Shown: in pieces, positions 1-33,421 of the stretch
Numbering within the stretch: position 1 is the first letter of the stretch
Layout: every line of letters begins with the position of its first letter
From: an uncultured Candidatus Pelagibacter sp.
GTDB taxonomy: Bacteria; Pseudomonadota; Alphaproteobacteria; Pelagibacterales; Pelagibacteraceae
DNA length: 33,421 nt
Direction: 5' to 3'
Assembly: GCA_905612435.1 (NCBI GenBank)
Contig: CAJQRZ010000006.1
Span: forward strand, 1 to 33,421
The notes under the pieces: generated by a model
What the model was told of the DNA's origin: nothing
Seen by the model: only the letters and a program-made list of their open reading frames with translations
The model's database searches: none
Translations under genes and position numbers: made by a program

Positions 1-546
1 CACAAATTTAATATTTTGCCCTCTTTTAATAAAAAATTAAAAGATTTTAAGAAGAGAAATAAAAATTTAATCTTTATATCATTTGGTGGTTTTGATAAAA
101 AAAATTTAACTCTAAAAGTACTCAATCATCTTGTAAAAAGAAAACTTCCTATTAGATTATTAATCCACGAAAAATACAAATATTTAAAAAAAATTAGTAC
201 AAATTTAATTTTTTATAAATCAGAAGAATATTATGATAATTTATCAAGATCAACTATTGTAATTTCAGCAGGTGGAATGAGCATGTTTGACGCTATCTAT
301 TTTAAAAAAAAAACAATTTGTATTCCCCAGTATAAGCACCAGTTGATGAATATAAATATTTTAAATAAGGAAAAAGCCATATATAAGTTGGATATAAATA
401 ATCTAGATAAACTTTCAGATTTAATTTTGAATCTTATAAATAGAAAAGATACAAATACTAATATTAAAAAAAAACAAAACAATATAATCAATAATAATTA
501 CATGAAAAAAACCTTAAATTTAATTTATAAACTATATGTTAAGTAA
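1..546 (+). CDS. PseG-like nucleotide-sugar hydrolase, C-terminal part (cut by window edge)
   Basis: The frame is open to base 1, so the TTG at 16 is probably not the start and the N-terminal half lies outside the window. What remains resembles the second domain of GT28/MurG-fold enzymes: a strand-glycine segment ISFGGFDKKNLT, then ISAGGMSMFDA and IPQYKHQL, the typical nucleotide-sugar binding region of PseG. PseG removes UDP from UDP-2,4-diacetamido-2,4,6-trideoxy-altrose in nonulosonic acid synthesis. The neighbours (SDR, NeuB-type synthase, cytidylyltransferase) support that pathway. Its stop overlaps the next start by 11 bases, so translation is probably coupled. A related glycosyltransferase of the same fold is the main alternative, because the catalytic N-terminal residues cannot be seen. 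Confidence 0.7.
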   Translation, partial: HKFNILPSFNKKLKDFKKRNKNLIFISFGGFDKKNLTLKVLNHLVKRKLPIRLLIHEKYKYLKKISTNLIFYKSEEYYDNLSRSTIVISAGGMSMFDAIYFKKKTICIPQYKHQLMNINILNKEKAIYKLDINNLDKLSDLILNLINRKDTNTNIKKKQNNIINNNYMKKTLNLIYKLYVK

Positions 547-1288
547 AAATTTATTTTTTGGGTTTACAAATAAAGTAATTTTACTTACAGGCAGTGAAGG
601 AAAATTAGGAAAAGAAATTAAAAAGACTTTTATAGACATGGGTGCAAAAGTCTATGGAATCGATATAAAAAAAAATTCTAAATATGAAAATTTTAAGGCA
701 AATATATCAAATGGAAAATCAGTTGATAGGATAATAAATAAAATTATCAAATTAGAAGGAAGAATTGACGTAATTATCAATAATGCAGGTGTTTCGATTT
801 ATTCACCAATGGAACAAAGAACCTCTAAAGAAATTGATTTTACATTAAATGTAAATGTAAAAGGTTTGATCAATGTAATAAAATCATATTTTAATATTCA
901 TAAAAAGAAAAAGCTCAAATCATGTAAAATAATAAATATTTCCTCAATTTATGGAATTGTTGCACCGGATATAAGAATTTATTCAAAAAATGACAATATC
1001 AATTCTGAAATTTATGGAGCTTCAAAAGCAGCCGTAATTCAACTTACAAAATACTACGCAACTTTATTTGGTAAAAATAACATACTTGTTAATTGTATTT
1101 CACCAGGTGGAATTAAAGATAAAAATCACAGCAAATTCTTTACTAGTCAATACAAAAAAAGGGTCCCTTTAAATAGACTTGCTTTCGAAAAAGATATTAT
1201 GGGAGCAATTATTTATTTTTCAAGTGATTCATGTTCATATACCACGGGACAAAACTTGGTAATAGATGGAGGACTAAGCTCATGGTAA
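536..1288 (+). CDS. SDR oxidoreductase, PtmA-like, in nonulosonic acid cluster
   Basis: A 250-aa classical short-chain dehydrogenase. Visible motifs are the NAD(P)-binding glycine turn TGSEGKLG near residue 20, INNAG near 83, a conserved Ser around 140 (NISSIYG), the catalytic YGASK near 163, and the C-terminal TTGQNLVIDGG. Campylobacter PtmA, an SDR of this type, sits in the legionaminic acid cluster beside its cytidylyltransferase PtmB, and the arrangement here is similar. The ATG at 536 lies inside the end of the upstream gene, and the stop overlaps the next start as ATGGTAA. The substrate is an inference from context only. Confidence 0.82.
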   Translation: MLSKNLFFGFTNKVILLTGSEGKLGKEIKKTFIDMGAKVYGIDIKKNSKYENFKANISNGKSVDRIINKIIKLEGRIDVIINNAGVSIYSPMEQRTSKEIDFTLNVNVKGLINVIKSYFNIHKKKKLKSCKIINISSIYGIVAPDIRIYSKNDNINSEIYGASKAAVIQLTKYYATLFGKNNILVNCISPGGIKDKNHSKFFTSQYKKRVPLNRLAFEKDIMGAIIYFSSDSCSYTTGQNLVIDGGLSSW

Positions 1289-2106
1289 AAAAAAAATTAA
1301 TTTATAAAGATTTTTTCTTAATTGCTGAAGCAGGAATTAACCATAATGGAGATTTACAAAAAGCATATAAACTTATTGATAAAGCCAAAATATCAGGAGC
1401 TACTGCTATAAAGTTTCAAACATATAAAACAGAAAAAAGGGTAAAAAAAAATAATCCTGCTTTTAAAATATTAAAAAAATGTGAATTAAGTTATGATAGT
1501 TTTTTTAAAATAAAAAAATACTGTGATAAAAAAAAAATTATTTTTTTTTCAACACCATTTGACGTTGAGGCTGTAAATTTCTTAGCTGATATAAATGTTA
1601 AATTATTTAAAATCTCATCATTTGATACATCAAATTATGAATTAATAAATTCTATTTTATCTAAAAAAATTCCAACTATCATTTCGACAGGAATGACCTC
1701 AATAAAGGAAATAGACAAAATAAGAAAACTTTTTATATCTAAAAAAATTGATCATCATTTGTTACACTGTATTTCTAAATATCCAAATACAGAGGAAAAT
1801 AGTATTCTATCAAATATTAGCTATTTAAAAAAAAGATACAATTGTCAAATTGGTTTATCAGATCATACTAGGGGTATTAACACTTGTATTTATAGCTACT
1901 TACTTGGAGCAAGAATTTTTGAAAAACATTTTAAACTTTTTGAAGATGATAACTGTGTTGATGCCCCTGTTTCAATTACACCCAAACAAATGACAGACCT
2001 TTCAAATGAATTAATAAAATTACCTAAAATTTTAGGAAAAGAAACGTTTGGCATAAAAAAAATTGAAAAAGATTCAAAAATTTTTAAAAGAAAAAAAATG
2101 TTATGA
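1282..2106 (+). CDS. neuB: NeuB-type nonulosonic acid synthase, short form without SAF domain
   Basis: A 274-aa protein of the NeuB/PseI/LegI/SpsE family, which condenses phosphoenolpyruvate with a hexosamine to form a nine-carbon sugar acid. Family signatures are present: AEAGINHNGD at the N-terminus, AIKFQTYK, STPFD, KISSFD, STGM, LLHCISKYP, GLSDHT and the FEKHF metal/PEP region. An in-frame codon at 1231 would add 17 residues with no family similarity, so the ATG at 1282, overlapping the SDR stop, is chosen. Family members are usually about 330–350 residues and end in an antifreeze-like SAF domain. This one stops after the barrel in a Lys-rich tail, right after an A-run. It is either a natural short form or has lost its C-terminus by frameshift. 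Confidence 0.85.
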   Translation: MVKKKLIYKDFFLIAEAGINHNGDLQKAYKLIDKAKISGATAIKFQTYKTEKRVKKNNPAFKILKKCELSYDSFFKIKKYCDKKKIIFFSTPFDVEAVNFLADINVKLFKISSFDTSNYELINSILSKKIPTIISTGMTSIKEIDKIRKLFISKKIDHHLLHCISKYPNTEENSILSNISYLKKRYNCQIGLSDHTRGINTCIYSYLLGARIFEKHFKLFEDDNCVDAPVSITPKQMTDLSNELIKLPKILGKETFGIKKIEKDSKIFKRKKML

Positions 2107-2282
2107 TCAAAGCTCTGAAGATGTCGCTGAAAGCACAAAAAATTATTCGGCAAGATAATAATCTTTTATCAAAAATTTGGACTACTTACTTCTCAAAATC
2201 AAATCACATAAGTATTTTTGAGTTAGAAAATATCAAATATTTATATATGCTCCAACAAAGCGTAGACACACGTATCAACTAA
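2103..2282 (+). CDS. 59-aa unknown protein between neuB and cytidylyltransferase
   Basis: A small reading frame that starts at ATG 2103, overlapping the neuB stop as ATGA, and ends in TAA 2280–2282, overlapping the next ATG as TAATG. Exact junctions on both sides are the strongest sign that it is translated. The product begins MIKALKMSLKAQ and ends QQSVDTRIN. It is basic at the N-terminus and has no signal peptide or membrane segment. I do not recognise it. It sits where the NeuB SAF domain would be encoded but does not look like SAF. A one-base gain in the A-run before 2100 would fuse it to NeuB and give about 333 aa, so a sequencing or natural frameshift is the alternative. Confidence 0.5.
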   Translation: MIKALKMSLKAQKIIRQDNNLLSKIWTTYFSKSNHISIFELENIKYLYMLQQSVDTRIN

Positions 2283-3040
2283 TGAATTTTGGAATAATAA
2301 TTCAAGCCAGAACAGGATCTACACGATTACCAAAAAAAGTTTTAGCAAATATACATGAAGGAAAAAATATTCTTGAATTTCAAATTCAAAGAGTTTTAAA
2401 ATATTTCAATAAGAAAAATTTATTCATAGCCACAACAACTCTTAAACAAGATAAGACTATTAAAAATATTGCAAAAAAGTATAAAATTAAATCCTATGCT
2501 GGGTCAGAAAAAAATGTTTTAAAAAGATATATTGATTGTTGTAAAAAGTACAAAATAAAAAATATAATTAGAATTACGTCAGACTGTCCACTAGTAGATC
2601 CTCGATTAATAAAAAAAATGATGACAATTTTTAAAAAAAAAAAAATTGACTACTTGTCAAATACACTACCAATTAATAATAGTACTTACCCAGATGGTAC
2701 AGATATTGAAATATTTAAATATAAATCGTTAAAAAAAGTTAATGAATTAGCAAAAACTAAAATAGAAAAAGAACATGTTACGAATCTTTTTTGGTCACAA
2801 AAAAATGTTTTTAAATCAAACTTAATAAAAATGAAAATAAATTTAAGTAAATATAAGTTTAGTATAGATTATAAAAAAGAGTTAAATCTGGTAAGAAAAA
2901 TAATATTAGAATTAAATAAAAAAAATCTTAAGGGAACAGCTAAAGAAATAGTTTCCATAATTAAAAAAAATACTAAAATGAATCAATTAAGCCAAAATAG
3001 TAAAAAAAAGTTCTTAAATAACAGAAAAGATTTATTTTAA
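2282..3040 (+). CDS. SpsF/NeuA-type cytidylyltransferase family protein
   Basis: A 252-aa member of the CTP_transf_3 family (acylneuraminate cytidylyltransferase / SpsF). The N-terminus carries the nucleotide-binding signature QARTGSTRLPKKVL at residues 8–21. RITSDCPLVDP near residue 100 supplies the metal/CTP aspartates, and DGTDIEIF follows near 140. These enzymes activate nonulosonic acids as CMP sugars for glycosyltransferases. The gene starts in TAATG overlap with the 59-aa frame and is the last intact plus-strand gene of the cluster. SpsF relatives sometimes have non-sialic substrates, so the exact sugar is not established. Confidence 0.8.
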   Translation: MNFGIIIQARTGSTRLPKKVLANIHEGKNILEFQIQRVLKYFNKKNLFIATTTLKQDKTIKNIAKKYKIKSYAGSEKNVLKRYIDCCKKYKIKNIIRITSDCPLVDPRLIKKMMTIFKKKKIDYLSNTLPINNSTYPDGTDIEIFKYKSLKKVNELAKTKIEKEHVTNLFWSQKNVFKSNLIKMKINLSKYKFSIDYKKELNLVRKIILELNKKNLKGTAKEIVSIIKKNTKMNQLSQNSKKKFLNNRKDLF

Positions 3041-3043
3041 ACT

Positions 3044-3133
3044 ATGAAAATACAAATATTAACTTCAAGCAATTCATGGATAAATCTCGAAAAAAATAAA
3101 TACACAATTAATATTTGCAGATCATCAGATTAA
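3044..3133 (+). pseudogene. Possible remnant of the next surface-sugar gene
   Basis: A 29-codon frame starts 3 bases after the cytidylyltransferase stop. Its beginning, MKIQILTSSNSWI, looks like a Rossmann-type enzyme start such as the formyltransferase-like proteins of surface-sugar clusters, but it ends after 16 more residues without a domain. The position immediately downstream in the operon and the convergent SDR that follows suggest a gene lost by deletion. The similarity is an impression only, and it may be a chance short ORF. Confidence 0.3.
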
Positions 3134-3172
3134 AACTTTTAAAATTTTAAATTGATTTTTTAAGCACAGAAT

Positions 3173-3940
3173 TTACCAAGAAATTTCTTTACCTAATAAA
3201 TTAATAAATTTTCCATTTAATGACTGAACATTTGATGATAGTAAGTCTATTATTAAATTAACGCAAACATCAGCTTTTATTTTTCCCTCGGGATTCATTC
3301 CTGATTGAACATTGCCAGGATCAATTGCAAATACTACTGTTTTAAATCTAGTGTTTAAATCTAGAGACATATTTTTTGTTATAGAATTTAAAGCCGTTTT
3401 CGATGTTCTATATATATATGCATTACCTTGATTGTTTAGTTTAATGCTACCGGCATCACTACTAATATTAACTAATACTTCAAGATTTTTTTCAGGTAGT
3501 TTATTGTCCAGTATTATTTGCATTATTTTCAAAATAGAAATCGAATTAACCATTAAGACTTCTTGAAATTTTCTAAAATCAAGATTCTCTATTTGTTGAT
3601 CTTCAAACGAACCTCCGAACACTCCAGCACAATTAAATATTATATCAATTGAAGTTTCTTTTATTTTTTCTTTAAAGTCTTTGGATTCATTTATTTCTCT
3701 TTGATCATACTTTACAATTGATAAATTCTTATCTTTGATAATTTTTAAATTTTCAGAATTTTGACGATAAGTTGCTAAAACTTTATTATCTAATTGTAAA
3801 ATTTTTTTTGTTAATGCAAGTCCAATTCCAGAATTGGCTCCTGTTATCAAAATATTTTTTTTATTTATATTTGCTAAATAATTTTTTTTTGAAAATTTTC
3901 TAGTATAAAGAAATTTTTTAATTTTTTTTCTTAAGCCCAT
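3173..3940 (-). CDS. SDR-family oxidoreductase (C-signal-like)
   Basis: A 255-aa short-chain dehydrogenase facing the sugar cluster. It has a basic N-terminal extension of about 27 residues, then the cofactor motif TGANSGIG, the FNCAG motif near 106, a serine region NISSDAGS near 160 and YRTSK near 178 as the catalytic Tyr/Lys. The late segment AIDPGNVQSGM resembles C-factor-like SDRs rather than fatty-acid FabG. It stands alone, separated from the Yip1 gene upstream on its strand by about 67 bases. Substrate unknown. Confidence 0.8.
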   Translation of the reverse strand: MGLRKKIKKFLYTRKFSKKNYLANINKKNILITGANSGIGLALTKKILQLDNKVLATYRQNSENLKIIKDKNLSIVKYDQREINESKDFKEKIKETSIDIIFNCAGVFGGSFEDQQIENLDFRKFQEVLMVNSISILKIMQIILDNKLPEKNLEVLVNISSDAGSIKLNNQGNAYIYRTSKTALNSITKNMSLDLNTRFKTVVFAIDPGNVQSGMNPEGKIKADVCVNLIIDLLSSNVQSLNGKFINLLGKEISW

Positions 3941-4007
3941 TTTATAATATTTTTTTAATAATAAATATTTAATCCCTATAAGGATAATCTTTACTGTTAT
4001 TAAGGTA

Positions 4008-4520
4008 TTAAAATAGCTTCAACATCATAAATAAAACAACAGATTGAAATAAAAAGCCAGTTACAACAACTCCAACAGCCCTCCAGGTGCTTTTATAATC
4101 TAGGGCTTGTCTTACAGCAATAACCATTGCAACTAACATCCATATTGCAGCTACAATAAAAGCTAAGTTCATCAAATTAGGAAAAACACCAAAAACTCTA
4201 ATAAGTCCTGGGGCACTAGAAAAACCAATTGTTCTCAATAACTGACCATGATCAGCTTCAGTTGTAGGCTCTGGAAAAAATTTAACGCCAATAAAATAAA
4301 CTACATAAGCCCAAACAAACCAACTAACCAATGATAACAAAGGAGCCATCAAAAAATTGGATGTTCCAAGTGATAATGTTCCTACTCCTGCAGCCAAACT
4401 TGAAAGTACTACAACCCCTGCTGCTTGAAATGTTGCTGATTTATCAGCCTCTACTTCTTCATAAAGATTAGAATCTAACTTACAAGCTCTTATAATTCTG
4501 TTTACATATTTAGAATTCAT
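4008..4520 (-). CDS. Yip1-family membrane protein
   Basis: A 170-aa integral membrane protein with the layout of the bacterial Yip1 domain family: a short soluble N-terminus (residues 1–30, with an acidic LYEEVEADKSA segment), then hydrophobic segments near 32–54, 60–80, 115–138 and 147–168. The conserved short acidic loop between the first and second membrane pairs is visible. The function of bacterial Yip1 proteins is not well defined. No operon partner is evident. Confidence 0.75.
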   Translation of the reverse strand: MNSKYVNRIIRACKLDSNLYEEVEADKSATFQAAGVVVLSSLAAGVGTLSLGTSNFLMAPLLSLVSWFVWAYVVYFIGVKFFPEPTTEADHGQLLRTIGFSSAPGLIRVFGVFPNLMNLAFIVAAIWMLVAMVIAVRQALDYKSTWRAVGVVVTGFLFQSVVLFMMLKLF

Positions 4521-4687
4521 TTTTTTTCTTTTTAATATTTTTTATTATTTTACGAATATAACATAATTATCTAACAGATTAAAATAACAAATAAAATTTC
4601 TTTCTGCTTGAATTATTGTTATTCTTTGTCAGTAGTGAGTATCACTGCTCACACTAATAAAAAAACCCTTCTTACTTTTAATTACTA

Positions 4688-4763
4688 TGGTGGACTGTGT
4701 GGGGGTCGAACCCACGACCTAACGATTAAGAGTCGTCCGCTCTACCAACTGAGCTAACAGTCC
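4688..4763 (-). tRNA. tRNA-Lys (anticodon CUU)
   Basis: On the minus strand a full cloverleaf can be drawn. The acceptor GGACTGT pairs with ACAGTCC, the D-arm is GCTC/GAGC, the anticodon stem GACGA/TCGTT encloses loop CTCTTAA (anticodon CTT), and the T-arm is GTGGG-TTCGACC-CCCAC. Discriminator A and an encoded CCA follow. It decodes AAG. Confidence 0.96.
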
Positions 4764-4986
4764 ATTAAATCTATAATCATGATACTTAAAATCTTTTTCA
4801 TAATCAGTCTATTAAAAATTTACATATTAATGAGGCTAGATCTATAATCAACATACTTTCAGTCATTATTTTATTCGCTTATATTTTGAGTGCCAAGTTG
4901 AATGGGATATTTCAATACCAAAACTATCTTTAAGTGTATTATTTTTTGAAAATATCAAAAATAAATTAGGTAATATAAATTGGAAA

Positions 4987-7368
4987 TTATTGAATACTGG
5001 CTTGAGACTTGTCGTCAGATTTAGAAATTTTTTCTACCTCAACCCATTCCACTCTTTTTAATTGTTTAGTTAGTGCTATTTTTAAGACTTCATCAGCGTG
5101 CTCGACTGGCGTAATTTTAATATCATCGATAATTTTTTTAGGCATATCAACTAAATCTTTTTCATTATCTTTTGGAATTAAAACTTGTTTAATTCCAGCT
5201 CTATGTGCTGCTAATAATTTTTCTTTTAGTCCACCAATTGGTAAAACTTGGCCTGTTAATGTAACTTCACCAGTCATAGCAATATCTCTTCTTACTGGGT
5301 TATTTGTAATTGCTGAAACTATTGAGGTAACCATTCCAATCCCAGCAGATGGACCATCTTTTGGTGTAGCGCCCTCTGGGACGTGAATATGAAAATCTTT
5401 TTTTTCAAAAACTGGCGGTATAATTCCGTATTCTAAACTTTTAGATCTAACAAATGATTTTGCTGCTTTAATAGATTCTTGCATTACATCACCAAGTTTA
5501 CCAGTAATTTGCATTCTTCCTTTACCAGGCATAGTAACTGTTTCAATTTTAAGAATTTCTCCACCATATTCAGTCCAAGCTAAACCAGTAACCACCCCAA
5601 TTTTGTCTTCTCTTTCTAATTCGCCAAATTTAAATTTTTGAATTCCAAGATAGTCAGAAAGATTTTTTTCATCTACTGAAACTTCCTTGCTCTCACCTGA
5701 AATTATTTTTTTCACAACTTTTCTAGCGACTTTAGAAATTTCTCTTTCTAGATTTCTTACACCAGATTCTTTTGTATAATTTCTAATAATTTCTTTGATT
5801 AGCCCATTAGATAGTTTCATCTCTTTGTCTTTAACGCCATTATCTTTAATTTGTTTCGGTAAAAGATATTTGTTAGCGATACTAATTTTTTCATCCTCTG
5901 TATAACCAGCCAATCTAATAACTTCCATTCTGTCTAATAGAGGTGGCAAAATATTAAGAGTGTTTGCTGTTGTTACAAACATAACGTCAGATAAATCATA
6001 ATCAACTTCTAAGTAATGATCATTAAAAGTTGTATTTTGTTCTGGGTCTAAAGCTTCTAATAAAGCTGAAGAAGGGTCGCCCCTATAGTCATTCCCAATT
6101 TTATCTATTTCATCAAGTAGAATTAATGGATTTTTGGTTCCAGCCTTTTTCATTAATTGAATAATTTTACCCGGTAAAGATCCTATATAAGTTCTTCTAT
6201 GACCTCTTATTTCCGCTTCATCTCTCACACCCCCAACAGACATCCTTACAAACTGTCTATTAGTTGCCTTTGCTATAGATTTTCCTAAAGATGTTTTTCC
6301 AACACCTGGAGGACCAACTAAACATAAAATTGGACCCTTAATTTTTTCCATTCTTTTTTGAACAGCTAAAAATTCAATTATTCTTTCTTTAACTTTTTCT
6401 AAACCAAAATGATCTTCATCTAAGGTTTTTATGGAATTGTTTAAATCAATATCGACTTGATCTTTTTTAAACCAAGGTAAGTCTGTCATCCACTCAAGGT
6501 AGTTTCTTACTACAGTAGCTTCTGCAGACATTGGGCTCATATTTTTTAATTTTTTTAGCTCTGACATGCATTTTTTTAGAACATCTTTAGGCATTTTTGC
6601 TTTTAAAATAGCTTTGTTTAAACTTGATGTTTCATCTTTTCCATCTTCAATTTCACCTAATTCTTTTTGAATCGCTTTAAGTTGTTCATTTAGATAATAT
6701 TCTCTTTGAGTTTTCTCCATTTGAGTTTTAACTCTACCTCTAATTCTTTTTTCAACACCTATAATGCTAGTTTCATTTTCTATTATTTTAATAATTGCAT
6801 TAATTCTTTTCTTGATATCTAGAGTTTCAAATATTTGTTGTTTTTCAGAAATAGTTGCATTTAAATGGGATGCAATATTATCAGCAATTGCTGATGGTTC
6901 CTTCAATTGCTTAATAGTATTCATTGTTTCATGAGAAATTTTTTTATTTACTGATGTTAATTTTTCTAATCTTCTAAGTGCAGTTAATGCTAAAGGTAAT
7001 AAATCTTCTTCGCTATTTTCTATGTTACTTTGATAACTAAAGTCGCAAGTAATAAATTCTTTATTATCTTTAAAGTCTAAAATTTTAACTCTTTTTGAGC
7101 CTTCTATTAATACTTTTACAGTACCATCTGGTAGTTTCAATAATTGTAAAATATTTCCCTCACAACCATACATAAAAATATCAGTTTTTTTAGGATCATC
7201 TATTTCTGCATTTTTTTGTGTAACTAAAATAATCTTCTTTTGTTTTTTCATTACTTCATTAAGTGCTGAGATTGACTTATCTCTACCAACAAAAAGTGGG
7301 ATTACCATGCTAGGAAAAACTACTATATCTCTTAATGGCAACAACGGTAAATTTACTTTAACATCCAT
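4987..7368 (-). CDS. lon: ATP-dependent protease Lon
   Basis: A 793-aa LonA, of normal family length. It has an N-terminal LON substrate-binding domain (LPLLPLRDIVVFP at the start), a helical linker, an AAA+ module with Walker A GPPGVGKT (about residue 350) and Walker B LLDEIDKIG, and a C-terminal S16 protease domain. The protease domain has the catalytic Ser in DGPSAGIGM and the Lys in GGLKEKLLAA. Lon degrades misfolded and regulatory proteins in the cytoplasm. It lies directly downstream of clpX on the same strand with a spacer of about 60 bases, as in many alphaproteobacteria. The C-terminal tail after the protease domain is a little extended (KSDDKSQASIQ). Confidence 0.98.
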   Translation of the reverse strand: MDVKVNLPLLPLRDIVVFPSMVIPLFVGRDKSISALNEVMKKQKKIILVTQKNAEIDDPKKTDIFMYGCEGNILQLLKLPDGTVKVLIEGSKRVKILDFKDNKEFITCDFSYQSNIENSEEDLLPLALTALRRLEKLTSVNKKISHETMNTIKQLKEPSAIADNIASHLNATISEKQQIFETLDIKKRINAIIKIIENETSIIGVEKRIRGRVKTQMEKTQREYYLNEQLKAIQKELGEIEDGKDETSSLNKAILKAKMPKDVLKKCMSELKKLKNMSPMSAEATVVRNYLEWMTDLPWFKKDQVDIDLNNSIKTLDEDHFGLEKVKERIIEFLAVQKRMEKIKGPILCLVGPPGVGKTSLGKSIAKATNRQFVRMSVGGVRDEAEIRGHRRTYIGSLPGKIIQLMKKAGTKNPLILLDEIDKIGNDYRGDPSSALLEALDPEQNTTFNDHYLEVDYDLSDVMFVTTANTLNILPPLLDRMEVIRLAGYTEDEKISIANKYLLPKQIKDNGVKDKEMKLSNGLIKEIIRNYTKESGVRNLEREISKVARKVVKKIISGESKEVSVDEKNLSDYLGIQKFKFGELEREDKIGVVTGLAWTEYGGEILKIETVTMPGKGRMQITGKLGDVMQESIKAAKSFVRSKSLEYGIIPPVFEKKDFHIHVPEGATPKDGPSAGIGMVTSIVSAITNNPVRRDIAMTGEVTLTGQVLPIGGLKEKLLAAHRAGIKQVLIPKDNEKDLVDMPKKIIDDIKITPVEHADEVLKIALTKQLKRVEWVEVEKISKSDDKSQASIQ

Positions 7369-7429
7369 ATGTTGAATATGGATATTAAAATTAATTTTGC
7401 AATAGATATTTAGGCTTTATTAACGCTAT

Positions 7430-8698
7430 TTATGCAGCAGTTGGTTTGTCAACCTTACTCTTACTGGTATTTTTTGAATGTACTATAATTGGTTGTGATT
7501 GGCCTTTAGCCGCACTTAAGTCAATAATAACTTCTTCAACATTTTCTTCACTTGGAAGATTATACATCGTTTTTAATAAAATATTTTCTAAAATAGATCT
7601 TAATCCTCTTGCACCTGTTTTTTTATTGACTGCCTTTATAGCTATCTCTTTTACAGCATTATCTTTAAACGAGAGCTTAGCACCTTCTAACTTAAATAAT
7701 TCTTGATACTGTTTAATTAGTGAGTTTTTTGGCTCTTGAAGAATTTTAATTAGAGATTTTTCATCTAAATCTTCTAAGGTGGCAAGAATCGGAAGTCTTC
7801 CAATAAATTCAGGTATTAAACCATACTTTAATAAATCTTCCGGTTCTAAGCTTTTCATCCATTCACCCGTTTTTTTATCTTCTGTATTTCTTACTTCTGC
7901 ACCAAATCCAATTGATGTCCCTTTATCTCTTTGAGAAATAATTTTATCTAGACCTGCAAAGGCTCCACCACATATAAAAAGAATGTTAGTGGTATCTACT
8001 TGTAAAAATTCTTGTTGAGGATGTTTTCTTCCTCCTTGAGGTGGTACACTTGCAATAGTTCCTTCCATTATTTTTAATAAAGCTTGTTGAACACCTTCTC
8101 CTGAAACATCTCTTGTGATAGATGGATTTTCAGATTTTCTACTAATTTTATCTACCTCATCAATGTAAACAATTCCACGTTGGGCTTTTTCAACATTGTA
8201 ATCAGCTGACTGAAGCAACTTTAAAATAATATTTTCAACATCTTCACCTACATAACCTGCTTCAGTTAAAGTTGTAGCGTCAGCCATTGTGAACGGGACA
8301 TCTAAAATTCTAGCTAAAGTTTGAGCCAATAATGTTTTTCCACAACCCGTAGGACCTAGTAGTAAAATATTAGACTTTGCAAGCTCTACAGTCTTAGTTG
8401 TTTTATTTTCATAATTTAATCTTTTATAGTGATTGTGAACAGCAACAGACAAAACTTTTTTTGCATGGTCTTGTCCGATCACATAATCATCTAATACTGC
8501 ACAAATTTCTTTTGGAGCAGGCAAACCGTCTTGATGTTTAACAAATGTATCTTTACTTTCTTCTTTTATAATATCCATACATAACTCAACGCACTCGTCA
8601 CATATAAATACAGTTGGACCAGCTATAAGCTTTCTCACTTCATGCTGACTCTTTCCGCAGAAAGAGCAATAAAGAATATTTTTATTACTAGTTGTCAT
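7430..8698 (-). CDS. clpX: ATP-dependent Clp protease ATP-binding subunit ClpX
   Basis: A 422-aa AAA+ unfoldase. The N-terminal zinc-binding domain has C11, C14, C33 and C36. Walker A is GPTGCGKT at about 115–122, Walker B is [10 protein letters not shown], and the ClpP-docking IGF loop is visible in [10 protein letters not shown]. ClpX recognises tagged substrates and feeds them into ClpP. It is the expected partner of the clpP gene just upstream, but an 89-base spacer with its own promoter-like element suggests it can also be transcribed alone. Confidence 0.98.
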
Positions 8699-8724
8699 AA
8701 CTTTTTTTACGAATCAATTAGACT

Positions 8725-8754
8725 ATTATATTACAAATGTGTCATATTAATCAA
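8725..8754 (-). promoter_or_regulatory. Sigma70-type promoter for clpX
   Basis: On the minus strand a -35-like TTGATT (8749–8754) is separated by 18 bases from a perfect -10 TATAAT (8725–8730). The predicted start of transcription is about 20 bases before the clpX ATG. This is pattern matching only, in an AT-rich spacer. Confidence 0.5.
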
Positions 8755-8787
8755 GTGTGGGTTGTGGATAGAACAATACTTTGTGTA

Positions 8788-9399
8788 CTAAGGTCTTTTT
8801 TCAACTACTTCGTCTATTAATCCAAAATTCTTTGCCATTTCTGGAGGCATAAAATTATCTCTTTCAAGTGCTTTTTTTATATCCTCAACAGATTTGCCTG
8901 TGTGTTTAGAATAAATTTCATTAAGTCTTTTTTTTAAAGAAAGAACTTCATTTGCGTGGATTTCAATATCTGTTGCCTGACCCTGAAATCCAGCCGAAGG
9001 TTGATGGACCATAATTCTTGAATTAGGTAGAGAAAATCTTTTTCCCTTTGTTCCAGCAGTTAAAAGAAGAGAACCCATTGATGCAGCTTGGCCAATGCAT
9101 AGAGTTGATACGTCAGGTTTGATATATTGAATTGTATCATAAATACCAAGACCTGCAGTCACTAATCCTCCAGGGCTATTTATATACAAATAAATTTCTT
9201 TTTTGGGATTTTCTGACTCTAGAAATAATAATTGTGCCGTTACAAGAGAGGCAATATTATCATTAATTGGACCAATCAAAAAAATTATTCTTTCTTTTAA
9301 AAGTCTAGAATAAATATCATATGCTCTTTCACCTTTGTTAGATTGTTCTACTACCATGGGGACTAAATTATTCATATGTTCTGAAATTTTGTTTATCAT
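8788..9399 (-). CDS. clpP: ATP-dependent Clp protease proteolytic subunit ClpP
   Basis: A 203-aa serine peptidase of normal length. The catalytic triad is visible: S107 in GQAASMGS, H132 in MVHQPSAG and D181 in ERDNFM. INSPGG near 73–78 forms the oxyanion region. ClpP makes the tetradecameric chamber used by ClpX. It lies between tig and clpX in the conserved order. A short N-terminal stretch before the YDIYSRLL segment is probably the removed propeptide. Confidence 0.98.
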
Positions 9400-9405
9400 A
9401 AATTG

Positions 9406-9421
9406 ATTCTTAAGAATTATA
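9406..9421 (-). promoter_or_regulatory. Palindrome overlapping a -10-like box before clpP
   Basis: A perfect 12-base palindrome, ATTCTTAAGAAT (9406–9417), overlaps a minus-strand TATAAT (9416–9421) in the 32-base tig–clpP spacer, just ahead of the clpP ATG at 9399. No convincing -35 is seen. It could be a promoter with an operator, or chance in AT-rich DNA. Confidence 0.25.
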
Positions 9422-9431
9422 CAGGTTGTGA

Positions 9432-10832
9432 TTACTTTTTACTAACTTTTTTTACTTTTTTTGTTTTAGTGGCTATTGGATTAGTTTTTTTTGTTTTTTT
9501 ACTAGACTTAATTTCTTTGTTTTCTTCATGGTTATGGTTATTTTTGTGTGTATTTTTTATAATTTTTTCAGCTTCTTCTTTAGTAATTTCTTTTTTATTA
9601 GGTTTAATTTTACCTTTAATTAAACTAATTATTTTTTCTTCATAAACATTTCCTCTTAAACTAGCTAATGCTTGTGGATTTTTTTGATAAAATTCCATTA
9701 CCATTTTTTCTTGACCTGGCATCATTCTTAGTTGTTTTTGAATTTCTGCTTGAATTTCATGCTCTTCAACTTTAATATTATTTTGTTCACCAAATTCATT
9801 TAAAATTAATCCTACTTTGATTCTAGTTTTAGCTTTTTCTTCGAAACTTTTTTTATTTTTTTTTATATCATCTACGCTCATTTCTTGTGATAAAATTTTG
9901 ACTTCTTCATTAATTAAATTTTGAGGTATTTCTTCAACTTTAAATTTTTCTAATTCTTTAAGAATTTGATTTTTTGCTAAAGTATCTAAAGAGTTTTTAT
10001 ATTCATCGTTAATTTGTTTTGTTATCAATATTTTTAAATCAGGTAAATCTTTAGCACCTAAATTTTTAGCAAAGTCGTCATTAATTATTACTTCTTCTGA
10101 TTTTTTAATTTCTATAATTTTACAATCAAATTTAGCTTTTTTATTTGCAAATTCTTTTTGAGGATAATTTTCTGGTAATATTACATCAACAATTTTATTT
10201 TCACCTTTTTTAACTCCAACTAATTGCTTATCAAAACCTTTTATAAAAAGATCTTTACCTAAAATGAGTTGAGTATTTTTTCCTTCACCTCCTTTAAAAT
10301 CTTTATTGTCAATTTTAGCTTTATAGTCAAAAACAACTAAGTTGCCTTCTGATGATTTAATGTCCTTATTAATTTCTATAAAATTATTCTGATTTTTTGC
10401 TATCTCTTTAATTCTTTTATCTGTTTCTAAAGCGTCAATTTTAACATGATAGTCATCGTATTTTATATTTTCTAAAGATTTTATCTCTACTTTTGGTAGT
10501 TCTGTTACAGAAATAATATATTCAAGATCTTTATCTTCTCCGTAAATTTTTAAGTCTAGCTTTGGTTGCCCTGCAGGTTTAATTTTGTTTTCCTCTAATG
10601 CTTTTGTGCTTGTGTCTTTTAATACTTTATCAAGCACCTCATTAAAAATAGCTTTCCCAAATTGTCTTTTTAAAACGTCCTTCGGAACTTTACCTGGTCT
10701 AAATCCTTTTAAATTAACTGTGCCTTTAATTTCTTCATATTTTTCTTCCATATAAGTATTCATAGTTTTTTTATCTATAAAAACTTTTACGTCTTTCTCT
10801 AAACCTTTTTTGTTTTCTATTGTTACTTTCAT
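9432..10832 (-). CDS. tig: Trigger factor (ribosome-associated chaperone)
   Basis: A 466-aa trigger factor. The N-terminal ribosome-binding domain carries the signature [17 protein letters not shown] (about 43–59). An FKBP-type peptidyl-prolyl isomerase domain follows around 160–245 ([39 protein letters not shown]), then the helical C-terminal chaperone arms. It binds nascent chains at the ribosome exit. After the family core there is a long Lys-rich tail of about 45 residues ([10 protein letters not shown] and on), a common but variable feature in AT-rich alphaproteobacteria. tRNA-Leu lies only 10 bases upstream on the same strand. Confidence 0.97.
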
Positions 10833-10842
10833 AATATTTAAA

Positions 10843-10927
10843 TGGTAGGCGAGAAAGGACTCGAACCTTCACAGCTTGCACTATTGGTTCCTAAGACCAA
10901 CGCGTCTACCAATTCCGCCACTCGCCC
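10843..10927 (-). tRNA. tRNA-Leu (anticodon UAG)
   Basis: On the minus strand the acceptor GGGCGAG pairs with CTCGCCT, the anticodon stem TTGGT/ACCAA encloses loop CTTAGGA (anticodon TAG), there is a long variable arm typical of class II tRNAs, the T-loop is GGTTCGAGTCC, and CCA is encoded. It sits 10 bases before tig, so the tRNA and tig probably share a primary transcript. Confidence 0.96.
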
Positions 10928-10941
10928 ACAAATTATTGAGT

Positions 10942-10970
10942 TTTATATATTATTGATTTGATTTGTCCAA
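10942..10970 (-). promoter_or_regulatory. Candidate promoter for tRNA-Leu and tig
   Basis: On the minus strand TTGGAC (10965–10970) and TATAAA (10942–10947) are spaced by 17 bases, with the -10 box 14 bases before the mature tRNA 5' end. Position and spacing fit; the -35 match is weak. Confidence 0.4.
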
Positions 10971-11028
10971 TGGCAAAAATTACAAAAATATAGATAAAAA
11001 TTTATATTAAGCTTATATATTTGGGAAA

Positions 11029-11199
11029 ATGAATAATTCATCAATAGTTATAATAATTTACATTATGGGGCTTGTATTTGGTGCTTTATGTCTGGGGATA
11101 TGGGATGAAGAAACTACGCTCAAATCTATACTAGGAATTGTGTGGACATCTCTTTTTCTAATAGCTTTATTTTATTCTGACAAAAAAAATCTTAAGTAA
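11029..11199 (+). CDS. Small membrane protein, 56 aa
   Basis: A 56-aa frame starts MNNSSIVIIIYIMG. It has two hydrophobic stretches (about residues 6–24 and 34–49) separated by a short acidic turn WDEETT, then a basic end SDKKNLK, which is a two-pass membrane hairpin. GGGAAAATG just ahead gives a weak ribosome site. Sequence composition (Trp, Gly, ordered hydrophobic blocks) looks protein-like rather than random. Function unknown. Confidence 0.5.
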   Translation: MNNSSIVIIIYIMGLVFGALCLGIWDEETTLKSILGIVWTSLFLIALFYSDKKNLK

Positions 11200-11235
11200 T
11201 AATTTAATACTTAATATTTTTTAATCAAAGAATAT

Positions 11236-11367
11236 TTACTTGTTTTTTTTATTACTTTTATTAGAAAATTTTATTTTTTTTGTATTAAATCTACTATTTG
11301 TAATATTGCTTCTGTGTTTAGCAAAAGCCTGTTTCTGTGCTTGCTTCATAGCTTTTTTTGATGACAT
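11236..11367 (-). CDS. Small highly basic protein, 43 aa
   Basis: A 43-aa frame beginning MSSKKAMKQAQKQAFAKHRS and ending in Lys/Asn-rich sequence. It has 13 Lys, no acidic residues and no membrane segment. It could bind nucleic acid or the ribosome, but there is no recognised domain. Ala and Gln codons, rare in random AT-rich DNA, support real coding. It is divergent from the glycosyltransferase that follows. Confidence 0.4.
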   Translation of the reverse strand: MSSKKAMKQAQKQAFAKHRSNITNSRFNTKKIKFSNKSNKKNK

Positions 11368-11423
11368 AAATATAATTAACTTTATTATAATATAAATTAA
11401 ACAAAATTATACTTATTCTTACT

Positions 11424-12281
11424 ATGGAAAATATTTCACTTTATGTTTGTGCTTATAATGTTGAAAAAACAATTGAAGAAGTAATTATTAGTATATTGAG
11501 TTTAGAACCTAAACCTCAGGAAATTATAATAGTTAATGATGGATCAACAGATTCTACTTTAGAAATATTAAATAAATACAAAAAAGATATTAAGATTTTA
11601 AATTTAACAAAGAATATGGGTATTGGTTATGGAAGAAATTTGGCTATTAAAGAATCAAAGAATAAATTTGTGGCTGCTTTAGATTCCGATGTTGTTCCTG
11701 ATAAGAGGTGGTTATTGAATATGTATAATTGTATGATCGAAAATAAAAGTCATTTATGTGGAGGCTTATTGCTAGAAAAATATTTAAAAACTAATCGATA
11801 TAATTATTGGAGAACAATTCATATAATGCATAGATTTAAAGAAAAAATAGTTCCTGATGTTCAATCATTTATAACTGGCTCTAATATGCTTTTAAATAAA
11901 AATGCTTGGATTAAGATTGGTGGTTATGATGAGCAGTTTCGTACTAATGGTGAAGATGTCCATTTTTGTACTAAGTTAAGATTAAGTAAATTTAAAATTT
12001 CATATGATAGTGAGGCTTACTGTTATCATCTGCAAAATGATAATCTACAAAGTTTACTTAACAGATGCTGGAGATATTATATTAGTGGTACTGGTCTAAA
12101 GAATCCAACATATAAGAGAATGATACTTCGTTCAATTAAACATTCTAAATATTGTTTAATAAATTTTTTCAAAGATTTAATAAAACTAAGATTTTCAATA
12201 CTTGATATTCATTTTAGAGTTTTATTTAATTATATAAAAATGGAATATAAATCCTGCAAAAATAAAGAAATAAAATTTTAA
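11424..12281 (+). CDS. Family 2 glycosyltransferase
   Basis: A 285-aa GT-A fold enzyme. The N-terminal region has SLYVCAYNVEKTI, the EIIIVNDGSTDST nucleotide-sugar site near 38–50, and the metal-binding DSD (ALDSDVVPD, about 88–96). ITGSNMLL and the GEDVHFC acidic catalytic motif follow near residues 155–180. The C-terminal 80 residues are basic and hydrophobic and may touch the membrane. It probably transfers a sugar in polysaccharide or lipid glycan synthesis. It is followed 11 bases later by the uracil-DNA glycosylase gene, an unrelated function. Acceptor unknown. Confidence 0.85.
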   Translation: MENISLYVCAYNVEKTIEEVIISILSLEPKPQEIIIVNDGSTDSTLEILNKYKKDIKILNLTKNMGIGYGRNLAIKESKNKFVAALDSDVVPDKRWLLNMYNCMIENKSHLCGGLLLEKYLKTNRYNYWRTIHIMHRFKEKIVPDVQSFITGSNMLLNKNAWIKIGGYDEQFRTNGEDVHFCTKLRLSKFKISYDSEAYCYHLQNDNLQSLLNRCWRYYISGTGLKNPTYKRMILRSIKHSKYCLINFFKDLIKLRFSILDIHFRVLFNYIKMEYKSCKNKEIKF

Positions 12282-12292
12282 TTTATTAAATT

Positions 12293-12967
12293 ATGAATAC
12301 TGGGTTTATTCAATTAAATAATAGTATTATAAAGTGCAAAAAATGTGCTCGATTAGTTAATTTTACTAAAAAAATATCTAAAAAAAAAAGAAAACAAAAT
12401 ATTAATGATACTTACTGGGGTAAACCAGTGCCTGGATTTGGAGATCGAAAAGCTAGATTAATGATTATTGGCTTAGCTCCTGCTGCTCATGGAGGAAACA
12501 GAACAGGCAGAGCATTTACAGGTGATAAATCTGGTAATTTTTTATTTAAATGTCTACATGCAGCCAAAATTTCAAATCAAACATTTTCTAATGAATTAAA
12601 TGATGGTTTAAAATTGAATTCTGCATACATAACAAATATTTTAAAATGTGTTCCTCCAAATGACAAACCACATATAAATGAATTAAGTAATTGTTCTAAT
12701 TATTTTGCTAATGAAATTTCTAATCTTAAAAATTTAAAACTTATAATTACTTTAGGTAAAGTAGCTTTTGATAATTGCATCAAATTTTATAAAAAAAGTT
12801 ACTTAATTAATAAAAAATATATATTCAAACACGGTAAAAAATACAACTTACCTGATGGTAAAATCCTTATTGCGTGTTATCACCCAAGTCCAAGAAATGT
12901 TAATACAAAAATTATTAATTTTAAAATGATGAAAAATTTATTTATTAACGCTAAAAAAATACTCTAA
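12293..12967 (+). CDS. Family 5 (UDGb-type) uracil-DNA glycosylase, iron-sulfur
   Basis: A 224-aa base-excision repair enzyme. Motif A is GLAPAAHGG (60–68), the family 5 form that lacks the usual catalytic Asp/Asn of other uracil glycosylases. The late motif is HPSPRN with H197. Four cysteines that fit a 4Fe-4S cluster are C15, C18, C119 and C134. The family removes uracil and some other deaminated bases from DNA. TGRAFTGDKSG matches the conserved region after motif A. It converges with the thioesterase gene, overlapping it by four bases. Confidence 0.88.
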   Translation: MNTGFIQLNNSIIKCKKCARLVNFTKKISKKKRKQNINDTYWGKPVPGFGDRKARLMIIGLAPAAHGGNRTGRAFTGDKSGNFLFKCLHAAKISNQTFSNELNDGLKLNSAYITNILKCVPPNDKPHINELSNCSNYFANEISNLKNLKLIITLGKVAFDNCIKFYKKSYLINKKYIFKHGKKYNLPDGKILIACYHPSPRNVNTKIINFKMMKNLFINAKKIL

Positions 12968-13386
12968 TTCTTAATACTATCACAAAAATAAGGTTTAAAA
13001 TCTTTAAGCAAAACATCGGGTATCCTAATTGGTTTACCTAAACTATTAATAAAAACTAAATGGATTTCTGCTTCAGCAATTACATCGTCTAATCTTGTAA
13101 TAATTTGCTTCATAAGAAAAGAAGTTTTTGTTACAGATACAATATAAGATCTAATATTCAATTCATCCTCTAAAAGTGCTGATATTTTAAACTGAATATT
13201 ACATGATTTAACTATTATATGTGCATCAAAATTTTCTTTAATCTTTTTATTACTCAATCCTATGCTTGTTATTGCTTCTGTCCTAGCTCTTTCCAGAAAG
13301 TTTAAATAATTAGCATAATAAACAATGCCACCAGCATCGGTATCTTCGTAATAAACTTTAACTTTATGTGTAAAATTTTTATGCAT
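12964..13386 (-). CDS. ybgC: YbgC-like acyl-CoA thioesterase (4HBT hotdog fold)
   Basis: A 140-aa hotdog protein. The 4HBT signature YYEDTDAGGIVYYANYL has the catalytic Asp at about 17, and ERARTEA follows near 32. The family hydrolyses acyl-CoA thioesters and is often tied to the Tol-Pal envelope system, but no tol genes are present in this window. The length is typical. Confidence 0.87.
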   Translation of the reverse strand: MHKNFTHKVKVYYEDTDAGGIVYYANYLNFLERARTEAITSIGLSNKKIKENFDAHIIVKSCNIQFKISALLEDELNIRSYIVSVTKTSFLMKQIITRLDDVIAEAEIHLVFINSLGKPIRIPDVLLKDFKPYFCDSIKN

Positions 13387-13445
13387 TAAAATATGATATC
13401 AAAAAAAATGATTATTTAACATTAAACTAAGGTACAATAGAAATA

Positions 13446-13586
13446 ATGAAGGTTTATATTATTTGGCTAATTGGAGTAATTGCTTGGAATTTTGGCGTTC
13501 CAGATGCTGCACCAATTGAAGATGTTGTTGTTGCTATACTTTTATCGTTTTTAAGTATGGGTATAAAAAAATATCTAAAATTATAA
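13446..13586 (+). CDS. Small hydrophobic protein, 46 aa
   Basis: A 46-aa frame starting MKVYIIWLIGVIAWNFGVPD, with a first hydrophobic segment (3–19), a polar turn containing APIED, a second hydrophobic segment (27–40) and a basic end KKYLKL. It is a probable two-pass inner membrane peptide. Good use of Trp, Gly, Pro and Asp codons argues for real coding. It ends at the base before the stop of the convergent DUF3047 gene. Function unknown. Confidence 0.5.
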   Translation: MKVYIIWLIGVIAWNFGVPDAAPIEDVVVAILLSFLSMGIKKYLKL

Positions 13587-14231
13587 TTATTTTGAAGAGA
13601 AATAAATATTTTGATAATAAGAAATAGCTTTTAATTTTGAATTATCTGTATCAGTCATTATAGCCACGCCATTTAACTCTTTGACATCTAAATCAAATAA
13701 TTTCTTAAAATGTTTCCTAACATTAGCTTTTACAGTAACCCACTCATTATTATTTTCTTTTGTTGTTGAAAGCACATAATCAATAGATTTTTTTGTATAG
13801 GGACTTGGCCAATTATCGTCTATAGAGTTATTACTTGAAAAAACATAATTAATGGCTCTATTAGAAAGTGCTGTAGTGCCTGTTTTTTTGATAACAAATA
13901 CTCTTGCAGCATAATCATGGCCTTTCTTACTATTTTCAATAATTCCTGATAAATCTTTTTCAACTTTCCATGTAATGTTGATAAAAGGTGTTTTTAAGAG
14001 ATTAATTTTAACTTCTTTACCTAATCCTGAACCTTTTCCTTCAGCTTCAGCTCTAATATAAGGTCCTTTTTCATTTGATCCAAATGTCCAACTAGTTTCA
14101 CCCTTTACTTTTTTTACTTTTAAGCTCTTTATCCCTTCTTCCGTAAGATCAAAAACTTTTATCAACTCTGCTAAAGATATTTGACTAAAAAACTGAGTAA
14201 AAATAAGAATAACTAAAATTTTTTTAAACAT
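13587..14231 (-). CDS. Secreted DUF3047-type protein
   Basis: A 214-aa protein with a signal peptide (MFKKILVILIFTQFFSQISLA, cleavage about residue 21), hence periplasmic. The body matches the DUF3047 pattern as I know it: a beta-rich fold with FINITWKVEKDLSG, DYAARVFVIKK and YVFSSNNSIDDNWPSPY, ending in AIMTDTDNSKLKAISYYQNIYF. The biological role of the family is not known. No obvious operon partner. Confidence 0.75.
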   Translation of the reverse strand: MFKKILVILIFTQFFSQISLAELIKVFDLTEEGIKSLKVKKVKGETSWTFGSNEKGPYIRAEAEGKGSGLGKEVKINLLKTPFINITWKVEKDLSGIIENSKKGHDYAARVFVIKKTGTTALSNRAINYVFSSNNSIDDNWPSPYTKKSIDYVLSTTKENNNEWVTVKANVRKHFKKLFDLDVKELNGVAIMTDTDNSKLKAISYYQNIYFSSK

Positions 14232-14337
14232 TGTATTCGTATAAACTATTCAAGATAATTTTCAATTAATTATAAAAATCTAAATTTAGACAAATTTTAA
14301 ACAATTAAAGTTCAATATTAAGAATTAAATAAAAGAT

Positions 14338-14469
14338 ATGAAATCTATTTCTATATTTATACTTTTGATATATTGGTCAATAATAATTCTTGCTCCTGTT
14401 TTGACTAATGAAAGTCAAATATTTAACAAAAAGTCAGCTATTGTACAAAAAATTAATTCTAATAAGTAG
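14338..14469 (+). CDS. Small single-pass peptide, 43 aa
   Basis: A 43-aa frame starting MKSISIFILLIYWSIIILAP: one hydrophobic N-terminal segment that could be an anchor or a signal peptide, then a polar Ser/Lys/Asn tail. Its end overlaps the end of the convergent SDR by 11 bases. With little composition signal in AT-rich DNA, it is only a candidate. Confidence 0.3.
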   Translation: MKSISIFILLIYWSIIILAPVLTNESQIFNKKSAIVQKINSNK

Positions 14470-15205
14470 ATCTTCCACCACTGATATCAAATATAGCAGC
14501 TGTAGAAAAAGAGTTTTCCTCAGATGATAACCAGCAAATTAGAGATGTAAATTCTTCTATTTCCAAAAATCTTCCTCTTGGAACTTTTGAAAGCATTCGA
14601 GCAACATGCTCTTTAGACATTTGTTTTAATATTCTTGTTTTGGCACCTGCTGGAGTTATTGCATTAACTGCAATATTTTTATCTGCCAACTCTTTACCTA
14701 GTGACTTTGTTAATCCTATAACGCCAGCTTTTGCAGAACTATATGCACTAGCATTAGCATTTCCATCTTTTCCAGCTACAGAAGCTACATTAACTATTCT
14801 TCCATAATTATTTTTGATCATATTTGGCACAACACACTTACAACAATTAAATGTACCCATTAAATTAATATTGACTATTTTATTCCATTCTTCGATATCA
14901 TATTCCCATAAAGATGCTGTAGAGCCAGTAATTCCAGCATTATTTATTAATATATCAATGTTGGAGTTTTTGATTATTTTATCAACAGCAACTTTAACTT
15001 GATTATAATTAGATACATCAACAACATTAAATGACAGATTGGAATTATCTAATTCTTTTGAAGCTTTTAACAATTCATTTTCATCAATATCCCAGATTAT
15101 AACTTTTCCTCCAGAGTTTAAAAATCTTTTAGCAATATTTAAACCAAAACCTTGGGCGCCCCCTGTAATTATTGATGTTCTATTTTTTAAATCAAATTGA
15201 TGCAT
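14459..15205 (-). CDS. SDR oxidoreductase, last gene of TRAP/NCS1 operon
   Basis: A 248-aa classical SDR. TGGAQGFGLNI (15–25) is the cofactor loop and an acidic residue after the second strand (IWDID) favours NAD. LINNAG near 86, VASVAG near 138 and YSSAK near 153 complete the active site. The C-terminus is the FabG-like block ending AAIFDISGGRSTY. It starts 4 bases after the NCS1 permease stop, so it is co-transcribed with the transporters and probably oxidises or reduces the imported compound. Confidence 0.85.
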   Translation of the reverse strand: MHQFDLKNRTSIITGGAQGFGLNIAKRFLNSGGKVIIWDIDENELLKASKELDNSNLSFNVVDVSNYNQVKVAVDKIIKNSNIDILINNAGITGSTASLWEYDIEEWNKIVNINLMGTFNCCKCVVPNMIKNNYGRIVNVASVAGKDGNANASAYSSAKAGVIGLTKSLGKELADKNIAVNAITPAGAKTRILKQMSKEHVARMLSKVPRGRFLEIEEFTSLICWLSSEENSFSTAAIFDISGGRSTY

Positions 15206-15209
15206 AATC

Positions 15210-16667
15210 TTATCTTTTAGCTAAAAGATAATAAGTTAAAGATGAGCTGAAAGCTCCAATTATCCATGAGTAAGATTGTAAAAACATTAAATTTACATTC
15301 CAAATTGTTGAAGAAGCAAAAATAAAACCAATTAATAAAGAATATATAGCTTTAATATGCCAACCATTTGAATAATAATAACAACCATTACTTTCTGATG
15401 AAAAAATATCTTTATTAATCAGACTAGTTTTTTTAATTAAGTAATAATCAATAACTATGATACCAAAAAGAGGGCCAAAAAATGAACCTGCCGTATCAAC
15501 AAAAGATAAAATTCCAATTTGGCTTAATAATGGTAGCCAAAAAATACCAATGAAAGATCCTAATATGGTAATAATAATTCCTGAATTTTTTAAATTAAGT
15601 TTGCTCGGAATAAAATTTAATAATGAATTTTGAGCTGGTACATAATTTGCTATTAAGTTTGTTGAGCCTGAAGCAAAAATAATAAAAAACAAAGCAATTG
15701 TTGTCATTAATAAATTGTCAAACTTACCAATAATATCTGTTGGATTAGTTAAAATTCTTTCCATATTTTCTAAATTTTTATTTAATATAACATCTGATCC
15801 AACGACTATAAAAATAGCAAAAAAAGAAAATATGATAAGATTTAATATCAAGCTTAAATTACCTTTTTTTAACTCTGTATCACTGCTTACATAACGAGAA
15901 AAATCTCCAAAGCTGACAATTATAATAGAAAAATATGTAAAAACTGTAGCTGCTACAGTAAGTAACGGAGTGATATTAGATATAATAAAAATATCCTTAT
16001 AAATAAAGATATCTAAAAATGCTTTTGTTACATCATCATAATCAAAGAGAATAACAACTATAAAAAAAAATATAATTCCAAGGTAAACAATTATTGCAGA
16101 AAAATTCATTAATAATTTATTAAAATTATGACTCCTACTAAATAAAAAAAATTGAAGAATTATAGCTAAAAAAAATGATACCCCATCAATAATATTTAAA
16201 CTTAGAAGAAAAACTAAGAAAATATCTTGATCAAGAATAGTATTATCTATTGAATAAAGAGATATTCTAATCAAAAAACTTAATGCCTTAGATAAAAAAT
16301 ATGTTTGTACTCCAAACATAAAAATTCCAACAGAACCTCTTAGCAAAGCAAAATATTTTGCACCTTTAAATCCAAGTGAAGTTCTTAACAAAACTGGAAA
16401 TGGAATTCCATGCTTTTGTGATGGTTTACCTATTAAATTTGCAAATAAACAAACAAGCAATGAGCCTATTAAAGAGCCTAAAAAAACAATCAAAAAATTT
16501 AATTCATAAACAAGGTATAGTGAGGTTATAAGTGAAAAAGCAATTATACTTTGAATATTAACACCCCAAAAACAAAAAAGATCTTTCCAATCCCATTTTT
16601 TATCATTTGGGTTTACAGAGACAATTTCCCAATTTAGTAGGTTGTTTTTGCTTTTTTCTTGAATCAC
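15210..16667 (-). CDS. NCS1-family nucleobase/allantoin-type cation symporter
   Basis: A 485-aa, 12-helix membrane protein of the NCS1 family. The N-terminus NWDIV-like segment (LNWEIVSVNPNDKKWDWKDLFCFWGVN) leads into the first helix, where the family's conserved Trp/Asn lie. GIPFPVLLRTSLGFKGA (about 93–109) is the typical loop, and FGDFSRYV near 270 is another signature. Known members take up uracil, cytosine, allantoin or hydantoins with Na+ or H+. The gene is 25 bases downstream of dctM and 4 bases before the SDR. A second transporter type in one operon is unusual. Confidence 0.85.
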   Translation of the reverse strand: MIQEKSKNNLLNWEIVSVNPNDKKWDWKDLFCFWGVNIQSIIAFSLITSLYLVYELNFLIVFLGSLIGSLLVCLFANLIGKPSQKHGIPFPVLLRTSLGFKGAKYFALLRGSVGIFMFGVQTYFLSKALSFLIRISLYSIDNTILDQDIFLVFLLSLNIIDGVSFFLAIILQFFLFSRSHNFNKLLMNFSAIIVYLGIIFFFIVVILFDYDDVTKAFLDIFIYKDIFIISNITPLLTVAATVFTYFSIIIVSFGDFSRYVSSDTELKKGNLSLILNLIIFSFFAIFIVVGSDVILNKNLENMERILTNPTDIIGKFDNLLMTTIALFFIIFASGSTNLIANYVPAQNSLLNFIPSKLNLKNSGIIITILGSFIGIFWLPLLSQIGILSFVDTAGSFFGPLFGIIVIDYYLIKKTSLINKDIFSSESNGCYYYSNGWHIKAIYSLLIGFIFASSTIWNVNLMFLQSYSWIIGAFSSSLTYYLLAKR

Positions 16668-16691
16668 AATTTTATATTAAACTAATAAATT

Positions 16692-18026
16692 CTACTGTCC
16701 ATATAGATAGGCTGGAAGCCATAATGCTATTTGTGGAAATATTATAATTAAAATCAAACCAATAACTTGAATAACCATAAATTGCATCATACCATGATAA
16801 ATATCTTTAAGATCCCATTCAGGAACCACACCTTTTAAAAAATAAGCTGATAAAGCAACTGGGGGTGAAAGCCAGGCAGTTTGGAGATTAACTGCAACTA
16901 GAATTGCAAACCACGTTAAGTTAAATCCTAAGGCTTCAACTAAAGGCAATATTATTGGAACAATAATCATTACAATTGGAACCCATTCTAAGGGCCAACC
17001 TAAAAGAAAAATCATAGCCATTATCATGGCTAAAATTAAATATCTATTCATTTCCAAACCTAACAAGAAATCAGTAAGAAGCATTGGAGTTCCTAGTCTT
17101 GAGAATACAGCTCCAAAGAAATTTGATGCTGCAACCAAAACCATTATTAATGCAGAAATTTCTAAAGTTTTAACTAAAGCTTCTTGTAATTTTTTAAATG
17201 TTAATTTTTTATATGCTAATGCTAAAAGCAAAGAGCCCATCGCACCACAACCAGCTGCTTCTGTTGGTGTGGCAAAACCAAATAAAATACTTCCAAGTGA
17301 AGCAAAAACTAGTGCTGCCGGTGGAACTAAACCAATAAAGAATTCAATCCAAACTGCTTTAATACTGGTTGCTCTTAATTTAACTGGTAAAACTGGCCCT
17401 AAACTTGGATCTATCCAACATCTAATTGTTGTATAGGCTGCATATAACGTTGCTAATAATATTCCTGGGATAATTGCAGCTGCAAACAAATCTGTAACAG
17501 GTATTTCCATAATAGGCCCCATTACAACAAGCATAATGCTTGGTGGAATTAAAATACCTAGGGTTCCCCCTGCTGTGATTGTTCCTGCAGCTAATCGAAC
17601 ATTGTATCCTGACTTGTTCATTGATTTAGCAGCCATAATCCCTAAAATTGTTACTGATGCACCGACTATTCCTGTTGCTGCTGCAAAAATAACTGAAACA
17701 AATAAAACTGCGTAATATAAAGAGCCTCTTACTTTAGCTAACATCAATTGAAATGCTGAAAATAATCTTTCCATTAAACCAGCTTGCTCCATCATTATAC
17801 CCATAAAGACAAAGAGAGGGACTGCAGCGAGAGTTTGTTCAGTCATGACCATTGAAAACTGTAAAGTCATTAAGTAAAACACTAATTTACCAAATCCTAA
17901 ATATCCAAATACAAAACCTAGAAATATTAAAGTAAAGGAAATTGGAAAACCAATAAATATAGAAAATAACATTACACCAATAAGTATGAAGCCTAAAAAT
18001 GCAGGGTTTATAAATTCAGCTAACAT
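16692..18026 (-). CDS. dctM: TRAP transporter large permease subunit (DctM type)
   Basis: A 444-aa, roughly 12-helix subunit that moves the substrate across the inner membrane with Na+. Signatures are PLFVFMGIMMEQAG, ATGIVGASVTILG (helix-loop-helix), GTLGILIPPSIMLVV and FATPTEAAGCGA. The frame extends 7 codons upstream to 18047, but ATG 18026 is preferred because it overlaps the dctQ stop as TAATG and has AGGAG about 9 bases upstream. The product resembles the subfamily that works with TakP/mannitol-type binding proteins. Confidence 0.93.
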   Translation of the reverse strand: MLAEFINPAFLGFILIGVMLFSIFIGFPISFTLIFLGFVFGYLGFGKLVFYLMTLQFSMVMTEQTLAAVPLFVFMGIMMEQAGLMERLFSAFQLMLAKVRGSLYYAVLFVSVIFAAATGIVGASVTILGIMAAKSMNKSGYNVRLAAGTITAGGTLGILIPPSIMLVVMGPIMEIPVTDLFAAAIIPGILLATLYAAYTTIRCWIDPSLGPVLPVKLRATSIKAVWIEFFIGLVPPAALVFASLGSILFGFATPTEAAGCGAMGSLLLALAYKKLTFKKLQEALVKTLEISALIMVLVAASNFFGAVFSRLGTPMLLTDFLLGLEMNRYLILAMIMAMIFLLGWPLEWVPIVMIIVPIILPLVEALGFNLTWFAILVAVNLQTAWLSPPVALSAYFLKGVVPEWDLKDIYHGMMQFMVIQVIGLILIIIFPQIALWLPAYLYGQ

Positions 18027-18664
18027 TATTTTTTTTCTCCTGGCCACTTACCTTGAGTTGCAGCCCAATAACTTTTAAATATCTCTGATATGCCCTGAAC
18101 AAGTAAAAATACTATTCCAAACCACAAACATGATTTTATTGGCCACATATATGGCATCCATGCAGTATCCATTCCTTTTTCACCTCTCATGATAGATTCT
18201 TGTAAGAAAATCGTCGTCATATATAAAAATACAGATAACCCAGGGAAGTAAAATATTAGATATAACCAAAAATCTATTTTGCCTTGAGTTTTAGTTTTAA
18301 AATTTCTGTATAAAAAGTCTGCTCTTATATGAACACCTTTGGACAAGGCATACCCTGCACCAAGCATAAATAAAGCACCATAGAAAAATCTACTCATATC
18401 GTATGCCCACATTGTTGGAGCATTAAAAAGTTTTCTTGCTAGAACTTCATATACCATAGTAAAAGTTAAAGGTATAATTATCCAACAGACAACATTACCA
18501 ATCCATTTATTTGCTAAATCAATTTTTGTAATAGTTAATGACATCCATTTTGGCATATTTTTTGGCATTGATCCCGAGCCACCTCTCCTCTCAGCAATCA
18601 TTTCATCTGAAGTATCTAGCTTGATAGGTTTGATTGGTTTTTTTGACTTGTAGTTTGTTGACAT
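18026..18664 (-). CDS. dctQ: TRAP transporter small permease subunit (DctQ type)
   Basis: A 212-aa four-helix membrane protein. A polar N-terminal extension of about 50 residues precedes helix 1 (NVVCWIIIPLTFTMVYEVLARKLF). The conserved APTMWAYDMSRFFYGALFMLGAGYAL follows, with further helices near 130–155 and 180–200. It couples the binding protein to DctM. It is separated from dctP by a strong hairpin terminator, so it should be made at lower level than the binding protein. Confidence 0.9.
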   Translation of the reverse strand: MSTNYKSKKPIKPIKLDTSDEMIAERRGGSGSMPKNMPKWMSLTITKIDLANKWIGNVVCWIIIPLTFTMVYEVLARKLFNAPTMWAYDMSRFFYGALFMLGAGYALSKGVHIRADFLYRNFKTKTQGKIDFWLYLIFYFPGLSVFLYMTTIFLQESIMRGEKGMDTAWMPYMWPIKSCLWFGIVFLLVQGISEIFKSYWAATQGKWPGEKK

Positions 18665-18676
18665 AAATAAATTCTT

Positions 18677-18715
18677 AAAAAAAAACTAAAGCGGCTTGTT
18701 AAGTCCGCTTTAGTT
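18677..18715 (-). terminator. Intrinsic terminator/attenuator between dctP and dctQ
   Basis: An inverted repeat with an 11-bp perfect stem (arms 18684–18694 and 18705–18715, core AAAGCGG/CCGCTTT) and a 10-base loop. On the minus strand it is followed at once by nine T (18677–18685). It lies 21 bases past the dctP stop and 12 bases before the dctQ start. It would stop most transcripts after dctP and let a fraction read into dctQM, the usual way to overproduce a binding protein. Confidence 0.88.
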
Positions 18716-18736
18716 ATAATTATTTTTATCTAGGTA

Positions 18737-19834
18737 CTATTTTAATGTTTCTGCGTGAGCCATTCCTAGCTTAGCATTTGACATTTGAGATCCAGACCAA
18801 AAAGGTACAGCTATATCAGCAAAGTCTTTTTGAGACTGCCATACTTTAGCAAAGAACGGGTTCTTAGCTGCATTTTTTTCTAAAGCTGCTTTTGCTGCAG
18901 CCATATACGCTGGGAAATAGTCAGCTGGCGTATCATGTAAAATAACACCATGCTTCGTAGTTAGCTCATGTAGAGCTTTTCCATTTTCGTATATTCTGTA
19001 ACTCATTGATTTTGATAAAGATGCATTCGCAGCAACTTCTAAAGCTTTTTTCTCTAAAGCAGACATCTTTTTGTATTTAGAGCCTGTAATATAGAAGTCA
19101 GCATTTACTACTACTTGGTGAAGACCTTGTAAGTAGTAATGTTTTAGAACTTTCTGGAAACCAAATGTCATATCCGGTTTAGGACAACACCATTCAGCAG
19201 CATCAATTGTTCCTGCTTCAAGAGCCGGTAGAATATCTCCACCACCCATTGCAACAGAAGCTACACCAATATCTTTATAAGTTTGGCCAGGAATTCCCGG
19301 AGGAGTTCTGAACTTGTACTTTCTAAAATCAGCCATACTATTGATTGGTTCTTTGAACCAACCTAAAGCTTCAGGACCAACTGGTTGTAACATAAACCCT
19401 TTGATATCTCTTCCCATTTCAGTCCATAGTTGGTCGTAAAGTTCTTTACCACCACCATATTGGAACCAAGATAGAAATGCAATATTATCAATACCAACAC
19501 CAGCACCTGCTACTGGAGAACCAAATAACATAGCTGCGGGGTGGTCGCCTGACCAGTAGTGAGTCCAAGCAAATCCACAATCGATCAATCCTTTGTCAAC
19601 TGCATCTAATGTTTCTTTAACTCCAACCACGGAACCAGCTGGCATAATTTCGAACTTAAGTGAACCAGAAGTTAGAGCAGTTACTGTATCAGTGAAATCT
19701 TTTAACATCACCACTTCATCAGCTTTTGCACTAATCACGGTTTGGCACTTAAGAGTTTGTGCAGAATTAACTCCTGTAACTGTCATAACAGTTAGAAGAA
19801 GAGTTCCTACAAATAATGATATGATTTTCTTCAT
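18737..19834 (-). CDS. dctP: TRAP transporter periplasmic substrate-binding protein (DctP/TakP-like)
   Basis: A 365-aa binding protein with a signal peptide (MKKIISLFVGTLLLTVMTVTGVNSA). The hinge region KFRTPPGIPGQTYKDIGVA and the following GGGDILPALEAGTIDAAEW carry the conserved Arg that binds a carboxylate. The WCCPKPDMTFGFQKVLKHYY segment resembles the TakP/SmoM/FcbT1 branch, whose ligands are 2-oxo acids, polyols or aromatic acids. A GAGGGAAA ribosome site lies just before the ATG. It is the first gene of a minus-strand operon and is divergent from the GMC dehydrogenase. The exact ligand cannot be read from the sequence. Confidence 0.93.
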   Translation of the reverse strand: MKKIISLFVGTLLLTVMTVTGVNSAQTLKCQTVISAKADEVVMLKDFTDTVTALTSGSLKFEIMPAGSVVGVKETLDAVDKGLIDCGFAWTHYWSGDHPAAMLFGSPVAGAGVGIDNIAFLSWFQYGGGKELYDQLWTEMGRDIKGFMLQPVGPEALGWFKEPINSMADFRKYKFRTPPGIPGQTYKDIGVASVAMGGGDILPALEAGTIDAAEWCCPKPDMTFGFQKVLKHYYLQGLHQVVVNADFYITGSKYKKMSALEKKALEVAANASLSKSMSYRIYENGKALHELTTKHGVILHDTPADYFPAYMAAAKAALEKNAAKNPFFAKVWQSQKDFADIAVPFWSGSQMSNAKLGMAHAETLK

Positions 19835-19983
19835 ATTGTTTATTTCCCTCTGTTGTGTTTTTTATAAAAAAACAACCATTTCAAAAAAATAAATTTAAAA
19901 CAAGTACTAATATGTTAAATTATGAAGCTATAAGTGTCTCTAACACTAGAATTTCTAATTTTTACTATTATAAGCACTCTAAT
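19835..19983. promoter_or_regulatory. Divergent promoter region between dctP and GMC dehydrogenase
   Basis: About 150 bases separate the two divergent starts. The GMC frame is open from a GTG at 19855, but the added 43 residues have no family similarity, so this stretch is read as regulatory. It contains the inverted repeat AGTGTCTCTAACACT (19933–19947, 5-bp arms), which could be an operator for a shared regulator. No regulator gene is nearby and no clear -35/-10 pair was identified. Confidence 0.35.
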
Positions 19984-21582
19984 ATGATGGAAAAATTTGA
20001 CTATATAATTATTGGAGCTGGTTCAGCAGGATGTGTTCTTGCAAATAGACTTTCTAAAAACCCCAATAATAAAATTCTTTTGCTAGAAGCTGGTGAAAAA
20101 GATACTTATCCTTGGATTCATATTCCGGTTGGTTATTACAAAACAATGCACAATCCTAAAACTGATTGGTGCTACAAAACTGAACCAGATGAAACAATGG
20201 AAAATAGATCAATACCCTACCCTAGAGGAAAAACTCTTGGTGGCAGCTCATCTATAAATGGTTTGCTTTACATAAGAGGTCAAGAACAAGACTATAATAT
20301 TTGGAGACAATTAGGAAATAAAGGTTGGAGTTGGAGCGATGTTCTACCTTATTTTTTAAAAGCTGAAAATCAAGAAAGAGGAAAAAGTGAATTTCACAAT
20401 ATAGGTGGACCACTATCTGTTTCTGATCAAAGAATAAAACTACCTATATTAGATGCGTTTATGAATGCGGCTGAAGAAGTTGGAATTCCTAAAGTTAATG
20501 ATTTTAACAAGGGTAATAATCATGGCTGTGGTTATTTTCAAGTAACAGAAAGAAATGGTTTAAGATGTAGTGCTGCTGTCGGATATTTAAATCCAATTAA
20601 AAATAGAAAAAATTTAAAGATTGAAACAAGATGTCATGTTGAAAAAATAAATTTTGAAAATAAAAAAGCTGTCAGTGTTTCTTATTGGAAAAATGGTGAG
20701 TCCTTTACAATAAAAACTAATAAAGAAATAATTTTAAGTGCAGGATCAATTGGATCAGCACAAATTCTTCAAACATCAGGCATTGGTGAGGCTGAAAAAC
20801 TAAACAAGCTTGGAATTGATGTTGTAAAAAATTCCGTTGGTGTTGGTAAAAACTTACAAGATCACTTAATGTTTAGACCTGTTTATAAAGTTAAAAATAT
20901 TCAAACACTAAATAAAAAGATTAATAGTGCTATTGGCAAATTGATGATCGGTATGGAGTATGTCTTCTTTAGAAAAGGTCCAATGACTATGGGTGCTAGT
21001 CAGCTTTGTGGATTTGCAAAAAGTGATACTTCTAGAGAAACTCCAAACCTACAATTTCATGTTCAGCCAATAAGTACAGATAAATTAGGTGGATCAAATC
21101 TTCATAAATTTCATGCATTCACACCTACTGTTGCAAACATAAGACCAACCAGTAAAGGTGAGATTAATATTATTAGCAAAGATAGTAGAGAAAACCCAAA
21201 AATAAAAATGAACTATCTATCAAGTGATGAAGATCGAAAAGTTGCTGCCGCTGGATTAAAATTAATAAGAAAGATTGTTTTAGAAAGTAATGAATTTATA
21301 AAATATGAACCTGAAGAATTTCGACCTGGAATTAATATTCAGGATGATGAAGAGTTAGTTAGGGCCGGAAGTAATTATGCACAAACTATATTTCACCCAG
21401 TTGGAACATGTAAAATGGGAAATGATGAAAATGCTGTTGTTTCAGATGAATTAAAAGTGCATGGAATTGATAATTTAAGAGTTATAGATGCTTCTGTTAT
21501 GCCTAATATTACTTCTGGAAATACCAATGCACCAACAATAATGATTGCAGAAAAAGGTGCTGACATGATATTGAATAATTAA
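19984..21582 (+). CDS. GMC-family FAD-dependent alcohol/choline-type dehydrogenase
   Basis: A 532-aa flavoprotein. It opens with the ADP-binding motif IIGAGSAGCVLA and has the GMC signatures PRGKTLGGSSSING (about 80–93) and SAGSIGSAQILQTSGIG (about 255). The catalytic His is in HPVGTCKMG near 475, with the second conserved residue (Asn) in SGNTNAPTIMIAEK. Members oxidise primary alcohols, choline, sugars or polyethylene glycol derivatives. The start is placed at the MMEKF pair (19984; 19987 is equally possible). It leads the plus-strand operon and is divergent from the TRAP operon, so it may act on the imported compound. Confidence 0.9.
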   Translation: MMEKFDYIIIGAGSAGCVLANRLSKNPNNKILLLEAGEKDTYPWIHIPVGYYKTMHNPKTDWCYKTEPDETMENRSIPYPRGKTLGGSSSINGLLYIRGQEQDYNIWRQLGNKGWSWSDVLPYFLKAENQERGKSEFHNIGGPLSVSDQRIKLPILDAFMNAAEEVGIPKVNDFNKGNNHGCGYFQVTERNGLRCSAAVGYLNPIKNRKNLKIETRCHVEKINFENKKAVSVSYWKNGESFTIKTNKEIILSAGSIGSAQILQTSGIGEAEKLNKLGIDVVKNSVGVGKNLQDHLMFRPVYKVKNIQTLNKKINSAIGKLMIGMEYVFFRKGPMTMGASQLCGFAKSDTSRETPNLQFHVQPISTDKLGGSNLHKFHAFTPTVANIRPTSKGEINIISKDSRENPKIKMNYLSSDEDRKVAAAGLKLIRKIVLESNEFIKYEPEEFRPGINIQDDEELVRAGSNYAQTIFHPVGTCKMGNDENAVVSDELKVHGIDNLRVIDASVMPNITSGNTNAPTIMIAEKGADMILNN

Positions 21583-21584
21583 TA

Positions 21585-22163
21585 ATGCACGATCAATTAA
21601 TCATATTTTCTCAAATAGTTTTCATAGATTTGGTTCTTGCAGGTGATAATGCGATTATTATTGGAATGGTTGCTTCAAAATTTCCAAGTGATCAAAGAAA
21701 GAAAATTATATTTTGGGGTATTGGTGGTGCTGTAATTTTAAGAATTATCTTAACAATGATAACAGCTTATCTACTTCAAATTACAGGATTAAGATTAGTT
21801 GGTGGCCTATTATTACTTTACATAGTTTACAAACTTTATGTTGATGTCATTCAAAATTCATCCAAAGAAGAAGATATTAAAGTAAATAACTCAAGTTTAA
21901 TTAAAGCTATATGGACAGTTTTAATAGCTGATTTTACAATGAGTTTGGATAATGTCTTAGGAGTTGCTGGAGCTGCAGGTGATCATTACATTTTATTAAT
22001 TTTTGGTTTAGTTCTATCTATAATATTAATGGCAACAGCAGCCAATTTAATATCAAAATGGATTAAAGAATATAAATGGATAGCTTGGGTTGGACTATTA
22101 GCTATATTAATTGTAGCAATTCAATTAATTTATACAGACTTACAAATATTATTTAATGTTTAA
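21585..22163 (+). CDS. TerC/YjbE-family membrane protein (probable metal export)
   Basis: A 192-aa, six- to seven-helix membrane protein. It has the TerC signature: FIDLVLAGDNAIIIGMVA (about 13–30) and the mirrored ADFTMSLDNVLGVAGAA (about 110–126), each with an Asp-Asn pair that probably binds a cation. Members export Mn2+ or load metal onto exported enzymes. It begins 2 bases after the GMC gene and its stop overlaps the next SDR start by 8 bases. Confidence 0.88.
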   Translation: MHDQLIIFSQIVFIDLVLAGDNAIIIGMVASKFPSDQRKKIIFWGIGGAVILRIILTMITAYLLQITGLRLVGGLLLLYIVYKLYVDVIQNSSKEEDIKVNNSSLIKAIWTVLIADFTMSLDNVLGVAGAAGDHYILLIFGLVLSIILMATAANLISKWIKEYKWIAWVGLLAILIVAIQLIYTDLQILFNV

Positions 22164-22920
22164 AAAAATTAATCTCAGAAGTAGAACAGCTTTGGTTACA
22201 GGAGCTGGCAAAGGACTTGGAAAAGCCTGTGCAATTGCCTTAGCAGAAGCTGGTGCTAAAGTTATTATAATAAGTAGAACTTTATCTGACTTAACTAAAG
22301 TTGAAAAAATTATTAAAAAAACAAAAGGATCATGTTTAAAATTTGAATGTGATATTACTGATCTAAATAAATTTAAAAGTATATTAAAAAAAATTAAAAG
22401 ATTGGATATACTGGTCAACAATGCTGGCACAAATAGACCAGAGCACTTTACTAAAGTTAAAAAAAAGAATATGGAATATTTAGTTGAACTAAATATGAAA
22501 GCTGCATTTAATGTTGCGCAATTATGTACTAAGAAAATGGTTGAACTAAAAAATAGAAAAAAAGTAGGTGCTTCAATTATTAATATGTCTTCACAGCTTG
22601 GAAAAGTTGGCGCTCCAATAAGAAGTGTGTATAATATGACAAAATTTGGTGTTGAGGGATTAACAAGAGGAATGGCTTTTGAATTAGGAAAATATAACAT
22701 TAGAGTAAATAGCGTCTGCCCCACTTTCGTTGAAACACCAATGGTTAAAGCTTTCTTTAAGAATAAAAAATTCAAACAACAAATGTTAGATAATATTCCG
22801 CTTGGAAGAGCCGCTCAAGAGAATGATGTCTCTACAGCAGTAGCTTTTTTGGCTGCAGATAGTTCAAACTCAATAACTGGAACTTCACTAATGGTTGATG
22901 GAGGTTGGACTGCTAAATAA
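22156..22920 (+). CDS. SDR oxidoreductase, first of a tandem pair
   Basis: A 254-aa classical SDR: TGAGKGLGKAC cofactor loop, LVNNAGTN near 89, NMSSQLG near 146, and YNMTK near 160 as the catalytic Tyr/Lys. The C-terminal ITGTSLMVDGGWTAK is typical of gluconate 5-dehydrogenase/KduD-like enzymes. An Arg after the second strand (ISRT) favours NADP. Translation is coupled to both neighbours (TerC overlap at the start, TAATG at the end). It is closely related to the next gene. Confidence 0.88.
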   Translation: MFKKINLRSRTALVTGAGKGLGKACAIALAEAGAKVIIISRTLSDLTKVEKIIKKTKGSCLKFECDITDLNKFKSILKKIKRLDILVNNAGTNRPEHFTKVKKKNMEYLVELNMKAAFNVAQLCTKKMVELKNRKKVGASIINMSSQLGKVGAPIRSVYNMTKFGVEGLTRGMAFELGKYNIRVNSVCPTFVETPMVKAFFKNKKFKQQMLDNIPLGRAAQENDVSTAVAFLAADSSNSITGTSLMVDGGWTAK

Positions 22921-23684
22921 TGACTAAATTCTTAAAAGACATAAACCTTAAAGGTAAAATTGCAGTAGTAACAGGTGCTACAAAAGGAATAGGAAGATCT
23001 ACCGCCATAGCAATGCATCAAGTTGGAGCTACTATTGTTGCATTTGGAAGAAACAAAAATGACCTCAGCTCTTTAAAAAAAAAATTAAAAATAAGAATTA
23101 AATGTATTGAATGTGATGTTACTGATTACAAAAAGATTAGTAAAATTATCAAAAATTTAAATAGAATTGATATACTTGTTAATAACGCTGGTACAAATTT
23201 ACCTGAACCTTTTTTAAAAGTAAAAAAATCATCACTTGAAACATTACTAAATGTAAACACAAAAGGAGCTTTTAATATTGCGAAACTTTGTACAGATAAA
23301 ATGTTAAAACTAAAAAACAGGAAAAAAGTAGGTGGTGCAATAATTCATACTTCATCAATGTTTGGCCTGGTTGGAGGACCTGATAGAACGGTCTATAGCA
23401 TGACAAAGTTTGGTATAGAAGGTTTAACCAGAGGTATGGCTGTTGATCTAGCTAAATATAATATTAGAGTTAACAGCGTGTGTCCAACTTTTGTTGATAC
23501 ACCAAGGGCAAAAAAATATTTATCCAATAAGTCTTTCAAGAAATATGCTCTTTCAAATATTCCATTAGGAAGAATTGCTACAGAAAGTGACATAGCAACT
23601 GCCATAACATACTTAGGTTCTGATGCTTCATCAATGATTACAGGTAGTTCATTGATTATAGATGGGGGATGGACCGCAAAGTAA
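22920..23684 (+). CDS. SDR oxidoreductase, second of a tandem pair
   Basis: A 254-aa SDR of the same length as its upstream neighbour. The two share long identical blocks such as LKNRKKVG, RGMA, KYNIRVNSVCPTFV and DGGWTAK. Active-site elements are TGATKGIG, LVNNAGTN, HTSSMFG and YSMTK. By eye about half the residues agree, so this is a tandem duplication that has diverged, probably towards two related substrates or the two cofactors. It starts in TAATG overlap and ends in TAATG overlap. Confidence 0.88.
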   Translation: MTKFLKDINLKGKIAVVTGATKGIGRSTAIAMHQVGATIVAFGRNKNDLSSLKKKLKIRIKCIECDVTDYKKISKIIKNLNRIDILVNNAGTNLPEPFLKVKKSSLETLLNVNTKGAFNIAKLCTDKMLKLKNRKKVGGAIIHTSSMFGLVGGPDRTVYSMTKFGIEGLTRGMAVDLAKYNIRVNSVCPTFVDTPRAKKYLSNKSFKKYALSNIPLGRIATESDIATAITYLGSDASSMITGSSLIIDGGWTAK

Positions 23685-24469
23685 TGAATAGATTTTTATT
23701 TATTCTAAGTTTTTTAATTTTTACACAAGTAAATGCAGCTGAATTTAATGGTAAGTTTACTCAAGGACACTTCATTATAGGAAAGACTAACCCTGGTACA
23801 AATATTTTAATTGATAAAAAAAAAATAAAAGTTTCAAAAAATGGTTATTTTGCTTTTGGAATAGAAAAAGATAGAAAATTTGACATCACTATTACTGAGG
23901 GCAATAAAAGAATAATAAAAAAAATACAAAAAAGAAAATATAATATTCAAAAAATAGAAGGCTTGCCTAAAAAAAAAGTTACACCTCCTGAAGAGTTTTA
24001 TGCAAGAATAAAAAGAGAGAATAAATTAATTGGACTAGCTAGAGAGATTGATAGTGATTTGCCTTTTTTTAAAGAAAAATTTATTGTTCCTGTTGATAAT
24101 GCAATAATTACTGGTGTTTATGGAAGTCAAAGAATTCTTAATGGAATACCTAAATGGCCTCATTATGGATTAGACTTTGCACAAAAAAAAGGAACACCAA
24201 TTAAAGCAATGAACAACGGGATTGTGACATTAGCAGAAAAAGATTTATTTTATACTGGTGCAACACTAATTTTTGACCATGGTCATGGAATTTCTACACT
24301 TTATATGCATATGAATAAAATTTTTGTTAATGTTGGTGATCATATTAAAAAAGGTGATGTCGTTGGAACTGTCGGTGCTACCGGAAGAGCTACTGGCCCT
24401 CATTTAGATATCAGGCTTAATTGGTTTGGCACTAGACTGGACCCAGCATCTATATTAAACTTACAATAA
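23684..24469 (+). CDS. Secreted M23 (LytM-type) peptidase-like protein with altered zinc site
   Basis: A 261-aa protein. ATG 23684, in TAATG overlap with the SDR stop, is chosen over 23669 because it gives a clean signal peptide (MNRFLFILSFLIFTQVNAA). Residues about 25–95 form a beta-rich domain. The M23 domain covers about 135–258, with H160 and D164 (HYGLD), H209 (LYMHM) and H240 in GPHLD. The usual HxH motif is HLD here, so the third zinc ligand is Asp 242. Active relatives cut peptidoglycan peptides. Altered ones may bind only or use an Asp ligand. Why a cell-wall type protein sits in a catabolic operon is not clear. Confidence 0.85.
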   Translation: MNRFLFILSFLIFTQVNAAEFNGKFTQGHFIIGKTNPGTNILIDKKKIKVSKNGYFAFGIEKDRKFDITITEGNKRIIKKIQKRKYNIQKIEGLPKKKVTPPEEFYARIKRENKLIGLAREIDSDLPFFKEKFIVPVDNAIITGVYGSQRILNGIPKWPHYGLDFAQKKGTPIKAMNNGIVTLAEKDLFYTGATLIFDHGHGISTLYMHMNKIFVNVGDHIKKGDVVGTVGATGRATGPHLDIRLNWFGTRLDPASILNLQ

Positions 24470-25245
24470 TGAAAAAAACTTTATTAGAAATTACAGCAAA
24501 TAAACTAACTAAAGCTTTTTTAAATAATAAATTAATAGCACCATTACCCTTAAGGTTTACAAAGAAACTAAGTGAAGCTCAAAAATTAAGAAAATTATGT
24601 GAAAGTAAAGTTTCCGATCCAATTATAGGATTTAAAGCTGCAGGTACTGGAATTCCTGTAATGAAAAAACTTAATGAAAAAGAACCATTTTATGCTTCTA
24701 TATTTAAAAAGAATTTTTTAAAAAGTGGAAAAAAAGTAAAAATCAATAAATCAACTTTTGGAATAGAGCTTGAAGTTTGTTACTTAATTAAAAAAATTTT
24801 CTTTTCATCAAAAGAACTAATCACCAAAAAAAATATTTTTAAATATATTTCTCATATGGCTCCCTGCATTGAAGTTGTTGGTTATAGACAAAGAAAAAAA
24901 GGAATTACTTCATTTGGAGATTTATGCAGCGATTTTGGAGCAAATGTTAAATTTTTAATAGGTCAAAAGAAAAAATTTAAAAGAATTAACATTGGTAATT
25001 TAAAAACAAATATTACTAATAAAAAAATAAAACAAAGTGTAAATGGCAATACAAATACTGTCTATATTAATCCATTAAATTCTCTACGTTTTGTCCTTAA
25101 TAAACTTAAGAAAGATAAAATCAATCTTAGTAAAGATTTTTATGTTTTTACTGGGTCTACAGTGGGTGTTGTGCCTATTTTGAGTAAAGGGCTATACACT
25201 GGAAAAATAGATAGCTTAGGATCAGCCAAAGCTATTATTCATTAA
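24469..25245 (+). CDS. 2-oxopent-4-enoate hydratase-like protein (MhpD/FAH superfamily)
   Basis: A 258-aa protein resembling 2-keto-4-pentenoate hydratases and 4-oxalocrotonate decarboxylases. A helical N-terminus is followed by GFKAAGTG (about 53–60) and a metal-binding acidic motif in FGIELEVCYLI (about 98–108). PCIEVVGYR near 135, DLCSDFGAN near 148 and a C-terminal TGSTVGVVP complete the pattern. The family adds water to, or decarboxylates, dienol acids in aromatic or sugar-acid breakdown. It overlaps its neighbours as TAATG on both sides. The usual partner aldolase and ring-cleavage genes are absent, so the substrate may be non-aromatic. Confidence 0.8.
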   Translation: MKKTLLEITANKLTKAFLNNKLIAPLPLRFTKKLSEAQKLRKLCESKVSDPIIGFKAAGTGIPVMKKLNEKEPFYASIFKKNFLKSGKKVKINKSTFGIELEVCYLIKKIFFSSKELITKKNIFKYISHMAPCIEVVGYRQRKKGITSFGDLCSDFGANVKFLIGQKKKFKRINIGNLKTNITNKKIKQSVNGNTNTVYINPLNSLRFVLNKLKKDKINLSKDFYVFTGSTVGVVPILSKGLYTGKIDSLGSAKAIIH

Positions 25246-26396
25246 TGGCATTACACTTTTCTAAAGAAGAGTTTCAAAAAAGAAAATCAGATGTTTTAAG
25301 AAAAATGAACGAGCAAAACCTTGATGCTCTTTTAATGTTTAGACAAGAGTCTATGTATTGGCTTACAGGTTATGATACTTTTGGTTATGTTTTTTTTCAA
25401 ACTTTAGTTTTAGACAAAGATGGAAATGTAGTTCTTTTAACTAGGGCACCTGACTTAAGACAGGCACAAAATACTTCCAATATTCAAGATATAAGAATTT
25501 GGGTAGATAAAAATAACTCAAATCCAACTGATGACCTCAAAATAATTTTAAATGAACTTAATTTAAAAAAAAAAAAAATTGGAATTGAATATGAGGCTTA
25601 TGGCATGACAGGTCGTAATGCTTTAAAATTAAATAAATCTCTAGAAAATTATTGTGAATTTAAAGATGAATCAGAATTAATAACCGAGTTAAGAGTTATT
25701 AAATCAAAAGAAGAAATTGTTTATGTTAAAAAAGCAGCTGAACTTGCAGATAATGCACTTGATGAAGCATGGAAATACACTAAGGCTGGTGTAAACGAAG
25801 CAAAAATTTTAGCTGAAATGCAAAAAGCTGTTTTGGAAAGTGGTGGAGACTATCCAGCAAATGATTATATTATAGGATCTGGTCATAATGCTTTGCTATG
25901 TAGATACCAATCAGAAAAAAGAATTTTATCAAATCGAGATCAATTAAGCATTGAATGGGCTGGAGCTTATAGACACTATCATTCAGCAATGTTCAGAACA
26001 ATTCCGATAGGAAAAGCAGATCCAAAACATATAAAAATGCACGAAGCTTGTGTTGAGGCTCTTACAAATTGTGAAAAAAAATTAATTCCAGGAAATACAG
26101 TTGGTGAAGTATTTGATCTACATGCAAAAACATTTGATGACCTTGGGTATAATAAAGCAAGAATGAATGCTTGCGGTTATTCATTGGGTTCAACTTTTTC
26201 TCCAAATTGGATGGACTGGCCAATGCTATACACTGGTAATCCTTATGTTATCCAACCTGGTAATGTCTTCTTCATGCACATGATATTGATGGATAGTGTC
26301 AATGAATTAGCGATGAATTTGGGTGAAACGTATCTTGTCACTGAGAATGGTAATGAAAGATTAGGGAAACAAAAACTGGATTTAGTGGTCCTTTAG
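25245..26396 (+). CDS. M24 pita-bread hydrolase, creatinase/ectoine-hydrolase-like, metal ligands missing
   Basis: A 383-aa protein. Residues 1–150 form the creatinase N-terminal domain (RKSDVLRKMNEQNLDALLMF, YWLTGYDT) and about 155–375 the M24 catalytic fold. In metal-dependent aminopeptidases five ligands are Asp, Asp, His, Glu, Glu. Here the matching places read E237, A248, a Tyr/Cys region (CGYSLGS, 310–316), H345 and E361, so a dinuclear metal site is unlikely. Creatinase and ectoine hydrolase (DoeA) have the same loss and hydrolyse C–N bonds without metal; the GYSLGSTFSPNW segment resembles that branch. It is the last gene of the plus-strand operon. Confidence 0.83.
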   Translation: MALHFSKEEFQKRKSDVLRKMNEQNLDALLMFRQESMYWLTGYDTFGYVFFQTLVLDKDGNVVLLTRAPDLRQAQNTSNIQDIRIWVDKNNSNPTDDLKIILNELNLKKKKIGIEYEAYGMTGRNALKLNKSLENYCEFKDESELITELRVIKSKEEIVYVKKAAELADNALDEAWKYTKAGVNEAKILAEMQKAVLESGGDYPANDYIIGSGHNALLCRYQSEKRILSNRDQLSIEWAGAYRHYHSAMFRTIPIGKADPKHIKMHEACVEALTNCEKKLIPGNTVGEVFDLHAKTFDDLGYNKARMNACGYSLGSTFSPNWMDWPMLYTGNPYVIQPGNVFFMHMILMDSVNELAMNLGETYLVTENGNERLGKQKLDLVVL

Positions 26397-26832
26397 AGCT
26401 CTATCATCTAGTTATCATCTAGTTTCAATAAATAAGTAGGACCCAGACCAAATCTCAACTTTGAATTGTATTTAGACCCCTAACCCCCTTTACACAGAAA
26501 AGGATCCTAATAGTTTACTATATAATGTCTGTTTCAGACAGTTAGTCCCAGCTTTTTTGTTTTCATAAATTCGGCCCCTTTAAAAAAAATAATAAAAAAA
26601 TATTGCGAAAAAAAATATGAAAAAAAATTATGAATTAAAATCCAGGGAGAAAAAGATAAGTTTGAGCAAAATATAATGTCCCCCTGGAAAAGTTTCATTA
26701 CTAAATGATAATTGGAATATAGAGATTATAATTTTTATTACAAATTCTTAAAGCCCTTTAACTTATGTTAGCTTATGTTAACCTTGAGCTGACACTTTAA
26801 GTGTTACTCAAAGTGTACTTCTGTAATAATTA
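26397..26832. other. Non-coding stretch with short repeats and hairpins
   Basis: About 436 bases with no convincing gene. It holds a perfect 11-bp tandem repeat (ATCATCTAGTT at 26403–26413 and 26414–26424) right after the M24 stop, a hairpin TGTCTG-TTT-CAGACA (around 26526–26540), a 7-bp inverted repeat TCCAGGG/CCCTGGA (26641–26647 and 26682–26688) around a 34-base loop, a near-tandem GCTTATGTTA pair near 26762–26781, and a palindromic ACACTTTAAGTGT near 26791–26803. Any of these could end the upstream operon, but none has a tight T-run. Confidence 0.5.
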
Positions 26833-26880
26833 TTCCCGTTGCTTGTTGTCTGTTGCTTTGTGGTGGTAGCTAGGTTTTTT
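26833..26880. repeat. Dispersed GT-rich repeat, copy A
   Basis: A 48-base element beginning TTCCCGTTGCTTGTTG and ending GTGGTGGTAGCTAGG plus a T-run. Near-identical copies lie at 29907–29956 and 31654–31710. On the minus strand it begins at the stop codon of the HD-domain remnant, and it reads as C-rich and G-poor RNA. Confidence 0.85.
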
Positions 26881-27035
26881 TATCTTCTAAGTTTTTTCTT
26901 TTTTCTTTCCTGCCAAGGTGGTTTAGGAACTGCTACAGTATCACTGCATTCATCAACTATTTTAGCAACTTTACTACCAAACCGTTTTTTAATTTCTTTT
27001 AAAACTCTTAATCCACCCTGATCTTCTACAAAAAT
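26880..27035 (-). pseudogene. C-terminal remnant of an HD-domain phosphohydrolase
   Basis: On the minus strand the frame ending in TAA (26880–26882) reads FVEDQGGLRVLKEIKKRFG, then a V-A-K-I-V-D-E-C-S-D-T segment and PKPPWQERKKKK. This matches the HD-domain family related to the RelA/SpoT N-terminus, where HD[AV]VED, RFG..V..IV..CSD and PPW..RK are conserved. The metal-binding His-Asp of the motif is replaced by IF and everything before it, plus the C-terminal helices, is missing. The dispersed repeat follows directly. It is a broken gene end left after deletion or replacement by the neighbouring SDR segment. Confidence 0.65.
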
Positions 27036-27119
27036 GATTAGATATTCAGCATTTTGGATATAGTTAAAAACACATTGCTTTATTATAATAAAGGTTTTAT
27101 TTTAATAAGAGGTCAGAAT

Positions 27120-27950
27120 ATGCAAAACAAAGAAGTTATTTTAGTAACAGGAGCGTCTTCTGGAATGGGAAGAGAAACGGCAATCAAACTAGCAAAAGAA
27201 GGGTATATCGTTTATGCAGCAGCCCGAAGATTAGACAAATTAAATGAATTAAAGGAATATGGATGCATTCCCATTCAAATGGATATTGCTAAGGAGCAAG
27301 AAATAGAGAGTGTAGTAAGCAAAATAAATAAAGAACACGGTGGCGTTGATGTCTTATTCAACAATGCAGGAATAGCAGTGCAAGGTTCTTTAGAAGAAAC
27401 TGACATTGCTGATGCAAAAAAGCAATTTGAAGTCAATGTTTTTGGCTTGGCAAGATTGACGCAATTGGTAATTCCTTATATGCGAAATAAAGGTTCGGGA
27501 AAAATCATCAATACATCATCTATTGCCGGAAAAGTTCACGGTCCTATAAGCTCTTGGTATGTTGCTTCTAAGCACGCGGTAGAAGGCTTGTCTAGTTCGT
27601 TGCGTGTAGAGTTGCAGCCTTTTGGGATCCAAGTAGTTCTAATCAGACCAGGCGCTATAAGTTCAGAGCTTATAAGTACGTTTGTAGATAGTATGGTTAA
27701 GCGTTCTGGAAACGGTCCTTATGCCGAAATGACAAAAACATTGGTAGCATGGTCAAAATCTAGAGACAATAACCCAAAGTATTCATCACCACCGTCAGTT
27801 ATTGCAGATACCGTTCTTGAAATTATAAAAAGTAAAAAACCTAAAACAAGCTATGAAGTCGGTAAAACATCGAAGCAAATGATTTGGTCAAGAAGATTAT
27901 TGTCGGATAGAATTCTTGACAAAATGATGCTTAACTTTTTAAAGAGTTAA
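27120..27950 (+). CDS. SDR oxidoreductase with signs of transfer
   Basis: A 276-aa SDR. ATG 27120 is chosen over an in-frame TTG at 27054 because it follows AAGAGGT and starts the fold at once (MQNKEVILVTGASSGMG). FNNAG near 79, NTSSIAG near 131 and YVASK near 146 are the active-site motifs. The C-terminal KKPKTSYEVGKTSKQMIWSR region is typical of the longer retinol-dehydrogenase-like SDRs. Its codons are visibly richer in G and C than the flanks, and it is bracketed by two gene remnants, so recent acquisition is likely. Substrate unknown. Confidence 0.85.
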   Translation: MQNKEVILVTGASSGMGRETAIKLAKEGYIVYAAARRLDKLNELKEYGCIPIQMDIAKEQEIESVVSKINKEHGGVDVLFNNAGIAVQGSLEETDIADAKKQFEVNVFGLARLTQLVIPYMRNKGSGKIINTSSIAGKVHGPISSWYVASKHAVEGLSSSLRVELQPFGIQVVLIRPGAISSELISTFVDSMVKRSGNGPYAEMTKTLVAWSKSRDNNPKYSSPPSVIADTVLEIIKSKKPKTSYEVGKTSKQMIWSRRLLSDRILDKMMLNFLKS

Positions 27951-28180
27951 TGCGAGGCATTAGTAAAGTTTCACATGCAGCACTTGAACCTAATGCCTGG
28001 GGCACATGGTCGCCTACAAAACTTGCTGCGTTTATATATAAAGTCAGTATGAGTCCACGACCTAAAACTCGTTACCGTCCTGGTATAGTAGCTAAATCAC
28101 TAATATTTTTAAAGCGCTGGATGCCCGCTCGATTGTGGGACACTATGTTTATATCATCGTTAATTAAGCAAGGTAAATAG
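27950..28180 (+). pseudogene. C-terminal remnant of a second, related SDR
   Basis: A 76-aa frame starting in TAATG overlap with the SDR. Its later part, SPTKLAAFIYKVSMSPRPKTRYRPG and IFLKRWMPARLWDTMF, aligns with the last 50 residues of the upstream SDR (VIADTVLEIIKSKKPKTSYEVG and onward), but there is no cofactor or active-site region. It looks like the tail of a lost tandem SDR gene. It may still be translated through coupling. Confidence 0.6.
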
Positions 28181-28379
28181 GATCAAACAACTTTGTGGGA
28201 ACCTGGTTTGGTGAGTGGTAGCAAAGTTTATGGCACATGGCTGATGGAACGGGTCTTTATACACCTCTAGTTTGTTGAGTTTATAACAAGAGATTATTTT
28301 TTTATATAATGAAATATTTACTTGGTTAAAATTTTTTATTAGTTAGAAGTAATTTAACTTAACTTAACAAAAAGTAATA

Positions 28380-29501
28380 ATGGGAATCATTTTTAAAACT
28401 CTTATATTTATCGTCATTATCTTGGCTTTTATTGCTTTTGCTATATTTATATTTATTAAAACTTCATCTCAATTTGGAGCTTTTCCTGACGGAGATAGTA
28501 AAAAGATTATTCAAAATTCAAAAAATTTTATTAACGGTAAATTTGTAAATTTAAATCCTCTAACTGTAAGTATGGGTGGTGTAAATACACACCCTAATGA
28601 GAAAAGATCTACTTTAATGGATTGGATTTCTCCTGCCAAGGACAAGAACCCATTAAAATCTCTTCCATCAATAAAATTTCAAATCAAAAATTTAACAGAG
28701 GGTAAGTTTATTTGGCTGGGCCATTCAACTCTTTTGATGAACACAGGTGGCTTAATCGTTATGACAGATCCTGTTTTTAATAGAGCTTCTCCAATCCCAA
28801 TTTTTGGAAAACCATTTTCAATAGAGAATCCTATTACTATTAATGATTTACCTAAGGTTAATGTGGTTGTTATTTCCCATGATCATTATGACCATCTAGA
28901 TACAAGAGCAATAAAAGATCTTTCAAAAAAAGTTGATCATTTCTTTGTTCCTCTTGGAGTTAAAGCTCATCTAGAAAGCTGGGGAGTTGATAAAAATAAA
29001 ATTAGCGAATTAGATTGGCATGATAGTGAAAACTACAAAGGGATTAAATTTATATTAACGCCAGCACAACATTTTAGTGGTAGGGGATTGTCAGATGGAA
29101 ATGAAACCTTGTGGGGTTCGTGGATTATAAACTCTAGGACAATGAAGGTTTTTTTTAGTGGTGATGGTGGATACTCAAAAACATTTAAAGAGCTTGGGGG
29201 TATGTATGGTCCTTTTGATATCGCCTTTATTGAGAATGGAGCTTACAACGCTAACTGGTCAAAGATTCATATGTTTCCTGATGAAGTTGTTCAGGCGACT
29301 ATCGACTTAAATGCAAAGGTTCTTTTTCCAATTCATTGGGGTAAATTTGATTTAGCTATACATCCTTGGGATGAGCCAATAATTCGTGTCACTGATGAAG
29401 CTAAAAAACAAAATGTTAATATTGCCACTCCAATGATCGGAGAGATATTTGACTTAATTAATTTGCCAATAACTCATTGGTGGAAGTCTCTTAGAAATTA
29501 A
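28380..29501 (+). CDS. MBL-fold metallohydrolase, UlaG/NAPE-PLD-like, membrane-anchored
   Basis: A 373-aa protein with an N-terminal hydrophobic anchor (residues 4–27) and a metallo-beta-lactamase fold. WLGHSTLLMN (112–121) is the NAPE-PLD/UlaG lead motif. The dinuclear zinc motif is HDHYDHLD (H167, H169, D171, H172). Further ligands are visible as FSGDGGYS near 250 and the late FPIHWGKFD. The family hydrolyses phosphodiesters, lactones or N-acyl phosphatidylethanolamines. The anchor places it at the inner membrane, probably facing the periplasm. It is preceded by a 199-base gap and stands alone. Confidence 0.87.
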   Translation: MGIIFKTLIFIVIILAFIAFAIFIFIKTSSQFGAFPDGDSKKIIQNSKNFINGKFVNLNPLTVSMGGVNTHPNEKRSTLMDWISPAKDKNPLKSLPSIKFQIKNLTEGKFIWLGHSTLLMNTGGLIVMTDPVFNRASPIPIFGKPFSIENPITINDLPKVNVVVISHDHYDHLDTRAIKDLSKKVDHFFVPLGVKAHLESWGVDKNKISELDWHDSENYKGIKFILTPAQHFSGRGLSDGNETLWGSWIINSRTMKVFFSGDGGYSKTFKELGGMYGPFDIAFIENGAYNANWSKIHMFPDEVVQATIDLNAKVLFPIHWGKFDLAIHPWDEPIIRVTDEAKKQNVNIATPMIGEIFDLINLPITHWWKSLRN

Positions 29502-29555
29502 AACTATATTTTTTATTTTGATTATATTGTCTTCATTTCTAAAACAGCTTTTCTC

Positions 29556-29633
29556 TTAATTATTGGATTTAATTAGAATTTTTATAATCAGTTGATTTAA
29601 ACCCAGAACCACGATCCCTAAAAGTTTTTTCAT
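29556..29633 (-). pseudogene. Orphan signal-peptide segment (leader remnant L2)
   Basis: A 25-codon minus-strand frame starting MKKLLGIVVLG and then losing similarity. Its first 27 bases (29607–29633) are identical to the start of the protease gene (31049–31075). It has no mature protein behind it, so it is a leftover leader. Confidence 0.55.
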
Positions 29634-29645
29634 TATTTCTTTTTG

Positions 29646-29798
29646 TTATTTTTTTGACAGCTTATCTTTCATCTTTAATTTAAGTTTTTTTAATGTTCTT
29701 AAATCGTACCAACTTTTTTGTCCTCTTTTTAAGTTTCTCTCTTTTTCAACAATAGTTACTTTTTTTTTAAGATCTTTGTGTTTTTCTTTTATTTTCAT
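29646..29798 (-). CDS. YdcH/DUF465-like small protein, 50 aa
   Basis: A 50-aa highly charged protein starting MKIKEKHKDLKKKVTIVEKE and ending LKKLKLKMKDKLSKK. The KHKDLKKK start and the late LKK.KL.(L/M)KD motif match the YdcH/DUF465 pattern of a short helical hairpin. The middle is more basic than usual. Function of the family is unknown. The ATG directly follows the stop of an 11-codon leader-like frame (TAAATG), and another leader remnant lies 12 bases past its end. Confidence 0.55.
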   Translation of the reverse strand: MKIKEKHKDLKKKVTIVEKERNLKRGQKSWYDLRTLKKLKLKMKDKLSKK

Positions 29799-29834
29799 TT
29801 ATCTTAGAACCACGATCACTATCGCTTTCTTCAT
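29799..29834 (-). pseudogene. Leader-like mini-ORF MKKAIVIVVLR (remnant L3)
   Basis: An 11-codon minus-strand frame encoding MKKAIVIVVLR, a broken signal-peptide start that shares the GATCGTGGTTCT stretch with remnant L2. Its TAA abuts the ATG of the YdcH-like gene. It could be a decayed leader or could feed ribosomes to the downstream ATG. Confidence 0.4.
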
Positions 29835-29906
29835 GCTTCATGATACCTGATATCGGATACAGAGTCTTTGATGTATTAAGGTTAGTTTTATGGTCAATTG
29901 TCTGTA

Positions 29907-29956
29907 ATTCCCAATTCCCGTTGCCTGTTGCATTGTGGTGGTAGCTAAGGTTTTTT
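29907..29956. repeat. Dispersed GT-rich repeat, copy B
   Basis: This copy lacks six bases present in A and C (TTGTCT within the GCTTGTTGTCTGTTGC part) but otherwise matches. It shares an extra ATTCCCA start with copy C. It begins 4 bases past the stop of the minus-strand protease gene. Confidence 0.85.
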
Positions 29957-29959
29957 ATT

Positions 29960-31075
29960 TTAATTACAAAAAGTATAGACGGTACTTGCTTCCATTAGTT
30001 TGACTAATTTTTTTTCACCAAATCCAAAATTAATTAAGCTTGATGAGGAATACTTTGCGTTATTAACTTCTAGAAAGTTTATAACTGATGAAGCTTTAAT
30101 ACCAAAGCCAATACCTTCTGATTGACTTTTATCCAAACCTGATACTGCCACAGCTACTAAATCTCCATCTTCATTGACAATAGGTCCTCCACTATTGCCT
30201 GCGTTAATCGCAGCATCTAATTGAATTTGATTTGAATTATCAGCAAATCCTTTAACAGCACTAATAATTCCTGTAGTGAATTTTAAATCATCACTTAACC
30301 CTTTGCCAAAAGGATATCCTGCAACAAATACTTTCTGCATTTTTTCAGGTGGTTCATCTGAAATATTCAAATAGTCTTTGGGTTTAACTTTAGCTCTCAA
30401 TAACGCTAGATCTAACGTCTCATCTGTTGCTATTAATTCTGCATCAACTTCTTCTTCCTTAAATGTTATTTTCGATTGTTTGCATCCTTTAACAACGTGA
30501 TTGTTGGTCACGAAATAACCTTTGTTGTTAATAAAAAAACCAGAGCCACTGCTTGCAACATCATCACTTGATCCAGTAGAAGAGTTAAATTCACATTGCA
30601 TTTTTGAAGAGTACCCAAATTTATAAACTATATCGGATGGTTTTTTAAACTCTTTCAATCTAGTTATAGTCTTTTTTTTAAAATCAAATGTAATTGTTGT
30701 TTTCATTTTAGAAACGCCAATTGGTTTTATTAATTCAGCCTCAGCATAATCTTCATTAATAAAAGTTAAATTATACATAGTTTGATAAAGTTTTTTTGCT
30801 GTCATTGAGTCAGGGTTTATACCCTCATCAATTAAAATTTTTTTAGTCGCTTCATCTCTGTCTTTAATTCCTTGGTCAGAATAGATAACTACCTGTGAAA
30901 CAGAATTATTTTCGTTGATTTGAAAATATTTATCTTCAAATTTAGCACTATTAAAATTAGTGCGTGTTTCTCCTTCAATAGTACTTTCAAGAGTGAAGCA
31001 TTTTGAAAATTTAATTGCATAAGCATTCCCACTCAACAACAAACCAAAAACCACGATCCCTAAAAGTTTTTTCAT
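29960..31075 (-). CDS. Secreted trypsin-like serine protease (S1C type, no PDZ)
   Basis: A 371-aa protein with signal peptide MKKLLGIVVFGLLLSGNAYA (cleavage after residue 20). Residues 21–165 are an unrecognised N-terminal domain. The protease domain runs from about 175 with GSGFFINNKGYFVTNNHVV. The triad is H193, D222 (TLDLALL) and S295 (GNSGGP). DegP-family relatives carry one or two PDZ domains after the protease; this one ends soon after it, with two Cys-containing stretches that could form a disulfide. It probably acts on periplasmic proteins. The leader segment is shared at DNA level with a nearby remnant. Confidence 0.87.
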   Translation of the reverse strand: MKKLLGIVVFGLLLSGNAYAIKFSKCFTLESTIEGETRTNFNSAKFEDKYFQINENNSVSQVVIYSDQGIKDRDEATKKILIDEGINPDSMTAKKLYQTMYNLTFINEDYAEAELIKPIGVSKMKTTITFDFKKKTITRLKEFKKPSDIVYKFGYSSKMQCEFNSSTGSSDDVASSGSGFFINNKGYFVTNNHVVKGCKQSKITFKEEEVDAELIATDETLDLALLRAKVKPKDYLNISDEPPEKMQKVFVAGYPFGKGLSDDLKFTTGIISAVKGFADNSNQIQLDAAINAGNSGGPIVNEDGDLVAVAVSGLDKSQSEGIGFGIKASSVINFLEVNNAKYSSSSLINFGFGEKKLVKLMEASTVYTFCN

Positions 31076-31167
31076 GAACTAGTATCCTAGCACAAACCTA
31101 TAAGTAAGTCAGGTGCGTGAATCAGTGGGAATTTTTGTTTGATATGGATCAATGAGAAATAGTTTTT

Positions 31168-31524
31168 TCATTTATCTTTAGATTTATTGTTTTTTTTCTT
31201 AACATTTTTTGCAATCTTATACGCTGTATTCGCCCATTGAAGAAGTCTATCTTGATCCTCCATTACCTCAGCGGGGACTTCTAAGTTAGAAAGAGAAATT
31301 GTTTTGCCTTGCTTTCGATATGTGAGTGGGTTGCTGTTGTAAGATTCATAGTCCTTGCGATTTGTCGTATCCGTCTTGAAATAAACCGTGCCATCAAAGA
31401 CAAGCGCAAAGGCTGCATCGTGTTTACATATTGCATAACCTCCAAATAGGGGTTTGTAGGAAAGCTCGCCCATCGGCTCCAACAGATCTAACATATAGTT
31501 TAAAAACTCATTTTTATTTTTCAT
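31168..31524 (-). CDS. TfoX N-terminal domain protein
   Basis: A 118-aa protein with the TfoX_N fold only: LEPMGELSYKPLFGGYAIC (about 15–33), FALVFDGTVYFKTD and a C-terminal YKIAKN segment with a Lys tail. The TfoX N-domain occurs in the competence regulator Sxy/TfoX, but stand-alone copies are widespread and mostly uncharacterised. Codons are less AT-biased in the first two thirds than in neighbours, suggesting import. Confidence 0.8.
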   Translation of the reverse strand: MKNKNEFLNYMLDLLEPMGELSYKPLFGGYAICKHDAAFALVFDGTVYFKTDTTNRKDYESYNSNPLTYRKQGKTISLSNLEVPAEVMEDQDRLLQWANTAYKIAKNVKKKNNKSKDK

Positions 31525-31653
31525 TGATTTTTTTTATTCATAAAGCAGAAACACGTATAGAGATAGTTTTTTTATGTATCCCGCCTCTGGTTTCGGTGTG
31601 GTTGAGCGTGCTTTAACTTTGGAGGTCTTGAGATTAAAGCTTTTTAATTCCTC

Positions 31654-31710
31654 ATTCCCAATTCCCGTTGCTTGTTGTCTGTTGCTTTGTGGTGGTAGCT
31701 AGGGTTTTTT
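31654..31710. repeat. Dispersed GT-rich repeat, copy C
   Basis: The longest copy, starting ATTCCCAATTCCCG and ending in a six-T run. On the minus strand the amber stop of the upstream 202-aa gene (31699–31701) lies inside the repeat, so the repeat sets the end of that protein (MKKP-stop). Confidence 0.85.
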
Positions 31711-32307
31711 CATCTTCATTTTAAATTTAAACCAATATTTTTTTATAAAAGAAAATTTATTATATTTTATTATTCTTTTAGCATGAGCTTTGGCTTTAAA
31801 TTCTTTAAATTCTTTTTTTCTTCTTCTATTTTCTTCAAGTATTTTAGGGCTATTATTTATTTCATGTTTTCTATATTTTTCCTCTCGTTCTTTTGAATGA
31901 GCTTCCATAGACTTTAAATAATATCCAGCTGGACTATCTCCAAGAATATCTTGGATTAATTTTATATAAATTCTACCGTAAATTTCTTGAAAAATATGTC
32001 TTAATGCACCTGTATTTATTTGATCTATATCTACTGCATTTAAATTTGCCAATTCTTTACTTATAGTTTTAACACAAAATTTTATGTCATCACTGAAGAG
32101 ATCAACAATAATAAGATTTTTAGATCTTCTAGAAGGTCTTGTTTTATTTGGAAAAGGAAGATTGTTATTTTGAAAACATTTTTTTATAAGACTTGATCTA
32201 AAAAATTCTGCCCCACAAGTAGTACACCCACAACTCACACACCAATTTTCTTTTTGAGCTTGATCTGTAAGAGATTTAATCCAGTTTGTCGTTTTTATAT
32301 TATTCAA
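31699..32307 (-). CDS. Unknown 202-aa protein with a CxxCxCxxC motif
   Basis: The N-terminus carries WCVSCGCTTCG with C23, C26, C28 and C31, a compact site fit for zinc or an iron-sulfur centre. The middle is mixed alpha/beta, and the last 60 residues are a strongly basic helical region (KEREEKYRKHE, RRRKKEFKEFKAKAHAKR) that could contact nucleic acid or form a coiled coil. The only plausible start is TTG 32307, overlapping the stop of the upstream 64-aa gene, which argues for coupling. Beyond the amber stop the same frame stays open for 54 more codons. Function not recognised. Confidence 0.6.
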   Translation of the reverse strand: MNNIKTTNWIKSLTDQAQKENWCVSCGCTTCGAEFFRSSLIKKCFQNNNLPFPNKTRPSRRSKNLIIVDLFSDDIKFCVKTISKELANLNAVDIDQINTGALRHIFQEIYGRIYIKLIQDILGDSPAGYYLKSMEAHSKEREEKYRKHEINNSPKILEENRRRKKEFKEFKAKAHAKRIIKYNKFSFIKKYWFKFKMKMKKP

Positions 32308-32498
32308 AGCTGCTGAAGCTCTTTCAAATTAACAATTTCTATTTTGCATTTTTTATTAATCACAAATTGAGCTTTAGGAAACTCGGGTTTTAATAAATTA
32401 ATAAGGCTATTCATTTCAGCTACACCTGTGCAGTTTTTATTTTGTACTAATGTTTGAGTTGAAATGGCTACTAGGAAAAGTACTACGAATCTTGACAT
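32304..32498 (-). CDS. Small exported protein, 64 aa
   Basis: A 64-aa frame with a signal-like start (MSRFVVLFLVAISTQTLVQ) and a short mature part holding two cysteines (NKNC, NKKC) that could form a disulfide. The stop overlaps the TTG start of the 202-aa gene. Function unknown; the pair is probably co-transcribed. Confidence 0.5.
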   Translation of the reverse strand: MSRFVVLFLVAISTQTLVQNKNCTGVAEMNSLINLLKPEFPKAQFVINKKCKIEIVNLKELQQL

Positions 32499-32533
32499 AT
32501 CTTATGGTAATTTGGATTTAGGGCAGATTTGTG

Positions 32534-32770
32534 TTAATCAACATCTTTCATAAATTTCTTATCAAATTCTGTTTGATCTATTCGAAACCAATCAAAGAGT
32601 TCTTTGTGACTAACATTTGTAGTTCGAGATTCATCATTATGATTGTGCCAAAAAACGAAATAATGCTTACCATTTTCAAACCCATCATCTTTACCTATTA
32701 GTTTGATTTCCTTAACCTCACCATAAACCCACTTATCAACTTTTTTGTATTTAGGTTCGGGTCTGGTCAT
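32534..32770 (-). CDS. Unknown 78-aa soluble protein
   Basis: A compact soluble protein rich in aromatic residues (DKWVYGEVKEIKLIG, HYFVFWHNHND, ELFDWFRID). A small beta-barrel start followed by a helix is plausible. No signal peptide, no known motif. The composition is clearly protein-like. It is separated from the exported 64-aa gene by about 35 bases on the same strand. Confidence 0.6.
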   Translation of the reverse strand: MTRPEPKYKKVDKWVYGEVKEIKLIGKDDGFENGKHYFVFWHNHNDESRTTNVSHKELFDWFRIDQTEFDKKFMKDVD

Positions 32771-32832
32771 TTTTTAATTTTGTTTCTCATAAATAACAAA
32801 ATCATTTTTTTTCATAAAGGCTAATTTGTGAT

Positions 32833-33421
32833 TTATTTTTTGAGAAATTCATTAACATGGTTCTCAGTGAAAAATAATTCATAATCATTCTCAGTCATTG
32901 TTATTTTATAACCTGAAATAGGTTCTTTAGTTCCGTCCTTCCTTATTAGTTGTGCTACTGTTTTTTCTCTCTTTTGTTTCAATAAGTCATGGACCAAATT
33001 CAAAGTTTCCATAGCATGTCCATAAGAATTAACAAAACCATAATGATGATTGTTGCACAATACCAGCATATTACTTAGGAGAGTTTTGGGTCCATTTTTT
33101 CCTATCGAATGGATGTGATGTACATCCATCAATTTTCTTCTATTGATAGCTCCTAAACTTTTAACCAAAAAATCTTCATTAACCGTTTTATCTGTCGCTA
33201 GACAGCAAATTTGACAGTGATTTAAATAGTGTGTTTCTTTCAACTTACGTTTATTATCCTTCATTATTTTTTTTTCTTTACTGGTTACTCTAACCTTAAC
33301 AATAGTTTTTTTTTCATAATCTTCCTCTTCCATATAATCGATTCCCTTTTCTTCGGTACGAGGTTCATCTTCTTTTGCTTCAGATGGATGAGAGGATAAA
33401 GTTGTTTCCAAGTTTTGATCT
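32833..33421 (-). CDS. HNH endonuclease-like protein (5' end cut by window edge)
   Basis: At least 192 aa, and the frame stays open to the last base, so the TTG at 33411 may not be the start. Numbering from that TTG: an acidic N-terminal stretch (1–35), a basic helix, then a zinc-knuckle HNH: C66 and C69 (HCQIC), DVHHIHS (H98, H99, H101), and C119 with H122/H123 (LCNNHH). The two CxxC/CxxH halves should hold a structural zinc and the DVHH part the catalytic metal. A C-terminal segment of about 60 residues is unassigned. No modification or partner gene is visible, so a role in restriction, homing or phage defence cannot be decided. Confidence 0.75.
   Translation of the reverse strand, partial: DQNLETTLSSHPSEAKEDEPRTEEKGIDYMEEEDYEKKTIVKVRVTSKEKKIMKDNKRKLKETHYLNHCQICCLATDKTVNEDFLVKSLGAINRRKLMDVHHIHSIGKNGPKTLLSNMLVLCNNHHYGFVNSYGHAMETLNLVHDLLKQKREKTVAQLIRKDGTKEPISGYKITMTENDYELFFTENHVNEFLKK

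Follow-up and report, generated by a model that had tools for sequence, protein, structure and literature searches.

A three-copy heptamer repeat in a Candidatus Pelagibacter contig and its possible role as a boundary site of exchangeable gene units

The window, i.e., the whole stretch of 33,421 nt that was analyzed, carries three copies of a GT-rich repeat (labelled W1, W2, and W3 by position) close to the stop codons of minus-strand genes, which raises the question of whether the repeat acts as a transcription stop signal or marks the ends of exchangeable genes. The answer we prefer, with chances close to even, is that the repeat represents the left arm, together with the core, of att-like boundary sites, a family that separates small exchangeable gene units in this SAR11 lineage. 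The window copies look like decayed att-like boundary sites rather than a transcription stop signal. The copies lie at or near joints of differing gene content between species or gene truncation, they are co-oriented in the window, and the number of their heptamers varies between strains.

A repeat search recovered the three related copies reported in the first-pass annotation (at 26832–26881, 29907–29956, and 31661–31710), and their placement at minus-strand stops was confirmed: the stop codon of an HD-domain gene fragment (26880–26882) lies at the edge of W1, the protease gene ends at 29960, 3 bases past W2, and the stop codon of a 202-aa frame (31699–31701) falls inside W3. Between W1 (26833–26880) and W3 (31654–31710), 49 of 50 positions are identical. 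The two share an exact stretch of 43 bases, longer than any other direct repeat in the window, and chance similarity of the copies was ruled out, the maximum in 100 simulated windows (first-order Markov) being 21 bases. W2 is 82% identical in the ungapped comparison, mainly because one 7-base unit is missing. The element is built of an array of heptamers and the core TTGTGGTGGTAGCTA, with W1 comprising heptamer units and the core TTGTGGTGGTAGCTAGG, and W3 reading as ATTCCCA ATTCCCG TTGCTTG TTGTCTG TTGCTTT GTGGTGG TAGCTAG. The core TTGTGGTGGTAGCTA gave three exact matches in the window and none further at up to 3 mismatches; at this tolerance, three matches were reached in 1 of 100 shuffles. 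The pattern GTGGTGGTAGCTA (up to 1 mismatch) was matched three times in the own genome, every time inside the window (reversed control 1). W2 proved to be the right-hand portion of a longer element (~29838–29956), with a left arm at 29838–29906 and a heptamer/core part at 29907–29947. A search with nhmmer and the element profile gave 112 bits over 29839–30001, W2 itself being among the 8 profile seeds.

The notion of a purely local, recent duplication was refuted by relatives of the element elsewhere. The genome-wide count yielded four copies in the own genome, the fourth on contig C53, and the distribution was not random in orientation relative to genes. The search of the genus gave matches in 8 of 399 genomes, with 7 matches in the reversed control; after exclusion of five matches devoid of the element arms (L083–L087), the element was assigned to 3 of 399 genomes (G000, G104, and G195). 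Further carriers are RIS_SAG_65 (Pelagibacter) and a Black Sea alphaproteobacterium record (L022). When 29 hits (24 in genomes, 5 viral) were sorted, the element was seen in its context in L022 and L032 and heptamers without the core in L020, and the remaining 26 were regarded as chance 18-mers. In L022, a phage-type integrase gene (PF00589, E 1.1e-8) lies at a distance of ~5.4 kb from the element and is separated from it by a primase-like gene, an arrangement that supports the att-like reading. Two mismatch-tolerant patterns applied to the own genome and 100 relatives matched the own genome only (reversed controls 1 and 0). A longer exact pattern had no matches in genome or viral contigs, and neither the element core nor the second tail type was found in viral contigs.

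The orientation of the element relative to genes is non-random. The claimed position 3' of genes on the same strand held for seven of the nine copies with a neighbour, in which the gene that comes next along the GT-rich direction runs antiparallel and has its 3' end towards the repeat; the other two fit only if the HD remnant is counted, as the truncated HD gene borders two copies and its inclusion makes the next gene antiparallel in 9/9. The idea that only accessory genes are marked in this way was wrong, one RIS_SAG_65 copy following the ammonium-transporter gene.

Comparison with RIS_SAG_65 revealed a mobile block (26716–31692) that corresponds to its contig C17 in two pieces, 98.98% and 98.62% identical. 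This ~5-kb block occupies a different locus in RIS_SAG_65, between the ammonium-transporter and aldehyde dehydrogenase genes; synteny with RIS_SAG_65 (contig C47) ends at 26431. The block identity of 98.6–99.0% versus 75–83% in the long syntenic core pieces, together with the right edge of the block inside W3 (31692), supports the exchange-boundary reading. The HD-domain gene fragment (26880–27030, minus strand) is cut at both ends, and its end at 26895, ~15 bases from W1, also speaks for a boundary site; three of the four examined relatives run on past 26895–26900, with other sequence. With the ~99%-identical interspecies block stopping within W3 and the HD gene cut beside W1, the earlier proposal of a recombination element at exchangeable gene ends gained support. 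The following observations count against the boundary-site reading: unbroken identity of the block begins at ~26736, so that its left edge lies roughly 100 bases beyond W1; no repeat adjoins the second break of the HD fragment (27030); and the protease indel passes through signal-peptide DNA rather than through W2.

That signal-peptide DNA is present on the minus strand in two copies, a (29599–29633), a remnant with the MKKLLGIVVLG start, and b (31041–31075), the start of the trypsin-like protease (29960–31075, minus strand). The protease is missing from the RIS_SAG_65 block, in which a single hybrid copy replaces a, b, and the intervening 1.4 kb. The island also encodes a short-chain dehydrogenase (27054–27950, plus strand), a metallo-beta-lactamase-fold hydrolase (28380–29501, plus strand), a TfoX N-terminal-domain protein (31168–31524, minus strand), and the 202-aa frame (31699–32307, minus strand), for which the Pfam and PHROGs searches gave no match at the limits used. 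No recombinase or integrase was detected among the island proteins scanned, which counts against a site-specific reading. Close phage or plasmid relatives of the island were rejected (matches short, E 2–8), as was a known RNA family, its two sub-threshold matches being regarded as chance.

The copy on C53, a contig of 3476 bases, introduced tmRNA (ssrA) into the picture. Here, the core TTGTGGGGGTAGCTTGG is joined to AGGGCACCGGGCAACAGAACGCCCC, which differs by 2 mismatches from the 3' end of the genome's own tmRNA, a similarity exceeding that of all 2000 mononucleotide shuffles. Among the ten sequences tested, no significant tmRNA-end similarity was found in W1, W2, and W3 (p 0.49, 0.78, and 0.56), which counts against an ssrA origin, nor in L022, L089, and two tail remnants (p 0.12–0.88); L090 and one C17 remnant were borderline (p 0.044 and 0.033, uncorrected). 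The putative tmRNA link rests on the single C53 hybrid copy and on geometry, no other tested sequence connecting the families. At least 138 of 399 genus genomes, tallied by hand among the matches listed, contain two or more ssrA-end matches (up to 2 mismatches; reversed-pattern controls 0), paired matches within one genome not necessarily being neighbours. At 32 loci, chosen for two or more ends or for earlier hits irrespective of strand (ends with up to 4 mismatches), all 35 neighbouring pairs less than 8 kb apart were co-oriented, and 30 of them were spaced by 0.3–2.3 kb. An overlapping set of 28 same-contig pairs, chosen by eye among the matches listed, was entirely same-strand.

The extra ssrA-end copies adjoin short gene units; some are located away from tmRNA, with PNPase or RNase H genes next to them, and some have common left arms unlike tmRNA. 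The motif AAGGATTAT (1 mismatch) was present upstream in 13 of 46 extra contexts versus 0 of 33 tmRNA contexts, the 46 covering loci numbered from 38, apart from viral contigs L156–L163, and including at least one (L132) that resembles a true tmRNA end. The next gene is antiparallel at 35/46 extra ssrA ends and 15/20 tmRNA-linked ends. This geometry resembles that at the element copies and supports the att-like reading; the parallel gene in the genome's own C46 unit beside tmRNA counts against the boundary-site reading. The ssrA ends of eight viral contigs are surrounded by T4-like phage genes and probably represent phage-borne tmRNA, not att sites; phage tmRNA is a subject discussed in passages of PMC9004378.

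Under the preferred att-like reading, the sites would have arisen when short gene units integrated site-specifically into sequences that match the ssrA 3' end, presumably by means of a recombinase supplied in trans, and copies of the W1–W3 type may later have shed the ssrA-like right end. The direct repeats, along with the equally repeated signal-peptide DNA, could afterwards also have been used by homologous recombination, and the heptamer arrays would lengthen and shorten through slippage.

Homologous recombination might, however, suffice on its own. RecA-type swaps and deletions via repeated intergenic DNA (the element and the signal-peptide DNA), with no dedicated site-specific system at the element, form an unlikely but serious alternative. 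The one hybrid 35-base signal-peptide repeat left by the protease indel bears the mark of direct-repeat recombination, signal-peptide DNA (near 31015–31075) dominates the matches listed for the 5-kb query, some part of which is matched in 308 of 399 genus genomes, and at a second RIS_SAG_65 locus a different dehydrogenase is found between flanks 97.5–99.4% identical. Plain allelic exchange, however, is not expected to place the block at a different locus in another species, and the uniform co-orientation of ssrA-end pairs, some with shared non-tmRNA left arms, also speaks against this explanation. We consider it rather improbable that the element is a passive heptamer repeat (VNTR, STRR-like) hitch-hiking in exchanged islands, the nearby junctions being coincidence or fragile-site breaks. 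The 7-base units fit such a repeat, as do the strain differences at otherwise near-identical loci (the W1 counterpart in RIS_SAG_65 is longer by 14 bases, i.e., two heptamers, and W3 differs by 7 bases, i.e., one) and an additional heptamer-like array of ATATCGG units on C17. In the Saprospiraceae record L020, far outside the SAR11 group, an array drawing on the same set of heptamers lacks the core, a finding that favours the passive repeat and weighs against our preferred explanation. Between genomes, however, conservation extends beyond the heptamers to the core TTGTGGKGGTAGCT and to portions of the arms, which, like the non-random gene orientation, argues the other way.

A Rho-utilisation site or another 3'-end signal for minus-strand genes seems very improbable. 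The position near gene 3' ends on the C-richer strand (7/9 copies, 9/9 with the HD remnant) would suit it, and the minus-strand RNA is indeed unstructured (folding z −0.22 to 0.69). Its description as C-rich and G-poor was only partly borne out: the C/G counts are 14/7, 12/10, and 15/10 in W1, W2, and W3, and 7.7%, 37%, and 5.0% of the 50-nt stretches equal or exceed the respective C minus G, so that the balance is ordinary in W2 and no higher than the top 5–8% in W1 and W3. With this balance in W2 and only 3, 3, and 4 YC dimers per copy, the base composition lends a Rho site no apparent support. The terminator-like reading fared no better: the four terminator-like sites in 26400–33421 all lie away from the copies, and an intrinsic terminator was rejected on these grounds and for lack of RNA structure. 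Since the element occurs in so few genus genomes (3/399), it is not a general terminator. Least credible of all is an assembly chimera with the contig end from ~26.4 kb derived from another strain. The assembly comprises 73 contigs at 71.5% completeness and the C47 synteny breaks off at 26431, but the block, including counterparts of W1 and W3, recurs at a different locus in an independent record, the contamination estimate is 0.06, and a chimera would leave the copies themselves real.

Several known systems resemble the proposed boundary sites in part. Integron gene cassettes are single genes with co-oriented recombination sites (attC) between them; unlike attC, the window copies show no more folding than shuffled sequences do, and no integron integrase was found among the proteins scanned. 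Cyanobacterial STRRs are degenerate 7-base intergenic arrays of variable length, a trait shared by the heptamer units, whereas the present element has another host, a fixed core with arms, and copies at gene-exchange joints. According to passages of PMC3146451, the ssrA-specific genomic islands of Dehalococcoides are tandem units with the 3' end of ssrA repeated directly at their borders, next to a common motif without a match to ssrA; an integration module is present in 16 of the 31 islands and therefore absent from the others. The window copies are likewise tandem and in one orientation (3/3 on the plus strand). In contrast to those islands, SAR11 ssrA ends mostly lie 0.3–2.3 kb apart and some are located away from tmRNA, W1–W3 consist of arm and core only, with an ssrA-end border solely in the C53 copy, and the island (on C6) is not seen downstream of ssrA (on C46), the two lying on separate, unordered contigs. 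Unlike the islands with a module, the present island has no integrase among the proteins scanned, although one occurs in the L022 record. In SAR11, passages of PMC2217521 describe hypervariable regions, where gene content varies although the rest of the genome is conserved, and propose cassette exchange via flanking structural RNA genes; these passages do not describe the three-copy element, and the main text has no 'tmRNA'. Neither 'tmRNA' nor 'cassette' occurs in PMC7318151. Among the titles and abstract starts listed in full-text literature searches (mostly outside subscription journals), none concerned ssrA-end gene units or the three-copy repeat in SAR11.

A broader view, which we hold to be possible though somewhat doubtful, is an integron-like cassette system in SAR11 based on the tmRNA gene's 3' end. 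The units would be short, often with a single gene, and in some cases would have near-identical signal-peptide starts. They would be bounded by co-oriented ssrA-end sites with left arms in several classes, the three-copy repeat being one class, and would move between species with a recombinase in trans. Should small gene units be delimited in many species by ssrA-end sites and related boundary repeats, such sites would offer streamlined genomes a concrete, testable route of gene exchange and provide a sequence handle by which exchanged genes could be found in metagenomes as well as in SAR11 genomes. A tail-like remnant, TTTATGGCACATGGCTGATGGAACG (28227–28251, plus strand, 1 mismatch to the pattern), shows no significant tmRNA-end similarity (p 0.46) and is similar to the right-hand portion of the copy in G195. 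With up to 3 mismatches allowed, this second tail type was matched in 3 of 191 genomes (twice in G000, and in G195 and G020), with no matches in the controls.

The longest direct repeat of the window was a 43-base exact match between W1 (26833-26880) and W3 (31654-31710), against a maximum of 21 bases in 100 Markov simulations, and the three-copy GT-rich repeat described in the first-pass annotation was thus borne out. W1, W3 and the remaining copy, W2 (29907-29956), are co-oriented repeats of about 50 bases, built of strings of heptamers and the core TTGTGGTGGTAGCTA. The own genome (1.1 Mb, 73 contigs, completeness 71.5%) contained three matches to GTGGTGGTAGCTA with up to one mismatch, all of them in the window (reversed control: one match), and a diverged fourth family member on contig C53. 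The profile built from ten copies of the element detected it, under strict filters, in the own genome (n = 4), G104 (n = 1) and G195 (n = 1). Three copies were present in uncultured Candidatus Pelagibacter sp. RIS_SAG_65, all on its contig C17, and the element is also carried by a Black Sea alphaproteobacterium (L022).

The window and RIS_SAG_65 have a common gene order, their long syntenic pieces being 75-83% identical, which points to a SAR11 origin of the window. This core identity was far exceeded by two pieces, 26716-29633 and 31041-31692, which matched contig C17 at 98.98% and 98.62%, respectively. The block follows an M24 peptidase gene in the window and lies between the ammonium-transporter and aldehyde dehydrogenase genes in RIS_SAG_65, where the M24 locus runs on into other genes. 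The sequence common to both genomes ends inside W3, right after TTTGTGG. Close to W1, an HD-domain fragment has one end at 26895; three relatives (L054, L065 and L067) run on with other sequence from 26895-26900, and the match of a fourth (L062) ceases at 26949. No repeat was found at the other end of the fragment (27030). The length difference between the two genomes is 14 bases for W1 and 7 bases for W3. The RIS_SAG_65 block lacks W2 and the protease gene (29960-31075, minus strand), with a single hybrid signal-peptide DNA repeat instead of the two copies and the intervening 1.4 kb of the window. The recombination point of this indel was the DNA for the MKKLLGIVV signal peptide (31015-31075 and 29599-29639), which is nearly identical at the starts of different genes across many species. 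The short-chain dehydrogenase genes of RIS_SAG_65 (L045, 1000-1851) and the window (27054-27950) have flanks 97.5-99.4% identical and different bodies. A second heptamer-like array (CTTCATG/ATATCGG units), variable in length, lies near 2220-2253 of L045 and at 29831-29866 of the window. An HNH-endonuclease-like frame (PHROGs, E 0.00066) occupies the contig end at 32833-33411.

With the repeat read along its GT-rich strand, the gene that follows was antiparallel, with its 3' end toward the repeat, in seven of the nine copies with a neighbour (the tenth lies at a contig end, hence outside the count) and in all nine once the truncated HD gene, adjoining two copies, was included. On the opposite side, the start of an antiparallel gene faced seven of the ten copies. 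The window and RIS_SAG_65 copies are not independent of each other in these counts. The proposal that the element is terminator-like was argued against by the unremarkable excess of C over G in W2, the few YC dimers in W1-W3, the location of all terminator-like sites of the scan away from the copies and the rarity of the element (3 of 399 genus genomes).

We favour an interpretation of the observed junctions, orientation, heptamer changes and C53 hybrid in which W1-W3 are att-like sites that bound small gene units. Site-specific integration of such units, with a recombinase supplied in trans, would have created the sites, which would since have decayed and may formerly have carried a right end resembling ssrA; the repeats would later have undergone homologous recombination and slippage of the heptamers. 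In L022 an integrase gene (PF00589, E 1.1e-8) lies 5.4 kb away from the element, which is no more than suggestive. A passive heptamer repeat, an alternative, predicts arrays such as that at 100-190 of an unrelated uncultured Saprospiraceae record (L020), which has the same heptamer vocabulary (TTGCCAG ATTCCCG TTGCCTG) and no core; this array counts against the att-site reading.

The least secure part of this argument is the putative connection of the element to tmRNA. In the C53 copy, the core leads into 25 bases that match the tmRNA 3' end with two mismatches, and this copy gave a below-threshold Rfam alpha_tmRNA match (22.6 bits; E 0.0026 and 0.0016); the own tmRNA is located on contig C46. 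Among ten sequences tested, the similarity was clearly significant only for C53, and W1-W3 contain no tmRNA-3'-end-like sequence. Contig C4 of the own genome has an ssrA end (tmRNA gene 3' end) at 1307 and, 2 kb away on the same strand, a tail remnant at 3340 (three mismatches), the remnant showing no significant tmRNA similarity.

Sequences matching the tmRNA end with no more than two mismatches occurred in 335 of 399 genus genomes (reversed controls: 0) and in all 57 of at least 90% completeness; by hand tally, at least 138 of the 399 had two or more. In 32 chosen loci, all 35 neighbouring pairs less than 8 kb apart were co-oriented, with spacings of 343-7481 bases (median 1275). Extra ends beside short gene units were seen in the own genome, G107, G028, G151 and G254 (L104, L109, L110, L111 and L112). 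The unit on C46 holds a DNA methyltransferase gene parallel to the ends; a signal-peptide gene separates the tmRNA end from the extra end in G107, joined by a second frame in G254; G028 has a row of five ends in a 20-kb piece that lacks a tmRNA tag; and the one-gene unit of G151 lies between the enoyl-reductase and PNPase genes. Some extra ends have left arms in common that differ from tmRNA, the AAGGATTAT arm occurring in 13 of 46 extra-end contexts versus 0 of 33 tmRNA contexts. Such units may form a cassette-like system and merit separate study.

The closest described system known to us, the Dehalococcoides ssrA islands, is defined by border and location features (PMC3146451) that W1-W3 lack, and W1-W3 are therefore not assigned to it. 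The SAR11 ssrA-end units resemble these islands, but in the loci examined they are smaller and no integration module was recognised by inspection. Wilhelm et al. 2007 (PMC2217521) reported hypervariable regions in SAR11 and proposed structural RNA genes as a route of exchange. In L182, L186 and L128 the ssrA end occurs as a GGTGCACC variant, which adjoins a 141-aa frame in the first two (RNase H by Pfam in L186). Phage contigs L156-L163 also contain the tmRNA end, probably inside tmRNA genes.
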